64,000 nt of DNA from assembly GCA_946186895.1 (NCBI GenBank), contig CAMHOW010000008.1, positions 1 to 64,000 of the forward strand, given 5' to 3'. Origin of the DNA: an uncultured Fibrobacter sp. (GTDB lineage: Bacteria; Fibrobacterota; Fibrobacteria; Fibrobacterales; Fibrobacteraceae). This document shows positions 1 through 64,000 of the stretch, piece after piece. The position numbers and the translations under genes were made by a program. Under the pieces are notes generated by a model. It had not been told where the DNA came from and did not search any database. It worked only from the letters and a program-made list of their open reading frames with translations. Position 1 is the first letter of the stretch, and each line of letters starts with the position of its first letter.

Positions 1-590
1 GCTCCGACTTCCTCGCCCGCAAGATCAACGTGTCTGACTTCGGCGTTGTGTACGGCGGTGCCCAGAAGAACATCAGCTGCGCTGGTGTGACTGTGACCAT
101 CATCCGCAAGGACCTGCTGGGCAAGGTGAACCGTACCATCCCCACCATGCTGAACTTCCAGACCCACATCGACGCGAAGAACATGTTCAACACTCCGCCG
201 GTATTTGCCGTGTACGTGATGAACCGCACCCTCAAGTGGCTCAAGGAATTCGGTGGCGTGGACGCTATCGAAAAGGTGAACCGCTCCAAGGCCGCTCTCC
301 TCTACAGCGCCCTCGACAACTCCAAGGTGTTCGTCGGTACCGCTGCCAAGGAAGACCGTTCCATCATGAACGTGCCCTTCGTGTTCAACAAGGATGTGGT
401 TGCCGCTGACAAGGCTGACGACCTGGCCAAGGAATTCCTGGAATTCGCAAAGGCTCGCGGTCTGCAGCAGCTCAAGGGTCACCGCTCTGTGGGTGGTTTC
501 CGCGCTTCCATCTACAACGCCATGCCGGTGGAAGGCGTGCAGGCCCTCGTCGACTGCCTCGGCGACTTCGAGAAGAAAGTTCTTGGCTAA
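1..590 (+). CDS. serC: Phosphoserine aminotransferase, C-terminal part (5' truncated by window)
   Basis: Frame open from the window edge; ...SDFGVVYGGAQKNISCAGVTVTIIRKDLLG... with the SerC PLP-lysine region (GAQKN) and RSIMNVPF motif. Confidence 0.9.
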   Translation, partial: SDFLARKINVSDFGVVYGGAQKNISCAGVTVTIIRKDLLGKVNRTIPTMLNFQTHIDAKNMFNTPPVFAVYVMNRTLKWLKEFGGVDAIEKVNRSKAALLYSALDNSKVFVGTAAKEDRSIMNVPFVFNKDVVAADKADDLAKEFLEFAKARGLQQLKGHRSVGGFRASIYNAMPVEGVQALVDCLGDFEKKVLG

Positions 591-643
591 AGCCAAGAAC
601 TTGGACTTGAGCGACAGCGAAAGTTCAATGTTCAAGGGGTAAT

Positions 644-681
644 ACGACTAGGGAAGGCTTCGCCCTCCCTAAGACCTACCT
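644..681. repeat. Dispersed GGGAAGG-hairpin repeat, copy 1 (acgactagggaaggcttcgccctccctaagacctacctt)
   Basis: Same string family at 19351, 19470, 58410 and a diverged version at 57418. Confidence 0.75.
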
Positions 682-689
682 TACACTGC

Positions 690-838
690 AATAAACCGCC
701 TAGCTTTGCTGGCGGTTTATTTTGTGAGCATACGCTTTCAGCGTATGCGAATAAAACCCTCCAATATAAAACAACCCGCTTTGCTGTTTGCAAGCGGGTT
801 ATTTTCGTGGGCATACGCCAAAGGCGTATGCGGATAAA
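690..838. terminator. Two stacked terminator-like hairpins, each followed by TTATTTTcGTGgGCATACG plus a second mini-hairpin
   Basis: aaaccgcc..ggcggttt and aacccgct..agcgggtt stems with T-tracts, then gcatacgct ttc agcgtatgc and gcatacgcc aaa ggcgtatgc. Confidence 0.7.
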
Positions 839-839
839 A

Positions 840-1178
840 TTAAGCTTCAGCGTCAGTCTTCTTGCTGAACTTGTTCACCACGTCAGGAACAATGTCCATG
901 ACCTTACTAACAAGTGAACTGTCCTTGGAAATCGGCATCACGCGAACGTCATCGCCCTTGATGACCAGGAACGCCACCGGTTCTACAGAGGCGCCACCAC
1001 CAGAAGCAGAAGTGTCCCCCTTGCCCTGGTGACCACCAAAGCCGAAGCCGACGGATACGCGGCTCACGGGAACCACAGTAGATTCACCCGCCTGGATAGG
1101 TTTGCCGATGACTGTTTCCGCCTGGGTAATAAAGCGGAGCTTTTCCAAAAGAGTTTCTGCAAGTTTTTCAATAGCCAT
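840..1178 (-). CDS. YtfJ/GerW-family protein
   Basis: 112 aa; Gly-rich GFGFGGHQGKGDTSASGGGASVEPVAFLVI core typical of the YtfJ/GerW family. Confidence 0.8.
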   Translation of the reverse strand: MAIEKLAETLLEKLRFITQAETVIGKPIQAGESTVVPVSRVSVGFGFGGHQGKGDTSASGGGASVEPVAFLVIKGDDVRVMPISKDSSLVSKVMDIVPDVVNKFSKKTDAEA

Positions 1179-1190
1179 ATCCTGAATATA

Positions 1191-1292
1191 GTAATTAGGA
1201 ATTCGGAATTCGGAATTCAGAGTTAAAATAATCGCGGCGAAGCCGCCAAACTAAACAATTCCTAATTCATAATTCCGAAATCCGAACTAATA
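1191..1292. repeat. Heptamer/hairpin inverted-repeat element, copy A
   Basis: Arm gtaatta|ggaattc|ggaattc|ggaattc|agagtta; core aataatcgcggcgaagccgccaaactaaacaa; reverse-complement heptamer arm attccgaaatccgaac. Confidence 0.8.
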
Positions 1293-2099
1293 TCTAGCCT
1301 CGAAGACGCGGTCACTGGCCACAAGGAACTTTTGATTCAGGTCCGGCCAGTCCATATAGCCCCAGACCACCACCACGCGACCACCGGCCAGTTGGGTTGC
1401 CATCCCTCGGGCCTCGTCACCGGCCTTAAAGTAGTAGACGTCGTCATCTACCTCAATATTCCGCGGAAACGTTCGTTTCAACTGGGCCACCCATTCCTGA
1501 TAGCGGGATTCTTCTACCAAGTCCCAACTACGGGCCACATTCCAAGCCAGGTTGTCATCGGCATAGCTCTGCTCCAGGACCGGGAAGAACGACTTGACGC
1601 CCAAGAAGTTCTTAGTCTGAACCGTAGTACGACCCGTTTCACGATGCTCAAAGGGCAAACTTAGGAACTCCTGCGGGAACCCGATCCGCACGCCGGGCAC
1701 CGAGCGCACAAAGTTTTCCAAGGTACGGCGTTCATAACGTCTAAAGCTGTCGTGCCGAAATACGAAAATCCGGTAATCCGCACGGATACTCTGTTCCAGA
1801 TACTTCCCGCGGAGGATAGAATGGGCCCCCTGGAACCGTCCGCTGTTGGTGTAGTAATCCAACGCATAAACATCGCCCTTGAATTCCAGAACAGAAACAT
1901 TCAGCGTGTCACCCCAATGGCTGGCATAACGCAAGTCCACCTCTCGCACAAAGCCGTTCGCCTTGGTCGTCGTAGAATCCACGGAGACCCTCATAGGGCG
2001 GCGACCTTCGAACCGGAGCTTAGAGTAATCCACCTTGACATGTTCTTCGGAACAGCCCCATAATACAAACAACGCTATTGCGAGAAAAAGACGGATCAT
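1287..2099 (-). CDS. Hypothetical lipoprotein
   Basis: Signal peptide plus lipobox (LFVLWGCSEE); ATG start; 3 bp-scale overlap with the upstream gene. Confidence 0.7.
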   Translation of the reverse strand: MIRLFLAIALFVLWGCSEEHVKVDYSKLRFEGRRPMRVSVDSTTTKANGFVREVDLRYASHWGDTLNVSVLEFKGDVYALDYYTNSGRFQGAHSILRGKYLEQSIRADYRIFVFRHDSFRRYERRTLENFVRSVPGVRIGFPQEFLSLPFEHRETGRTTVQTKNFLGVKSFFPVLEQSYADDNLAWNVARSWDLVEESRYQEWVAQLKRTFPRNIEVDDDVYYFKAGDEARGMATQLAGGRVVVVWGYMDWPDLNQKFLVASDRVFEARY

Positions 2100-2929
2100 G
2101 ATTCTTTCACCCCATAATCACAGAACTCGTAAATCGGACAATTGGCACAACCTGCCTGGCATTCCCGACACATAAAGGACTTCTCCCACTCTTCCAAATA
2201 GAACTGCAACGAATGGGCCACCGCATAGGGATTCTCGGGATACAGAGCCACACAAAACTCATTCATCATCTTCTGCTTCTGCTCTGGCGAGAGGTCTGCA
2301 AAACCGCCCTCTCGGGCAGGTCCTATAATAGAAAGGAACCGCCTCGCCCCCATAGTCAGGGGCAGGTCTGGCCAGCGAAAGCGCTTAAGCCCACGGCCCG
2401 CGACATACCCAAGCCCCGCAGGCAACTTACCGCACAGCCGGTAGATGGCGGCACAGGCCTTGGGCCGTGCACCACGCTTACCCATAAAATAAATCTCGCC
2501 CAGATCTCGCCACATTTCTTCGGGAGTAGAGCCATTCACCCAAGACTTCAAGTCACCATGCCTACGCACAAAAAATCCCACACTCCAAAAGATGCCCGCC
2601 ACATTTTTGAACAAAGACCAGTCCCGGTTTCCAAGGGCGGACTCCACAACAGCCTCAATATCGCCACCCTTGGGCACGGGCAAAGTCCAGAGCTTGTCTC
2701 CGGGGAACTTGCGACAAAGCGCCACAAGCAGTGCGGCAATTTCGTCCATGCGCAGATCCTGGTACAAGGCGGTTCCCAGAAGCGTCCAGGCAATCTTGCT
2801 GTTGTCATCGGCAAACTCGCCCGTCACTTGCAAAACGGGATCATCCAAGTTCGAAAAGCGTTCCACAAACAAACGGAGAGCCCGCCCAAGGACAGGCTCG
2901 TCTTGCAGGAATCGCTTCGAAGAAACCAT
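2096..2929 (-). CDS. Uncharacterised protein with C-terminal EndoIII-type 4Fe-4S cysteine motif
   Basis: Long ORF ending CRECQAGCANCPIYEFC = C-x6-C-x2-C-x5-C, the spacing of the endonuclease III iron-sulfur loop. Confidence 0.65.
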   Translation of the reverse strand: MVSSKRFLQDEPVLGRALRLFVERFSNLDDPVLQVTGEFADDNSKIAWTLLGTALYQDLRMDEIAALLVALCRKFPGDKLWTLPVPKGGDIEAVVESALGNRDWSLFKNVAGIFWSVGFFVRRHGDLKSWVNGSTPEEMWRDLGEIYFMGKRGARPKACAAIYRLCGKLPAGLGYVAGRGLKRFRWPDLPLTMGARRFLSIIGPAREGGFADLSPEQKQKMMNEFCVALYPENPYAVAHSLQFYLEEWEKSFMCRECQAGCANCPIYEFCDYGVKES

Positions 2930-2952
2930 GGGCGTCACCTACGATTCAGGCC

Positions 2953-3804
2953 TTACAGGGCTTCGCCCACCTTGACAGCGGAACCCAAGCGCGACTTGAA
3001 CAAATCCGGATGACGTTCGCGAATCTTCTTGTCTACCACGAGAATCACGGTGCTGCCCATCTCAAAACGGCCAAGTTCACCGCCCTTCTCCACGCGAATT
3101 TCCTGTGCGGGTTTCCAGTCGTAGCGCTTGCAGTCCCTAGGGAGCTTGCCTGCGTTCACCAGCAGTTCATCCGTATAAGCAACACCGATGCGGCCCACGT
3201 TCGTAGCCCCAACCTTAACAACAAGCATCTCGGAACCATCTTCCAGGCGGATATGGCTAGTAAGGCGTTCGTTGATGCAGAACAGCCCCTCTACACGTTC
3301 GACACTGCCCACATTCACCGGCCACAGCGTTCCCGGGCAGTAGCTTGCCCCGACTACCATTCCAGAAACAGGGCTATGAATCCGATGGTAATTGAAAGGC
3401 GCCAGATAGATTGTGGCAAAGGCGCCACCATCGAAGCGGGCCGCCATCTCATCATCGCGAAGCAAATCCTTCAAGGTGTAAGTCTTACCCTTAGCCTGGA
3501 TCAGTTCCTGCTTCTCATCAAAAGTGGCCGTCTGTGAAAGCACTCCGTCTACAGGGGAAACAACCTCGCTCTCCGCAATGGGACGCATTCCCGGTTTTAG
3601 GCGACGGATAAAAAGTTCACCGATATTGGCGTAATGGTCAATGGGGAATTCCGATTCCTCCATATTCAGCTTGTAATAGCGGGCAAAAGCGTTACGAGCC
3701 ACCTTGGAAATCAAGGGCAACTTGAGACGCGTCAAGACTCCGAAGGCACGGCTTGCGGCATTCTTCGGCAAAAGCTTCATGAAAATGTAGAAGGGTGTGT
3801 TCAT
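2953..3804 (-). CDS. psd: Phosphatidylserine decarboxylase
   Basis: APFNYHRIHSPVSG and C-terminal MGSTV self-cleavage-type motif. Confidence 0.92.
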   Translation of the reverse strand: MNTPFYIFMKLLPKNAASRAFGVLTRLKLPLISKVARNAFARYYKLNMEESEFPIDHYANIGELFIRRLKPGMRPIAESEVVSPVDGVLSQTATFDEKQELIQAKGKTYTLKDLLRDDEMAARFDGGAFATIYLAPFNYHRIHSPVSGMVVGASYCPGTLWPVNVGSVERVEGLFCINERLTSHIRLEDGSEMLVVKVGATNVGRIGVAYTDELLVNAGKLPRDCKRYDWKPAQEIRVEKGGELGRFEMGSTVILVVDKKIRERHPDLFKSRLGSAVKVGEAL

Positions 3805-3815
3805 AGTCTAGGGGG

Positions 3816-4682
3816 TTAGTGGTTTTCAATCTTCTTCAGGTCGGTACTGAACATTTTCCAGAGACGAGGAGCGAAGGGTACAGCCCATTCCTTTTCGGGA
3901 GCCACACGACTTGTAGTCTCGGCAGTAAACTCCGAATACACGAGGAACACAAGTTCGCCATAACGGGCATCCCAAAGGCTCCAAAGGATTTTCCAGGTAT
4001 AGCCTCCGCTACTCCCTAGGTCCGGGTCCATATACACATCCAGACGCACCGGCATGGAAACATAGCGCAGCTCATAACGGCTAGCCAGCTCATTCAGCAG
4101 GTTCCGAAACTTATCGGGCAGCTGCCGGGAGAATTTTTGTTCCACCCCGTCACGTTCTTGCCAAGGCGTAAAATCTTCCAGTTTTTTGCCGTCGGCAAAT
4201 TCCGAGCGCAACAGTTGTGCCGAAAGGCTATCCATGTAAAGGGAGTCCGATTCCGGCAGGCGCATACCGGGCAAAAGCAGTTCACGCCGCATCTTGGGGA
4301 ATGCCGCCACAAAAAGAGAATCTTCTACATGGGCCAGGTCAAAGTCCAGGGCGTCCGCGCTGTAACTGTGGCACATACGGCAAGTTTCCGGACGCCCCGC
4401 CGAAACCTTCAGGGTTGGGAGCACCCCCACCACAGCAGAAGAATCCAGACGTCCGTACGCCAATTCATTCCATTCTCGGTAGAACTTCTCACCCGATATC
4501 TTCAGCTTGATTTCACCACGGGCGCCGCATTCCGTGCAGGGGGCATCTCCCATGCCGGAATCCCCAGCAGAGCCACCCTCACCACCGTTTTCTGAACCGG
4601 CGCAAGCCAAAAGGGTCAGCGGGATTGCAAAGCCCACCAACATCACGCATTTCAAAAAATACTTTTTAACAAGAAAACCCAT
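3816..4682 (-). CDS. Hypothetical lipoprotein
   Basis: Signal peptide with lipobox LTLLACAGS; no family recognised. Confidence 0.65.
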   Translation of the reverse strand: MGFLVKKYFLKCVMLVGFAIPLTLLACAGSENGGEGGSAGDSGMGDAPCTECGARGEIKLKISGEKFYREWNELAYGRLDSSAVVGVLPTLKVSAGRPETCRMCHSYSADALDFDLAHVEDSLFVAAFPKMRRELLLPGMRLPESDSLYMDSLSAQLLRSEFADGKKLEDFTPWQERDGVEQKFSRQLPDKFRNLLNELASRYELRYVSMPVRLDVYMDPDLGSSGGYTWKILWSLWDARYGELVFLVYSEFTAETTSRVAPEKEWAVPFAPRLWKMFSTDLKKIENH

Positions 4683-4689
4683 TACCCAT

Positions 4690-4726
4690 AAATATAAAAA
4701 AGGCCCGGGCACAGCCCAGGCCTAAA
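4690..4726 (-). terminator. Terminator-like hairpin (aaggcccgggcacagcccaggcct)
   Basis: GC-rich inverted repeat with flanking A-tract downstream of the 4746-6140 gene. Confidence 0.5.
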
Positions 4727-4745
4727 TTCACTTATCAAGCAACCA

Positions 4746-6140
4746 TTACGGTTCTTCTTCGTCGTCTTCAGAAGAAGTCGGAACGACGTCTTCTGAAGAT
4801 GTCGGAACAACGGCAACGGAGGAAGAAGAAGCTGGCTTAGAACCAATGGTAAACTTTGCAGCCGTAGCCTTGGTCACATCAGCTTCCACAGCGCTACCCG
4901 AAGTTCCGGTCACGTAGGGGAGCAAGATGAAGGAGATTTCCTTTGCTGTCGTGGGAACGTAGATGTCGTAGTCAGTTTCGATGGTGGTCTTCGTTGCAGT
5001 TGCAGCGATGCGTTCAATATACTCGTAGTCGGCCATCAGGTCGGTCTTGTAATAGAGCCTATAACCGGCGATATTACCCTTGGGGGCAGTCCAAGACAGA
5101 TCCACTTCGTCGCTATAGCTTCCGGCAACAGCCTTGAAGTTGGTAACATTGTCCGGAGCCTTGACGCCACCGTTGGAACCCACCGTAAAGGAAAGAGAGG
5201 AGACATTGAGCTTTGCACCATCGGTAGAGTAGACCGTTCCAGAAACAGTGTAGGTAGAACCCTTTTCCCACTTGCCGCTAACGGGCTTGACGGTAACAGT
5301 CTTCTTGTCCACGGTGGCGTTCACCAGCACGGAACTACCAAGGCTCTTGGAAACGACCCATGTTGCCTTGGAGGAATCGGCCAGTTCGGTAGAGAAGGTA
5401 AACGTGAGGCTTGTGGCGGTGTCAATCTTGTCCAGGTTGTTGGACACGGCCTGCAGCTGGGCGGCAACCTTAGACATCGTCATGATGTCCACATTGACTA
5501 CATCACCAGCTCTGTAGCTTGCGCCACCAACAGTTTCATCGCCAACGAGAGCGTAGTTCTTCTTGTCAAATTCCTTCTGGCCCACAGAAATGTTGATAAC
5601 GGTGCCTTCCGGAAGATCCTTGAAGGTGTACTCTCCATTCTTGTCGGTCTTGGTAGAAAGTTCCGAAGGAACGAAATTAGCGGGGAGCGATGCGTAGACA
5701 ATCACTTCGGAGGCAGCGTTCTTGTTACCCTTGTCATCGGTATAGAGAACAGTGCCCTTGGCGGTCACACCAATCTTGTACATGGCGACGGTAGCAATAG
5801 CGTCACCTACGCGAGCCACGTTACCCTGGCCCTGCTCGTCCAAAGTCACCTTAGTGAGGACAGTAGCATAGCCTTCCTTAGAAACCTGGAAAGCGTGGTC
5901 ACCGATGACCTGCTTCTTCCACACAGAAAGACCGAACTCGTTGGTCTTTACTGTTTCATCGTCCACGATGGAGTACACTTCTGCTTCTTCAATAGCAGAA
6001 CCATCGTGGTTGTCCATCACCTTGAGGGTAATGGTAGCCTTGTCCTTGGCTTCGTCATTGACGTTGACGACTTCGTCAGCACCGCAAGCAACCAGGAAAG
6101 TTCCGGCTGCGAGCAGGGCGAAAGCGGATTTCAAATTCAT
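4746..6140 (-). CDS. Secreted lipoprotein with carboxypeptidase-regulatory-like, Big-like and FN3-like domains
   Basis: Lipobox FLVACG; FN3-like VDLSWTAPKGNIAGYRLYYKT; Ser/Glu-rich C-terminus. Confidence 0.7.
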   Translation of the reverse strand: MNLKSAFALLAAGTFLVACGADEVVNVNDEAKDKATITLKVMDNHDGSAIEEAEVYSIVDDETVKTNEFGLSVWKKQVIGDHAFQVSKEGYATVLTKVTLDEQGQGNVARVGDAIATVAMYKIGVTAKGTVLYTDDKGNKNAASEVIVYASLPANFVPSELSTKTDKNGEYTFKDLPEGTVINISVGQKEFDKKNYALVGDETVGGASYRAGDVVNVDIMTMSKVAAQLQAVSNNLDKIDTATSLTFTFSTELADSSKATWVVSKSLGSSVLVNATVDKKTVTVKPVSGKWEKGSTYTVSGTVYSTDGAKLNVSSLSFTVGSNGGVKAPDNVTNFKAVAGSYSDEVDLSWTAPKGNIAGYRLYYKTDLMADYEYIERIAATATKTTIETDYDIYVPTTAKEISFILLPYVTGTSGSAVEADVTKATAAKFTIGSKPASSSSVAVVPTSSEDVVPTSSEDDEEEP

Positions 6141-6297
6141 AGAGAACTCCTTTGGTTTTTAGCTGCCTTAAAAATAATAAAAAAAGCGCATAACATACCA
6201 AAACTCAACATATTTTTTACTGACAAAAGAAATAAATACAATTAGGGAACATTTGGAGAACGATTTTTAAGAAATTTTGACTTGAGTAATTTTTTAT

Positions 6298-7110
6298 TTA
6301 CACAAAAGGCAGGATCTTAGCAGATAGAAATTCTCGATGAACCTGCTTATCCCCGTATTTATCCTCGGCCCCAATTTTCAACTCTTCGTCCGTATAGCCA
6401 CTGCTAATTTGCTGTAAAACAACCTTATTGGCGACATCGTCATAGTTGAAATGAACACGGAACGTGCGGTAGGCAAGCACACCGGTTTTTGCAATTTCAT
6501 CGATGGTCAGGCGGCGGCGCGAGCTGTCAAAAACATCTTTGGAGAAATTCCCATGGGAAAGCTGCACACGGGCAAAACTTTCCAAATCAAAGTCACTGTG
6601 TTCCGCAATCCAGCGGGACTGGGCTGCAAATGTTTCGGACATTTCGACAGTCCACAAGTCGCCCTCCTGCTCTTCTACCCAGCCAGCCCTTGCGTCGGGG
6701 AAAGCATCTGCCATAGGGATATACGGCTTGATATCCAGCACAGGCGTTCCGTTCAAAAGGTCGGCCTCATCTACATATAAAGTAAGGCCTTCGACTTTCA
6801 ACAGGCGCACGCAACTAAGCCCAATGGGGTTCGGACGGTAAGGACTCCGACTTGCAAAAGTGCCCACACGGTCCTTGCCCTTGGGCGGTACCGGCGGACG
6901 GGTCGTAGGGCGCCAACCGTCGTTTTCGTGGAATTGGAATATGACCCAGATACGATCAAAGCCTTCCAGGTCTCGGAGCGCCATCTCGAAGTTCTGCCCC
7001 GCATTCAGTTCAATACGGCCCGGATGCCCAGCAAACAGCCTCCCTTGCCGGGGCGCGTCGTACTTGTACACGGCATCGCCGTAGAATGTGCCGATTGGGG
7101 TCACCTGCAT
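6298..7110 (-). CDS. trmO: tRNA (N6-threonylcarbamoyladenosine(37)-N6)-methyltransferase TrmO family
   Basis: IGTF...GFDRIWVIFQFHEN...GTFASRSPYRPNPIGLSCVRL. Confidence 0.9.
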   Translation of the reverse strand: MQVTPIGTFYGDAVYKYDAPRQGRLFAGHPGRIELNAGQNFEMALRDLEGFDRIWVIFQFHENDGWRPTTRPPVPPKGKDRVGTFASRSPYRPNPIGLSCVRLLKVEGLTLYVDEADLLNGTPVLDIKPYIPMADAFPDARAGWVEEQEGDLWTVEMSETFAAQSRWIAEHSDFDLESFARVQLSHGNFSKDVFDSSRRRLTIDEIAKTGVLAYRTFRVHFNYDDVANKVVLQQISSGYTDEELKIGAEDKYGDKQVHREFLSAKILPFV

Positions 7111-7158
7111 ACCGGGAAATATAGAATTTAGCATCTCGTTTTTCTACATTTGACCCCG

Positions 7159-8226
7159 ATGAAAGACAAGGCAAAAAAACTGATTGAAAAATACGAGGAA
7201 CTTGAATCGGAACTGGGGAACCCGGAGGTTCTCGCCGACCAGGCCCGTTACAACAAAATCCACAAGCAGTACAAGGGTATCGAAAAGGCCGTGGCAAAGG
7301 CCAAGGAATACCTGCAGTTGCTCAACGACCAAGAGGAATGGAAGGCGGCTCTTGGCGATTCCGACCCCGAAATGGTGGCCATGGCCAAGTCCGAACTTTC
7401 GGACATCGAAAAGAAACTGCCCGGCGTCACCGACGAACTGCAGATTCTGATGGTTCCCAAGGACCCCTGGGACTACCGCAACGCCACTCTCGAAATCCGT
7501 GGCGGTACCGGCGGTGACGAGTCGGCCCTCTTTGCAGGCGATCTGTTCCGCATGTACCAGGGTTATTGCAGCCGCATGGGCTGGAAAATGACCATCCAGG
7601 ACGCCAGCGAAGGCACCGTGGGCGGCTACAAGGAAATCCGGGTGTTCATCGAAGGCGACAGCGTCTATGGGACCTTGAAATTCGAAAGCGGCGTGCACCG
7701 CGTGCAGCGCGTGCCCGAAACCGAAGCCCAGGGCCGCGTGCATACCTCCGCTGCGACGGTAGCCATCCTTCCCGAAGCCGAAGAAGTGGACGTGGAAATC
7801 CGCGAAGCGGACATCCACATGGACACCTACCGCTCTTCGGGTGCTGGCGGTCAGTACATCAACAAGACGGATTCCGCCGTTCGCCTCACCCACATTCCCA
7901 CAGGCGTGGTGGTGAGCTGCCAGACCGAACGTAGCCAGCTGCAGAACAGACTTCACGCCATGGAAATGCTCCGTTCCAAGATTCTGGACGCCGTCATTGC
8001 GAAGAAGGAACAGGAAGAAGCGGCCAGCCGCAAGGCCCTGGTAGGTACCGGTGACCGTAGCGCGAAAATCCGCACCTACAATTTTCCGCAAAACCGCGTC
8101 ACTGACCACCGCATAGGCCTTACGCTCTATAACCTGGACAAGGTCATTACCGGCGACCTGGACGAAATCATCAACGGTCTCCAGATGGCCAACGCCCAAG
8201 AGAAACTGGGGAAGTTTAACGCATAA
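7159..8226 (+). CDS. prfA: Peptide chain release factor 1
   Basis: SSGAGGQYINKTDSAVRLTHIPTG (GGQ) and RVPETEAQGRVHTS (PxT anticodon-mimic region, RF1 type). Confidence 0.95.
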   Translation: MKDKAKKLIEKYEELESELGNPEVLADQARYNKIHKQYKGIEKAVAKAKEYLQLLNDQEEWKAALGDSDPEMVAMAKSELSDIEKKLPGVTDELQILMVPKDPWDYRNATLEIRGGTGGDESALFAGDLFRMYQGYCSRMGWKMTIQDASEGTVGGYKEIRVFIEGDSVYGTLKFESGVHRVQRVPETEAQGRVHTSAATVAILPEAEEVDVEIREADIHMDTYRSSGAGGQYINKTDSAVRLTHIPTGVVVSCQTERSQLQNRLHAMEMLRSKILDAVIAKKEQEEAASRKALVGTGDRSAKIRTYNFPQNRVTDHRIGLTLYNLDKVITGDLDEIINGLQMANAQEKLGKFNA

Positions 8227-8229
8227 GCC

Positions 8230-8280
8230 AGATTCCGGGTCCCCGGATCGAGTCCGGGGCAGGCCGAGCCCGGAATGACG
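8230..8280. repeat. REP-like palindromic sequence ending GGAATGACG
   Basis: attccgggtccccggatcgagtccggggcaggccgagcccggaatgacg between prfA and prmC; nested inverted repeats. Confidence 0.6.
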
Positions 8281-8300
8281 ATTGAGGAAGAGAGAATCTT

Positions 8301-9206
8301 ATGCCGCAGATGACAGTGCTCGAAATCTTGAACCGCACCAAGGTCTTCTTCGAAAAGAAGGGCGTGCCCGACCCGTTGCTAGATGCCCAGTACATCATCA
8401 GCCACGGTCTCAAGATGAAGAACCGCATGGACCTGTACCTGAATTTCGAGAAGCCCCTGAGCCCCGCAGAGCTGGACATCTTGCGTCCGCTGGTGGCCCG
8501 CCGTGCCAACCGGGAACCTCTGCAGCATATCATTGGCGACACAAGCTTCCGCGGGTTCACCATCAAGTGCGACCCCCGTGCCCTAATTCCCCGCCCCGAA
8601 ACGGAATCCCTGGTAGACATGGCGAAAGACGCCCTGAAGGGTATCGAAAGTCCCTTCATCGTGGAAATCGGGACCGGAACAGGCGCCATCGCCATCTCTT
8701 GCGCCAAGGAAATTACAGGTGCCAAGGTGCTTGCCACCGACATTTCTGAAGAAGCCCTGGCTCTTGCCCAGGAAAATGCCGTTGCGAACAACCTGAGCGA
8801 CTCGCTAAGCTTCGCCAAGGGCGACCTGCTGGAAGCCGTTACCACCGAGACAATCAAGAAGGCCACCGGCGATGTTTTCGGCGAAGCCTCTACAAGGATT
8901 GACTGCCTAATTGCAAACCTCCCCTATATTCCCGATGGCGAAAAGGGAAAACTCCAGCCCGAGGTAGACAAGTTCGACCCGGCCCTGGCCCTTTTCGGAG
9001 GGCCCGACGGCCTTACGCTGGTACGCAAGCTACTCCAGCAAACCGAAGGCAAGCTTTCTGCAGGAGCACCCATCTTCTTGGAAATCGGTTCGGAGCAGGC
9101 CGAAATCCTAAAGAACGAAGCCGGCAATTACCCGTGGCTAGAATTTACAGGAATCCACAAGGACTACTGCGACAACATCAGGTTTGTAAGCTACAAGACA
9201 AAGTAG
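8301..9206 (+). CDS. prmC: Peptide chain release factor N(5)-glutamine methyltransferase
   Basis: SAM motif VEIGTGTGAIAISCA; NLPYIP at the NPPY position; directly downstream of prfA. Confidence 0.92.
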   Translation: MPQMTVLEILNRTKVFFEKKGVPDPLLDAQYIISHGLKMKNRMDLYLNFEKPLSPAELDILRPLVARRANREPLQHIIGDTSFRGFTIKCDPRALIPRPETESLVDMAKDALKGIESPFIVEIGTGTGAIAISCAKEITGAKVLATDISEEALALAQENAVANNLSDSLSFAKGDLLEAVTTETIKKATGDVFGEASTRIDCLIANLPYIPDGEKGKLQPEVDKFDPALALFGGPDGLTLVRKLLQQTEGKLSAGAPIFLEIGSEQAEILKNEAGNYPWLEFTGIHKDYCDNIRFVSYKTK

Positions 9207-9230
9207 AACAACAAAAACAGGGGGAGTTGT

Positions 9231-10034
9231 ATGAAGTGGCTACTTTTTGTTCTGTTAGTCGGATTATTTATTGGTGTTGCCCAAGCGCAGGACACCGTCT
9301 TCGTCATTATGGCGCCACCACCGACAGAAGTTGAAACCACAACTCCACCGCCGGCACAAGTTCAGGTTATTGAAATCCAAACGGCAGGCCCGCAAGCCGG
9401 GCAGACCGCAATGCAGAAGCCTACCAGAAGACGTAGCGGCTTCTACCTAAACGGAGCATTTGGTCTCGACTATTCGTACCTCTACTACAACCACCGCTAC
9501 TACAACGACAGAACCAAATACGACGGCTCGGGCGTGGGCGCTACGGCGGAACTTACCATGGGTATTCTTATCAGAGAATTCCTTGGTATCCACGGGACTG
9601 TTGAATTTGGCAGCTTTGACGGCAAATACGAATGCCATGAATGCGGCTACTTCGACGACGAAATGGAAGCTGGCTACTTTGTCGGTGGAGCGGGTATTAC
9701 GGTATACCCCTTCCGCCGGCCCGATTCATTTATGGCGGGCTCCTTCATCGGCGCAAAGATTCTGATGGGTGTCATTGACCTAACAATCCCTGATTATAAC
9801 AGCAGTTGGAAAAGCGACAATAGCGAGGATTACTTTGCCTTTGCTTTTAATCTGGAGCTAGGCAAGGACATAAAGGTCGGCGACAGAATGTTCCTTGGGT
9901 TTGGCATTCGGTACCAAGTTCTCGCCATTGCCTCCGGCGACGACATGGCCGGCGAAGAGGACTACGAGGATTACTACCATCACGACCATATGGTGAACTC
10001 CGTACAGCTGCTCTTCCACATCGGAAGAAAGTAG
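9231..10034 (+). CDS. Hypothetical secreted / outer-membrane beta-barrel-like protein
   Basis: Signal peptide; GFYLNGAFGLDYSY start of an alternating-residue C-terminal region; ends with a hydrophobic strand. Confidence 0.6.
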   Translation: MKWLLFVLLVGLFIGVAQAQDTVFVIMAPPPTEVETTTPPPAQVQVIEIQTAGPQAGQTAMQKPTRRRSGFYLNGAFGLDYSYLYYNHRYYNDRTKYDGSGVGATAELTMGILIREFLGIHGTVEFGSFDGKYECHECGYFDDEMEAGYFVGGAGITVYPFRRPDSFMAGSFIGAKILMGVIDLTIPDYNSSWKSDNSEDYFAFAFNLELGKDIKVGDRMFLGFGIRYQVLAIASGDDMAGEEDYEDYYHHDHMVNSVQLLFHIGRK

Positions 10035-10229
10035 TTACATTCCTACAGGGCAGCCAAGAGCACCAAGCACATAGATTTCGCTTTCGCCGGCACGGTAATA
10101 AGGCAAAAGCACATCGTCATCTACAAAGCTGCTGTCCATACCGCCAAGCTGGAGCTGTTCGTCAATACGGCGGCGGAAAATGGAATAACCGGAATCCCAA
10201 GGGCTCTTTTCAGAAAGTTCAAACTTCAT
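10035..10229 (-). CDS. Hypothetical small protein
   Basis: 64-aa ORF from ATG at 10229, between convergent neighbours; no recognised family. Confidence 0.4.
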   Translation of the reverse strand: MKFELSEKSPWDSGYSIFRRRIDEQLQLGGMDSSFVDDDVLLPYYRAGESEIYVLGALGCPVGM

Positions 10230-10343
10230 ATTTACCTCTTTTTCAAAGAAGGGCACACAAACAAGAAAGTGCCGTTCTATGCCAGTAAATATAGAATCTA
10301 AACTTTGTCAAAAAATGACATTTATCTTTCATCAAAAAATTTT

Positions 10344-10841
10344 TTATTCTATCACTGTAGCGGTAACCTTGGCGTGCCCAACCTTGTCGAGGCCGATATC
10401 CTTGCCGGCAACTACGCTCAGATCCAATATCCGACCGTCTACATAAGGCCCACGGTCATTGACCCGCACCACCACAGAAGCCCCGTTATCGTCCCGAACC
10501 ACCTTCAGCTTGGTACCGAAGGGCAGGGACTTGTGGGCACAGGTGTAGTCATTCTGGTTGAAAATCTCGCCACTAGCCGTTTTCTTGCCATGAAACCCAG
10601 GACCATAGTAGCTAGCCTCGCCGGTGAGCTTGGTGCCTATTTCGGCCTTTTCCTTAGAGGCGTAATGTTTTTCAGGGAACCGGACAAAGCCCTTGCGGGA
10701 AGCGATCTTTGCGTTTGCTGAAGCACAGCCCGAAAAAGCCAAAGCCAACAGAGCGCACAGAATGCATATTAGGAAACGCCTCAAAAAGCCATCCCTACTC
10801 AAAATCGTACATGCTGTTGTAGGAATTTTCAAGGATTTCAT
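10344..10841 (-). CDS. rlpA: RlpA-like double-psi beta-barrel lipoprotein
   Basis: GEASYYGPGFHGKKTASGEIFNQNDYTCAHKSLPFGTKLKV...VRVNDRGPYV; lipobox FSGC. Confidence 0.9.
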   Translation of the reverse strand: MKSLKIPTTACTILSRDGFLRRFLICILCALLALAFSGCASANAKIASRKGFVRFPEKHYASKEKAEIGTKLTGEASYYGPGFHGKKTASGEIFNQNDYTCAHKSLPFGTKLKVVRDDNGASVVVRVNDRGPYVDGRILDLSVVAGKDIGLDKVGHAKVTATVIE

Positions 10842-12705
10842 CTTCCTTGCTCTTGACTTCGGCCTTCTTCTCTTCGGGCTTCTTGTTTATACTTTCCTGG
10901 TACTGGGCAGACATCTGTTCAATGTGTTCTACACTTTGCTGAACACGCCTACGTAAGCGTTCCAACTCAGCATCGCTAATGGCGAGCCTGTGATCCAGCA
11001 ATTTAGCGGCCTCTTTACCCCAAGGAGTGTCTCTGTATTTTGAGCGCAGCTCATTTAAGACCGTGGCGGCACTGTCACCACGTTCCGGATCCATCTGGAA
11101 ATACACGTACTTCATGTACAGGGCCTGTATTCCCGCTTCTGTATCGGGATACTCCCTGTAAAGACTGTCAAAGGCAACATGGGCCGTTGCGTATGCCGAA
11201 TCTACCAGTTCCATCTGGTCCAGAGGCACCTCCGACGCCACCGTCCACAGGCTTTCTGCCTGCAGGTAGCGATCACGGGCCTCGTCATCACGGGTCTTGA
11301 TGGTCACACGCATTCCCAAGTTTACCTGGGCCTGCTTGGCATACTCCGTACCCGGATACTTTTCAATGATTTCCTTGTACATCTCTTCAGCCGTATCGGG
11401 GTCGCCCTTGAATTCGTCATAGATGAAAGCCCGGGCATAGGTCGCCCGCATCACTCGAGCTGAATCGTCCGCATTCTCGATAACCCCCGTCAGCCTCGCG
11501 ATGGCGCTATCCACTTCAGACAGCTTGAACAAGAACAACTCGGCTATCTGGAATTCCGTACCATAGAAGATGTTCATGTTGGGAATGGAATCTTTCTTCA
11601 AAGAATCATTCGCATTCCGCATAGCAATCAGACGCTTGAGAGCTTCGCTCAGAGACCGGCTCTTCTGGCCCCATTCGCAATAGTTCAGGGAACTGTAGCT
11701 GCTATCGTAATAAACTACAGCCTGTTCATAGTTCAGAGTCTTCTGCTGCTCGTAATCGCCCATATTGTAGTAGCTGCGAGCTGCATATACGGTTCTCGGA
11801 TAATCCGAATTCACCTTGCGCAAGATAATGAAGGCATCTGGATAGCGTTCCGCCATCAAGGTCACCTCACCTAGGCGCACCAGGTATTCCGGCTGCTTCT
11901 GTTCGTAATCCGGATTCTTGAATAGGGCCTTGTACTCGTCGGCCGCCTTCAAGTATTCCTTCTGGTTTACCAAGCATTCCGCCGCCTGTTCTCCTGCAGT
12001 CTGCCGCTCCCTCACATTAAGCAGCTCTATTTCCTTGGCTGTATAATGTTCTCTAGACTTTGCCCAGTCCTCTTTCTTGTAATAGAGACCTGCTAGACGG
12101 AAGTGGGCCTTGCCCCGCATAAAAGGAGTTCCCGCTGTATCAGCCAGCACTGCTTCCAGCGCTGCGATGGCCTGGTCTGGAAATTCAGACTGTTCATCCA
12201 GCAAAGAAAGCAGGTTCAACCCCTGAAAATAGTATGGGTGATTCTTACTTGCAATTACGGGTTCCAGCGCAAAACGGCTGATGTTGTATTCATGGTTCCG
12301 ATAGAGACAGTAGGCCCGCTGGTATTCCACCGCCCGCATGGAATCGTAATCGGCGAAATACCTTTCATACTCATCGTACTTGACAATAGCCTTGCCCCAT
12401 TCCCCTTTGTGGCGGAATGATTCCCCTATCAGGAATACGGCCTCAGCGGTACGCTTCTTGTTATTGGGGAAGCGTTCCAAAACGCGGGAGCCCTTCTCGA
12501 TAACCTTGTCATACTTTTGGCGTTCTTCCATTCCCGGACTAGAATCGGTCTCTTCAGGGATGCTGTCGAGACGGGCCTCGCGAAGTTCCCCCGCCTCGTC
12601 ATAAAGGCGTTCCGCATTGAACATATGGTTCAGGTAGGCACAGCAAGTACACCCCTCCAGCAAGAGGGCGACAAAAGCCAATACCATATAGCGGAAAAAT
12701 CGCAT
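10795..12705 (-). CDS. TPR-containing outer-membrane lipoprotein (BamD/YbgF-like)
   Basis: Lipobox LLEGCTC; many TPR-like helices. Confidence 0.75.
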   Translation of the reverse strand: MRFFRYMVLAFVALLLEGCTCCAYLNHMFNAERLYDEAGELREARLDSIPEETDSSPGMEERQKYDKVIEKGSRVLERFPNNKKRTAEAVFLIGESFRHKGEWGKAIVKYDEYERYFADYDSMRAVEYQRAYCLYRNHEYNISRFALEPVIASKNHPYYFQGLNLLSLLDEQSEFPDQAIAALEAVLADTAGTPFMRGKAHFRLAGLYYKKEDWAKSREHYTAKEIELLNVRERQTAGEQAAECLVNQKEYLKAADEYKALFKNPDYEQKQPEYLVRLGEVTLMAERYPDAFIILRKVNSDYPRTVYAARSYYNMGDYEQQKTLNYEQAVVYYDSSYSSLNYCEWGQKSRSLSEALKRLIAMRNANDSLKKDSIPNMNIFYGTEFQIAELFLFKLSEVDSAIARLTGVIENADDSARVMRATYARAFIYDEFKGDPDTAEEMYKEIIEKYPGTEYAKQAQVNLGMRVTIKTRDDEARDRYLQAESLWTVASEVPLDQMELVDSAYATAHVAFDSLYREYPDTEAGIQALYMKYVYFQMDPERGDSAATVLNELRSKYRDTPWGKEAAKLLDHRLAISDAELERLRRRVQQSVEHIEQMSAQYQESINKKPEEKKAEVKSKEDEILENSYNSMYDFE

Positions 12706-12753
12706 AGGGTAAAGATACAAAAAAGTAGGGGGCGGGAAACAGGCCCTAATTAG

Positions 12754-12817
12754 GAAATGTGAGGTGTGAGATGTGAAATGAATCATTTCACATTACACAT
12801 TCCACATTACACATTTT
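12754..12817. repeat. Heptamer palindrome (GNNATGT arms around a perfect 19-nt palindrome)
   Basis: gaaatgt|gaggtgt|gagatgt|gaaatga then atttcac|attacac|attccac|attacac|atttt; gtgaaatga-a-tcatttcac at 12773-12791. Confidence 0.8.
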
Positions 12818-12820
12818 GCA

Positions 12821-14533
12821 TTAAAACTCGTTCAGATACGTGCTGTAGTCGCACAACTTGAGGCCTGGCGGAAGCACAGACTTGTCAAAACGGACCATTC
12901 GGATTTCCTTAGGTGTTCCGACAACCCGAGCGAGAATTTCAAAATTGTCCTGGGTTTCCCAGACAGCCGCATCAATAACAAGGCCATCGCCACAATCTGT
13001 CTCGCCAGTGCTATTTCCAATACCAGAAATTCTAGAATTCTGCTTCAGGAACCTGGTGAAAACTTCTGGCGCAAGCCCCAGATGATTGGATGTGGTCGAA
13101 GAATCATAAACCACCACGTGGACTTCGCGGAAACGATTCAGGGAATCAAAAACCACCGTGTAGGTGTGCTTGTAAGGGGCATCGTAGAAACTTTCTTGCC
13201 AGACATTCTTCTTGACAGGCCTAAAATTCTTGATGTCGTACTTCTTGAAAAATTCTGCAGGAGTCGCTCCGTAACGGACAAGGTAATGGCCCAGCATCGT
13301 TGAGAAATCGTGTTTGGTCGAGGGAGCCATGGACTCTCGAAGGCTGTCCACAGCGCGGTTCAGATCTTCGGCAAGTCCGTTCGCCTGCACCGGCAACACT
13401 GGGCGGGTCACATTACATTCCTGTATGCGCTGCTGGATATCCGGATACTCCGGATCCTTGCTCTGAATCTCTCTGAACTGGATACGGGCGCGGTCAAAAT
13501 CACGCCCCTTCAAGTATGCAAGTCCCAGAGCCTCACGCAAGGGCATGTTCTCGGGATATTTTTCCACCAGAGGTTCAAGGATTTCCCAAGCCAGTTGGGA
13601 GCGGTCCATGGGAGAAATTTTACCGCCACCCACTCCGGGTGCAGTCTTTTCGCCAACAGTCGCCAAAGCAATTGCGGCACCTTCAAAATCCGGCCTAAAA
13701 GCAAGAATTCTCTGGTAAACCTTTTCCGCCTCGTCATAACGGCCCTGGTATTCCAGCAGATACCCGCGTAAAAGCAGCATTTCGGCATCCATGGGGTACT
13801 GAGTCAGACCATAATCCAACAACGAGGAACAGCTATCCAGCGTGCCCATATCATGGAAAAGCCTAGCCAGGACTTCGTAGCCACGGGGTTCGTTACCAGC
13901 CGAAAGACTAATGGCCGCACGGGATTCCTCTACGGCCTGGGGCATGCGATTGTTTTCATTCAAAAGACGGGCGTACCAAAGACGGGCCTCCACCAAAGCT
14001 GGAGCCTGCTCCACTGCAATCTTTGCCATCTCAAGGGCCACCGTCTTGTTGCCAGACTTGTATGTCTTGCGACTTTCAAGATACTTGGCCAGTCCCGTAT
14101 TCGGATACTTGCCTTGTAACTTCCCGATTAACAAGTTCAGACGATTGTTCTCCAACTCCGTCAAGGAATCTATTTCGAACAAACTATTGGTTTCGTTCCA
14201 CAGGGAAACCACCAGGTCCGGATACAACAAAGACACGGCATTAAAAATCTCATTAGCCTGCACATAGGCTCCGCTACGGAACAGTTCTGTTGCGCGACGA
14301 ATTTCGCCCTGGGTCTGGAGAGGTAGCTCCGAAAGTTCCTGACGCATATCGGGGGAATCCCCCTTCAAAAACTGCGTTCCCGCCTTGAGGCCAAAAGGAA
14401 CTTCCGGCACCGTCACCTTGGCAGGGGCCATATCCAGATACAACTGATAACCGCCCAAACCGACAACGGCAACACAGCAGAGAATCAAGAAAAGGTAAGC
14501 TGCCTTCCGGGCTGTCTCGGATGCCAAAGCCAT
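12821..14533 (-). CDS. Tetratricopeptide repeat protein
   Basis: N-terminal TM segment; TPRs (YDEAEKVYQRILAFRPDFEGA...); ATGA overlap with the sigma factor gene. Confidence 0.75.
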   Translation of the reverse strand: MALASETARKAAYLFLILCCVAVVGLGGYQLYLDMAPAKVTVPEVPFGLKAGTQFLKGDSPDMRQELSELPLQTQGEIRRATELFRSGAYVQANEIFNAVSLLYPDLVVSLWNETNSLFEIDSLTELENNRLNLLIGKLQGKYPNTGLAKYLESRKTYKSGNKTVALEMAKIAVEQAPALVEARLWYARLLNENNRMPQAVEESRAAISLSAGNEPRGYEVLARLFHDMGTLDSCSSLLDYGLTQYPMDAEMLLLRGYLLEYQGRYDEAEKVYQRILAFRPDFEGAAIALATVGEKTAPGVGGGKISPMDRSQLAWEILEPLVEKYPENMPLREALGLAYLKGRDFDRARIQFREIQSKDPEYPDIQQRIQECNVTRPVLPVQANGLAEDLNRAVDSLRESMAPSTKHDFSTMLGHYLVRYGATPAEFFKKYDIKNFRPVKKNVWQESFYDAPYKHTYTVVFDSLNRFREVHVVVYDSSTTSNHLGLAPEVFTRFLKQNSRISGIGNSTGETDCGDGLVIDAAVWETQDNFEILARVVGTPKEIRMVRFDKSVLPPGLKLCDYSTYLNEF

Positions 14534-15384
14534 CAATGCTCCAGGAAATCGGAGAGTTTATCCTTGTGTTCTTTGCTCTTTTGCAAACGCCTAAGGGTCT
14601 TATTCTTAATCTGGCGTACCCTCTCGCGAGAGAGGCGCAAATCTTCGCCAATATCCTTGAGCGTAGTGTCTTCTACGGTATCAAGACCATAGAACATCTT
14701 CAGAATTTCTTCTTCCCTACGGGGAAGCGAGGCCAGGGTCTCGTCAATCATCTTGCGACGTTCTTCCCGTTCCATCTCTTCTTCTTGCTTGCCTTCGTTA
14801 CCCAGGACATCCATCAGGGTACTGACGGAATCCGCCCCGGAGCTACTGCCAGCATCGTCACCGATGGGAGCGTCCAAAGAGATGTCTACAATCTTTTCCA
14901 TGACCTCGATAATGTCCTTTTCGAAAGGAGCAAACTCTTCCATGGCCATGGTCTTTGCATAGTCACCGCCATTCAGCATCAAGGCCCGCTTAAATCGGTT
15001 CACCATGGCAAGCTTGTTTGGCGGAATGCGAACAGAGCCTACCTGCTCAAAAAGGGCTTTCTGGATAGACTGGCGAATCCACCACACGGCGTAAGAGATG
15101 AACTTGACATCCTTATTCATGTCGAAGCGTTTAGCCGCCTTATAAAGTCCAATATTGCCTTCGTTAATCAAATCCAGCAAGGCAAGCCCGCGACCCTGGT
15201 ACTTGCGGGCCACAGAAACCACGAAACGCAGGTTCCCACGAATCAGCCGCTGAAGGGCCGATTTACGAATTTCCTCCGTCTCGCCGGTCCTGATAATCGT
15301 CAACAAGGCCTCTTCCTCTTGCTGAGAAAGGGTCGGGTAACGATTCAAGTCGCGAAAATAAAGTGATTCGTTAAACTCGCTCAT
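14533..15384 (-). CDS. RNA polymerase sigma-70 family factor (RpoD/RpoS-like)
   Basis: Regions 1.2-4.2: GNLRFVVSVARKYQGRGLALLDLINEGNIGLYKAAKRFD; AVWWIRQSIQKAL; LSRERVRQIKNKTLRRL. Confidence 0.92.
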   Translation of the reverse strand: MSEFNESLYFRDLNRYPTLSQQEEEALLTIIRTGETEEIRKSALQRLIRGNLRFVVSVARKYQGRGLALLDLINEGNIGLYKAAKRFDMNKDVKFISYAVWWIRQSIQKALFEQVGSVRIPPNKLAMVNRFKRALMLNGGDYAKTMAMEEFAPFEKDIIEVMEKIVDISLDAPIGDDAGSSSGADSVSTLMDVLGNEGKQEEEMEREERRKMIDETLASLPRREEEILKMFYGLDTVEDTTLKDIGEDLRLSRERVRQIKNKTLRRLQKSKEHKDKLSDFLEH

Positions 15385-15420
15385 GATTTTTTCCAAAATA
15401 CTCGCAGTAAATATTGTTTT

Positions 15421-15717
15421 TTACGCGTTTTTCGTCAATTCCTTCAATTTATCGTAGGGGTAAATTCCCGAACGGTGGCCGTCGCTAAAGGACAACCCCG
15501 CAGCGTAGCGACCAATGGATTGAACCCTCTCCAATTTTATATCGTCAGGAACAGTGGAATTGTCAAGCAATTTTTCACCCGTATGTTCATCTACGCACAA
15601 GGCGCAAGGGCATGCAAGACGGAGTTCACGAATCGAACAGGTGCCTCGCGTTCCGTCATTCCACTCAAAGCCCAGTCTACCGGCCTTAGTTCTGAAAACT
15701 TTCTTGGGCTGGATCAT
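15421..15717 (-). CDS. DUF971-family protein
   Basis: 98 aa, RELRLACPCALCVDEHTG...SDGHRSGIYPYDKL; adjacent to mrp. Confidence 0.85.
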   Translation of the reverse strand: MIQPKKVFRTKAGRLGFEWNDGTRGTCSIRELRLACPCALCVDEHTGEKLLDNSTVPDDIKLERVQSIGRYAAGLSFSDGHRSGIYPYDKLKELTKNA

Positions 15718-16832
15718 ACATCCTCCTCTGGAAGTTCTTCAAAAGTGTAGTTGAAGTTCTTGAGCACTCCATCGCCTTCAGACTTGAACACCGAGAGTGT
15801 ACGCACCACAGCATCTGCAGCCTGCAAGAAAGCCTTTGCCGATTCGGAGTTCGGGTAACGCAACACCGCAGGGACCCCTTCGTCACCACAGTCAGCGACC
15901 GCAGGTTCGAGCGGCACCTTCGCAATCAGCGGTACGCCCCAATTCTTGGCAATGCGTTCTCCACCGCCTTCGCGGAAAATCTTATGGTGCTTACCACACT
16001 GGTCGCAAATGAAATAGCTCATGTTCTCAACCACGCCCACCACAGGAACGCCCACAGAATCAAACATGGCAAGGCCCTTGCGACAATCAGCTAGAGCCAC
16101 CTCTTGCGGTGTGGTCACCACCACAGCCCCTGCCATGGGGCAGTTCTGGGTCAACGTCAGCTGGATATCGCCTGTTCCAGGAGGAAAATCTACCAGCAGG
16201 TAGTCAAGCTTTCCCCAGCGTACACGGTTCAAGAAATGCTGGATCATCTGACTTGCCATAGGGCCACGCCAGATGGTTGCCTTTTCGGAACCGGCGAACA
16301 TGCACATAGACACAATGGAGATGCCACCCTTAGCTTCTACCGGAGCGATGGTATTGTCTTCAAAAACCTGGGGGTCTTTGTCTATACCGAACATGAGACC
16401 CATACTCGGGCCATAGATGTCAGCATCAAGGATACCAACCCGGGCGCCCGACAAGCTGAGTGCCATAGCGAGGTTCGCCGTCACCGTAGACTTGCCCACG
16501 CCACCCTTGCCAGAAGCCACGCCCACGATATGGGAAACTTCTCCAAGGAAAGACACCTTGGCCTCTTCGGGAGCATCGCCCACACGGCCAGCATTTGAGG
16601 TGAGCGTCACTTCTACTTCCGAGGCTCCAAGACCCTTGACAATGGCAATACACTGGTCCTTGAAACGGTCGCGAATGGGGCATGCCGGTGTGGTGAGTAC
16701 CAGGTCGAAAGAAACCTTGGTTCCGTCAATCTTAAGGTTCTGTACAAAGTTCAGCTCCACGATGTTCTTGTGTAAATCGGGATCTTGGACAGCTCTTAAT
16801 GCGCTAAGAATATTTTGTTCTGAAAGTTGCAT
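15714..16832 (-). CDS. mrp: Mrp/NBP35 Fe-S carrier ATPase
   Basis: DUF59-like N-terminus; GKGGVGKSTVTANLA; CDQCGKHHKIF. Confidence 0.93.
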   Translation of the reverse strand: MQLSEQNILSALRAVQDPDLHKNIVELNFVQNLKIDGTKVSFDLVLTTPACPIRDRFKDQCIAIVKGLGASEVEVTLTSNAGRVGDAPEEAKVSFLGEVSHIVGVASGKGGVGKSTVTANLAMALSLSGARVGILDADIYGPSMGLMFGIDKDPQVFEDNTIAPVEAKGGISIVSMCMFAGSEKATIWRGPMASQMIQHFLNRVRWGKLDYLLVDFPPGTGDIQLTLTQNCPMAGAVVVTTPQEVALADCRKGLAMFDSVGVPVVGVVENMSYFICDQCGKHHKIFREGGGERIAKNWGVPLIAKVPLEPAVADCGDEGVPAVLRYPNSESAKAFLQAADAVVRTLSVFKSEGDGVLKNFNYTFEELPEEDV

Positions 16833-16852
16833 ATCGGTAGAATGTCAAATGG

Positions 16853-18223
16853 TCACGAAAATTTCGGCATGCGAAGAAGGTGGGTCATGCAGGGGGGCCA
16901 TTCTTCCTCATAATGGCTCACCAGAATGATAGTCGTTTCTTTAGACAATAAGTCTAGCAGGTGGAAAAACTTTTCACGGTAACCCTTCTCCAGTCCCTGG
17001 GAAGGCTCATCCAGCAAAAGAACCTCTGGCGGGCGTATGGCGGCCCGTGCCATAAGAATCAGACGTTTGTCTATGTTGGAAAGCTTGCGGACATTTTCTT
17101 CTGGGTCAGCAAAGCCTAGGTAGGCAAGCCATTCTTTTGCCTTGGCCCGTTCTTCCCAAGTGGTATTGTCCGCCTTGCAAAGGTTGGTTGTAAAGCCCGT
17201 GCAGAGCACTTCCAAAAGGGTCAGATCCTCTCGATACTGGAGAGCCAGTTCCGGCGAAAAGAATCCCAGCTTGGCCTTATGGTCCCAGATGTTCAAGCCA
17301 TGGCCAGGGCGTTCTCCCAGTAGGATGATGTCGTTTCCATAAATCTGAGGATGGTCTGCCGTCAAAAGCCCAAGAAGCGTACTCTTTCCGGCACCGTTTT
17401 CTCCCATGACCACCCAATGTTCGCCCTTGCGAACCTGCCAGTTCAAGTTCCTGATGACCGTAGTATCGCCGAAGCGGACATTGACATTTTTCAGGTCAAA
17501 GAGGGTTTCTCCTTTATCGTCGTCCCCACCAAGTTCCACGATTTCGTAGTCCCTAAGTTCTGCCTTGGTGTATTTGGGAGCAGCTATAGTCTGCGGAATT
17601 TTTCCCGCATAATCACGAAACACCTTGTTCTCAAAAACAAAGGCCGGTATGCCCGGAATCATTTCGTCTTCACGGGCCAAACGAACAACCACATTCAGGT
17701 TTTCACGCCTGGCAAGGCCTGCTACGCTAGTGGCCAGATGCACTCGGTATTCCGGATCCAGCCCTCCGAACAAGTCGTTGAAATAGATCCACTCGGGTTT
17801 TTCCATCCACATACGTGCAAGCAATACACGGCGAAGTTCCCCGTTCGAAAGGCTCAGCAGTTTGCGTTCCAGAATACTCCGATCCAAGTCCGCAATTTCC
17901 ATAGCCTCGTCAAGCTTTTCAGGATCTGTTTCCGGAAACGGCACGTCGTCAATGTAACGATCTGTCTGCAAGAAGAACTTTTTATTCAAAAGCAGATTTC
18001 TTACCAGAGGGGCTTCTTCATCGTGGAGGCTTATAAAGCGCTGCTGCCAGAAGGGCGCAAGAGCCTGCTGGATTTTCCGTTGAACAGCCTCGGACATGGT
18101 GGAAACATTCGTCCGCTGGTTCAAAAAGTGAGTAATCACCCGGTCCAAATCGGCACCATCGGTGCTAAAGATTTGCACCTGCGGGAACTTTTCTATTAAA
18201 GCTTCAAACCGACCAAATTCCAT
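16853..18223 (-). CDS. ABC transporter ATP-binding protein, two ATPase domains (ModF-like)
   Basis: Walker A GENGAGKSTLLGLL; duplicated ABC signature regions (LSNGELRRVLLARM, LSNIDKRLILMARA); no permease adjacent. Confidence 0.8.
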   Translation of the reverse strand: MEFGRFEALIEKFPQVQIFSTDGADLDRVITHFLNQRTNVSTMSEAVQRKIQQALAPFWQQRFISLHDEEAPLVRNLLLNKKFFLQTDRYIDDVPFPETDPEKLDEAMEIADLDRSILERKLLSLSNGELRRVLLARMWMEKPEWIYFNDLFGGLDPEYRVHLATSVAGLARRENLNVVVRLAREDEMIPGIPAFVFENKVFRDYAGKIPQTIAAPKYTKAELRDYEIVELGGDDDKGETLFDLKNVNVRFGDTTVIRNLNWQVRKGEHWVVMGENGAGKSTLLGLLTADHPQIYGNDIILLGERPGHGLNIWDHKAKLGFFSPELALQYREDLTLLEVLCTGFTTNLCKADNTTWEERAKAKEWLAYLGFADPEENVRKLSNIDKRLILMARAAIRPPEVLLLDEPSQGLEKGYREKFFHLLDLLSKETTIILVSHYEEEWPPCMTHLLRMPKFS

Positions 18224-18243
18224 AGCGCTACTAATGTAGCATA

Positions 18244-18564
18244 TTAAAAGAACATAGGCCAGAGTCCGTCAATACAAAGCACCGTACAGCAGGCCACTAC
18301 GGCCACGCCAACAAGGCCGAAACCACGAAGTGAGGCTATAACAGCTGTCACAAGTGCGAGTATTCCCGACAACATAGAATCCGTAGAATAGAAAATGGCG
18401 GGGACCGTCATGGCAGCAAGCACCGTATAGGGAACATAAGCCAGGAACGAACGCCAGAAACGACTCTTGATTTTTCCCTTGAGCAAAACAAAGGGAACGG
18501 CACGCAACAGGTAAGTGACACCTGCCATGACCATCAAGAAAATACAATAGTCTCTCAAGTTCAT
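18244..18564 (-). CDS. azlD: AzlD-family branched-chain amino acid transport protein
   Basis: Four hydrophobic segments; GVTYLLRAVPFVLL; overlaps azlC by 4 bp. Confidence 0.85.
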   Translation of the reverse strand: MNLRDYCIFLMVMAGVTYLLRAVPFVLLKGKIKSRFWRSFLAYVPYTVLAAMTVPAIFYSTDSMLSGILALVTAVIASLRGFGLVGVAVVACCTVLCIDGLWPMFF

Positions 18565-19274
18565 GCCCCCTCCTTCTGCTGTTCGGGATCATCTTTCACC
18601 GGGAAAAGCGTCGCTCCCAAAAGCGAGGCCACCAGGGCGCAAATGATAATCGCAAAGCCTACGGTCACATGGCTCAATGCAGGAACAAACTTGAAAGCAA
18701 AGCTACAGGCAATTGCAATGGCCACCGCGATCAGTGTGGAACGTGAAGTCTTCATCTGGGGAACCACAATCGCCACAAACATTCCATAAAGGGCAACTCC
18801 CAGAGCATTGGTCACCACCGCCGGCAAAATTTCACCGCAAATGGCTCCAGCCATCGTCCCAGACGACCATCCAATGTACGGAAGAACCATGAGCCCCGCA
18901 AAATACCGAGCCGTCACAGCGGATTTCTGGCTTACAGCCAACGCATAGATTTCATCCGTAATACCCGTTGCCAAGAGAAGTCTCTTAAATGTTCCAAAAT
19001 TCGGCGCTACCTTTTGCGATAAGGATATGGCCATGAGGCTATACCGCAAGTTGATAAAGAAAGTGGCTATGGCCATTTCGATAAAAGTACCCGCAGCATC
19101 CGCCATAATCTGAAGCCCAGCAAACTGACCCGCCGAGGTCAAGTTGGTCATGGAAATCAGGGTCACCAGGTACCACGAAAAAAACTTGGAGCCCGCTATA
19201 CCAAAAGAGAAGGAGACCGCAAAATAGCCGAGGCCTATAGGCAGGCCGTCTTTTACACCTTTTGAAAAAGTCAT
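18561..19274 (-). CDS. azlC: AzlC-family branched-chain amino acid permease
   Basis: GVKDGLPIGLGYFAVSFSFGIAG; paired with azlD. Confidence 0.88.
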   Translation of the reverse strand: MTFSKGVKDGLPIGLGYFAVSFSFGIAGSKFFSWYLVTLISMTNLTSAGQFAGLQIMADAAGTFIEMAIATFFINLRYSLMAISLSQKVAPNFGTFKRLLLATGITDEIYALAVSQKSAVTARYFAGLMVLPYIGWSSGTMAGAICGEILPAVVTNALGVALYGMFVAIVVPQMKTSRSTLIAVAIAIACSFAFKFVPALSHVTVGFAIIICALVASLLGATLFPVKDDPEQQKEGA

Positions 19275-19350
19275 GGTCCAAATATAGCTATTTTCTATAG
19301 CATGTTTATGCAAATATGCAAATTTATGCATTTTGTAAGAAAGGCTATAT

Positions 19351-19401
19351 ACAACTAGGGAGGGGTTCCCTCCCTAAGACCTACCCTGCACTCAATAAAC
19401 C
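19351..19401. repeat. Dispersed GGGAAGG-hairpin repeat, copy 2
   Basis: acaactagggaggggttccctccctaagacctaccctgcactcaataaacc. Confidence 0.7.
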
Positions 19402-19455
19402 GTTTTATTCAAGCAACGAGCCTATGGTTTAAGCGGTTTATTTTCGTGGGCACCT
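19402..19455 (-). terminator. Terminator-like hairpin followed by TTATTTTCGTGGGCACC
   Basis: aaaccgttt...aagcggttt stem; same post-hairpin string as 797 and 19540. Confidence 0.55.
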
Positions 19456-19469
19456 TGCGGTACTATAAA

Positions 19470-19565
19470 CAATTAGGGAAGGCTTCCGCCCTCCCTAATA
19501 CCCTCCCGCACTCAATACTCCACTTCTACGAAGTGGAGTATTTTCGTGGGCACCTAACGGTGCTT
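19470..19565. repeat. Dispersed GGGAAGG-hairpin repeat plus terminator cassette, copy 3
   Basis: aattagggaaggcttccgccctccctaataccctcccgcactcaata-ctccacttc tacg aagtggag-tattttcgtgggcacctaacggtgc. Confidence 0.7.
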
Positions 19566-19572
19566 TTGTAAA

Positions 19573-22500
19573 TTAACGTATAATAATACGGCTGGTCTTT
19601 ACGGCACTGCCGCTCGTTACGCGGACCATGTAACTACCCTGCGGCAGCCCTTGGAGGGAAACATCCCTACTACCAGCAAAGGCTTCCTGGAAGGTCTTCA
19701 CACGATTGCCCAACATGTCAAAGACATGCACGCGTACAAGCGCCTGCTTAGGCATGTTAACCGTCAGCACATTATGACTGAAGGCCAAATTCGGCAGGAG
19801 CATTTTTCCGGAAGCAACCACATCCGTTGCATCTGCGGGAACGCTGGAGCTTGAGCTGCTAGAAACAACTTCCGGCTCCTGGACACTAGAGCTGGACGCC
19901 ACCACGTAGTCACAAGAGGTTTCTGTCCACCAGGTGCTATCCACAGCAGAGGTTTCTACCCACTTGAGGATACGATTCCTTTGTGAGCTCAGCGTATAGC
20001 ATACGCCATCCTTCATGTTGTTCAGTCCCTTGTAGTAGCAGTGCGAAGCATAACCACCCTCGCCATTTACGAAGGCAATGCAAGGTCCTTCATAGGAATC
20101 AGAAGACGACTCTTCGGCACTGGAGCTGGATTCTTCCTCGCTAGAGCTAGAAGATTGTTCTTCGCTGCTGGAGCTGATCTCTTCGCTTGAAGAAGACTCC
20201 TCGCTGCTGGAGCTAGATTCTTCTTCACTAGAACTAGACTCTTCAACACTAGAGCTAGAAGACTGTTCTTCACTGCTGGAACTGATTTCTTCGCTAGAGG
20301 AAGACTCCTCGCTGCTGGAGCTAGATTCTTCTTCACTAGAACTAGACTCTTCAACACTAGAGCTAGAAGACTGTTCTTCACTGCTAGAGCTGACTTCCTC
20401 ACTAGAAGAAGATTCCTCGGCACTGGAGCTAGAAGACTGTTCCTCGCTACTGGAACTGGATTCCTCGACGCTGGAGCTAGAAGACTGTTCTTCGCTGCTA
20501 GAACTGGATTCTTCTATGCTAGAGCTAGAGCTTTCGGGAATCTGTTCTTGACGGAAGGTTGCCATGTAGCTAGCCTCACCCGTCACAGCCTCAATTTCTG
20601 GTTCCCAGGAGTCAAAGAAATAGCGATACGCTTCCGTCGAGGGTTTGAATGGCACTGTACCCTCATAAACAGGTACCGTACCATACTCAACCATCGTATT
20701 CTGCAACTCGGTATTATCGTAATTCAAGAATACAACGGTATACTTGTTCACTGTGCTGCTCACTACAGCCGTATAGGTAGCCTCGCCCGTCACAGCGGTT
20801 AATGCAGGCGTCCAACCGTCAAATGTGTAGGTGTACTGGGCCGTGTTGGCGAGCGTTTTGCCCTTAGGAGCCGTGGGTACCGTACCGTATTCCACCTGGG
20901 CCGTAGTTTCCGTGCCGTCGCCATTCACGAAGGTGATGGTGTACTTGTTCTTCGTAGAGGTGTAGGTGGCCGTGTAGGTAGCGTTTTTCGTTACATCAGC
21001 AAGTGTCGGAGTCCAACCGGCGAAGGTGTAGGTATATTCAGCCGTAGCGGCCTTGGTCGGATTGGCAGGCTTTACAATGGCGGTGGCAGCCGTTCCATAA
21101 GCATACTCCGTTGCAGCCTTCAGAACTGTTCCGTCTTCATCCACGAAGGTTACCGTATACTTGTTAGTAGAAGACGTGTAGGTTGCCGTATAGGTCACAT
21201 CGCCAGTCACGTCAGCCACTGCGGGAGACCAACCCGCAAAGGTATAGGTCACACCATCATCACCCGGCTTTGTCGGATCGGCGGGCTTTGCGATGTTGGC
21301 GGCAGCAGTACCGTAGTCGTATTCAGCAGCCGCCAACAACTCCGTGCTACCATCTTCATCCACGAAAGTTACCGTGTACTTGTTCACTGTGCTGCTCACT
21401 ACAGCCGTATAGGTAGCCTCGCCTGTCACAACGGTAAGTGCCGGAGTCCAGCCGCTAAAGCTGTAGGTGTACTGGGCCGTATTGGCTGGCGTTTTGCCTT
21501 CGGGGGCCGTAGGCACCGTACCGTATTCCACCTGGGCCGTAGTTTCCGTGCCGTCGCCATTCACGAAGGTGATGGTGTACTTGTTCTTCGTAGAGGTGTA
21601 GGTGGCCGTGTAGGTAGCGTTTTTCGTTACATCAGCAAGTGTCGGAGTCCAACCGGCGAAGGTGTAGGTATATTCAGCCGTAGCGGCCTTGGTCGGATTG
21701 GCAGGCTTTACAATGGCGGTGGCAGCCGTTCCATAAGCATACTCCGTTGCAGCCTTCAGAACTGTTCCGTCTTCATCCACGAAGGTTACCGTATACTTGT
21801 TAGTAGAAGACGTGTATGTCGCCGTATAGGTCACATCGCCGGTCACATCAGCCAACGCAGGAGACCAGCCTGCAAAGGTATAGGTCACACCATCATCACC
21901 CGGCTTTGTCGGGTCAGCGGGCTTCTCGATGTTGGCGGCAACGGTACCATAATCGTATTCCGTCGCAGCCTTCAAAACCGATTCGTCTTCATCCACGAAG
22001 GTTACCGTGTACTTGTTCACCGTGCTGTTCACTACGGCCGTATAGGTGGCGTTACCCGTCACAGCCACAATCTCGGAATCCCAACCGCCAAACGTGTAGG
22101 TGTACTGTGCCGTATTAGCAGGAGTCTTGCCTTCAGGAGCCGTAGGCACCGTACCGTATTCCACCTCGGCTGTAGTTTCTGTACCATCGCCATTCACAAA
22201 GGTGATGGTGTACTTGTTCTTCGTAGAGGTGTAGGTGGCCGTGTAGGTGGCATTTTCTGTCACCCCAGCAATTTCAGGGCTCCAACCGGCGAAGGTGTAG
22301 GTGTATTCAGCCGTAGCAGCCTTCGTCGGATCCGCAGGCTTCTCGATGTTGGCGGCAACGGTACCGTAATCGTATTCAGCAGCCGCCAATAACACCGTGC
22401 TACCATCTTCATCCACAAAAGTAACGGTGTACTTGTTCACCGAACGGTTCACGATAGCCGTATAGGTTGCCTCGCCCGTTACAGCCACAATCTCGGAATC

Positions 22501-25500
22501 CCAACCGCCAAACGTATAGGTGTACTGTGCCGTATTAACAGGAGTCTTGCCTTCAGGAGCCGTAGGCACCGTGCCATATTCCACCTCGGCAGTAGTTTCC
22601 GTGCCATCGCCGTTCACGAAGGTGATGGTGTACTTGTTCTTCGTAGAGGTGTAGGAGGCCGTGTAGGTAGCATTTTCTGTCACCCTAGCAATTTCAGGGC
22701 TCCAACCGGCGAAGGTGTAGGTGAACTCCGCCGTAGCAGCCTTCGTCGGGTCGGCGGGCTTTACGATGTCAGCGGCAGCAGTACCGTAGTCGTATTCAGC
22801 AGCCGCCAACAACACCGTACGACCATCTTCATCCACAAAAGTAACGGTGTACTTGTTCAGGGTCGCCGTATAGGTCGCAATATAGGTGGCATCGTCCACT
22901 ACATCCACAAGTTCCGGCGACCAACCCGCAAATTCATAGGTGTATTCCGCATTTGTCGCCTTCGTCGGGTCGGCGGGCTTTACGATGTCGGCGGCCAAGG
23001 TTCCAAAATCATACTCCGCAGCTTCCTTGAGGACCGTGGTCAAGTCGTCATCCATGAAGGTCACTGCAAACTTTCTCTTAGTTCCTATAAACTTGGCCGT
23101 ATAATCGGCGTCCTGCGTGACGGTCACCAAATCGGGATCCCATCCGTCAAAAGCGTAGGTATACCCAGCATCCATTGCCTTAACGGGAGTTTCTCCAGAA
23201 TAGACAGGAAGTTCACCGTAGGCCACAGATTCCGTTGCAAGAACATCTTCTCCATTCAAGAAACGAATAGAATAGGCATTTACAACTGCATTAAAATCAG
23301 CCACGTACGTTGCATTTTCTGTTGCAGTCGTCAGTGCCGGAGTCCAGCCCTTGAAATTATAGGTGTACTGTGCCGTAGCTTCCTTAGTGGGTTCATCGCC
23401 GGTATATGCCGGAACCGTTCCCGCTTCCACTTCCACCGTCTGCAGAACCGTTTCACCATTCACAAAAGTAATGGTATACTTGACAACTCCACAAGAAGAT
23501 TCAACCCACCACCAAGTTTGCGACACATCGTTATTTATATACTGCGGATTTTCGCCCATACGATCTGGATTCATCGTATAGCATTTCCCGTCTTCCATAT
23601 TCTTCAGTCCAGAATTATAGCAGTGATCCCCATAGCCACCTACGCCATCTACAAAAGCAATACAAGGGCCATCTGATAAAGAACTTGATGACACTGCAGA
23701 CGAGCTACTTTCTTCGGAGCTAGAGCTAGACTCTTCAACGCTAGAACTAGATTCTTCCTCACTAGAACTTGATACTTCTTCCGAAGAGCTGCTCTCCTCA
23801 GAAGAGCTACTCTCTTCAGACGAGCTACTTTCTTCGGAGCTAGAAGAGCTTTCTTCGTTTCCGCAAGAAGTTTCCACCCACCAATATTCCTGAGCGGCAT
23901 CATCATTCATGTAGGTTTGAATTTCATTAATTCTTGCCGGATTCAGCATGTAGCATTTTCCTTCTTCCATATGCTGAAGACCAGAATTGTAGCAATGGTC
24001 ACCATAACCACCAGTGCCATTTACAAATGTGATACAAGGGCCATTCGACACGGAGCTAGACGAAACCACGGAACTTGACGATTCCTCTGACGAACTGCTT
24101 TCCTCGGAACTAGAGCTGACCGAGCTAGAAGACACGCTTGAAGAAGAAATGCTAGAAGACGAGGCAACAGAGCTACTAGAAGCAGGTTCGGGCAAGCCCT
24201 CACAACGGACATCATCTATTTCCAAAGTTCCAGCGTCACCTGTCTGGCCTGTAATCTGCCAACTGAAGGCCTTTGCATTGGCACGGGCATCGGCAACATT
24301 GACGGTCACATCGGTCCATGTGGGCTGAGTCATAGACGCTAGGGCAACCGTCTTCTTGGTCCAGCTGCTAGCACTTTCAGCAGAAGCTTCATGGTAGCCA
24401 TAATCCGTTACCAGCGGCGTTTCCATACGTATCGTATGGGCAGCTCCCTTATAGTAATAGCTGATGCTGGTACAAGAATTCAAGCTAACGGCACTCTTAT
24501 CCGACAGCAGGTCGATAGAAATACCCACCTGCGGGTCATAAGGCAAGCCGGCCTTATTCAGAGAATAAGTAGCCTTGAACGCCTTGGTGGAATTACGGCC
24601 CTCGGAAAAGCCGGTCGTAATCGTGGATGCGCCACTTTTATCGTTGTCGTCATAAGTGGTCCATTCACCGCCCCATTCGGACACGTAGTCTGCGTCTTCA
24701 AAATTGTCGATCAAGGCAGTCAAATCGCTTGGCGTCGGGGCTGCCGAGGAGCTAGACGGTCTACTAGAAGAACTTTGGGCCGTGGAACTAGAGGAATTTC
24801 CCGAATTGCTGCTGTTGCCACCGCCAATAGAAATGGGATTCTGCGCCGCAAAGGTGTAATAGGAGTCGCCTGGATCCTGAATGGTAATGCCAATAACACC
24901 GTCAGCAATACGGTTGTTCAGGTTGCTGACGCTCATCCAGTCCTGGTAATCGTTATTGCTACCGCCGCCTACACCGTAACCGTCATCAGCAATAATCTTC
25001 TTGCCACCCATGGCCGCACTGGCTTGGGCCCATGTCAGCAGGTTATTGTTGTCGCTACGGATACGGCTTTGGTCACCCTGAGTACGGCCACCCGACGAGA
25101 ACAGGTAATCTACCTTGCTCTGGTCAAAATTGGCATACCAGCCGACGATGTCGCCGTTTAGCCACGGTGAAATATCCACCGCAATTTTTGCATTGGGTAA
25201 GGCGGCCTTGATTGTCGCTACAATGTCATTGAAATAAGTTCCGCACAATTCAGCATCAGGAATGGCTCCACCATCTTGATTATAACTTGAACGTGCGTCA
25301 CCAGATTCAGAATACTGGAAAAAATCCGGTTCAATCAGCCAGACTGTCGTCTTATCAGTCCCGTAGTCCTGCGCAATTCCCTGTGCATACGAGCGATAAC
25401 GAGCAATAATATCGCTCCAATGGTTTCTAATAGTCTGAGCACCATTAGTACAATGGTTTGGTGAGCCCATATCGCAATCCACATACCCCTGGTCCTTATC

Positions 25501-25764
25501 ATATTCCGCGATCACGTAAGCATAAATAACCGGGGTCAGATCATACTGGGAGCAGGCACGTACCATATCTCCTTCCCAATATGTATTATAGGAGGCATTG
25601 TCCCCAAGCCAAATTGCCAAATGGGAAAGACCTTTCCCTGACAAATTGACTCCTTTAAGTTCCCCTTTCCACTGCCGTCCATAGTTAAAGTGCCCCTCAT
25701 CAAAGGCGGCAAATACGGCAGAAGCCACCAGCAACACCAGCAACACACTGATCATTTTCTTCAT
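19573..25764 (-). CDS. Giant secreted multidomain protein: unassigned TIM-barrel-like N-terminal domain, CBM11-like module, three 4-Cys Trp-rich modules, 14 InlB-like repeats, poly-Ser/Glu linkers, T9SS-type C-terminal domain
   Basis: 2063-aa ORF with signal peptide; repeats YTVTFVDEDG...YTYTFAGWSP; C-terminus VHVFDMLGNRVKTF...GSYMVRVTSG. Confidence 0.85.
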   Translation of the reverse strand: MKKMISVLLVLLVASAVFAAFDEGHFNYGRQWKGELKGVNLSGKGLSHLAIWLGDNASYNTYWEGDMVRACSQYDLTPVIYAYVIAEYDKDQGYVDCDMGSPNHCTNGAQTIRNHWSDIIARYRSYAQGIAQDYGTDKTTVWLIEPDFFQYSESGDARSSYNQDGGAIPDAELCGTYFNDIVATIKAALPNAKIAVDISPWLNGDIVGWYANFDQSKVDYLFSSGGRTQGDQSRIRSDNNNLLTWAQASAAMGGKKIIADDGYGVGGGSNNDYQDWMSVSNLNNRIADGVIGITIQDPGDSYYTFAAQNPISIGGGNSSNSGNSSSSTAQSSSSRPSSSSAAPTPSDLTALIDNFEDADYVSEWGGEWTTYDDNDKSGASTITTGFSEGRNSTKAFKATYSLNKAGLPYDPQVGISIDLLSDKSAVSLNSCTSISYYYKGAAHTIRMETPLVTDYGYHEASAESASSWTKKTVALASMTQPTWTDVTVNVADARANAKAFSWQITGQTGDAGTLEIDDVRCEGLPEPASSSSVASSSSISSSSVSSSSVSSSSEESSSSEESSSSVVSSSSVSNGPCITFVNGTGGYGDHCYNSGLQHMEEGKCYMLNPARINEIQTYMNDDAAQEYWWVETSCGNEESSSSSEESSSSEESSSSEESSSSEEVSSSSEEESSSSVEESSSSSEESSSSAVSSSSLSDGPCIAFVDGVGGYGDHCYNSGLKNMEDGKCYTMNPDRMGENPQYINNDVSQTWWWVESSCGVVKYTITFVNGETVLQTVEVEAGTVPAYTGDEPTKEATAQYTYNFKGWTPALTTATENATYVADFNAVVNAYSIRFLNGEDVLATESVAYGELPVYSGETPVKAMDAGYTYAFDGWDPDLVTVTQDADYTAKFIGTKRKFAVTFMDDDLTTVLKEAAEYDFGTLAADIVKPADPTKATNAEYTYEFAGWSPELVDVVDDATYIATYTATLNKYTVTFVDEDGRTVLLAAAEYDYGTAAADIVKPADPTKAATAEFTYTFAGWSPEIARVTENATYTASYTSTKNKYTITFVNGDGTETTAEVEYGTVPTAPEGKTPVNTAQYTYTFGGWDSEIVAVTGEATYTAIVNRSVNKYTVTFVDEDGSTVLLAAAEYDYGTVAANIEKPADPTKAATAEYTYTFAGWSPEIAGVTENATYTATYTSTKNKYTITFVNGDGTETTAEVEYGTVPTAPEGKTPANTAQYTYTFGGWDSEIVAVTGNATYTAVVNSTVNKYTVTFVDEDESVLKAATEYDYGTVAANIEKPADPTKPGDDGVTYTFAGWSPALADVTGDVTYTATYTSSTNKYTVTFVDEDGTVLKAATEYAYGTAATAIVKPANPTKAATAEYTYTFAGWTPTLADVTKNATYTATYTSTKNKYTITFVNGDGTETTAQVEYGTVPTAPEGKTPANTAQYTYSFSGWTPALTVVTGEATYTAVVSSTVNKYTVTFVDEDGSTELLAAAEYDYGTAAANIAKPADPTKPGDDGVTYTFAGWSPAVADVTGDVTYTATYTSSTNKYTVTFVDEDGTVLKAATEYAYGTAATAIVKPANPTKAATAEYTYTFAGWTPTLADVTKNATYTATYTSTKNKYTITFVNGDGTETTAQVEYGTVPTAPKGKTLANTAQYTYTFDGWTPALTAVTGEATYTAVVSSTVNKYTVVFLNYDNTELQNTMVEYGTVPVYEGTVPFKPSTEAYRYFFDSWEPEIEAVTGEASYMATFRQEQIPESSSSSIEESSSSSEEQSSSSSVEESSSSSEEQSSSSSAEESSSSEEVSSSSEEQSSSSSVEESSSSEEESSSSSEESSSSEEISSSSEEQSSSSSVEESSSSEEESSSSSEESSSSEEISSSSEEQSSSSSEEESSSSAEESSSDSYEGPCIAFVNGEGGYASHCYYKGLNNMKDGVCYTLSSQRNRILKWVETSAVDSTWWTETSCDYVVASSSSVQEPEVVSSSSSSSVPADATDVVASGKMLLPNLAFSHNVLTVNMPKQALVRVHVFDMLGNRVKTFQEAFAGSRDVSLQGLPQGSYMVRVTSGSAVKTSRIIIR
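20100..20540 (-). repeat. Poly-Ser/Glu linker-coding repeats, including a 108-bp tandem duplication
   Basis: 20193 onward repeats at 20301 onward with 108-bp offset; encodes 36-aa ISSSSEEQSSSSSVEESSSSEEESSSSSEESSSSEE. Confidence 0.75.
20547..23490 (-). repeat. Fourteen InlB/Listeria-Bacteroides-like repeats in the giant secreted protein
   Basis: 14 units beginning YTVTFVDEDG/YTITFVNGDG and ending ATYTATYTSTKNK; a 300-nt identical block at 20881-21180 and 21517-21816 (636-bp offset). Confidence 0.85.
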
Positions 25765-25844
25765 CACAACACCTTTTACAAAACAGTCTATAAAAGATAA
25801 TTCCCCTGCTCCAGGGAGCGGGGGAACTTATCGACTAAATTACT

Positions 25845-28800
25845 TTATTTCAACATGATTCTGCGGTTCTGAACCTGACCGCCAGACTTTATACGCAAAA
25901 TATAGTTTCCAGAATTTAACATTTCAAGTCCAACAGCACCCGACACCTGGTCGAACCTTGCCAAGGGGCGTCCCTGCATGTCGAACACGTCTATAGTCGC
26001 CAGGCCTCCAGCCACCTGGAGCATGCGTCCATTCAAGCTCACGGAAACAGGGAACTTCACCGCACCGCGCAGGGCAAGCGTTGAAGATCCGTTGGAAGCC
26101 GGAATCACACTATCATTGGAAGCGGGAACCACGCTGCCGTTAGAAGCAGGCGTTACGCTGCCATTAGAGGCAGGAGTCACATTGCCGGCACTGGAGCTGA
26201 ACACACCACTGTTACAAGAGGCAATGTCATAACCCATAGAACTAGAGCTCGGGCGGCTTGCGCTAGATGTTCCATTGGAGCTAGAGCTAGAAGCGGCAGA
26301 GGATTCGGGTTCCACAACAGTCACCTTGATTTCGTACTGGGTTCCGTTAACATTAATCTTTTCGTTCCAATCACCTGCTTGCAGCCACTGCGTAGACTGG
26401 GAATTGCTAATCGTAAGGGTATTGCCCACGTAGTCATAGGAAAGCCACCAGATGTAGTACGTTTCCTTGTTGAACGAAGTCACATTCGTAAACGTAACCG
26501 TCTCGAAATCGGCACCCTTGACCACATTCTGCGTGAGATCACCCGAGACAACGACACCGGTAGAGGCGCTGGAGGCAACAGAAGAGCTACTCGTTTCAGC
26601 ACTGCTACTGGGCTGTTCACTGCTGCTAGATTCCTGAGCAGAGCTGGAACTTGCCGTCAAAGGAATTTCGTTATAGACCGCAACGTAAGAGGCCTTGCCC
26701 ACAACCTTCTTCAGTTCGGGATTCCAGCCCTTGAATTCATAACGGAAAGACTTGCTGGATTCGCGGGTCGGCTCGGGGCCGGCATACACAGGAACCTTTC
26801 CGTAGTTCACTTCGGCCCACCACAGTTCCGAATTGTCGTAATTGAGGAAGGTTATCTTATAGGCGTTGAGAGTCTGGACGATATTGGCCGTGTAGGTGGC
26901 CGGGCCTGTAACGGCGACAATTTCAGGAGTCCAACCGCCAAAGCTGTAGCTATACTGAGCGTCATTCTTGGGCAGTTCCACACTTGTGGGGGCCTCGGGC
27001 ATTTCTCCCTTCGCCACCTTGATGGTCTGAACGGTCTTTCCATTCACCACAAACTTGATATCGTACTTTACAACTTCCGCAGAAGAGCTAGAAGGCGCCA
27101 CAGAAGAACTGGACAGTACCTCGTGACCATCAGCCAACTTCAGGGAAAGATTAGAGATGGTCACCGGTTCCCAGCGGGAGCCGGGCATGGTCAAAGTCAA
27201 GGTAACGTTTTCAGTCTTGGTCGCCTTGAAGGTACAAGTATAGGACTGCGTGCCTTCGTCTCCATCCAATTCTACTGTGCCGTTACAATAGGAACCCAGG
27301 GAAACAGACATGTCCATGGTATTTTGCTGGATGGAGGCATCAAAGCTCAGCGTGTAGGACTTGTTATTTTCTACCTCGCCCAAGCCCTTGGTCACCACAC
27401 GGTCGGGAGTCCAGCCTTCTGACTGGCCGATAACCACATCGCCATTGCCGTTCACGGTAAGCTGGGTATTGGACTGCCAATCGTTGCTTACGGAGGCGGA
27501 GCTTGCAGCTGCGGAACTTGCTGGTGTCTGCGAAGAGGAACTTACAGAAGAAGAACTCTGCACAGAACTACTGGAGGACTCGCGTACAGTCAACACCATC
27601 GTGTAGGCCGTGCCATTCACCCTGAAGTTTTCACGGAATGTACCCAAGTTTGCGCTTGCGGGAACCGTGGCATCCAAGGTCAGCACATTGCCAGATCGGG
27701 TCATGTTCAAGTAGTAGATATTCTGGGAATTTCTCTGGAAGCTATTGACATTCGTAAAGATTACAGGGCTCATGGATTCGCCGCGGAGCACCGTCTGGGT
27801 CAAGTTGCCGGTAATCACCAGCGGAGCGCTGCTGGAAGAGGCCACAGAACTGGAGGACGGCTTTACGCTGGAGGAAGACTGCATAGAGCTAGAAGAGGGC
27901 GGCTGCGCGGAGCTGGAAGAAGGCTTCACGCTGGAGGAAGAAGCGACAGAAGAACTGCTAGCTTCCTTGAGGCCCAGACACTTCACGTTGTCAATCTGCA
28001 AGGTGCCATTGGTTCCCGTGGTTCCCTGGATTTGCCAGCTGAATGCACGGACAGCCCGCTGCACATCGCTAACAGATGCGGGAATTCCCCAGCCCGTTTC
28101 CTGGGCAAGGTCCGCCCAGTAAACCGTCTGGGTTTTCCAACCGTTGCTGGAATTGACGGCTTTCTTGTGGTAGTTGTATTCCACATCGACAGAGGATTCC
28201 ACCCTAAAGTCGTGGGCACCGCCCTTATAATCATACTGGATGGCGGTACAGGCAGTCAAGTCCTCGGTAGTGACTTCGTCGGCATTGGCAGAAACCACCA
28301 AACCCACAAACGGGCTGTATTCGTAGGAGCCTTTATCCAAACGATAAGTAATCTGGATAGCCTTAGAAGAACTATTGCCAGAGACCATGGACGTATCAAT
28401 GGTCGATTTCGCCTGTTTATCGTTGTCGTTGTAGATGCCCCAGAGGCTATTCCAAAGGGAGGTGTAGTTGCCGTCTTCGAAGTTGTCCACCAGCAAGGGT
28501 TTGTTGGTGACGCCCTGAGAAGCGGAAGAACCCGGATTCACCGTCGAAGAGGAAGAAGGATTGGAATTGCTGGAAGAAGGCGCGTTTCCGCACTTGCTAT
28601 AGGATGTCGGCAAATACTTGAAGATGTTGTTGTTTACCCATTGACCGCTCTCAGTGTAGTTCCAGGCGCTGCCATTGAAATAGGATGCGGATTCCGGCTT
28701 GTTGGAAACAGACCAGTTGGCGCCCGACAACTTGTGGTCCTTCATCCAGCTATACCAGGTCGCGCTGTTGCCGGAACTGAAGCCGCCGTTACCGGAAGCA

Positions 28801-29591
28801 TCCACCGTACCCCATTCCGACACGAACACGGAAAGGCCCGCATTCATGGCCGACACGGCATTGGAGCCTTCGCCTCCGGTAGAATGGGATCCCGCATAAA
28901 AGTGGAAGGTATAAGCCACATTGTTCTTGGAGTCCCTTACCGTGTTGCCAATGGCGTCATTGGGGTGTTGGTCCCAGTTGCGGTTGCCCACCAACACCAG
29001 GTTGTCGGAATACTTACGGATTTCTTCAATCACGGATTCTGCATAGTTCTTGATGGTGCCCCAAGACTGGGAAGTAGGCTCGTTGAACACCTCGAAAATC
29101 ACGTTGTCGTAGCCACCCCACTTCTGGGCCATATAGCTAAAGAACTGCTTGGCATTGTTCACGTTGTCGCTGGCCTTGTGGCTGTGGTAATCGATAATCA
29201 CGTAGATATCGTTATCGATGGCCGCCTGCACCACGGTATTCATCAACGCCTGATACCTGGACGTATTGGTAAAGTAGTTGCCGGAACCCCAGTCTTCGTC
29301 TACGCCCATGGGGGCGCGAATCAGCTGAATGTTCTGCTTAGACACCAAGCCGCTCACGATGTCAGAAGTCCAGAAGGGGGAACCCACGTCGCTGGAGATA
29401 CTCCAGAAAAGGCTCATGCCCTGCACGGCCACTTCGGCACCGCTCTTGACGCCCTCACAGGAACCGTAAATCTGGCCCTTGCTACCGGCCTTGCCGGCCA
29501 TAAGCTGACCGTATTGGCTTACCGGGCCGACACGGCCAAATGAAAGTGAAACGAGGCAAAACGCCAACACCCAGAAAAATGTCTTTTTCAT
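25845..29591 (-). CDS. GH5 cellulase with CBM11-like, CBM4/9-like, InlB-like modules and T9SS-type C-terminal domain
   Basis: IDYHSH, VIFEVFNEP, FVSEWGT catalytic motifs; SSSS linkers; IDVFDMQGRPLARF C-terminus. Confidence 0.9.
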   Translation of the reverse strand: MKKTFFWVLAFCLVSLSFGRVGPVSQYGQLMAGKAGSKGQIYGSCEGVKSGAEVAVQGMSLFWSISSDVGSPFWTSDIVSGLVSKQNIQLIRAPMGVDEDWGSGNYFTNTSRYQALMNTVVQAAIDNDIYVIIDYHSHKASDNVNNAKQFFSYMAQKWGGYDNVIFEVFNEPTSQSWGTIKNYAESVIEEIRKYSDNLVLVGNRNWDQHPNDAIGNTVRDSKNNVAYTFHFYAGSHSTGGEGSNAVSAMNAGLSVFVSEWGTVDASGNGGFSSGNSATWYSWMKDHKLSGANWSVSNKPESASYFNGSAWNYTESGQWVNNNIFKYLPTSYSKCGNAPSSSNSNPSSSSTVNPGSSASQGVTNKPLLVDNFEDGNYTSLWNSLWGIYNDNDKQAKSTIDTSMVSGNSSSKAIQITYRLDKGSYEYSPFVGLVVSANADEVTTEDLTACTAIQYDYKGGAHDFRVESSVDVEYNYHKKAVNSSNGWKTQTVYWADLAQETGWGIPASVSDVQRAVRAFSWQIQGTTGTNGTLQIDNVKCLGLKEASSSSVASSSSVKPSSSSAQPPSSSSMQSSSSVKPSSSSVASSSSAPLVITGNLTQTVLRGESMSPVIFTNVNSFQRNSQNIYYLNMTRSGNVLTLDATVPASANLGTFRENFRVNGTAYTMVLTVRESSSSSVQSSSSVSSSSQTPASSAAASSASVSNDWQSNTQLTVNGNGDVVIGQSEGWTPDRVVTKGLGEVENNKSYTLSFDASIQQNTMDMSVSLGSYCNGTVELDGDEGTQSYTCTFKATKTENVTLTLTMPGSRWEPVTISNLSLKLADGHEVLSSSSVAPSSSSAEVVKYDIKFVVNGKTVQTIKVAKGEMPEAPTSVELPKNDAQYSYSFGGWTPEIVAVTGPATYTANIVQTLNAYKITFLNYDNSELWWAEVNYGKVPVYAGPEPTRESSKSFRYEFKGWNPELKKVVGKASYVAVYNEIPLTASSSSAQESSSSEQPSSSAETSSSSVASSASTGVVVSGDLTQNVVKGADFETVTFTNVTSFNKETYYIWWLSYDYVGNTLTISNSQSTQWLQAGDWNEKINVNGTQYEIKVTVVEPESSAASSSSSNGTSSASRPSSSSMGYDIASCNSGVFSSSAGNVTPASNGSVTPASNGSVVPASNDSVIPASNGSSTLALRGAVKFPVSVSLNGRMLQVAGGLATIDVFDMQGRPLARFDQVSGAVGLEMLNSGNYILRIKSGGQVQNRRIMLK

Positions 29592-29699
29592 ACAACACCC
29601 ATCTCTTTTTGTTGTTATCTATCTAAAAATAATTCCAGGAAAGCCATTATCCAAGCCAAATTATGGTTACAATCTGTTACTCCCGTATACAAAAAAAGA

Positions 29700-29758
29700 G
29701 GCCCTCAAAAAGCCCCTTTTTTAGCAAAAAAGGCGGGCATTAACCCGCCTCTTTGCGT
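29700..29758. terminator. Two terminator-like hairpins (gaggccctcaaaaagcccctttttt; aggcgggcattaacccgcctcttt)
   Basis: Stem-loops with T tracts in the GH5/CBM intergenic region. Confidence 0.55.
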
Positions 29759-29797
29759 TTCCGCGCTTGAACGCGGAACTTGTTTACAAAGTTTTAC

Positions 29798-31426
29798 TTA
29801 GCGAACCTGCATACGCACGGTCTTTACCATGGAGCCCTGCTGCACGCGGATGATGTAGGCACCCTTGCTCATGTTAGCAAAGCTGTGAGCGAAGCTACCG
29901 GCGGTCATGTTTTCGCTGTGGCTTTCGATAGCGTGGCCCATCATGTCGAACACCTGGACCTTCACGAGACCAGCCTTGGCGACAGACACCTGCAGGGTGT
30001 TGCCATGGAGGGTAGCGGAGAGACCTGCAGGAGCGGCAACCACGCCAATCGCCGTATTCATGCCGGGGTTGGTGGCATTATTGTTATTGGCATTATTGTT
30101 GGCATTGTTATTGTTGGCATTGTTGTTGGCAGCGTTACTATTGCTGGAAGCGGGGATTGTGCTGCTAGAAGAGGGCTTAGTAGTGGCAGCACCCAAGGTA
30201 CCAACGCACTTCACGTTGTCAATAGACAAAGATGTACCCAGATTAGCTGCGGAAAACTTTTCGTCTACCACCCAAGTCAACCTGGACACCTTGGCCCAAG
30301 AGAACGCAACAACAGTGGCGCCAGTAACAGTAGAAATCCAATCCGGCTGTGCCATAGTAGAAACGGTCACCGTCTTCCAGTCCGTAGAAGCAGGCTGGTC
30401 GGTAGCCACATGTTCCCAGCCCTTGTTGACCGTCACGCCGTCCACGGTGGAACGCATACGGTGGCCAGAGCCCTTGTAATCGTACTGAACCGCAGTACAA
30501 CCAGAGAGTACACCCGAAGTAAAGGCAACTTCCATACCCACAGAGGTATAGATTTCATCCTTGTCGCTACCCGGAGTAATGCCACTTATACCCTTCATTG
30601 TAACCCAATGATTGGTGCCATCGGCACTATCCAGAATATCCCAAGATTCATTGGCATCCTGTGTATTGCCAACTTTACCACCGGCAGTGTAAATGTACCA
30701 GTAGGCCGTTTTACTGAGAGTTTCGGCAGTGGTATTGGCATCTTCGAAGTCATCGATGACGACAGCTGTAGAAGGAGTCGTTGTCGAAGAAGAACCGGGG
30801 GTATAACCGGCACAGTTCACATCGTCAATGTAGAGGTAGTCAGAGGTCGCAGTGCCCTTAACTTCCCAAGACAGAGAAACCACATTGGCCATATTCAAGG
30901 AAAGCGTTGTTCCCCAGCCTGTAGCCTGCTTAAGTTGAGATACAGAAACGGAGGCATTGGTCCAACTGGTGCTGCCATCAAGAGCATATGCATGCCTATT
31001 GTAGCCAGTGAGGTCACCAGAGTCGTCACCGTTCATTGTTGCCTTCAAGTTGTGGCCGGCACCCTTATACTTATAGGAAATCGTGGTGCAACCAGAAAGG
31101 CCTCCGGCAACATTCACAGCAAGAACCACGTAAGGATCGTCGGGATTGCTGCCCTTGGCCAAGCTAATGCCGGTCAGGCCAGCCCCATACTTAGAACCAC
31201 CAGCAGCGGCTTCTTCCATCACGACAACAAGGCCATACTGGTCTTTCGTATTTGTATACGTAGACGCACCCTTGTCATTTACATCGGTATAAGCGTACCA
31301 AGCGTCCTTGGCACCGCCGGTATTAGCCAAACCATCACCGTCTTCGAAATCATCGAGATTGGCGGTAGTCTGGGCGAAAGACATAGCTGTTGTTGCACAA
31401 AGTGCAGCCACAAAGATTTTTTTCAT
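29798..31426 (-). CDS. Secreted non-catalytic protein with two CBM11-like modules and T9SS-type C-terminal domain
   Basis: Two DDFEDG.../IDDFEDA... modules each ending in YIDDVNC / SIDNVKC; Asn/Ala linker; VQVFDMMGHAIESHSE C-terminus; no catalytic domain. Confidence 0.8.
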   Translation of the reverse strand: MKKIFVAALCATTAMSFAQTTANLDDFEDGDGLANTGGAKDAWYAYTDVNDKGASTYTNTKDQYGLVVVMEEAAAGGSKYGAGLTGISLAKGSNPDDPYVVLAVNVAGGLSGCTTISYKYKGAGHNLKATMNGDDSGDLTGYNRHAYALDGSTSWTNASVSVSQLKQATGWGTTLSLNMANVVSLSWEVKGTATSDYLYIDDVNCAGYTPGSSSTTTPSTAVVIDDFEDANTTAETLSKTAYWYIYTAGGKVGNTQDANESWDILDSADGTNHWVTMKGISGITPGSDKDEIYTSVGMEVAFTSGVLSGCTAVQYDYKGSGHRMRSTVDGVTVNKGWEHVATDQPASTDWKTVTVSTMAQPDWISTVTGATVVAFSWAKVSRLTWVVDEKFSAANLGTSLSIDNVKCVGTLGAATTKPSSSSTIPASSNSNAANNNANNNNANNNANNNNATNPGMNTAIGVVAAPAGLSATLHGNTLQVSVAKAGLVKVQVFDMMGHAIESHSENMTAGSFAHSFANMSKGAYIIRVQQGSMVKTVRMQVR

Positions 31427-31520
31427 TGTTTCTCTCCTAGTGAAAAAATCCCAATCATTTCCTCTAGGCCTATATAGTTTTTTATATAGGCCCCAACAAG
31501 TGAAATTTTAGTTTACAAAG

Positions 31521-32954
31521 CTATTTTAGCACGATTTGATGGCTTTTTTGGGCCAAACCAGAGCGAACCTGTAGTATATAGCGGCCGGGGGCCATCTTTT
31601 CAAGGTTCACAGTACCGGAAACCTGACCGAACTTGGCCATCAGGCGACCCTGCATATCGAACAGGTTGACCGACACATAGCCCTCACCCACAACCTGGAG
31701 GGTACGGCCTTCCAGAGTCACAGCGTGGGACAAGGCGTTCATACCATGAATGGCGGTATTGTCGTCCCAACCAGGGGCGTAAGAATTACTGGAATTCGGC
31801 ACAAAGGCGCTGGAACTAGACCTTGCTGTCCCGTTAGAGCTAGAAGACCGGCCCGCAGCGCTGGAGCTGGACGCAGCAGCCGGAGAACCTCCGCAGGCAG
31901 TGTAAATCTTGGGATTATTCGCCAGAAAGCCCTTCACCATGTTTCCGGAGGTGGAATAGCTCAGGCTATAGCGGGTCGCACCGCTACTAAAAGCCGCAGT
32001 TCCTTCTGAAATCTTGGAGGCGCTCCAGTTCGCCCAAGAAAGCTTATAGGAATCCATCCACTGCTGCCAGCTGTTGTTCTGGGAAACGTAGTTATTGGGG
32101 TCTCCCTTTCCGTCGGCAGTACCCGTACCCCATTCCGATACAAATACGGAAAGGCCCGCGTTCATGGCAGCAACAGCATTCGCCCCCTCAGAACCTGTTT
32201 TATGGGAGCCTGCGTAATAGTGGAATGTATAGGCGACATTTTGATCCTGGAGCGGTTCAGCAGTAGCCGCATTCGTATACTGGTCATAATAGGGTGTTCC
32301 CACCAAGACAAGGTTGTCCGAATACTGACGGATTGCCTGGATAACGGTTTTCGCATAGGGGGCGATCCCGCTTTTCCAGTAGCTTTTGGCGGCATCTTCA
32401 TCGGGCCATTTTTCACCACAGGAATTCTTAGGTTCATTGTAGATTTCAAAAATCACGTTATCGTACTTACCCCACTTCTGGGCCATTTCCGTAAAGAACT
32501 GTACCGCAGAATTCGTACTCTGTTCCGCGCAATGGCTATGCCAGTCGATAATGACGTAGATATCGTTATCAATGGCCCCCTGAACAACGGCGTTCATAAA
32601 GCCCTTTTGCTTATCGGGTTCAGAAGCGTACCCCTTTATGCCGTCACTCCAATCCTCGTTACCTGTAGCCATGGCACCTCGGACAATCTCGATTTTCATA
32701 TCGGAAACCATGCTGGAAACGCCCTCGGCTGTCCAAAATTCAACGGCATTTTTCATAAGGGACCAATAAAGGCTCATGCCCTTGACTTGGACGGGGGTAC
32801 TGTTATAGGCCGCACAGGAACCGAAAATGCGGCCCTTGCCGTTGGAATCCTTTCCGGCCTGAAGCTGGCCATACTGGCTCACGGGGCCCACACGGTTAGC
32901 CGCAAAAGACGAGGCGAACAGCGCCAAAGTCATGAAAAATGCGATTTTTTTCAT
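31521..32954 (-). CDS. GH5 cellulase with T9SS-type C-terminal domain
   Basis: IDWHSHC, VIFEIYNEP, FVSEWGTG; short SSSS linkers; VNLFDMQGRLMAKF C-terminus. Confidence 0.9.
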   Translation of the reverse strand: MKKIAFFMTLALFASSFAANRVGPVSQYGQLQAGKDSNGKGRIFGSCAAYNSTPVQVKGMSLYWSLMKNAVEFWTAEGVSSMVSDMKIEIVRGAMATGNEDWSDGIKGYASEPDKQKGFMNAVVQGAIDNDIYVIIDWHSHCAEQSTNSAVQFFTEMAQKWGKYDNVIFEIYNEPKNSCGEKWPDEDAAKSYWKSGIAPYAKTVIQAIRQYSDNLVLVGTPYYDQYTNAATAEPLQDQNVAYTFHYYAGSHKTGSEGANAVAAMNAGLSVFVSEWGTGTADGKGDPNNYVSQNNSWQQWMDSYKLSWANWSASKISEGTAAFSSGATRYSLSYSTSGNMVKGFLANNPKIYTACGGSPAAASSSSAAGRSSSSNGTARSSSSAFVPNSSNSYAPGWDDNTAIHGMNALSHAVTLEGRTLQVVGEGYVSVNLFDMQGRLMAKFGQVSGTVNLEKMAPGRYILQVRSGLAQKSHQIVLK

Positions 32955-33053
32955 AAAAATCCCTGGGATTGTAGGTGACACCTCCTAAAAATATTTTCCC
33001 AGAACCGACTTCGAACAAAGAAGCATGAAAAAAGATGTTACCGGTGTAAACAA

Positions 33054-33084
33054 GAAAGGCGGGGATTCCCCGCCTTTTTCGTCA
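33054..33084 (-). terminator. Terminator-like hairpin (aaaggcggggattccccgccttttt)
   Basis: GC-rich inverted repeat with flanking A/T runs, downstream of the 33098-36712 gene. Confidence 0.65.
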
Positions 33085-33097
33085 TTTTTGAGCTTGA

Positions 33098-36000
33098 CTA
33101 GCGAACTTGCATACGCAAGGTCTTCACCATGGAGCCCTGACGCACACGGACAATGTAGGCGCCCTTGCCCAGCTTGGCAAAGTCGTGGGCAAAGCTGCCT
33201 GCCGCCATGCTCTCGCTATGGCTTTCAATGGCATGGCCCATCATGTCGAACACCTGGACCTTCACGAGACCGGCACGGGCGACAGAGACCACCAGGGTCT
33301 TACCCATGATAGAGGCATCGAGACCGGCCGGAGAAGCGATGTCACCGATAGCCATGCCGTAACCGTTATCATTGCCGTTGATGTTGCCGTTATTGGTTCC
33401 GTTATTGCCAGCACCACCGTTATTGGCTCCAGAGCTGGAACCAGGCTTTACACCGGCACTAGAACTGGAGACGGGCTTCACGCTAGAGCTGGATTTCGGC
33501 TTCACACTGGAGCTGGACTTCGGAGTCGGCAAGGAACCGATACAGGTCACGTTGTCGACATCCAGATTCGTGCCGCGGTCAGCATTCGCAATCTTTTCGT
33601 CTACGACCCAAGCCATCTTCACCACCTGTGCCCAGGAGAAGGTCTTCTTCTCGGTTGCAGGAATCCAGGTCGGCTGAGCCAGGTCGGCTGCAATAACCGT
33701 TACCTGAGTCCAGGCAGAGGCCTTGGGCTGGATGTCCGTAACATGTTCGTATCCCTCATCAGGCGTTACCGTAGACACAGAAGCACGGAACTTGTGAGCG
33801 GAACCCCTATAGTCATAAGTGATTGCCGTGCAGTTGGTAAATGCGCTGGTCGGGATATCCAGGCCCATACCTACAGAGGGGTACGTTGTCGCACCGTAGG
33901 TAATGCCAGAAATACCTTCCATAGCAACGTAGGCGTTTTCGCCGTCAATGCGGACCATATCCCAGGACTTCGTCTTGGTGTCCTGTTTGTTGGTCACGGA
34001 ACCACCTGCCTTGTAAATGTACCAGTATGCCTCGCCCAGAGATTCGGACTGGGTGTTTTCATCCTGGAAGTCATCAATAACGGCAAAGCCCGGAGTAGAG
34101 GCAGAAGAGTTCGGAGAGGTCGAGCTGCTGCTAGTATTCATTTCGGTCCACTTACCATCGACGCACTTCAGGTCAGAGGAGCCCACATGGATTTCTTGAC
34201 CTTCTGTACATTCCGGCTCGGCAGAAGATGACGAGGGCACAACCGTTCCCGAGCTGCTAGAGCCGCCAATATCGGGTAAAGTACCGACACACTGGACATT
34301 GTCAACGTCAAGGTAGGTACCACGTTGGGCATCCTTAATCTTTTCGTCCACCACCCATACTAGTTGATAAACCAAATTCCAAGCAAAGTCTTGCTTCTCT
34401 GTTTTGGGAATCCAAGACGGCTGAGCGAGATCGTCCACACCCACTGTTACCGTTGTCCAAGAAGTGGCCTTGTTCTGGGCGTCTGTAGCGTGCTCATACC
34501 CGCTTTCTGCAGTCACCGTACTCATGGCCGCCCGGAACATATGGCCGGAGCCCTTGTAGTCGTACTTGATAGCAGTGCACCCCGCCAATGCAGACGCAGG
34601 AATATTCATGGACATACCCACAGAAGGATATGATTTATCACCGTAAGTTATATCGGAAATGTCTTCCATAGCGACATAGTAGTTGTTCGAATTACCACGA
34701 ACCATATCCCACACTTGATCGGCGCCCTGAGTATTGGAAATCGAGCCTCCTGCAGTATACAGGAACCAATAACCATCTTCGCCCAAGGTCTCCACACCTG
34801 TATTTCCGTCATCCACATCATCAATCATGACAACTGTAGAAACGGTAGAAGAGCTGCTAACCTTGACTTCAGTCCATTCACCATCAACGCAAAGCATGTG
34901 GGTCGAACCTACATCGATGGTTTCACCGTCTTCGCACGTGGGGTTCACATGGGAACTGGAAGAAACCGTCACGGAACTGGAGGAACTCTTGGGCTTCGAG
35001 GAGCTAGAACTGCCTGCAGCAGACGAACTGGAAACCCGCTCAATGGTTCCACCGACACAACGCAAATCATCGATATACAGATAATTAGCATCATCCGTGT
35101 CTTCCACGACCCAAGCGAACTTGTCAATCTTCTTTTTGTTCAAGGTCACCTTAGGAGAACCCTCCCAATTCGCCTGCTGTAAATCACTCCAATCAACGGT
35201 AGCGGTCTTCCAAGACTTAGAAGCAAGAATATCTGTAGTATGGTAGTTATAATCTTCCACTTCAGGAGTTTGCACCTTAAAAGTATGAGCGGCACCCTTG
35301 TACTTGTATTCTAAACTTTCGCAAGAAGACAGGTCGTAAACACTTTCATCTTCATTAAGATTCAAGCCCAAGGCTACATAGGGATCGTAAATGTACGTCC
35401 CCGCATTCAAAACGATTCCCTTCAATGCGGCCATACCTTCTGTGGAATTGTCAGCCGCAAAAACCACAATATAGCCGTCTCCTTCATCATTAGCAGCATT
35501 GGTTATAGAAGATTTTCCATTCCCATTCGCGGCATCGGGTTCACCCTTATCGGTGTAGGCATACCAAGAACCACCGGTAAAGGCAGTTCCATCGCCATCC
35601 TCAAAATCATCGATGAATTCTTCATCAGCCTGAACACTGCTAGAAGAACCGGAAGTACCAGTTCTCCAAGAGACAGACGCCGCATGGCTAGCCAACTGAT
35701 CATAAACATACTTACCCGATGTTGAATATCCATCATAACTCCAGTTTGTGGGATTCGTATAGGTAGACTGCCCCCGGAATGCAGAAGCGGCCTCATCCTT
35801 GTTGCTCACAGACCAGTTACACCAAGAAATCATCTTCTGATCAAGGAAAGTCATCCAAGCATCAGCATCAGTGGTATTATAGAGTTCCTTACCATCAGCT
35901 GTACCCACGCCCCATTCCGTTACAAACACCGTAAGGCCTGCCTGAATCGCACTGCTGACACGCTGAACAAACGTCGAATAGCCATCCCATTGGCCACCAT

Positions 36001-36712
36001 CTGTATGATGAGAGTTTGCATAGAAATGGAATGTGTAAGCCACGTTATTTTTAGAATCCGTCACCTTGCTATTGATTGCCTCTTCCGGATGGGCGGAGTA
36101 TTCGCTGTTTCCCACTACAATGAGGTTGTCTGTTCCACCATTGGATCGAATTACAGAAATAATGGTGTTAGCGTAGGTTTTGACCGTACCCCACATATTT
36201 GCATCTTTGGGTTCGTTAAAAATTTCAAATATCACATTGGGATAACTGCCCCACTTGCTCGCCATGCGAGTGAAGAAAGTCGTAGCGTCCGTTATTTCGT
36301 CGTTGGCATAATGAGAATGATAGTCAATAATGACATAGATGTCGTTATCAATGGCAGCCTGAATAACGGCGTCATCGGCATCTAGAGAGGCCGTCGAGTT
36401 ACCCGCATTTTGGGTACTAGGCGTACCATGGGCAACGCGGATAATTTCAACTTTCCACTTATCTACGAGGGCATTTATTACAGAAGCGGTATAGAAGGGC
36501 GATCCAGCATCCCAATAATCCCAGTACATGCTCATACCCTTGAGCTGAACCTTTTCTGTGCCTGATTTGGAACCGTAGAGGTAACCACCACTAGCCTGCA
36601 AGCTACCGTAATAACTCACCGGGCCCACCCGCGTCGGCTGAATTTTATCTGCCGCAAAAGAAAAACTTGCTAGGGCAAGTGCCATGAGGATTGCAATCTT
36701 CTTCATACTCAT
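33098..36712 (-). CDS. GH5 cellulase with three CBM11-like modules and T9SS-type C-terminal domain
   Basis: IDYHSHY, VIFEIFNEP, FVTEWGVG; three IDDF/IDDV...YIDD/DVDN modules; VQVFDMMGHAIESHSE C-terminus. Confidence 0.9.
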   Translation of the reverse strand: MSMKKIAILMALALASFSFAADKIQPTRVGPVSYYGSLQASGGYLYGSKSGTEKVQLKGMSMYWDYWDAGSPFYTASVINALVDKWKVEIIRVAHGTPSTQNAGNSTASLDADDAVIQAAIDNDIYVIIDYHSHYANDEITDATTFFTRMASKWGSYPNVIFEIFNEPKDANMWGTVKTYANTIISVIRSNGGTDNLIVVGNSEYSAHPEEAINSKVTDSKNNVAYTFHFYANSHHTDGGQWDGYSTFVQRVSSAIQAGLTVFVTEWGVGTADGKELYNTTDADAWMTFLDQKMISWCNWSVSNKDEAASAFRGQSTYTNPTNWSYDGYSTSGKYVYDQLASHAASVSWRTGTSGSSSSVQADEEFIDDFEDGDGTAFTGGSWYAYTDKGEPDAANGNGKSSITNAANDEGDGYIVVFAADNSTEGMAALKGIVLNAGTYIYDPYVALGLNLNEDESVYDLSSCESLEYKYKGAAHTFKVQTPEVEDYNYHTTDILASKSWKTATVDWSDLQQANWEGSPKVTLNKKKIDKFAWVVEDTDDANYLYIDDLRCVGGTIERVSSSSAAGSSSSSKPKSSSSSVTVSSSSHVNPTCEDGETIDVGSTHMLCVDGEWTEVKVSSSSTVSTVVMIDDVDDGNTGVETLGEDGYWFLYTAGGSISNTQGADQVWDMVRGNSNNYYVAMEDISDITYGDKSYPSVGMSMNIPASALAGCTAIKYDYKGSGHMFRAAMSTVTAESGYEHATDAQNKATSWTTVTVGVDDLAQPSWIPKTEKQDFAWNLVYQLVWVVDEKIKDAQRGTYLDVDNVQCVGTLPDIGGSSSSGTVVPSSSSAEPECTEGQEIHVGSSDLKCVDGKWTEMNTSSSSTSPNSSASTPGFAVIDDFQDENTQSESLGEAYWYIYKAGGSVTNKQDTKTKSWDMVRIDGENAYVAMEGISGITYGATTYPSVGMGLDIPTSAFTNCTAITYDYRGSAHKFRASVSTVTPDEGYEHVTDIQPKASAWTQVTVIAADLAQPTWIPATEKKTFSWAQVVKMAWVVDEKIANADRGTNLDVDNVTCIGSLPTPKSSSSVKPKSSSSVKPVSSSSAGVKPGSSSGANNGGAGNNGTNNGNINGNDNGYGMAIGDIASPAGLDASIMGKTLVVSVARAGLVKVQVFDMMGHAIESHSESMAAGSFAHDFAKLGKGAYIVRVRQGSMVKTLRMQVR

Positions 36713-36759
36713 TATCCTTTTGAAGAAACCAATTTTTTAAAAGATACTAAAAAAAGGAG

Positions 36760-36821
36760 ATGCCCGGTCAAGCCGGGCATGACAGTATGCAAAGGAATTG
36801 CCTGGATTTACCAAGCATGAC
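36760..36821. repeat. REP-like hairpins ending CATGAC
   Basis: atgcccggtcaagccgggcatgac and attgcctggatttaccaagcatgac. Confidence 0.55.
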
Positions 36822-36871
36822 AAGAAAAGGCAGGCCAGGGCCCGCCTTTTCATTAAATCGTTGCAAACGAA

Positions 36872-37309
36872 TTAGTTTTCGTTGTTGTGCATTTCCATCT
36901 GTTCGCGGTCCATCGTGTGCTGCAAGTATTCCTTGAAGTCACGGTCGATGTTCACACCGTCGAAGTCGATGTCATCGTTTTCCAACACGAACACGGCGCT
37001 GGGGTTATCGAGCCAGCCGACCACGTCCACGCCTTCCAACTTCATGGACTTGTCGCCAGCAGCCTGAGCCACGTATTCCACCTTGGACTTGGGAACCCAG
37101 CCCTGACCGCAGTTGCCCTTGACCAGAACTTCAGTGTCGCCGTCCTTAACGATGGTAAGTTCGTCGTTAAAACCTGCAGTGCAAACCACAGATCCACCGC
37201 CCTTTTCCTTGGTCAGGTCGATATCGCCCAACTTGGACTTCACTTTGTTCGGTGCGGCGAAAGCAGCGGCAACCATCAGGGAAAGAGCAACAAATAAAAC
37301 CTTTTTCAT
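36872..37309 (-). CDS. Hypothetical secreted protein
   Basis: MKKVLFVALSLMVAAAFAA signal peptide; no recognised family. Confidence 0.6.
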   Translation of the reverse strand: MKKVLFVALSLMVAAAFAAPNKVKSKLGDIDLTKEKGGGSVVCTAGFNDELTIVKDGDTEVLVKGNCGQGWVPKSKVEYVAQAAGDKSMKLEGVDVVGWLDNPSAVFVLENDDIDFDGVNIDRDFKEYLQHTMDREQMEMHNNEN

Positions 37310-37407
37310 GTTATTCCTCAATAAACATGGTAAAATATACAACAATGCAATAGGAATATACCTTTTATTTTGGCAAATTGGGAGATATTCTGTTAAATTT
37401 TTACGAT

Positions 37408-38415
37408 ATGAAGAAGATTTTTACCATTTTCGTGATTTTTTTGGTCATTTTAGCCGTTTTTGCCGTTTTTCAAGGAAAAAAACGCCTTAATGCAGTCTCC
37501 AGCAACCAAGAAACGGTGCTTTTGGAGATTCCCAAGGGCAGTTCCGCCGCCAAGGTATCCCAAATTTTACAGGAAAAGGGCGTCTGGAAGGACGGACTGG
37601 CGTTCAAGGTCCGGAATAAAATGGACAAGCCCTCCCTCAAGGCCGGCTGGTATGAAATTCCTCCACAACAGACCCTAGAACAGATCTTCGCCCTGCTTGA
37701 AAGCGGCAAGAATGCCGTACGCCGAGTGACCATTCCCGAGGGTCGTGCCTCCTGGGAGATTCCCGCCTACCTGAAAAAGACATTCCCTGACTTGAACGAA
37801 GACCGCTGGAACAAGCTGGTCCAGGACCCCAGGTTCGCCCAGTCCCTTGGCATAGACGCAAACTCCCTAGAAGGTTACCTGCTGCCCGACACCTACCCCT
37901 TCCCTATCGACGCCGACGAAGAAACCATCCTCAAGCAGATGGTGGCAGCGAACCTAAAGGTGCGAGACGAAATGAAAGACAAGCCGGGTTCCAAGTGGGC
38001 CGTGCTAGGCAACTGGCACAAGGTGCTCACGCTGGCCAGCGTTGTAGAAGAAGAAACCGGCAAAGAAGACGAGCGTCCCCTGATTGCAGGGGTATTCCAC
38101 AACCGTCTTGAAATCGGCATGCCGCTGGGAGCCGACCCCACGGTGCGGTTCATCTTCAGGAACCTGACCGGCCCTATCTACAAAAGCCAGCTGAACAGCG
38201 ACAGTCCCTACAACACCCGCAAGTTCAAGGGCCTAATGCCCGGTCCCATCTCGAACCCTGGTCGCAAGGCCATCGAAGCGGCCCTGTTCCCCGCCAACAC
38301 CAAAGCCCTTTACTTTGTAGCAAAAGACGATGGTTCAGGCACCCACTTCTTTAGCAGCACGCTCAGCGACCACAACAAGTATAAAGACGTAGCCGCAAAG
38401 AACCGCGGGGAATAA
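37408..38415 (+). CDS. mltG: Endolytic murein transglycosylase MltG (YceG-like)
   Basis: LEGYLLPDTYPF; LASVVEEETGKEDERPLIAGVFHNRLEIGMPLGADPTV; PGPISNPGRKAIEAAL. Confidence 0.95.
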   Translation: MKKIFTIFVIFLVILAVFAVFQGKKRLNAVSSNQETVLLEIPKGSSAAKVSQILQEKGVWKDGLAFKVRNKMDKPSLKAGWYEIPPQQTLEQIFALLESGKNAVRRVTIPEGRASWEIPAYLKKTFPDLNEDRWNKLVQDPRFAQSLGIDANSLEGYLLPDTYPFPIDADEETILKQMVAANLKVRDEMKDKPGSKWAVLGNWHKVLTLASVVEEETGKEDERPLIAGVFHNRLEIGMPLGADPTVRFIFRNLTGPIYKSQLNSDSPYNTRKFKGLMPGPISNPGRKAIEAALFPANTKALYFVAKDDGSGTHFFSSTLSDHNKYKDVAAKNRGE

Positions 38416-38416
38416 A

Positions 38417-41011
38417 CTAGAACGGGTAGTTCCCGACGCGGACAAAGAACGCGTAGTCCATGACGTCGCCAAGCTCGTCAAGAGTTTCGCGATCTACTAA
38501 ACGGGACATACCCGCAGACACAGAGATGGACTTGTAAGAAAGGCGAAGCGTCGGTTCCAGGACAAACTTGTCCTGCTCCAGGCGAGACGTGGGATTTTCC
38601 TCGAAGTCCCGCACGTAGGCGCCAAACACCCACATTCCAAAGAGGCCCTTGTGGAGCCCCAGGTTTATGCGGGCAAGGCCATAGTGATGGCTTAGCAATT
38701 CGGGATTGTACCATTCCCCGGTCCAGGGGGTTGCCGCAACGGACCTGCGGTAGAAATTGTCCAAAGGCTTGAGCCCTGTGGTCTTTGGATAAACATAGCC
38801 GTGTCCCTCGTCGTGGAACATGTCCACACCGCCACTCAAGAAAATTCCCAGCGTAAGGAAGGACAACGGCGAGCGGCTGGCAAACATTTCCAAAGTGAGC
38901 TTATGGTAAATCGGAATCAAGTCGGCAAGTTCAATCTTGTAGCGTACAGACTGGAGTCCCCACTCCAGAAATACGGACTGTCCGCGATAGGCAAAAAACG
39001 GGTCGGTATCGCCCTCGGTGTAGCGGTACTGCAGTGACGGAGACACCGGCCAGGTTTCCAGATCGTCCATCCTGTAAACACTCGAGAAGTCAAGAGTCCG
39101 ATCCCCAAGCATAAAATTCAACGAAGCCACCTGGGTGCGGGTCAGGTGGTAATCCACCCACATGTTAAAGTCGCTACGCTTTTCGCCACGAGGCGTAGTC
39201 TGGTAGACATTGTCGTCCAGGTACGAGTCCAGAGGTTTCAGGGTGTACCAATCATAACGAAGCCCGACAGTCCAATCCCTGCTCCACAGGTGAGAAATTT
39301 CCAATCGAGGACTCACCCCGTACGATCTGGGGCCGACAAATCCAAAAACGCCAAGAGCGATATCCATCTGGTTCACAAAGGCAAGAGTCATGTCACCATA
39401 GGCATGAGGGCCGATAGCGCTGGAACCGAAACCGCCCAGAGAAACATCTACCGTAGGAGTCACCTTCGCACCGACCAACACGTTGCCCGTAGGGAGCATA
39501 TCGAAGGAAACGGAATCGTAGGCGGATTCCTTAGATATAGCCTTCAAGAAATTCTCCGGTGCCACCATGCCCGTGTCGCTTTCGTTCCAGTAAGACGCTA
39601 TGGTGGAATGGGTCTCCGCAGACAAGCTATCGAAAGACGGTTTGAACTTGAACCAGGGGCGAGCCACCTTCTTCAAGGTCATATAGTCCAGAGAATCGTT
39701 TCTAAACGGAATCAGTTCTGTAGCATGGCGTTCCAAGGCCGAGAACCCCGCCTGAATCCAAGCCGTATAGGAGGAATCCGTAGCGTAATGGGCACGCAGC
39801 ACCACGCCCGACTCCTGGTAAGACAAATTCTGCAGGGGCTTTTCGAAAAGGATACGTTGCCAGGGAGAATTCCAGGAAGACACGGTAGCCTTCGCCACAC
39901 GGGGGATCCCAACCGAGATAATGGGAACCTGGTCATAGACATCTTCGTAAGGCACAGCCAACCCCGGACATAGTTCGCCAGAGTTGTAGTTTTCAATCAT
40001 CGGGAGGCTCTTGAACACATCCTCCGATGATTTCCATTGCTCACCATTGCAGCCAATCACCGTAAAGGGAATCACCGCCCCTTGAGGCACACGGTTCATT
40101 GCCTCTTGCAGGCGGAGTTTTGCAAGGGCGTACCTCTGCGTAGCCGTATCCGGTTCGATGGACTTGGGGATTTTCCGCAAGTTTCTGGACGTGTCCGGTT
40201 CCAGAGTGAAACGATAGCGCAGACTTGGTACGCCTTCGGGAGAAATGGGCCAATCGGCCTGCTCGGACTTTTTGTTGTACAGGTCATCGAACATGTTGTG
40301 GCCCGCGTATCCCTGCAGGTACGGGTCCAAAAGTATGCGCTGGATATCGTCCAGCGTCATGCCGTGAGTCCAGAGGTAACCTACAAAGGCCCCCCATGAG
40401 GTTCCCACCACAGAATCGATACGGACCTTGTAATTTTCGATGGCATAAAGCACACCCAGGTGGAACCAGGGGGAGCGTTCGCCACCGCTCAGGTAGAGGA
40501 CGGATTTCTTGGGGCCTGGATTCAGATTTCGGATTTCGGAATTCGGATTGCCTGAATCGGAAGGACTGATTTCGCCAGTCGTCAAATCTATGGACACGCA
40601 TTTCCACGATGTGTCGGGGGAAGCCTCCCCCTCGCTCCCGCCGCATGCCACTCCCGACTCTCTCTTGTCATCCCCGCGACCTGTGGTGAGCGTAGCCGAA
40701 CCAAGGCGGGGATCTCCTATCAATCCCCCCCCCTCTGCGGCGTCCGCTACCCCCTCTGCAGGGGACACCCCCGCAACGCCCCCGCTGTCGGGGTTCGAGG
40801 TTCGAGGCTCGAGGTTCGAGGTCTGGGGTTCAGATGTAGGGGGAACAAGGCTATCTGCAGGAGCCTGCGCCGTAGAATCCTGGGCCGCCGTCATCTGCAA
40901 CAGCAGGCTGTCGGCAGGCTCTTCTGCAGGCAACAGGGAAAAGGCGACCAAGAGAAAGGTCGCCAACTTCACGAACAAGCGCCTATCCAAACCGTGCAGG
41001 ATTGGCCACAT
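38417..41011 (-). CDS. Patatin-like phospholipase-family protein with outer-membrane beta-barrel-like C-terminus
   Basis: GTSWG nucleophile-elbow motif (VVGTSWGAFVGYLW); signal peptide; C-terminal barrel-like repeats. N-terminal linker built from repeats. Confidence 0.75.
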   Translation of the reverse strand: MWPILHGLDRRLFVKLATFLLVAFSLLPAEEPADSLLLQMTAAQDSTAQAPADSLVPPTSEPQTSNLEPRTSNPDSGGVAGVSPAEGVADAAEGGGLIGDPRLGSATLTTGRGDDKRESGVACGGSEGEASPDTSWKCVSIDLTTGEISPSDSGNPNSEIRNLNPGPKKSVLYLSGGERSPWFHLGVLYAIENYKVRIDSVVGTSWGAFVGYLWTHGMTLDDIQRILLDPYLQGYAGHNMFDDLYNKKSEQADWPISPEGVPSLRYRFTLEPDTSRNLRKIPKSIEPDTATQRYALAKLRLQEAMNRVPQGAVIPFTVIGCNGEQWKSSEDVFKSLPMIENYNSGELCPGLAVPYEDVYDQVPIISVGIPRVAKATVSSWNSPWQRILFEKPLQNLSYQESGVVLRAHYATDSSYTAWIQAGFSALERHATELIPFRNDSLDYMTLKKVARPWFKFKPSFDSLSAETHSTIASYWNESDTGMVAPENFLKAISKESAYDSVSFDMLPTGNVLVGAKVTPTVDVSLGGFGSSAIGPHAYGDMTLAFVNQMDIALGVFGFVGPRSYGVSPRLEISHLWSRDWTVGLRYDWYTLKPLDSYLDDNVYQTTPRGEKRSDFNMWVDYHLTRTQVASLNFMLGDRTLDFSSVYRMDDLETWPVSPSLQYRYTEGDTDPFFAYRGQSVFLEWGLQSVRYKIELADLIPIYHKLTLEMFASRSPLSFLTLGIFLSGGVDMFHDEGHGYVYPKTTGLKPLDNFYRRSVAATPWTGEWYNPELLSHHYGLARINLGLHKGLFGMWVFGAYVRDFEENPTSRLEQDKFVLEPTLRLSYKSISVSAGMSRLVDRETLDELGDVMDYAFFVRVGNYPF
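40518..40549. repeat. Heptamer array inside the patatin-like CDS (copy D)
   Basis: ggattca|gatttcg|gatttcg|gaattcg|gattg; encodes NPNSEIRN on the minus strand. Confidence 0.75.
40667..40717. repeat. REP-like palindrome inside the patatin-like CDS
   Basis: gtcatccccgc ... gcggggatctcc inverted repeat with ggtgagcgtagccgaacc between the arms. Confidence 0.6.
40792..40833. repeat. Heptamer array inside the patatin-like CDS (copy E)
   Basis: ggttcga|ggttcga|ggctcga|ggttcga|ggtctgg|ggttcag; encodes TSNLEPRTSNP. Confidence 0.8.
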
Positions 41012-41990
41012 ACTTCGCCGCAACCTCTTGAGCCACATAACCGGAGCGTACCAGTTCTGCAAGGCTGTCGTCCATAAGCATCATGCCTTCGGAAGCCGAA
41101 GCCGCAATGACAGAGGGCAACTTGAAATGATCACCTGTGCGGATACTCATAGCCACGTTCTGGGAATTGAAAAGCACTTCCCAAGCGGCCACCGCACCGG
41201 AACCTTCGGTAGCTCCCGGAAGCAGGCGCTGCACCACCACGGCCTTCAGCACCGAAGAAAGCATGGTGCGAACCAGGGCCTTGTCTTCGGGCTTGGCAGC
41301 CGCTACAAGGGCGTCCAGGGCACCGGCAGAGTTCCCAGCCGTCACGTTGCACACCACAAGGGCGCCCGCCTCGGCGGCACGGAGCATAGGCAAAAGAATA
41401 CTTGCGTCAAAATCGCCCATCCACAAAAGATCCACGCCGCTGCGGACCGCCTGGTCCACCTTCTCGGTAACACCACCAACGGAATCTTCGAGAATAAGAC
41501 TGCTGCCCTGCTTTACAGGGAGCTCCTGAGCCTTGTCCAAGAAGCAGGCCCGCAAAATCTTGGACTCGCAAAGCGCCCCCACATAGGCGGTAGCGCTGGT
41601 GGTCTTGCCGGAGCATGCCGGACCTGCAAAAAGAACCAGGCCAGAACTAAAGCCCAGCATGTTTTCCAGAACAGGCGGAATCCCGAGCGACATAAAGTCC
41701 GGGCATTCGTTCAAAAGCGGGCGGAACACGGCTCCGTTACCGAGAGCCTCGCGGAAATACCGCACACGCCAACGCATATCGTGCCAAGGGCCGCCAATCA
41801 TGGAGCCCGACTCCCCTTCCAAGGAACCCAGGAATTCAGCCAGAGAGCCAAAGGCAATAGCCGGTGCATCGGGAACAGCGCAAACCTGCCCAGCGAGGCG
41901 CACCGCAGGGGTAGCCCCTTCGGTAATAATCAGTTCACTACTGCCGGTATTGACCGCATATTCCAAGAGAGATTCAATTTCCGAAGCCAT
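40983..41990 (-). CDS. PilT-like (T4P retraction) ATPase, divergent
   Basis: SELIITEGATPAVRLAGQV; Walker A AGPACSGKTTSA; LRAAEAGALVV. Confidence 0.75.
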   Translation of the reverse strand: MASEIESLLEYAVNTGSSELIITEGATPAVRLAGQVCAVPDAPAIAFGSLAEFLGSLEGESGSMIGGPWHDMRWRVRYFREALGNGAVFRPLLNECPDFMSLGIPPVLENMLGFSSGLVLFAGPACSGKTTSATAYVGALCESKILRACFLDKAQELPVKQGSSLILEDSVGGVTEKVDQAVRSGVDLLWMGDFDASILLPMLRAAEAGALVVCNVTAGNSAGALDALVAAAKPEDKALVRTMLSSVLKAVVVQRLLPGATEGSGAVAAWEVLFNSQNVAMSIRTGDHFKLPSVIAASASEGMMLMDDSLAELVRSGYVAQEVAAKYVANPARFG

Positions 41991-41992
41991 CT

Positions 41993-43636
41993 TTAAGCCT
42001 CCCCGCCTGCAGGATGATACGCCGCAAAGCGTCTAATGTCGTTCGCCCGTTTCCAAGCTTCTACGCCGTCAATGTAACCCGCTTCCACGCATTTCTGCAA
42101 GGAGTCGTCCAGAGTAACACCCTGATCACGCTGGCTACTGATAGCGGCATTCAATTGAGAAAGGTCTCCCTTGCGAATCATGCCGGCAATAGTGGGCGTC
42201 ACGCGGACAGCCTCGGCAGCAAGGACCAGCCCTTGGTTGTCCACCACGGGAACCAGGTGCTGCACAATAACACCCTTCAGCTGATCTGCCAAGGAGCTTG
42301 CCAAAGAGGAACGTCCGCTTTCGGGAACAGAAACAAGGAGTCTTGAAAGCAGGGCATGGATATTGTTTCCGCGAGTCACGGCAAACACCAAGGCGCCAGA
42401 ATTGGCCGCCTGCAAAAGCAGGTTCAGTTCATCCACATTCTCTAGGTGATCAAAGCAGATGACATCGGCGCCGTCGCGCATGGCAAGGGTAATGCCATCC
42501 AGGCCCGTACGGACATGGAGTCCCACTTCCTTTTGCACCAGAGCGCCAGCTCCACTCTGCAGAATCCTTTCAATAGGACGTTCAATGGTCTGAATATAGC
42601 AGGGACGGTTTGCCGCAATGGATTCGGCAAATGCGTTCACCGTAGTAGTACGGCCACTGGCAGAAGGCCCTGCCACAAGCACAAGCCCGCTGTTCAGTTC
42701 GGCAAACTGCATACAGAAAGGCGGCAGGTTCAAGGTATCAAGGCCAGCAGCTTCCGTGGGAATTACACGAATCGAAATGCTGGGCACCACACCGTTCCAA
42801 GTCACAGAAATACGGGCACGGCCAACACCGGCAAGGGCAATGGTCTTGCTAAAGTTCTTGCCGGCAACCACACTGTAGTCGTCAGCAAAACCATCCGAGG
42901 CTTCGGCCAGCAGTTCCGAAATGCGGGTCTTGTCCACCACCTGCTCGGTAGCGGGGAACAGCGCACCTGACTGACGCATGACCACCTGGCGGTTGGAATA
43001 AAGGTAGATGTCTGTGGCACCGTACTGGCGGGCAAAGGCTATCATCTTCCTCAAGGACATAGTCGGAAGAAGGGTCTGGGGAGCTTCCACAGCCGTTCCC
43101 TCGCCCGAAGAAAGGGCGAAGCGGCGGGGCAGTTCCTGTTCACCTTCTTCTGCAGAATCTTCGCCAGATTCCTCGGCAATGCCGATAGTAGAAATGCTCG
43201 TGGTCTCCAATCCGGAAACCGTCTCCACCACCATGTTAGACGAGGACGACTCGCCGTAGATGTTGTTCCCCTCGATCTGCAGGGCAGGCTCGTCATTGAC
43301 GGGTTCCGCCATGGCAGCGGGCTTAGGTTCTACATGAGCGGGAGCCGGCTTAGGTGCGGGAGCGGAGGTTGCAGCTGCGGGGGCAGGCTTCGGAGCGGGC
43401 GCAGGAGCTGCGGTTGCAGAGGCTGCTGCAGGAGCTGCGTTAGCGGCCTTTTTCGCCTCCAAATTCTGCACAAAGGCAAGAACCTTCGCATACATCGCTT
43501 GCTGCAGGATTCCCGCCTTTACCAGGACCTGACCGATATCCATTGATTCCGTAATTTCGCCCCAATGGGCCTTGACTTGATCCTCAGTGACCACCTTGTT
43601 GTGGACAAGGACCTGTGCCATATACTGATTTCTCAT
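41993..43636 (-). CDS. PilT-like ATPase with N-terminal MshEN-like domain and Ala/Pro linker, divergent
   Basis: ATDIYLYSNRQVVMRQSG; AGPSASGRTTTV; LQAANSGALVF; AP-rich linker. Confidence 0.75.
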   Translation of the reverse strand: MRNQYMAQVLVHNKVVTEDQVKAHWGEITESMDIGQVLVKAGILQQAMYAKVLAFVQNLEAKKAANAAPAAASATAAPAPAPKPAPAAATSAPAPKPAPAHVEPKPAAMAEPVNDEPALQIEGNNIYGESSSSNMVVETVSGLETTSISTIGIAEESGEDSAEEGEQELPRRFALSSGEGTAVEAPQTLLPTMSLRKMIAFARQYGATDIYLYSNRQVVMRQSGALFPATEQVVDKTRISELLAEASDGFADDYSVVAGKNFSKTIALAGVGRARISVTWNGVVPSISIRVIPTEAAGLDTLNLPPFCMQFAELNSGLVLVAGPSASGRTTTVNAFAESIAANRPCYIQTIERPIERILQSGAGALVQKEVGLHVRTGLDGITLAMRDGADVICFDHLENVDELNLLLQAANSGALVFAVTRGNNIHALLSRLLVSVPESGRSSLASSLADQLKGVIVQHLVPVVDNQGLVLAAEAVRVTPTIAGMIRKGDLSQLNAAISSQRDQGVTLDDSLQKCVEAGYIDGVEAWKRANDIRRFAAYHPAGGEA

Positions 43637-44442
43637 AGGAAATCCCTCCGGCTGAACCACCAACTAGCGATGGCCAAAAACACTCCTACATAACCGATTG
43701 CATAAACCGTATTCCAGAACAGGTACATATCGGGCAAAGCCAAACCGTGAACCACATAGCTGGTCACATTGTAACGGTATAACCCCGGGAACACGGCGTG
43801 AATCACCACAGCCACCTTTTCAAGCAGGGCTGTAGAGGCATCCCCCATCTCGCCCATGCGACTAGCAAAGCGGATCTGTTCCAGAAGCTGGTTGCTCAGA
43901 TGGCCGGCAAAATATACCCCAAGGGTGAACAGGGCACTCAAGATAGTGGAGCTGAAACTGCTGAACAAGAGCGCTATGGCGATAACCACCGCCATCTCCC
44001 AGAAAATCAGGTAGATAGCCGTCAAAAGGCTTAGCGTCGGCTCCGAGTTCGTCAGGAACAGAATCGCGTAATAGATAAGCGTGAGCAAAGCCAGATGAAC
44101 CGCCACCACCGCCAAGAGTCCAAAGTACTTGCCCACGATGAAGGTGGCCCTGCTGATGGGCTTGGAAAGCAAGGTCAACACCGTCCGACGCTGGATTTCC
44201 TTCTGCACCAGGCTAATACCCACAAAGATGGAAATCAGAAGCCCAGACAAGCTCATCACAGAAAGGGTGGTGGACTTGATCACATAGGCCCGATCGAATA
44301 CCGACCATTCCCCAAGCACAATACTGAACAGGGCAAGGCCAATAGCCAAAAGGCCAATGTTATAAAGAATCTTGTCGCGAATAGATTCACGGAACGTATT
44401 GAGGGCAATAATGCCAATATGCTTAAGCGTCTGCACGGGCAA
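43633..44442 (-). CDS. ABC transporter permease
   Basis: Six TM segments; FRESIRDKILYNI; QRRTVLTLLSKPISR (ABC-2 type); next to the ATPase gene. Confidence 0.82.
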   Translation of the reverse strand: MPVQTLKHIGIIALNTFRESIRDKILYNIGLLAIGLALFSIVLGEWSVFDRAYVIKSTTLSVMSLSGLLISIFVGISLVQKEIQRRTVLTLLSKPISRATFIVGKYFGLLAVVAVHLALLTLIYYAILFLTNSEPTLSLLTAIYLIFWEMAVVIAIALLFSSFSSTILSALFTLGVYFAGHLSNQLLEQIRFASRMGEMGDASTALLEKVAVVIHAVFPGLYRYNVTSYVVHGLALPDMYLFWNTVYAIGYVGVFLAIASWWFSRRDFL

Positions 44443-45334
44443 TCTCCTCAGTCAAAATGTCTTCTAGGCTTGGGCGCTTGTGGTCCATCTTCTCCACCGC
44501 AATGCCGTTATCCAGGCAGTAACGGAGCAAACGGTCACGGGCGGCATCGTCGGCACAAATCACCTCCTGGGGGTGACCCGCCAAGGTAACGCCCTCGGGC
44601 AGGTCCTTGGCAGGAACGGCTACCCGGGTCCGCACATGGTACTCGATACCGCAGGAATCCGTAATCTCGTCCACCGTACCCTCACGGACTATACGGCCAT
44701 CCACAATCATAGCCACCCGATGGCTGATGGATTCCACATCACTCAAAAGGTGACTGGAATAGAAAATGGTCACGCCGTCCCGGTTCAGTTCCAGGATGGC
44801 CTCCCGGACATCGCGACGGCCCATGGGGTCAAGACCGCTCATAGGTTCGTCCAAAATCAAAAGCTTGGGTTTACCCAAAATGGCCTGGGCAATTCCCACG
44901 CGCTGCATCATACCCTTGGAGTACGAACGCAGACGACGGTCAATCCAGTCCTTGTCGGCATGGAGCAGTTGCAAGGCCCAGGTGATACGTTCATTCAAAA
45001 GGTTCCCTTCTAGGCCTACCAACTTGCCATAGAACTGCAAGAGTTCACGTCCGGTGAGGTAGTCATAGAAATAGGGCTGTTCCGGAGAATAACCGATAAA
45101 ACGACGGCTCTTCACGTCGCGAGGGCTAATCCCGTTAACCAGGACCTTGCCGGAATCAAAGTTCAGAAGCCCGGTAAGCACCTTGATGGTGGTGGACTTG
45201 CCCGCCCCGTTAGGGCCGATAAAACCATAAATCTGACCCGGTTCCACATGAAGGCTTACATCCTTCAGCGCCAGTTTCGGTTTCATCAAGAAACCGCTCC
45301 TGTAGGTCTTATGCAAATGTTCAATCTGGATCAT
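44423..45334 (-). CDS. ABC transporter ATP-binding protein
   Basis: Walker A GPNGAGKST; signature YSKGMMQRVGIAQ; LDEPMSGLDPMGRR. Confidence 0.92.
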   Translation of the reverse strand: MIQIEHLHKTYRSGFLMKPKLALKDVSLHVEPGQIYGFIGPNGAGKSTTIKVLTGLLNFDSGKVLVNGISPRDVKSRRFIGYSPEQPYFYDYLTGRELLQFYGKLVGLEGNLLNERITWALQLLHADKDWIDRRLRSYSKGMMQRVGIAQAILGKPKLLILDEPMSGLDPMGRRDVREAILELNRDGVTIFYSSHLLSDVESISHRVAMIVDGRIVREGTVDEITDSCGIEYHVRTRVAVPAKDLPEGVTLAGHPQEVICADDAARDRLLRYCLDNGIAVEKMDHKRPSLEDILTEEIARADA

Positions 45335-45337
45335 AAA

Positions 45338-45610
45338 CTACTCTTGGTCGTCCTTCTTTCCAAAAATTCGGCTTTCTGTCTCCTCTATCTCTTTGCGACG
45401 CTTATCGGCGCGAATCTTCTTATTCACAAAGAAATAGATGGCGGCACCCACAAGATATACCGCAAGTCCCGAGTAAAAGAACGGGTTGATAGAGGTCCCT
45501 TCTAGTCCAGGGAAAAGGTTCAACAAGACACTATGGCCAAACAGGCTTAAAATCACCAATATAAAGCCCAAAGCACGGAGCACATAGGTCAAAACTATCA
45601 ATTTGTTCAT
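45338..45610 (-). CDS. Hypothetical small membrane protein
   Basis: Two TM segments; 3 bp downstream of the ABC ATPase start in the same strand order. Confidence 0.5.
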   Translation of the reverse strand: MNKLIVLTYVLRALGFILVILSLFGHSVLLNLFPGLEGTSINPFFYSGLAVYLVGAAIYFFVNKKIRADKRRKEIEETESRIFGKKDDQE

Positions 45611-45834
45611 TGACACCTCAAAATGGTACTTTTACCCTGGAAAAATACACTTTTTGAAAGCGTTTAACACGTTTTCAATGTTTAATTTGATGTTTTTTAG
45701 TCAAATTGAACGATATAGGCGTCAATTAACCGAAATCTAGATGGCGGCTCAAGGCCGCCATGACGTTTATTGGGCTGCCACGACGTTATTCAGCGGCCAT
45801 GACGTTTAATTGACTGTTTTGAACGACCCGTTTT

Positions 45835-46209
45835 TCACATCTGGGTTCGGCTACGACTAACTTCTTTGCCGTTTAGGCATTCACAGACAAACCTGTCGGC
45901 GCTGACCACCTCGTAGTCGGACCCGCCGTTGAACACGTTGGCATTGCCGTATTCTTCGTGGAGCTTTTCCATACGGACACGGGCGTTAAATTTTTTGGAG
46001 AGTTCGGCGCAACACACAACAATTCCATCGTCAGAAATTGACACTGCCTTGGATTTATCCTTAAGGACTATTTGGATTTCGTTGGCGGTTGCTGTCGAAA
46101 GCAGGAACACGATATCGCCTATGGCGTACTCACGGCAATCCGAACCCGGCAAAACCGATTCGGCGTTATCGACCCAAAGCCTACCCGAAATGCTGTACTC
46201 GTGATCCAT
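45835..46209 (-). CDS. Hypothetical protein
   Basis: 124-aa ORF with ATG start; no recognised family. Confidence 0.5.
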   Translation of the reverse strand: MDHEYSISGRLWVDNAESVLPGSDCREYAIGDIVFLLSTATANEIQIVLKDKSKAVSISDDGIVVCCAELSKKFNARVRMEKLHEEYGNANVFNGGSDYEVVSADRFVCECLNGKEVSRSRTQM

Positions 46210-46229
46210 AGTGGAAATTTACTATTTTT

Positions 46230-46293
46230 GACCCAAAGGCGCACTGCGCCGACCCCAAACCTCAAAGCACCGTAGGTGCGACCTCATACCTGA

Positions 46294-46294
<1 letters not shown>
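46230..46294. repeat. Heptamer/mini-hairpin array abutting the uvrB start codon (copy G)
   Basis: gacccaa-a[ggcgc act gcgcc]g-accccaa-acctcaa-a[gcacc gta ggtgc]g-acctcat-acctgaa. Confidence 0.65.
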
Positions 46295-48489
<2,195 letters not shown>

Positions 48490-48593
48490 TTCCGATTTTT
48501 CCTGTTTTTACCCCTTTTTTACACTTTTTCTGTTGTTTTTTTACCCTTTTTTGTTTATTTTCAGGGGTAGAAACTTTTTATGAGGAAAAAATC

Positions 48594-49577
48594 ATGAAAT
48601 TTGCCAAAAAGCTATTCCTTTACTCCGTCTTCGCCCTGGGAACCATCGGACTCACCGCTTGCGGTGGCGACAGCAGTTCTAGTGCAGATGAAGGCGATAG
48701 TTCCTCTTCTGCAGAACCCCTGGTTCTGTCTTCCGTTTCGGAAACATCTCCGTTGGATGCAGGTTCTAAAGTTGTTGCCGCTGCAACTGCCGACGGTAAT
48801 GGCGGCTTCTACCTATCCCTCAGCGGAATCATCAAGACCGACAGCGAAACATTCCCCGACCCCGAAGGCTACGATGGTGAAGACCCCGTTTACTACAATA
48901 TTGACAACCTTCAGTTTGACGTGGGCGACAAGGACGGCAACCGCGTTTCCCTCCCTGTCAACCTTAAGCCGGGCGCATCCCTTGGAAAGGAATCCATCAA
49001 CCTGATTTCCGTCATTGACGAAATTCCCCTTGATCAAGATGCCACTTGTGGGGACGAATTCACGCTCTATGTCACTATCTTCATGAGCGGCGATACCGAA
49101 GATACCAAGCAGTACGCCTACACCGCCCGTATAGACACAACGTTTAACATTCCCTGTAAGGTTATCGAATCTTCTAGCGCGGCTGCCACCTGTACCGAAA
49201 TGGAAAAGGTCGGCCCGGTCACCCTGTCCAACAAGCTCGGTGACAGCCAGTTTGCCATCAACTTCAGTACCGGTACCGCCGACAACCCCGACGTGACCAT
49301 GGTTATTGAAGACGGCACGCCCTTCTTTGACGCCGGCACTGGCGTAGAAATCGTCCGTGAAGGCTCTCAGGAAACCGGCGTTATCCCCTCGGGACAGGTC
49401 TGCATGGAAGGTTTCTCCGAAGCCTACAACGGTAAGGACAACCATATGGAACTGGAACAGATGGGTTGGTACCTCATCAAGACCGCTTCTGGAACCTATG
49501 CCGTCATGATTGACAGCTTCATGAGGCAGGATGAAACCAGGGGTGACCTGACCATCATCTACTTCAAGAAGAAATAG
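48594..49577 (+). CDS. Hypothetical lipoprotein
   Basis: Signal peptide plus lipobox GLTACGG; Ser-rich post-lipobox segment. Confidence 0.7.
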   Translation: MKFAKKLFLYSVFALGTIGLTACGGDSSSSADEGDSSSSAEPLVLSSVSETSPLDAGSKVVAAATADGNGGFYLSLSGIIKTDSETFPDPEGYDGEDPVYYNIDNLQFDVGDKDGNRVSLPVNLKPGASLGKESINLISVIDEIPLDQDATCGDEFTLYVTIFMSGDTEDTKQYAYTARIDTTFNIPCKVIESSSAAATCTEMEKVGPVTLSNKLGDSQFAINFSTGTADNPDVTMVIEDGTPFFDAGTGVEIVREGSQETGVIPSGQVCMEGFSEAYNGKDNHMELEQMGWYLIKTASGTYAVMIDSFMRQDETRGDLTIIYFKKK

Positions 49578-49597
49578 TTCTCCAAAACAGCCTTTTG

Positions 49598-49631
49598 GAA
49601 AAGCCCTCCCCCACGGGAGGGTTTCTTTTAT
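49598..49631 (+). terminator. Terminator-like hairpin (aagccctcccccacgggagggtttctttt)
   Basis: Stem-loop with T-tract after the lipoprotein gene. Confidence 0.65.
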
Positions 49632-49681
49632 GGTGTTGAAATTGCTAAATTTACCCGCGTAATTTTAACACGGAGTAAACC

Positions 49682-51316
49682 ATGCTCAAGAAGCTTTCCA
49701 ATTTCCCCGGCATCAAGGGTCCGGTCGTAACCATCGTGATGGATGGTTTTGGTATCACCGATAAGGTCGAAGGCAACGCCATCAAGGCTGCCCGCACCCC
49801 GACTCTCGACAACCTCTTCAAGATGTACCCGAACGTGCTCCTGAAGGCTCACGGCCGCGCCGTGGGTATGCCGACCAACGAAGACATGGGTAACTCCGAA
49901 GTGGGCCACAACGCTATCGGTGCCGGCCAGGTGTACAACCAGGGTGCCGCCCTCGTGCAAGACGCCATCGTCTCCGGCGACATCTTCGGCCGCGACGCTT
50001 GGAAGGAAATCGCCGGCAACGCCCGCGAAAAGAACTCCGTCCTCCACTTCATCGGTCTCTTCAGCGACGGTAACGTTCACTCCAACATTTCTCACCTCAA
50101 GGCCATGGTCGCCCAGGCCAAGAAGGAAGGCCTCAAGAAGGTCCGCGTGCACATCCTCCTCGACGGTCGTGACGTGCCGGAAACCTCCGCCCTCGATTAC
50201 GTCGGCCCGTTCGAAAAGTTCATCGACGAACTCCGCTCTCCGGAATTCGACGTTTGCATTGCTAGCGGCGGTGGCCGTATGCAGATTACCATGGACCGTT
50301 ACAACGCTAACTGGAAAATGGTGGAACTCGGTTGGAAGACCCACGTGCTGGGCGAAGGCCGCTACTTCGACAACGCTACGCAGGCTATCGAAACTCTCCG
50401 TGGCGAAACCAAGGCTATTGACCAGGATCTCCCGCCGTTCGTGATTGCCAAGGACGGCCAGCCGGTCGGCACCATCAACGACGGCGACTCCGTGGTGTTC
50501 TTCAACTTCCGTGGCGACCGCGCCATCGAAATCACCCGCGCCTTCGAAGAAGAATCCTTCAACGAATTTGACCGCAAGCGCTTCCCGAAGGTCTGCTACG
50601 CCGGCATGCTCCAGTACGACGGCGACCTCAAGCTCCCGAACCGCTTCTTGGTGCCGCCTCCGGCTATCAAGGAAACCAGCGGCGAATGGCTTTCCGAAAC
50701 GGGCGTGAAGCAGTTCGCCTGCTCCGAAACGCAGAAGTACGGCCACGTGACCTACTTCTGGAATGGTAACCGTTCCAGCAAGTTCGACGGCGAAACCTAC
50801 CTCGAAATCGAATCTGACGTTGTTCCGTTCGAACAGCGCCCGTGGATGAAGGCTGCCGAAATCACCGACGCCATGATCGAAGCTTTGAAGAGCGGCAAGT
50901 ACCAGACTCTCCGCTGCAACTTCCCGAACGGCGACATGGTGGGCCACACTGGTTCCTTCCGCGCCGCTACGATGGCTATCGAAGCCGTGGATATCGGCCT
51001 CGCCCGCTTGCTCCCGGTGATTGACGCCCTCGGCGGTGTCGCCATCATCACGGCTGACCATGGTAACGCCGACGAAATGTACGAAATCGACAAGAAGACC
51101 GGCATGCCGAAGGTCAACAAGGACGGTACGTTCAAGGCCAAGACGAGCCACACCCTCAACAAGGTGCCGTGCATCCTTTACGATAACGTAACGGGTGGCA
51201 AGCTCGGCCTCAAGGAAGGCGACTGGGGTCTTTCCAACATCGCTGCTACGACGGCCAACCTCCTCGGCCTCGAAAAGCACGAAGCTTGGGACGACAGCAT
51301 GCTAGTTATCAAGTAA
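49682..51316 (+). CDS. gpmI: 2,3-bisphosphoglycerate-independent phosphoglycerate mutase
   Basis: VVTIVMDGFGITD; TNEDMGNSEVGHNAIGAGQV; FNFRGDRAIEITRAF; ADHGNADEM. Confidence 0.96.
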   Translation: MLKKLSNFPGIKGPVVTIVMDGFGITDKVEGNAIKAARTPTLDNLFKMYPNVLLKAHGRAVGMPTNEDMGNSEVGHNAIGAGQVYNQGAALVQDAIVSGDIFGRDAWKEIAGNAREKNSVLHFIGLFSDGNVHSNISHLKAMVAQAKKEGLKKVRVHILLDGRDVPETSALDYVGPFEKFIDELRSPEFDVCIASGGGRMQITMDRYNANWKMVELGWKTHVLGEGRYFDNATQAIETLRGETKAIDQDLPPFVIAKDGQPVGTINDGDSVVFFNFRGDRAIEITRAFEEESFNEFDRKRFPKVCYAGMLQYDGDLKLPNRFLVPPPAIKETSGEWLSETGVKQFACSETQKYGHVTYFWNGNRSSKFDGETYLEIESDVVPFEQRPWMKAAEITDAMIEALKSGKYQTLRCNFPNGDMVGHTGSFRAATMAIEAVDIGLARLLPVIDALGGVAIITADHGNADEMYEIDKKTGMPKVNKDGTFKAKTSHTLNKVPCILYDNVTGGKLGLKEGDWGLSNIAATTANLLGLEKHEAWDDSMLVIK

Positions 51317-51418
51317 GCGAATTCAGATTTCAGAATTCGGAGTTCAGAGTTGTTTAATTTGGCGGCTACGCCGCGATTATTCAAATTCTGAAATCCGAAA
51401 TCAAAATTCCGAATTAAA
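51317..51418. repeat. Heptamer/hairpin inverted-repeat element, copy B (opposite orientation to copy A)
   Basis: aattcag|atttcag|aattcgg|agttcag|agttgtt; core reverse complement aataatcgcggcgtagccgccaaattaaacaa; arm attctgaaatccgaaatcaaaattccgaatta. Confidence 0.8.
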
Positions 51419-51446
51419 AGGAACCCGCAAGGGTTCCTTTTTTTAT
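51419..51446. terminator. Bidirectional terminator between gpmI and the histidine phosphatase gene
   Basis: aaaaggaacccgcaagggttcctttttttatt between convergent genes. Confidence 0.75.
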
Positions 51447-52199
51447 TTACTGCAACCGACCGGTTTCTAGACCACGGACGGTCTTGAACCGTTTATTGCC
51501 ATTGGGGTCTATAATGATGGCAATACCTGCCAGGTAATTGATCCATTTGCCATTCATCCATTGACGCAAATCAATTTGCCAATTGGAAGCATAGATAGTC
51601 ATGCCGGCCACAAGAAAATCGTGGGATATCAAAATGTTGACCCGTTTCATGGATGGCAAATGAGCCGTTAGGGAATCAAGCCATTCTTCGCTACGAGTGG
51701 TAAGGTCGTAATACCCCTTGCTGTACCCACCTTCATAAGCCATTTTCGAAAAGGTCTCCCAGTTATGCCAATTCTTCTCGATATTCAAGGCAACATCCTT
51801 TTCGTACCACTCCCCCGCCAAAATACCCCAGGTTTCACGTTGGTAGTTCTTTTCACCTCGCCCCTCAGCGATACCCTCACATGTTTGCTGAGTCCGGCCA
51901 AAGTCGGAAGACGCGTAAAAGAATTCTTCGTCACTTTGAAGCTTTTCACCGACGGATTTGGACTGTTCAATTCCATTCTCCGTAAGGAGGCCTTCACGGG
52001 AATAGTCCTCCCCGCGCTCGGCATGCCTAAGCAAGAAAACCACCGTTTCGGAGTCGGCAACCTCAGCAAGGACCTTGTCAATATCGTTGAACCCGATATC
52101 CGAAACAAAACGAGACCCAGACGACGTACCGCTATCACTGCAGGCTAGCAGGGAAAAAGCCATGGCCGTCGCTACAACAAAAGCAAATAGTTTTTTCAT
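51447..52199 (-). CDS. Histidine phosphatase superfamily lipoprotein
   Basis: VFLLRHAERGEDYSREGLLTENG; lipobox LLACSD. Confidence 0.75.
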   Translation of the reverse strand: MKKLFAFVVATAMAFSLLACSDSGTSSGSRFVSDIGFNDIDKVLAEVADSETVVFLLRHAERGEDYSREGLLTENGIEQSKSVGEKLQSDEEFFYASSDFGRTQQTCEGIAEGRGEKNYQRETWGILAGEWYEKDVALNIEKNWHNWETFSKMAYEGGYSKGYYDLTTRSEEWLDSLTAHLPSMKRVNILISHDFLVAGMTIYASNWQIDLRQWMNGKWINYLAGIAIIIDPNGNKRFKTVRGLETGRLQ

Positions 52200-52277
52200 A
52201 TTATATCCCATCCCTGCTTAATTTATAACAAAAAAGCGCCCGCTTGTGGCGGACGCTCAACATTAAGGGTGTAATTA

Positions 52278-55160
52278 TTACCTCAAACGGCGGAGCCCCT
52301 TGGGCATAGGCACCTCGGAGCCGTCTTCCCCAAGCAGGTAGATGTTGTCCAAGCTGATGTAGCCCTTGCCGCTATAACGGGCACGGAATGCAAAGTTCTT
52401 GATTTGCTTGGGGTCCAGCCGTTCGATAGTTTTGCCCCAACCCTCCTGGGTCATGTTTTCCCAGATGAGGGTATCACGGACCCAGGAACCGCGGGTATTC
52501 TTGAGCCGAACCATGAACTCATCATAATCCTTAACCTGCTCGCTGGCAATCTGCACCTCAAAATAACCATCGGGATTGTTGTGGTTGGTAGCGTAGTCGA
52601 ACACGATACCTACGGAATTCTTGACGGCTTCGGGAATCACGTAGTAGGCTCCGGCAAAATTGGGCCAGCCCTGTGCAGGAGGCTGCTCGATGATAAAGTC
52701 GTGACGGATGAACCCACCGTGAGGGGGCGCCCCGTTAAAGACCTTGGCCTCGATGCTAGTGGCGTTGTCGCCGTTGGCCACCGGGTACCAGTCCACCGCA
52801 TCCAGGCCGTTGTCGAAGTTCTGCATCACACTGGTGGTGCGGTAGGCACCACGAATGCGGAAGGGCATCTTGAACTCCGTAGTCTTGCCGCCCAGGCCGC
52901 GAATCTTGAGCGTCGCCGTGGCAGGCCCAAGTTTCACATTTGCGGGCATGGGAACCTTCACATGGAAGCTCTCGATGGAGGCGTTCCACAGGCCGTCATC
53001 GGGCTTGAACCACTTGACGATTCCCAGTTCCGGAATTTCAAGCTTTCCTTCTGTCAGCTGACCGTACTGCTGGGCGGCGGTGGCGAACAGGTCCAGGGTA
53101 TCGCCTGCCAGCAGGACCTTCTTCTCGATAGAGGCGGCGAGAATCTTGGGTTCTGCTATAGAATTTGCCTTCGGGTTGATCTGTACAACGGCTAGTCCAA
53201 AAGGCGGTATTTCAATGTCCCTAGACTTGCTTGGGTTGATACGGCGGCCGCTGGGGCCCATCTTCGGGTACGGATAGGCATGCGGACCAGACCCTTGCCA
53301 TTTAAACTGTTCGGGTCCAAAAATCTCTACTTGCGTGCGGACGAGATAATTTTCACTTGCACGATCTATCTGCACTACCTGCTTTATATCGGAAAGGTTC
53401 ACCAGCATCACACGAGCGGAATCCCCCTTGCCAATGGCATAGGCCACCACATCGGGGTTGGTGCTCTCCACCGGAAGCACCGCAAAACCGTCTTCAAGGA
53501 ACTGCATAAAGGTCATGTAAATTCCGTAATATTCCGCCGTAGGTTCCAAAGACTTCCAATGGTTCCAGGAACCCTCCTTGAGAAGCGCCGTCATGCTGAT
53601 GGTACCCCAAGTATCGTCCGGACCCTTGAATAAGTTGCCGAAGGCATCCCAGGGGAGCACCTGCAGGCGGTTTCCAAAACGTACAGCATGCTGGGCAAAA
53701 ATGCTCGCTACGGCGGTGGCCTGCGGGTAATCCATCAGCAGGCTGTAGCCCTGAACGCAGGTACTAAATTCCGAAAGGAACACCCGGCGTTCCCCCTCCA
53801 GATGGCGTTTCATCCAAGTGTCCAGAGTATCCATGTTGGGGCCAACGTCCAGCATAGACTTGAGCATTTCAGCAGCCGTCGGATTGTTCGGCGTCCAGTA
53901 GGGATAGTTGTGCAAATCCACCACGTCAAGGTAACGCTTGCCGTCTTTCTTTTCGGCCTCGCCTACAATCCGCAGAAACTCTTCCATCCAATACTTGCCA
54001 TCTAAAAGGCCGGCGCCCTTCTGCTGCATCTTGTGGGTGCTGAACAGCGGGCCATGCAAGATGATGCTGGAATCCACAGCCTTCATGGCACGGGCATATT
54101 CCAAGAATCGGGCGGCATACTGCCTTGCCGAAATGGGGCCAGACTCTTCCCATTCTCCGTCCAACTCGTTACCGATTTGCCACTGCTTGATATCGTAACC
54201 CTTGACCTTGTTGGCGTAACGGACCCAGGCGGCGGCCTCCTTGGAGGTACCCGTACCCGCGTTCACGCAAATGACCGGCTTTGCGTTGGGGAGCGTCTTG
54301 ATGTAATCCATGAAGGTCTCGAAATCCCACTTGATGTCGGTCCAGTCGGTACGGGCTTTATCACCATTGCGGGTGGACATGGCGTAAAACTTGTAGTTGT
54401 TACTGGCAAGCAGATCCAGCTCACCGCTGTAGAGCTTCATCTCGCAAATCTGCACGCCCTTTGCCGGCAGGTCCTTGGTCTTGAAACGAATAGCCACATA
54501 GCGGGCCTTAACCTTTTGGAGCTTGTACTTGGAGGTAGCACCGTTCACCTTGATAACGGATTCCACCTTCAGCTTGTTTTCCAGAGCCTGGTGTACACCG
54601 GGGTATTCGGCATAGTCTTCGGTCCAGTACGAAAGTTCAAAGGATTTCGGGCGAAGCTTGCCCCAATCAATCTGTAGGGAATCCAAGTCCACCTTTTCGG
54701 GGAATTCGATCACGACCCAAGGTGGATCATCGGGGTCCAAGATTTCGCCCCACCACATGGTTTCCATCTTGCCGTCAGCCAAGTGGCTGCGACGGATAAA
54801 GCCGTAATTGTCCTTGGTGGTGCCGCGATAAATGGTTTCGCCCAAGAAGCCACGTGCCCATTTGGTCTCGTCGGCCGTCCAGAGCCCAGTTTCATCGTAC
54901 TTGCCTATACCATTCCAATGGTAATCATTAGAAAGGCTACCGTTGGGGAAACGGAACAGGGTATAGCCTCCGTCTACCAAAGCAGGAGTCATGTCATAGT
55001 AACGGCTGGGCGGATTCCAAATAGCCAAGTCAGCAGACATCATGTTATCCTTGCTGATAACAACGCCCGGATGCTGGTCATCGACCTTGACAACATTCTG
55101 GGCGGCGAAGGCTGAAATGGCTGAAAGCGCCATGATAGCAGGAACGGCAAATTTATTCAT
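52278..55160 (-). CDS. Secreted clan-A-like glycoside hydrolase with internal F5/8-type C (discoidin-like) insert
   Basis: Signal peptide; IKQWQIGNELDGEW and VFLSEFSTC acid/base and nucleophile-type motifs; PWVVIEFPEKVDLDSLQIDWG...RYVAIRFKTK insert. Confidence 0.7.
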   Translation of the reverse strand: MNKFAVPAIMALSAISAFAAQNVVKVDDQHPGVVISKDNMMSADLAIWNPPSRYYDMTPALVDGGYTLFRFPNGSLSNDYHWNGIGKYDETGLWTADETKWARGFLGETIYRGTTKDNYGFIRRSHLADGKMETMWWGEILDPDDPPWVVIEFPEKVDLDSLQIDWGKLRPKSFELSYWTEDYAEYPGVHQALENKLKVESVIKVNGATSKYKLQKVKARYVAIRFKTKDLPAKGVQICEMKLYSGELDLLASNNYKFYAMSTRNGDKARTDWTDIKWDFETFMDYIKTLPNAKPVICVNAGTGTSKEAAAWVRYANKVKGYDIKQWQIGNELDGEWEESGPISARQYAARFLEYARAMKAVDSSIILHGPLFSTHKMQQKGAGLLDGKYWMEEFLRIVGEAEKKDGKRYLDVVDLHNYPYWTPNNPTAAEMLKSMLDVGPNMDTLDTWMKRHLEGERRVFLSEFSTCVQGYSLLMDYPQATAVASIFAQHAVRFGNRLQVLPWDAFGNLFKGPDDTWGTISMTALLKEGSWNHWKSLEPTAEYYGIYMTFMQFLEDGFAVLPVESTNPDVVAYAIGKGDSARVMLVNLSDIKQVVQIDRASENYLVRTQVEIFGPEQFKWQGSGPHAYPYPKMGPSGRRINPSKSRDIEIPPFGLAVVQINPKANSIAEPKILAASIEKKVLLAGDTLDLFATAAQQYGQLTEGKLEIPELGIVKWFKPDDGLWNASIESFHVKVPMPANVKLGPATATLKIRGLGGKTTEFKMPFRIRGAYRTTSVMQNFDNGLDAVDWYPVANGDNATSIEAKVFNGAPPHGGFIRHDFIIEQPPAQGWPNFAGAYYVIPEAVKNSVGIVFDYATNHNNPDGYFEVQIASEQVKDYDEFMVRLKNTRGSWVRDTLIWENMTQEGWGKTIERLDPKQIKNFAFRARYSGKGYISLDNIYLLGEDGSEVPMPKGLRRLR

Positions 55161-55196
55161 AAGAACCTCTTGATACAATATACATCAAAAAAGAAA

Positions 55197-55263
55197 TGCC
55201 CGCACTAGACGGGCATGGCAATCGTCAAAAAAGGTGATCCCGGAACAGGTCCGGGATGACTTT
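55197..55263. repeat. REP-like hairpins ending CATGGC / GGATGAC
   Basis: gcccgcactagacgggc and gatcccggaacaggtccgggatgac. Confidence 0.55.
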
Positions 55264-55287
55264 CGGATTACTTCGCGGCAGCCAGTT

Positions 55288-56490
55288 TTACTTAGCTGCT
55301 GCTGCGAAAGCAGTATTCAGCTTCGTAAGAGCCTCGTCGCATTCCGCAGCCGACACATTCAGCGGCGGCAGCATACGCAGCACATTACCCTTGGCGCTCA
55401 GCACCATGAGTTTTTCTGCGCGAGCCGCAGCGATGATGTTGCCTACCGGCATAGATTCATCAAGAGCCACACCGAGAATCAAACCTTCGCCACGGATTTC
55501 CTTGGCGAAGCTGTACTTTTCCACAAGGCTCGCCAAACCGGCCTTCAGCTGGGCAGAACGTTCAGCCACATTCTTCAACAGGCCCGGAATCTGCTTCACG
55601 ACAGCGAGACCTGCGGCACATGCAATCGGGTTACCGCCAAAAGTTGTACCGTGGTCGCCTGCCTTAAGCTGGTCGGCAATCTTCTGGCGCAGGAGCACCG
55701 CACCCAGCGGGAGACCGCCACCGATTCCTTTAGCCAAAGAAACCAGGTCCGGATTCAGGCCGTACTTTTCGAAACCGAGGAAGGTTCCAAGCCTACCAAC
55801 GCCCGCCTGCACTTCGTCAACGATGACAAGGCATCCGAATTCCTTCTGCAGGCTGTTGATGGTAGCGACCATCTCGGCAGAAAGCGTCATCACGCCACCT
55901 TCGGCAGCGAGGCTTTCAAGCATGATAGCGCAAGTATCCTTGTTGACTTCCTTCTTGAGCGCTGCACAGTCATTCCAAGTCACGTGAACGAAGTCGCCCG
56001 GCATAGAGCCGAAGCCTTCGCGAATAGCCGGCTGACCCGTTGCAGAAAGGGCAGCATAGGTACGGCCATGGAAACTGTTCACGAAGGTGATTATCTTCTG
56101 CCGGTTAGCCTCACCCTTCCGGTTGAAATACTTACGTGCGAACTTGATACAGCCTTCGTTGGCTTCGGTACCGGAGTTGCAGAAGAAGGCCTTGTCGAAC
56201 TTGGTGATTTCGAGGAGAGCCTTGCCGAGTTCGATCTGCGGGTAGTTGGGGTAAAGGTTGCTGATGTGGTTGAAGTGGTTCATCTGTTCCACCACCGCAT
56301 CCTTGATTGCCTGGTTCTGGTGACCAAGCGCGTTCACGGCAATGCCAGCTACAAAGTCCAGGTACTTATTGCCCTGATCGTCGTAGAGGTAAGAGCCTTC
56401 GCCCTTTACGAAGTTGATGTCTGCCTTGCCGTAGAGCGGCGCGATAATTTGTTTGTCCTGTTCGAGCAGGTTAGCGCAAGATTGTGCCAT
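55288..56490 (-). CDS. argD: Acetylornithine aminotransferase
   Basis: Class-III aminotransferase; VIVDEVQAGVGRLGTFLGFEKYGLNPDLVSLAKGIGGGLPLGAVL. Confidence 0.92.
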   Translation of the reverse strand: MAQSCANLLEQDKQIIAPLYGKADINFVKGEGSYLYDDQGNKYLDFVAGIAVNALGHQNQAIKDAVVEQMNHFNHISNLYPNYPQIELGKALLEITKFDKAFFCNSGTEANEGCIKFARKYFNRKGEANRQKIITFVNSFHGRTYAALSATGQPAIREGFGSMPGDFVHVTWNDCAALKKEVNKDTCAIMLESLAAEGGVMTLSAEMVATINSLQKEFGCLVIVDEVQAGVGRLGTFLGFEKYGLNPDLVSLAKGIGGGLPLGAVLLRQKIADQLKAGDHGTTFGGNPIACAAGLAVVKQIPGLLKNVAERSAQLKAGLASLVEKYSFAKEIRGEGLILGVALDESMPVGNIIAAARAEKLMVLSAKGNVLRMLPPLNVSAAECDEALTKLNTAFAAAAK

Positions 56491-57247
56491 AGTTTAAATC
56501 TCCATTAATTTGTTTGCCAAAGTGTTCCGCGTCCTTCCAACCCACGATGTGGATGCTCTTGAGTCCTCGTCGGATCGACTTGAAACTCTCGCGGACTTTG
56601 GGAATCATACCGCCGGAGATGACGCCAGCTTCGATCAGCTTTTCGGCGTCCGCCTCGCTCAGTTCGGGAATCACGTTCTTGTTTTCGTCCATCACGCCCG
56701 GCACGTCGCTCACCAGCACGAACTGGTCGGCTTCGAGCGCCACAGCCAGTTCGCTAGCAGCCGTGTCGGCGTTCACGTTCCAGCTCATGCCGTCGCCAAT
56801 GGAAATCGGGCTGACTACCGGAGTCCAGCCAGCGTTCCACAGGTCGGCCACGATCTTCGGGTTCACCTGCTTGATTTCGCCCACCAGGCCAAGGTCCACC
56901 TTGCCCTGCTTCTTGACCACCTGGAACAGGTTGCCGTCTACGCCGGAAATACCGATGGCATTGCAGTTATTGTTCAGCAGCATGCGCACCAGCTTCTTGT
57001 TCACGTGGCCCGAGAGGGTCATTTCCACCATTTTCATGATGCCGGGGGTCGTAACTCGGAGGCCGTCGATAAATGTGGGTTGTTCCTTGAGCAAGGCGAT
57101 ATTCTCGTTAATGTCCTTGCCACCGCCGTGAACCACGGCCACCTGACAGCCACTACCGGGGAGTGTAGAGACTGCCGACACAAAATCAGCCAGCTTGGTT
57201 TCGTCAATTGCCAGGCTGCCACCAATTTTTACAACCACTTTTTTCAT
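56471..57247 (-). CDS. argB: Acetylglutamate kinase
   Basis: VVVKIGGSLA; VAVVHGGGKDINE; GLRVTTPGIMKMVEMTLSGHVNKKLV; overlaps argD. Confidence 0.95.
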   Translation of the reverse strand: MKKVVVKIGGSLAIDETKLADFVSAVSTLPGSGCQVAVVHGGGKDINENIALLKEQPTFIDGLRVTTPGIMKMVEMTLSGHVNKKLVRMLLNNNCNAIGISGVDGNLFQVVKKQGKVDLGLVGEIKQVNPKIVADLWNAGWTPVVSPISIGDGMSWNVNADTAASELAVALEADQFVLVSDVPGVMDENKNVIPELSEADAEKLIEAGVISGGMIPKVRESFKSIRRGLKSIHIVGWKDAEHFGKQINGDLNYGTILR

Positions 57248-57363
57248 TTTTTGCGAGGTCCTCTCGTTTTATTTTTACGGAGACAAATTTAGAAAAAGTA
57301 GTCAGTGGGAAATGACTCAATACACAAAAGGGGGAAGAATCCCCCTGATTGCAGCCTCAGCGG

Positions 57364-57393
57364 TGTCATCCTGAGCGAAGTCGAAGGATCTAG
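57364..57393. repeat. TGTCATCCTGAGCGAAGTCGAAGGATCTAG palindromic dispersed-repeat motif
   Basis: Imperfect palindrome recognised as a string common in many bacterial genomes; intergenic, upstream of argB. Confidence 0.55.
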
Positions 57394-57452
57394 CCGAGGC
57401 TTCCATCACCCCTTCGCCTAGGGGCTCCGCCCCTAAAACCCCGATTCAAGCA

Positions 57453-58019
57453 TTAACGCTTAAAGTAAGCGTCGAAGCATCCTTTTTGTGTAATTTGACG
57501 AAGTTCGCGATCAAAAACACAATCTGTATTCAATTCAGCATCTCTACGAAACTTTGTTTTCATTACTAGTTTGTCGCCATCATAAAAATCAAACCAACCA
57601 TGTTTCATCAATTTCTCTCCAAGCATTTCACTCTTACACATCCCTGAAAACCAAACAAAATGTCCTTTAACGACATCCTGACCATAACTGATTGTAAACA
57701 ATTTACCTTTCTTAGCTTCAGGCTTAAAACAAATAGAACTCATCATTGTATCTAATGGATGTACGTTTTCTTTAGTCCCAGCAATCTTAACAAATCTGTC
57801 AGTGGATCCATTTGAGTAAGTTATACTCTCAACATCACTCTTCTTGATTGTGTATACAGGACCTTCCAAATTATCCAAACGCTTATATTGAATTTGAGTT
57901 TCCTTAATTTCCGTCACTTTAACAGTTAGGGAATCTCCTTTTTGAAAACGAACCACATCTTGACCAAATATCTGACAAAGTGGCAATAGGGAGAAAACTA
58001 TTAAAAAACGAAAGTTCAT
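57453..58019 (-). CDS. Hypothetical secreted protein
   Basis: Signal peptide (MNFRFLIVFSLLPLCQIFGQ); no recognised family. Confidence 0.55.
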   Translation of the reverse strand: MNFRFLIVFSLLPLCQIFGQDVVRFQKGDSLTVKVTEIKETQIQYKRLDNLEGPVYTIKKSDVESITYSNGSTDRFVKIAGTKENVHPLDTMMSSICFKPEAKKGKLFTISYGQDVVKGHFVWFSGMCKSEMLGEKLMKHGWFDFYDGDKLVMKTKFRRDAELNTDCVFDRELRQITQKGCFDAYFKR

Positions 58020-58210
58020 AATCATTTGTCTCTTTTTAGGACTAAATCTCCTAAAACCACTCTAGGTAGTCCTATCCACGGAATATAAAAAATTATGTTG
58101 CTTTTTGCATTTTTATGAATATTTTCTCAATTTCACAACATAATTTCCACGTTTTCGCCTATTTTTTTATATCTTTAGGTCAGACACAAACCATACACAA
58201 GAGGTAAAAT

Positions 58211-58408
58211 ATGGCTATTTCTAGAGTTTGGCTGGACGAATCCAGCGCTGAATGCGTATCTTGCGGTGCCTGCGAAGCTACTTGCGACGCAGTGTTCGAA
58301 GTTCCTGAAAAGATGAAGGTCAAGGAAGGCGTTGATTTCTCTGCTTACGAAAGCGAAATCAAGGACGCCGCTGACAGCTGCCCCGCCGGCGTGATCAAGT
58401 ACGAGTAG
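58211..58408 (+). CDS. Ferredoxin
   Basis: 65 aa; CVSCGACEATC...SCPAGVI cysteine pattern. Confidence 0.85.
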   Translation: MAISRVWLDESSAECVSCGACEATCDAVFEVPEKMKVKEGVDFSAYESEIKDAADSCPAGVIKYE

Positions 58409-58409
58409 T

Positions 58410-58441
58410 ACGATTAGGGAAGGCTTCCGCCCTCCCGACAC
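58410..58441. repeat. Dispersed GGGAAGG-hairpin repeat, copy 4
   Basis: acgattagggaaggcttccgccctcccgacac directly after the ferredoxin stop. Confidence 0.7.
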
Positions 58442-58446
58442 AAAAT

Positions 58447-58482
58447 TAAAAGACCTCCCCTGCGGGAGGTCCTTTTTTATTT
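58447..58482. terminator. Terminator hairpin between ferredoxin and the GH9 gene
   Basis: aaaagacctcccctgcgggaggtcctttttt between convergent genes. Confidence 0.75.
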
Positions 58483-58501
58483 CTTAAGAACCTAAGTCCG
58501 A

Positions 58502-61500
58502 TTACTTGATACGGCGGTAGCCCATGGAAACTCTCTTTTCCTTGTTCTGCTTCTTCACCGTACCAGCGCGATGCTTCTTGTTAGCCGTCGGGGCTATAGC
58601 CACTTCCTTCGTGTGGAAGATGAACTTCGCCACATAAGGCCCAGTACCAATGGCCCTGCCATTTTTAGCCGTCGGGTCGCCATTATGGGGCAGCCATTCC
58701 AGCTTCAAGTGGATCGTTCCATCGGCAGACAGCTTGTCTATTCCAATATCATCCAGATCGAACTCGTATTCCGTCTGGTTCACATGGGCTCCGATGTTGG
58801 TGTAGATATCCAGCGAGAACGCGATATGAGCCTTCCACGCAAAGTTATCCAACGAATCCTTCTGGAGTAAGATCGGCATTTCTACATCGATATTGAACAC
58901 GGGGCCACCATGCTTGTACGCCGCTGTATCGTAAGAAATCATGGAGCCATACGGGCTGAGCTTCTGCTTGCCGTTTGCGATAAGGGTTTCCTCGGAACCG
59001 TTCAGCACGCTCAAGCGGAAATCCTCGTCCTTTGACGGCAAGTTGCCTGCATACAGGTCGTCGCCCTTAGCGCTGGTGCTCACACCTTCGGCCATCTTCA
59101 CCTTGAACCGGACATCTTCGATTTCACCCACCACAGGTACCCAGGGGCTTTCATCGCCAGGCAGCAAGTCCGCCTTGTCCTTCGTGATAGAATTGATCTT
59201 TGTGGGCAGGCGCAGAGAGTCACCGATATGCACATGGTTGTCGGCATCTTCTTCGCGGAAAGAGAATGTCCAGTACATCACGTCAAGATACTTGTCCAGC
59301 TTGGTGTCTGCCGGCTGGTAGTACGACTTCAGACCTTCGTGGAACCTTTCCAAGAACTGACCCTTATCGTTACCCGAGCTGGCCAGAGGTTCCGAGAGTT
59401 CCACACGCAGGGCGTAGGTGCTACCATACTTGCTGAGCCTTGCCGCCGTAAGTACCGGCGGGCAATCGTCGTTCAGAGTATAGCTCTTGTCGAAGAAGCC
59501 GCCCTCTTCGCCCTTGCGAGGCATCACGGAGCCCTTTCCGTTACGGCTACCAACCGTCTTCTTCAGGTACACACCTTCAGGAATCTTGATGCGGATGGCG
59601 GTATGGGTTTCCTGAATCGTGTCATGACCCGTAGTATCAATCACGTAATTCCAGATCGTATCGTTCTTCACCGCATTGATGGTCTTGTCCTTATAGCTGC
59701 ACGCATATTTTACCGTATCGCCAGTCACGGGGTCAATGACAGCAGCCTCCACCATGGTATGGGTGGTCGTATCTTCCACCAGTGTTGTCTGGTTACACCA
59801 CACCGTATCCTGGCCAACTACTTCCTTATAGGAAATCTGCTTCACTTCCATCGAGGAGTCCGTCTTGGCCAAAATAGGCTTCACGACAGCCTCGCCCTGG
59901 ATGGTATCGAGAGACCAGTCCTTCGTATCCTTGAACGCCCTGTATATTTCAGGAGAACCCCAGTAAATGTCGAAGCTATCCAACATATCCTTCTGGCGCA
60001 GCAAGGAGGCGAATTCCATATAGATTTCTTCGGGCTGGCCATCGCCCATCTTGTCGCTGATACGGGCAAAGGTAATGGGCACAGGACGCACAGATTCCGT
60101 CACCGTCACAGGGCCATTACAATTGCTCAGGCTATTCATTCCCAAATCGGACACACCGAAATCAGAAAGAATTTCAGCCTTCTGACCAGGTTTGAATATC
60201 TGGCCATTCGTATTGCCTTCTATAACATAGAGCCAGCTACGTCCGTTGTCCGACGTGGTGGCGCTCACCACAGAGATTCCCGTCTGCGGGACCTCTGCCG
60301 TACCGTCGGTAACCCGCAAGGGCCAGGCGGTATAAGAGGCAAGCATCACGGGTTCCGTGAAGATAATCTTCAGAGTATCCTGGGCATACTGGTGATTTTC
60401 GTTTTCCAGAATGGTCACACCCTTGAGCGTCGGGGCAATGCCGTCCTTGATGGGAGCCTTTTCCGTAGTAACAACGCCCTTCTCTGTTATGTAGAAGGTC
60501 ACCGTACCGGCAGGGGCACCCGTCTGCGGGATCTGGCCAGCGTTCGGCGTAAACACGGCCTCGGCTCCGTTGACGCTAGCGGGCTTCAGCAGGACCGTCA
60601 TAGGCTTGGTAGTGGTCGTGGAGTCATACTCAAAGAGGGCACTATCCAAAGTCACACCGTTACCGAATGTGCTACCGCTGAAGGTTGCCACAATCTTGTC
60701 GCCCTTGGCATCGCAATCAGAATCCTGAACAATGACATCCTGGGGAACAGGGTGCGTCGGATCAGCGAAGAAGTACTGAGACACCACATCTTCTTCATCC
60801 TCGGCATCGATATAGGTGATAGTGATCTCGTCGCCACCAAAGAAGGACACCTTGGGAAGCTTTGCATCCTTTTCGGCGATGGCGGTAATGAGATCGCTCT
60901 TAAATTCACCCGTAGTCTCGTTCACACGGTTAAGCGTCAAAGTATCTGTGACTCCGGTTCTGGAGTTTTCAACCAGAACCTTGATGGTCTTGTTGGAGCG
61001 GTTATCCTTGTCCTTGACCACCACATAGAACTTCAAGGAGCCATCCGTAGCGGCAGGGCTAGAAACAGAGGTGCCATCTTCCTTGATGAGCGTCAAGATA
61101 CCGGCCGTACGGTCACCCTTGCTGAACTGCACATAGTAACTGCGGTTTACAAAGGCACAGCCACCGTTCTCCTGGCATTCGTCACATTCCGGATCGGGGC
61201 CCGCAAAGACGGTAACGTCAATCTTGTTGGTACCGATACTCATCTTAGCCGGAATGTTCAAGTCGTACCGCTGGGTTTCTTTGTTAAACACTGCCGCAGT
61301 CTTGAGCTGATCCTTGGTAAGAGCCACACCGTTCACCCAGATAGCGGTAACATAGCCACCTTCCGAAATAGAGACCTCGCCCGTCAGGTACATGGTGCTC
61401 TTGGTGGAGTCAATCTGGATATAAGAACCGTTGGAAACGTTGAACGGCGGGTCATAAGAAAGGGTCATTTCGTAGTTGGCACGCTTGGTGGTCATTTCCT

Positions 61501-64000
61501 TGTAAGAAGGACTGTAACCCCAAACGAATTCGTCCTTGCGGTAAACAGCCAAGTAAGGATCCACAGGAGCCATATCATCGTCTCCGAAATCCTTATCCAG
61601 CATGGGCATTCCCTCGTAGTCCACACGCTCTGAAGGAGACGCTCCCTGAACATGGGGGCTCCAGGTCCAGTCACCACTGTCCTTGGAGAAACGCTTCTGC
61701 GGAGTCGAACGCAAAGGTTCGCAAACCGTAGAACCCGGCTGGTGCATTCCCTTAGAGAACCCAAGGTCTATACGCATGCGTGAAGAAGACTTGATGGTGG
61801 TACTGCCCAAGGGAGCGGGGAAATACCAGTCATACTTTCCGGTAGCCGGATCGTAGGTGTCCTCCAGCTTGACCGCCTGGGATCCACGCAACAGTCCACG
61901 AATTTCAGAATCGTTTTCGCAAGGCTTGTTGAAGCCAGCCTCGTCATACGCCTGGCAGATATCGCTGTCGATCATCAGGGCGCATTCTGCAAGCTCCGCT
62001 TCCGTAGCCGTCAGATAAAGTCTAAGGGTCAAGCTGTCGAAGGCCCTGTTCTCGCGGTTGAAAAGGTTCAGGTTCAAGAAGTCCATATCGCCAAACACGT
62101 ACTGGTAGGCACGGACCTCGAACTTGTACTGGGTCACCGGAGTGGTAAAGCTCAGAGGCAGGCCCTTCAGGTTCACGGCCTGACGTACACCATTACTTTC
62201 CACCACAAAGTAGTAGGTGGTCTTTTCCTTGAGGCCGCCAATCTTTACATAGTGGAAGTTAGTGGGAATGCCGCTCACGTCGGCGTTGCCGTCACCCGTA
62301 TTCCAATGCATCTTGTCGTAGGTGGTAAGGACCGTATCCCAATACATCTTGGATTCGTACTGGCCATTAGGCGTAAACCACATGATCTCGGCACTGTCGG
62401 CAGAGACGTTACAGACCTTCACGTTCTGGATATCGGCTGCAGGAGGTTCACTGGCCAGCGTCGTGAAGTTGTAGGGCGTAAGAGTAGAATCCACCAACCA
62501 GCGGGTCGAATAGCGTTCGCTGCGGGCGTTGATGGCCACCACCTTGAAGTAATAGGTAGTACCGTTCTTCAAGCCCTTCATGTGGATGGTATGCTTGACA
62601 CCCGGAACGGTGTCCACAGCCATGCTGGAGTACGGGCCCGTTTCCTTGTCACTATAGAGAATCATGGCCTGGCCACGGACATCCTGGTTGATATTCACGA
62701 TAGCAGAATCATAACCCACGTAACGGATTTCCACATCCACTTTGGACGGTGCTCGGTTGCGGTCTTCTTCATGAACCGCCAAGGCACCGGCAGCAAGGAA
62801 CATGGCCGTAGCGTCAATACAGGTTTCAGAAAGGTGATAGTCTTCCCAGCTCAAGGTGCTCGGGACCCAATCGTTTGCACCATTCGAACTAGGAGTCACG
62901 CCGCCGAACAAGGCGCCAACAGGGGGATTATAAACATAGGCCGCACCGGGCATGTTCTTGCCTTCAGGATTTGCCGCACGATGGTGCGGGTGGGCGTCGT
63001 TCTTGTCACCAACACCTAGCAAGAAGGAAACATCCCAGGGGTTCACACCAAGCATATAGTTCAGCTGATTAATACCCAACTGTTTCATCTCAGTAGAATG
63101 CCAATTCTGGACACCCTTCTGCGGGAGCTTCACGCCTTCCAAGTCCTTGGTTACATCAGCGTAGGCAAACACTTCAAAAATGTTGCCCGCCTGGTAACGG
63201 TTGTAAATCCAGGTCTGGTCCGTCTGCATATTGTACCAGATTTCATCGTAAGAAAGGTTATTGGGGTTGAACAGGCCCGGAAGGGAAATGGGGTTGCTTC
63301 CGGAACCAGACAGAACACTCAGGTTCGTAGCCAGCAAGTAAGCCACATTCTCAGCGTATTTCAAGCGGGTCTTGTCGTCGATGCCGTACTTGAGGCCCGT
63401 CTCGGTATCCCTCAAGAGCAGCTTGTAGAAACCATAAAGGGTGTAGGTATAGGCATTGGCCCAGCTGGTGTTCTTGCTGGACTTTCTCATGCCGTCACGG
63501 TTCCACGCCATCCAACCACCGTTAAAGAAGCCGGTGGTGCCTTCCTGCTCGACTCCGATGGTCTTGTCTTCCACGGCATCGTTCAAGTAAGACATATCCG
63601 GACTTGCCGGATTGTAGGTCGCATAGTGCAGTGCGATAGCGGCAAGGGCCAGGTCGTCATGAGACTCATTGTTGCCGTTGTAAGCGGGGCTAGACCAGCC
63701 ATCGGCCACCTTGTTGTACACATAGGGCTTTCCACCGTCGTAGGTACCCGGTCCAAGAGACTTTTCCTTCAACTTCAGGTTCTTGGCAAAGTCGTACATT
63801 TTCTTGGCCACCATAAGGCAGCTGTCCGCAAAAGCCTTGTTATAAACGGCATAATCCTTGGAAAGAATGGCAAGGCCCGCCGCAATCTGACCAGAAATGT
63901 TGGAACCCAGTTCACCCAGGCGGATATCACGTTCATGGGGGCCACCACGACCGACAACGCTGGTCGGCAGGGCATCCTGGTTTTCGGGCCTACCCCACCA
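58502..64000 (-). CDS. Giant GH9 endoglucanase with FN3-like and further C-terminal domains (5' end outside window)
   Basis: Frame open to window edge; NYMLGVNPWDVSFLLGVGDKNDAHPHHRAANPEGK GH9 signature; FN3-like VEIRYVGYDSAIVNI. Confidence 0.88.
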   Translation of the reverse strand, partial: WWGRPENQDALPTSVVGRGGPHERDIRLGELGSNISGQIAAGLAILSKDYAVYNKAFADSCLMVAKKMYDFAKNLKLKEKSLGPGTYDGGKPYVYNKVADGWSSPAYNGNNESHDDLALAAIALHYATYNPASPDMSYLNDAVEDKTIGVEQEGTTGFFNGGWMAWNRDGMRKSSKNTSWANAYTYTLYGFYKLLLRDTETGLKYGIDDKTRLKYAENVAYLLATNLSVLSGSGSNPISLPGLFNPNNLSYDEIWYNMQTDQTWIYNRYQAGNIFEVFAYADVTKDLEGVKLPQKGVQNWHSTEMKQLGINQLNYMLGVNPWDVSFLLGVGDKNDAHPHHRAANPEGKNMPGAAYVYNPPVGALFGGVTPSSNGANDWVPSTLSWEDYHLSETCIDATAMFLAAGALAVHEEDRNRAPSKVDVEIRYVGYDSAIVNINQDVRGQAMILYSDKETGPYSSMAVDTVPGVKHTIHMKGLKNGTTYYFKVVAINARSERYSTRWLVDSTLTPYNFTTLASEPPAADIQNVKVCNVSADSAEIMWFTPNGQYESKMYWDTVLTTYDKMHWNTGDGNADVSGIPTNFHYVKIGGLKEKTTYYFVVESNGVRQAVNLKGLPLSFTTPVTQYKFEVRAYQYVFGDMDFLNLNLFNRENRAFDSLTLRLYLTATEAELAECALMIDSDICQAYDEAGFNKPCENDSEIRGLLRGSQAVKLEDTYDPATGKYDWYFPAPLGSTTIKSSSRMRIDLGFSKGMHQPGSTVCEPLRSTPQKRFSKDSGDWTWSPHVQGASPSERVDYEGMPMLDKDFGDDDMAPVDPYLAVYRKDEFVWGYSPSYKEMTTKRANYEMTLSYDPPFNVSNGSYIQIDSTKSTMYLTGEVSISEGGYVTAIWVNGVALTKDQLKTAAVFNKETQRYDLNIPAKMSIGTNKIDVTVFAGPDPECDECQENGGCAFVNRSYYVQFSKGDRTAGILTLIKEDGTSVSSPAATDGSLKFYVVVKDKDNRSNKTIKVLVENSRTGVTDTLTLNRVNETTGEFKSDLITAIAEKDAKLPKVSFFGGDEITITYIDAEDEEDVVSQYFFADPTHPVPQDVIVQDSDCDAKGDKIVATFSGSTFGNGVTLDSALFEYDSTTTTKPMTVLLKPASVNGAEAVFTPNAGQIPQTGAPAGTVTFYITEKGVVTTEKAPIKDGIAPTLKGVTILENENHQYAQDTLKIIFTEPVMLASYTAWPLRVTDGTAEVPQTGISVVSATTSDNGRSWLYVIEGNTNGQIFKPGQKAEILSDFGVSDLGMNSLSNCNGPVTVTESVRPVPITFARISDKMGDGQPEEIYMEFASLLRQKDMLDSFDIYWGSPEIYRAFKDTKDWSLDTIQGEAVVKPILAKTDSSMEVKQISYKEVVGQDTVWCNQTTLVEDTTTHTMVEAAVIDPVTGDTVKYACSYKDKTINAVKNDTIWNYVIDTTGHDTIQETHTAIRIKIPEGVYLKKTVGSRNGKGSVMPRKGEEGGFFDKSYTLNDDCPPVLTAARLSKYGSTYALRVELSEPLASSGNDKGQFLERFHEGLKSYYQPADTKLDKYLDVMYWTFSFREEDADNHVHIGDSLRLPTKINSITKDKADLLPGDESPWVPVVGEIEDVRFKVKMAEGVSTSAKGDDLYAGNLPSKDEDFRLSVLNGSEETLIANGKQKLSPYGSMISYDTAAYKHGGPVFNIDVEMPILLQKDSLDNFAWKAHIAFSLDIYTNIGAHVNQTEYEFDLDDIGIDKLSADGTIHLKLEWLPHNGDPTAKNGRAIGTGPYVAKFIFHTKEVAIAPTANKKHRAGTVKKQNKEKRVSMGYRRIK

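Follow-up and report, generated by a model that had tools for sequence, protein, structure and literature searches.

Two heptad-armed palindromes in the window

The window, as the whole 64,000-nucleotide stretch analysed here is called, comes from a draft genome of an uncultured Fibrobacter sp. (G000; contig CAMHOW010000008.1) and carries two palindromic elements, copies A and B, in which arms of 7-nt units (heptads) enclose a small hairpin (Table 1). Copy A is flanked by two co-oriented genes and copy B by convergent gene ends, which we take from their sequences to belong to gpmI (49682-51316) and to a gene for a 254-aa putative lipoprotein. A preliminary description of the window had proposed two such copies in opposite orientation around a core hairpin with a 5-bp stem and a 3-nt loop, and this is what was found, the cores being identical at 30 of 32 positions and the hairpin being present in both. 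It was also right that copy A carries the stop codon of the 1287-2099 gene, as the last heptad supplies the TAG (CTA on the plus strand at 1287-1289, the gene lying on the minus strand). Tandem Repeats Finder (TRF) reports a period-7 array at 1193-1218. Either strand of both copies folds much better than shuffled sequence, with z scores against dinucleotide shuffles of -4.6 to -6.1 for RNA, where 0 of 200 shuffles folded as well, and of -4.2 and -4.4 for DNA.

Table 1. Heptad-containing features of the window. Sequences of copy B are given in core orientation.
Feature	Position	Strand	Description	Remarks
Copy A, whole element	1194-1289		Heptad-armed palindrome around GCGGC-NNN-GCCGC hairpin	
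Copy A, left heptad arm	1194-1226	+	ATTAGGAATTCGGAATTCGGAATTCAGAGTTAA, dialect GGAATTC	Aligned with other elements
Copy A, core	1227-1258	+	AATAATC-GCGGC-GAA-GCCGC-CAAACTAAACAA; stem GCGGC/GCCGC, triloop GAA	Covariation
Copy A, right heptad arm	1259-1289	+	Complementary to left arm	
Copy B, whole element	51316-51415		Heptad-armed palindrome, orientation opposite to copy A	
Copy B, left arm	51384-51415	-	Adjoins terminator-like hairpin/T-run of 51447-52211 gene	
Copy B, core	51350-51381	-	AATAATC-GCGGC-GTA-GCCGC-CAAATTAAACAA	
Copy B, right arm	51316-51349	-	Extends to stop codon of gpmI (49682-51316, +)	
Core-less heptad palindrome	12756-12826	.	TGTGARR/CACATTA	Between 10795-12786 and 12821-14536 genes
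Array inside uvrB (46294-48489)	48219-48252	+	GGAATTC heptads, EFGVQNSEFGID	Linker before UVR motif
Array in 38417-41062 gene	40521-40552	-	TTCGGAT heptads	Variable linker
Second array in 38417-41062 gene	40788-40831	-	TCGAGGT heptads	Same linker

A covarying core shared by a genus-wide family

Further copies of the core, whose existence the preliminary description had left to a search of the genome and its relatives, are present in the draft genome itself, which has 4 in total, the two beyond A and B on contigs C35 and C64, and in most related species. When 40 relatives were searched with the core pattern, allowing up to 3 mismatches and using the reversed pattern as control, genomes of the same genus gave up to 30 matches each against 0-1 for the control, and other families gave weak matches at control level; genome-wide counts throughout rest on such pattern searches and on 400-kb samples. 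Among complete genomes in the genus, G002, G004 and G013 lack the element or nearly so. Among the public-record matches listed, those with a paired stem and heptad arms belong to Fibrobacter and one Fibrobacterales bacterium. Spread outside the Fibrobacterota was considered and rejected as chance similarity, since the core matches from other phyla, among those listed, have no heptad arms and are mostly unpaired. Plasmids and phages yielded nothing matching copy A, and none of the inspected viral contigs among 13 pattern matches had both paired stem and heptad arms.

The copies share the frame (heptads)-ATAATC-GCNNC-NNN-GNNGC-CWAACT-(heptads), with heptads of AGKNNNN type. With a pattern that left two stem pairs free and unselected for pairing, a count by hand gave full Watson-Crick pairing in 128 of 132 matches from 11 genomes, against about 8 predicted by chance, and pairing with G.T in 2 more. 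Five stem sequences occur (GCGGC, GCGCC, GCAGC, GCACC and GCGAC). The triloop varies freely: there are many kinds, and of complementary loops both members are frequent (GAA and TTC, AAA and TTT). Copies A and B probably, if by no means certainly, belong to a family of short palindromic insertions without genes that extends across the genus.

Some elements are more elaborate. Those of a TTAGGNN dialect often contain a second small conserved hairpin, GATGCAC-NNN-GTGCATGA, in which the right arm, judged by eye, changes in a paired manner (L188, L192, L193, L195, L196 and L203 in G001, L221 in G015, L024 in G018), and additional small GC hairpins (TCGCTTCGC, GGCACTTCGTGCC) interrupt the arms of TTTGAGG-dialect elements, so that hairpins are nested within one element (L112, L087, L208, L209, L236 and others). 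At L015:1373-1590 (G020:C1:111510-111722) four related cores with their heptads are lined up in one direction as a 64-bp tandem repeat, from which it follows that elements can also grow as arrays.

Heptad arrays with and without the core

At a stringent cut-off the window contains 6 period-7 arrays and 400 kb of G003 contain 28, compared with none of period 8 and none in Markov-simulated sequence; G004, where the core is matched on neither strand, has only 3 lag-7 arrays. The 7-nt units that make up the arms often have AGT as their anchor (AGTNNNN), and (AGTNNNN)3AGT has up to 607 matches per genome, the corresponding spacing of 8 occurring essentially never. Most genomes have fewer matches for the reversed anchor TGA than for AGT. 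Exceptions are G006, G007, G008, G010 and some others, so that the AGT anchor is common without being universal. Polarity between left and right arms is weak and confined to some genomes.

Most arrays of the 400-kb census have no core. In the window, the palindrome at 12756-12826 has the architecture of copies A and B without the GCGGC hairpin, its 6-bp helices being interrupted by one mismatch every 7 nt, and G039, from the same class but another family, has 286 AGTNNNN arrays and zero core matches. Together with the direct array inside uvrB, these indicate that heptads are a wider phenomenon, with the GCGGC element as one clearly marked form of it. In relatives the uvrB linker holds AGACGAA or AGACGAG heptads (G007, G011, G012, G015), CTAGTAA heptads (G001) or no array.

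Repeats settle in the linker that precedes the UVR motif of UvrB (window 48219-48252; loci L373-L388), and in G015 this linker also holds IPAFAGMT-like translations of another palindromic repeat. The linker of the 38417-41062 gene likewise contains an apparent second repeat kind at 40640-40720 (TGTCATCCCCGCGACC...GGCGGGGATCTCC) that is read through in frame. Long in-gene tandem repeats with 108-bp and 420-bp units, at 20141-20514 and 21904-22859, probably correspond to linkers or domains repeated within surface proteins.

Could mutation in place account for all this? Heptad microsatellites might grow by slippage and be turned palindromic by template switching, with no transposition involved. 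The frequency of core-less arrays and palindromes, the direct arrays inside uvrB and the variation of unit numbers between close orthologues (e.g., L220/L072, L226/L237) are what such a process would produce. However, one dialect and the same core are common to dozens of loci, and slippage cannot produce a conserved core at unlinked sites. Moreover, the units are not identical: in G003, 21 of 36 unselected lag-7 arrays are in AGT phase, with the AGT positions kept at 0.85 against 0.64 for the other four, a difference that is partly circular because the phase was chosen by AGT. We therefore consider mutation without transposition quite an unlikely explanation.

Genome dialects are linked to stem type

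Heptads differ between genomes in a consistent manner. Arm similarity averages 0.32 within genomes and 0.11 between them, a difference of 0.21 that compares with a maximum of 0.036 in 2000 label shuffles, and the two arms within one locus resemble each other (0.26) more than they resemble arms of other genomes (0.07). The prevailing heptad is AGGTNTT in G001, AGTAGGA in G003 and G009, ATTGATN in G010, AGTNNTG in G015 and G021, AATTAYG in G024 and AGTCGCC in G026, which belongs to a sister family. The dialect is furthermore linked to the core: stems GCGCC/GCACC accompany the AGTNNTG dialect in 22 of 26 cases and other dialects in 13 of 80 (Fisher p 4e-10), and the linkage holds even within the single genome G015, which argues for subfamilies arriving whole and against arms being rewritten in place.

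Rewriting in place would be the work of a trans-acting, telomerase-like templated process that imposes the current heptad of a genome onto existing elements. Such a process would explain that dialects go with genomes even as some sites remain filled and that AGTNNNN units appear anchored as if on a template. Yet the stem type switches along with the dialect and orientation flips, a single genome can hold several dialects, each tied to a core type of its own, and the reverse transcriptase family RVT_1 (PF00078) is missing from most genomes, including most of the element-rich ones. Writing of heptads by a reverse transcriptase was accordingly rejected, and templated writing in general appears highly improbable.

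Filled and empty orthologous sites

The site of copy A, upstream of the gene starting at 1178, is empty in eight species (G002, G004, G007, G008, G009, G010, G011 and G013), in which the stop codon is followed by 10-25 nt and then by the leader of the next gene. It is filled by a GGAATTC element in G000 and G015, by TAGACAG/TTAGTGG-kind elements in G001 and G005 and by an AATTATG element in reversed orientation in G006, and further genomes carry other repeats there. The site of copy B is occupied only in G000 among the compared genomes; copy B is also present in L061, a public record that lies very close to the window genome. In L336 the flanking genes overlap as TAATG at a place where L107 and L248 have a full element. 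The preliminary description had suggested a dispersed repeat, as opposed to a sequence held by descent without presence/absence polymorphism, and had recommended looking for empty sites; the filled and empty alleles, and the additional copies elsewhere, speak for the dispersed, insertion-polymorphic repeat. Albeit, precise loss of old elements could imitate some empty sites.

An all-against-all comparison of flanks gave 52 orthologous element pairs. At flank identities of at least 93% the paired elements are the same, and below 93% nearly half of the pairs are unlike, 24 having an arm similarity below 0.2; 15 pairs are in opposite orientation. About twelve orthologous sites hold unlike elements, often oppositely oriented. 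By a rough estimate, about 9800 element pairs distributed over about 1000-2000 gaps predict 5-10 such coincidences, and the observed number being not far above random insertion into usable gaps, a hot-spot claim for shared sites was dropped. As filled and empty alleles are too diverged to place the junction, a target-site duplication is not definable, and as all comparisons are between species they do not reveal recent movement.

Gene context and a possible role as RNA

For 102 non-redundant elements both neighbouring genes were called, albeit from crude ORF calls, and 35 lie in convergent, 57 in co-oriented and 10 in divergent gaps. Against the background of G003 (46 convergent, 163 co-oriented and 50 divergent gaps), convergent gaps are enriched and divergent ones depleted. 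In 73 of the 102 cases (p 2e-5) the right-hand neighbour, on the CWAACT side, is oriented so that its end faces the element, and among co-oriented cases one orientation is favoured 38 to 19 (p 0.016). Avoidance of promoters, combined with a degree of strand preference, fits this bias, which is also compatible with an effect at the RNA level.

The elements might accordingly be transcribed 3'-UTR structures under selection, kept for an RNA function such as mRNA end protection, processing or attenuation. Paired changes in the stem with G.T tolerated, the strong fold, the gene ends pointing toward the element, the favoured orientation in codirectional gaps and the excess of convergent over divergent gaps would all agree with such a role. 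On the other hand, neither site nor orientation nor dialect is held between species, the element is absent or nearly absent from the complete genomes of G002, G004 and G013, the loop is free, and copy B already adjoins an ordinary terminator-like hairpin. A known RNA family can be set aside, as no Rfam family scored above its gathering cut-off at the element in ten loci. Moreover, palindrome copying at the DNA level would preserve pairing as well. Conservation for an RNA function is for these reasons unlikely.

How might the elements spread?

The elements are dispersed, insertion-polymorphic palindromes that resemble MITEs and REPs: their stem pairing is kept through change, their orthologous sites are occupied in some species and empty in others, and their genome dialects are linked to stem type. 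We infer that the whole unit, arms and core together, would be copied to new intergenic sites, as a shared core at unlinked sites and the dialect-stem linkage suggest. The palindromic form points to folded single-stranded or cruciform DNA as the probable substrate of an enzyme encoded by the host or by a mobile element, as with MITEs or REPs. After insertion, the number of units in the arms would shift by slippage with complementarity roughly held, and insertions may persist mainly where nothing breaks, that is, against stop codons and away from divergent promoters. Transcribed elements would become 3'-UTR hairpins and may have secondary effects.

Which enzyme might act on them? Two gene families were searched as candidate movers, PF00078 and the IS200/IS605-like Y1 transposase family PF01797 (Y1_Tnp), the latter because mobilisation by a REP-associated tyrosine transposase (RAYT) had been raised in the preliminary description. 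Like REP/BIME elements moved by RAYTs, the elements are small, intergenic and palindromic, have a triplet loop and supply stop codons by their TAG, and GTAG, the tag of REPs (PMC3733652), occurs within some heptads. This suggestion did not stand up: G000, the genome of the window, is without a PF01797 match, as are G005, G009, G010 and G015, these five having 4 to 30 elements each, and the family is present in 3 of 17 element-bearing or related genus genomes as well as in element-free G004. Its absence from most element-rich genomes largely refutes the RAYT reading, which we regard as very improbable. A new mobility system could also be imagined: a non-canonical enzyme would recognise both the covarying hairpin and the period-7 AGT arms and install palindromes in the heptad dialect of the genome at gene junctions, dialects and enzyme co-evolving; we offer this as speculation and consider it rather unlikely.

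Relation to known repeats

Comparisons with published repeats draw on parts of the cited papers. In Xanthomonas, G-rich heptamers of the form GGGAATC or (GGGANTN)n include 70-75 inverted pairs that lie close together and can form stem-loops (Rehm et al. 2015, PMC4692102). They share with the Fibrobacter elements a period of 7, degeneracy with fixed positions, an intergenic location, a preference for convergent over divergent gaps and the lack of an association with insertion sequences (PMC4692102). They differ in using one dialect, which is G4-forming, whereas Fibrobacter heptads are mostly not G-rich, and the available part of that paper reports neither a conserved covarying hairpin core nor an analysis of empty sites or dialect replacement (PMC4692102).

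An analogy to cyanobacterial heptad repeats, drawn in the preliminary description, stands in form, as a similarity of motif only, 7-nt units being too short to trace homology. In the P6b stem of the Nostoc trnL intron both strands consist of degenerate heptads, like the Fibrobacter arms, in two alternative dialects, Class I TDNGATT and Class II NNTGAGT, whose distribution does not follow phylogeny (PMC4476775, PMC3488679). Class II corresponds letter for letter to the AGTNNTG dialect of G015 and G021 (PMC4476775). The Nostoc heptads are restricted to one intron stem and are neither dispersed nor equipped with a GCGGC core (PMC4476775, PMC3488679). STRR and TAACTGA direct repeats of cyanobacteria, Beggiatoaceae and Bacteroidetes (PMC4679880) likewise consist of tandem 7-nt units dispersed between genes, form patchy intergenic arrays that mix related heptads, have no known mechanism, and are missing from the same gene neighbourhood in some relatives, as in Fibrobacter (PMC4679880). 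They differ in being direct and almost never inverted, and in the Maribeggiatoa genome they lie mostly just upstream of start codons (PMC4679880).

REP/BIME elements and GTAG/CGTC-tagged palindromes are also short, dispersed and extragenic with a GC hairpin, often bring TAG stops and sometimes lie within genes including uvr genes, as in Fibrobacter (PMC3733652). REP/BIME elements are imperfect palindromes of 20-40 bp with many extragenic copies. The Fibrobacter elements, of which there are many extragenic copies, measure about 100 bp, have period-7 arms and lack a RAYT partner and a fixed terminal tag. Like MITEs, the Fibrobacter elements are gene-less and non-coding, short (about 100 bp) and dispersed, end in inverted-repeat arms and are present or absent at orthologous sites. 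They depart from MITEs in that the arms are degenerate heptad arrays varying between genomes.

Heptad repeats, including inverted pairs, are already known in Xanthomonas and Nostoc; what is added here is a Fibrobacter family with MITE-like behaviour and a covarying core. In the open-access literature, including the searched passages of the papers cited above and of REP surveys, we found no report of heptad repeats for Fibrobacter nor of any with this covarying core, although an older or closed paper could exist, and the elements apparently constitute an abundant, real and undescribed repeat family.

Heptad repeats occur in unrelated bacteria. In Fibrobacter they are abundant and polymorphic between species, their dialects are species-specific, and the covarying core makes the elements countable. 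With element-rich and element-poor genomes within one genus, it becomes possible to test directly, by comparison and by experiment, how heptad repeats arise and move in bacteria.
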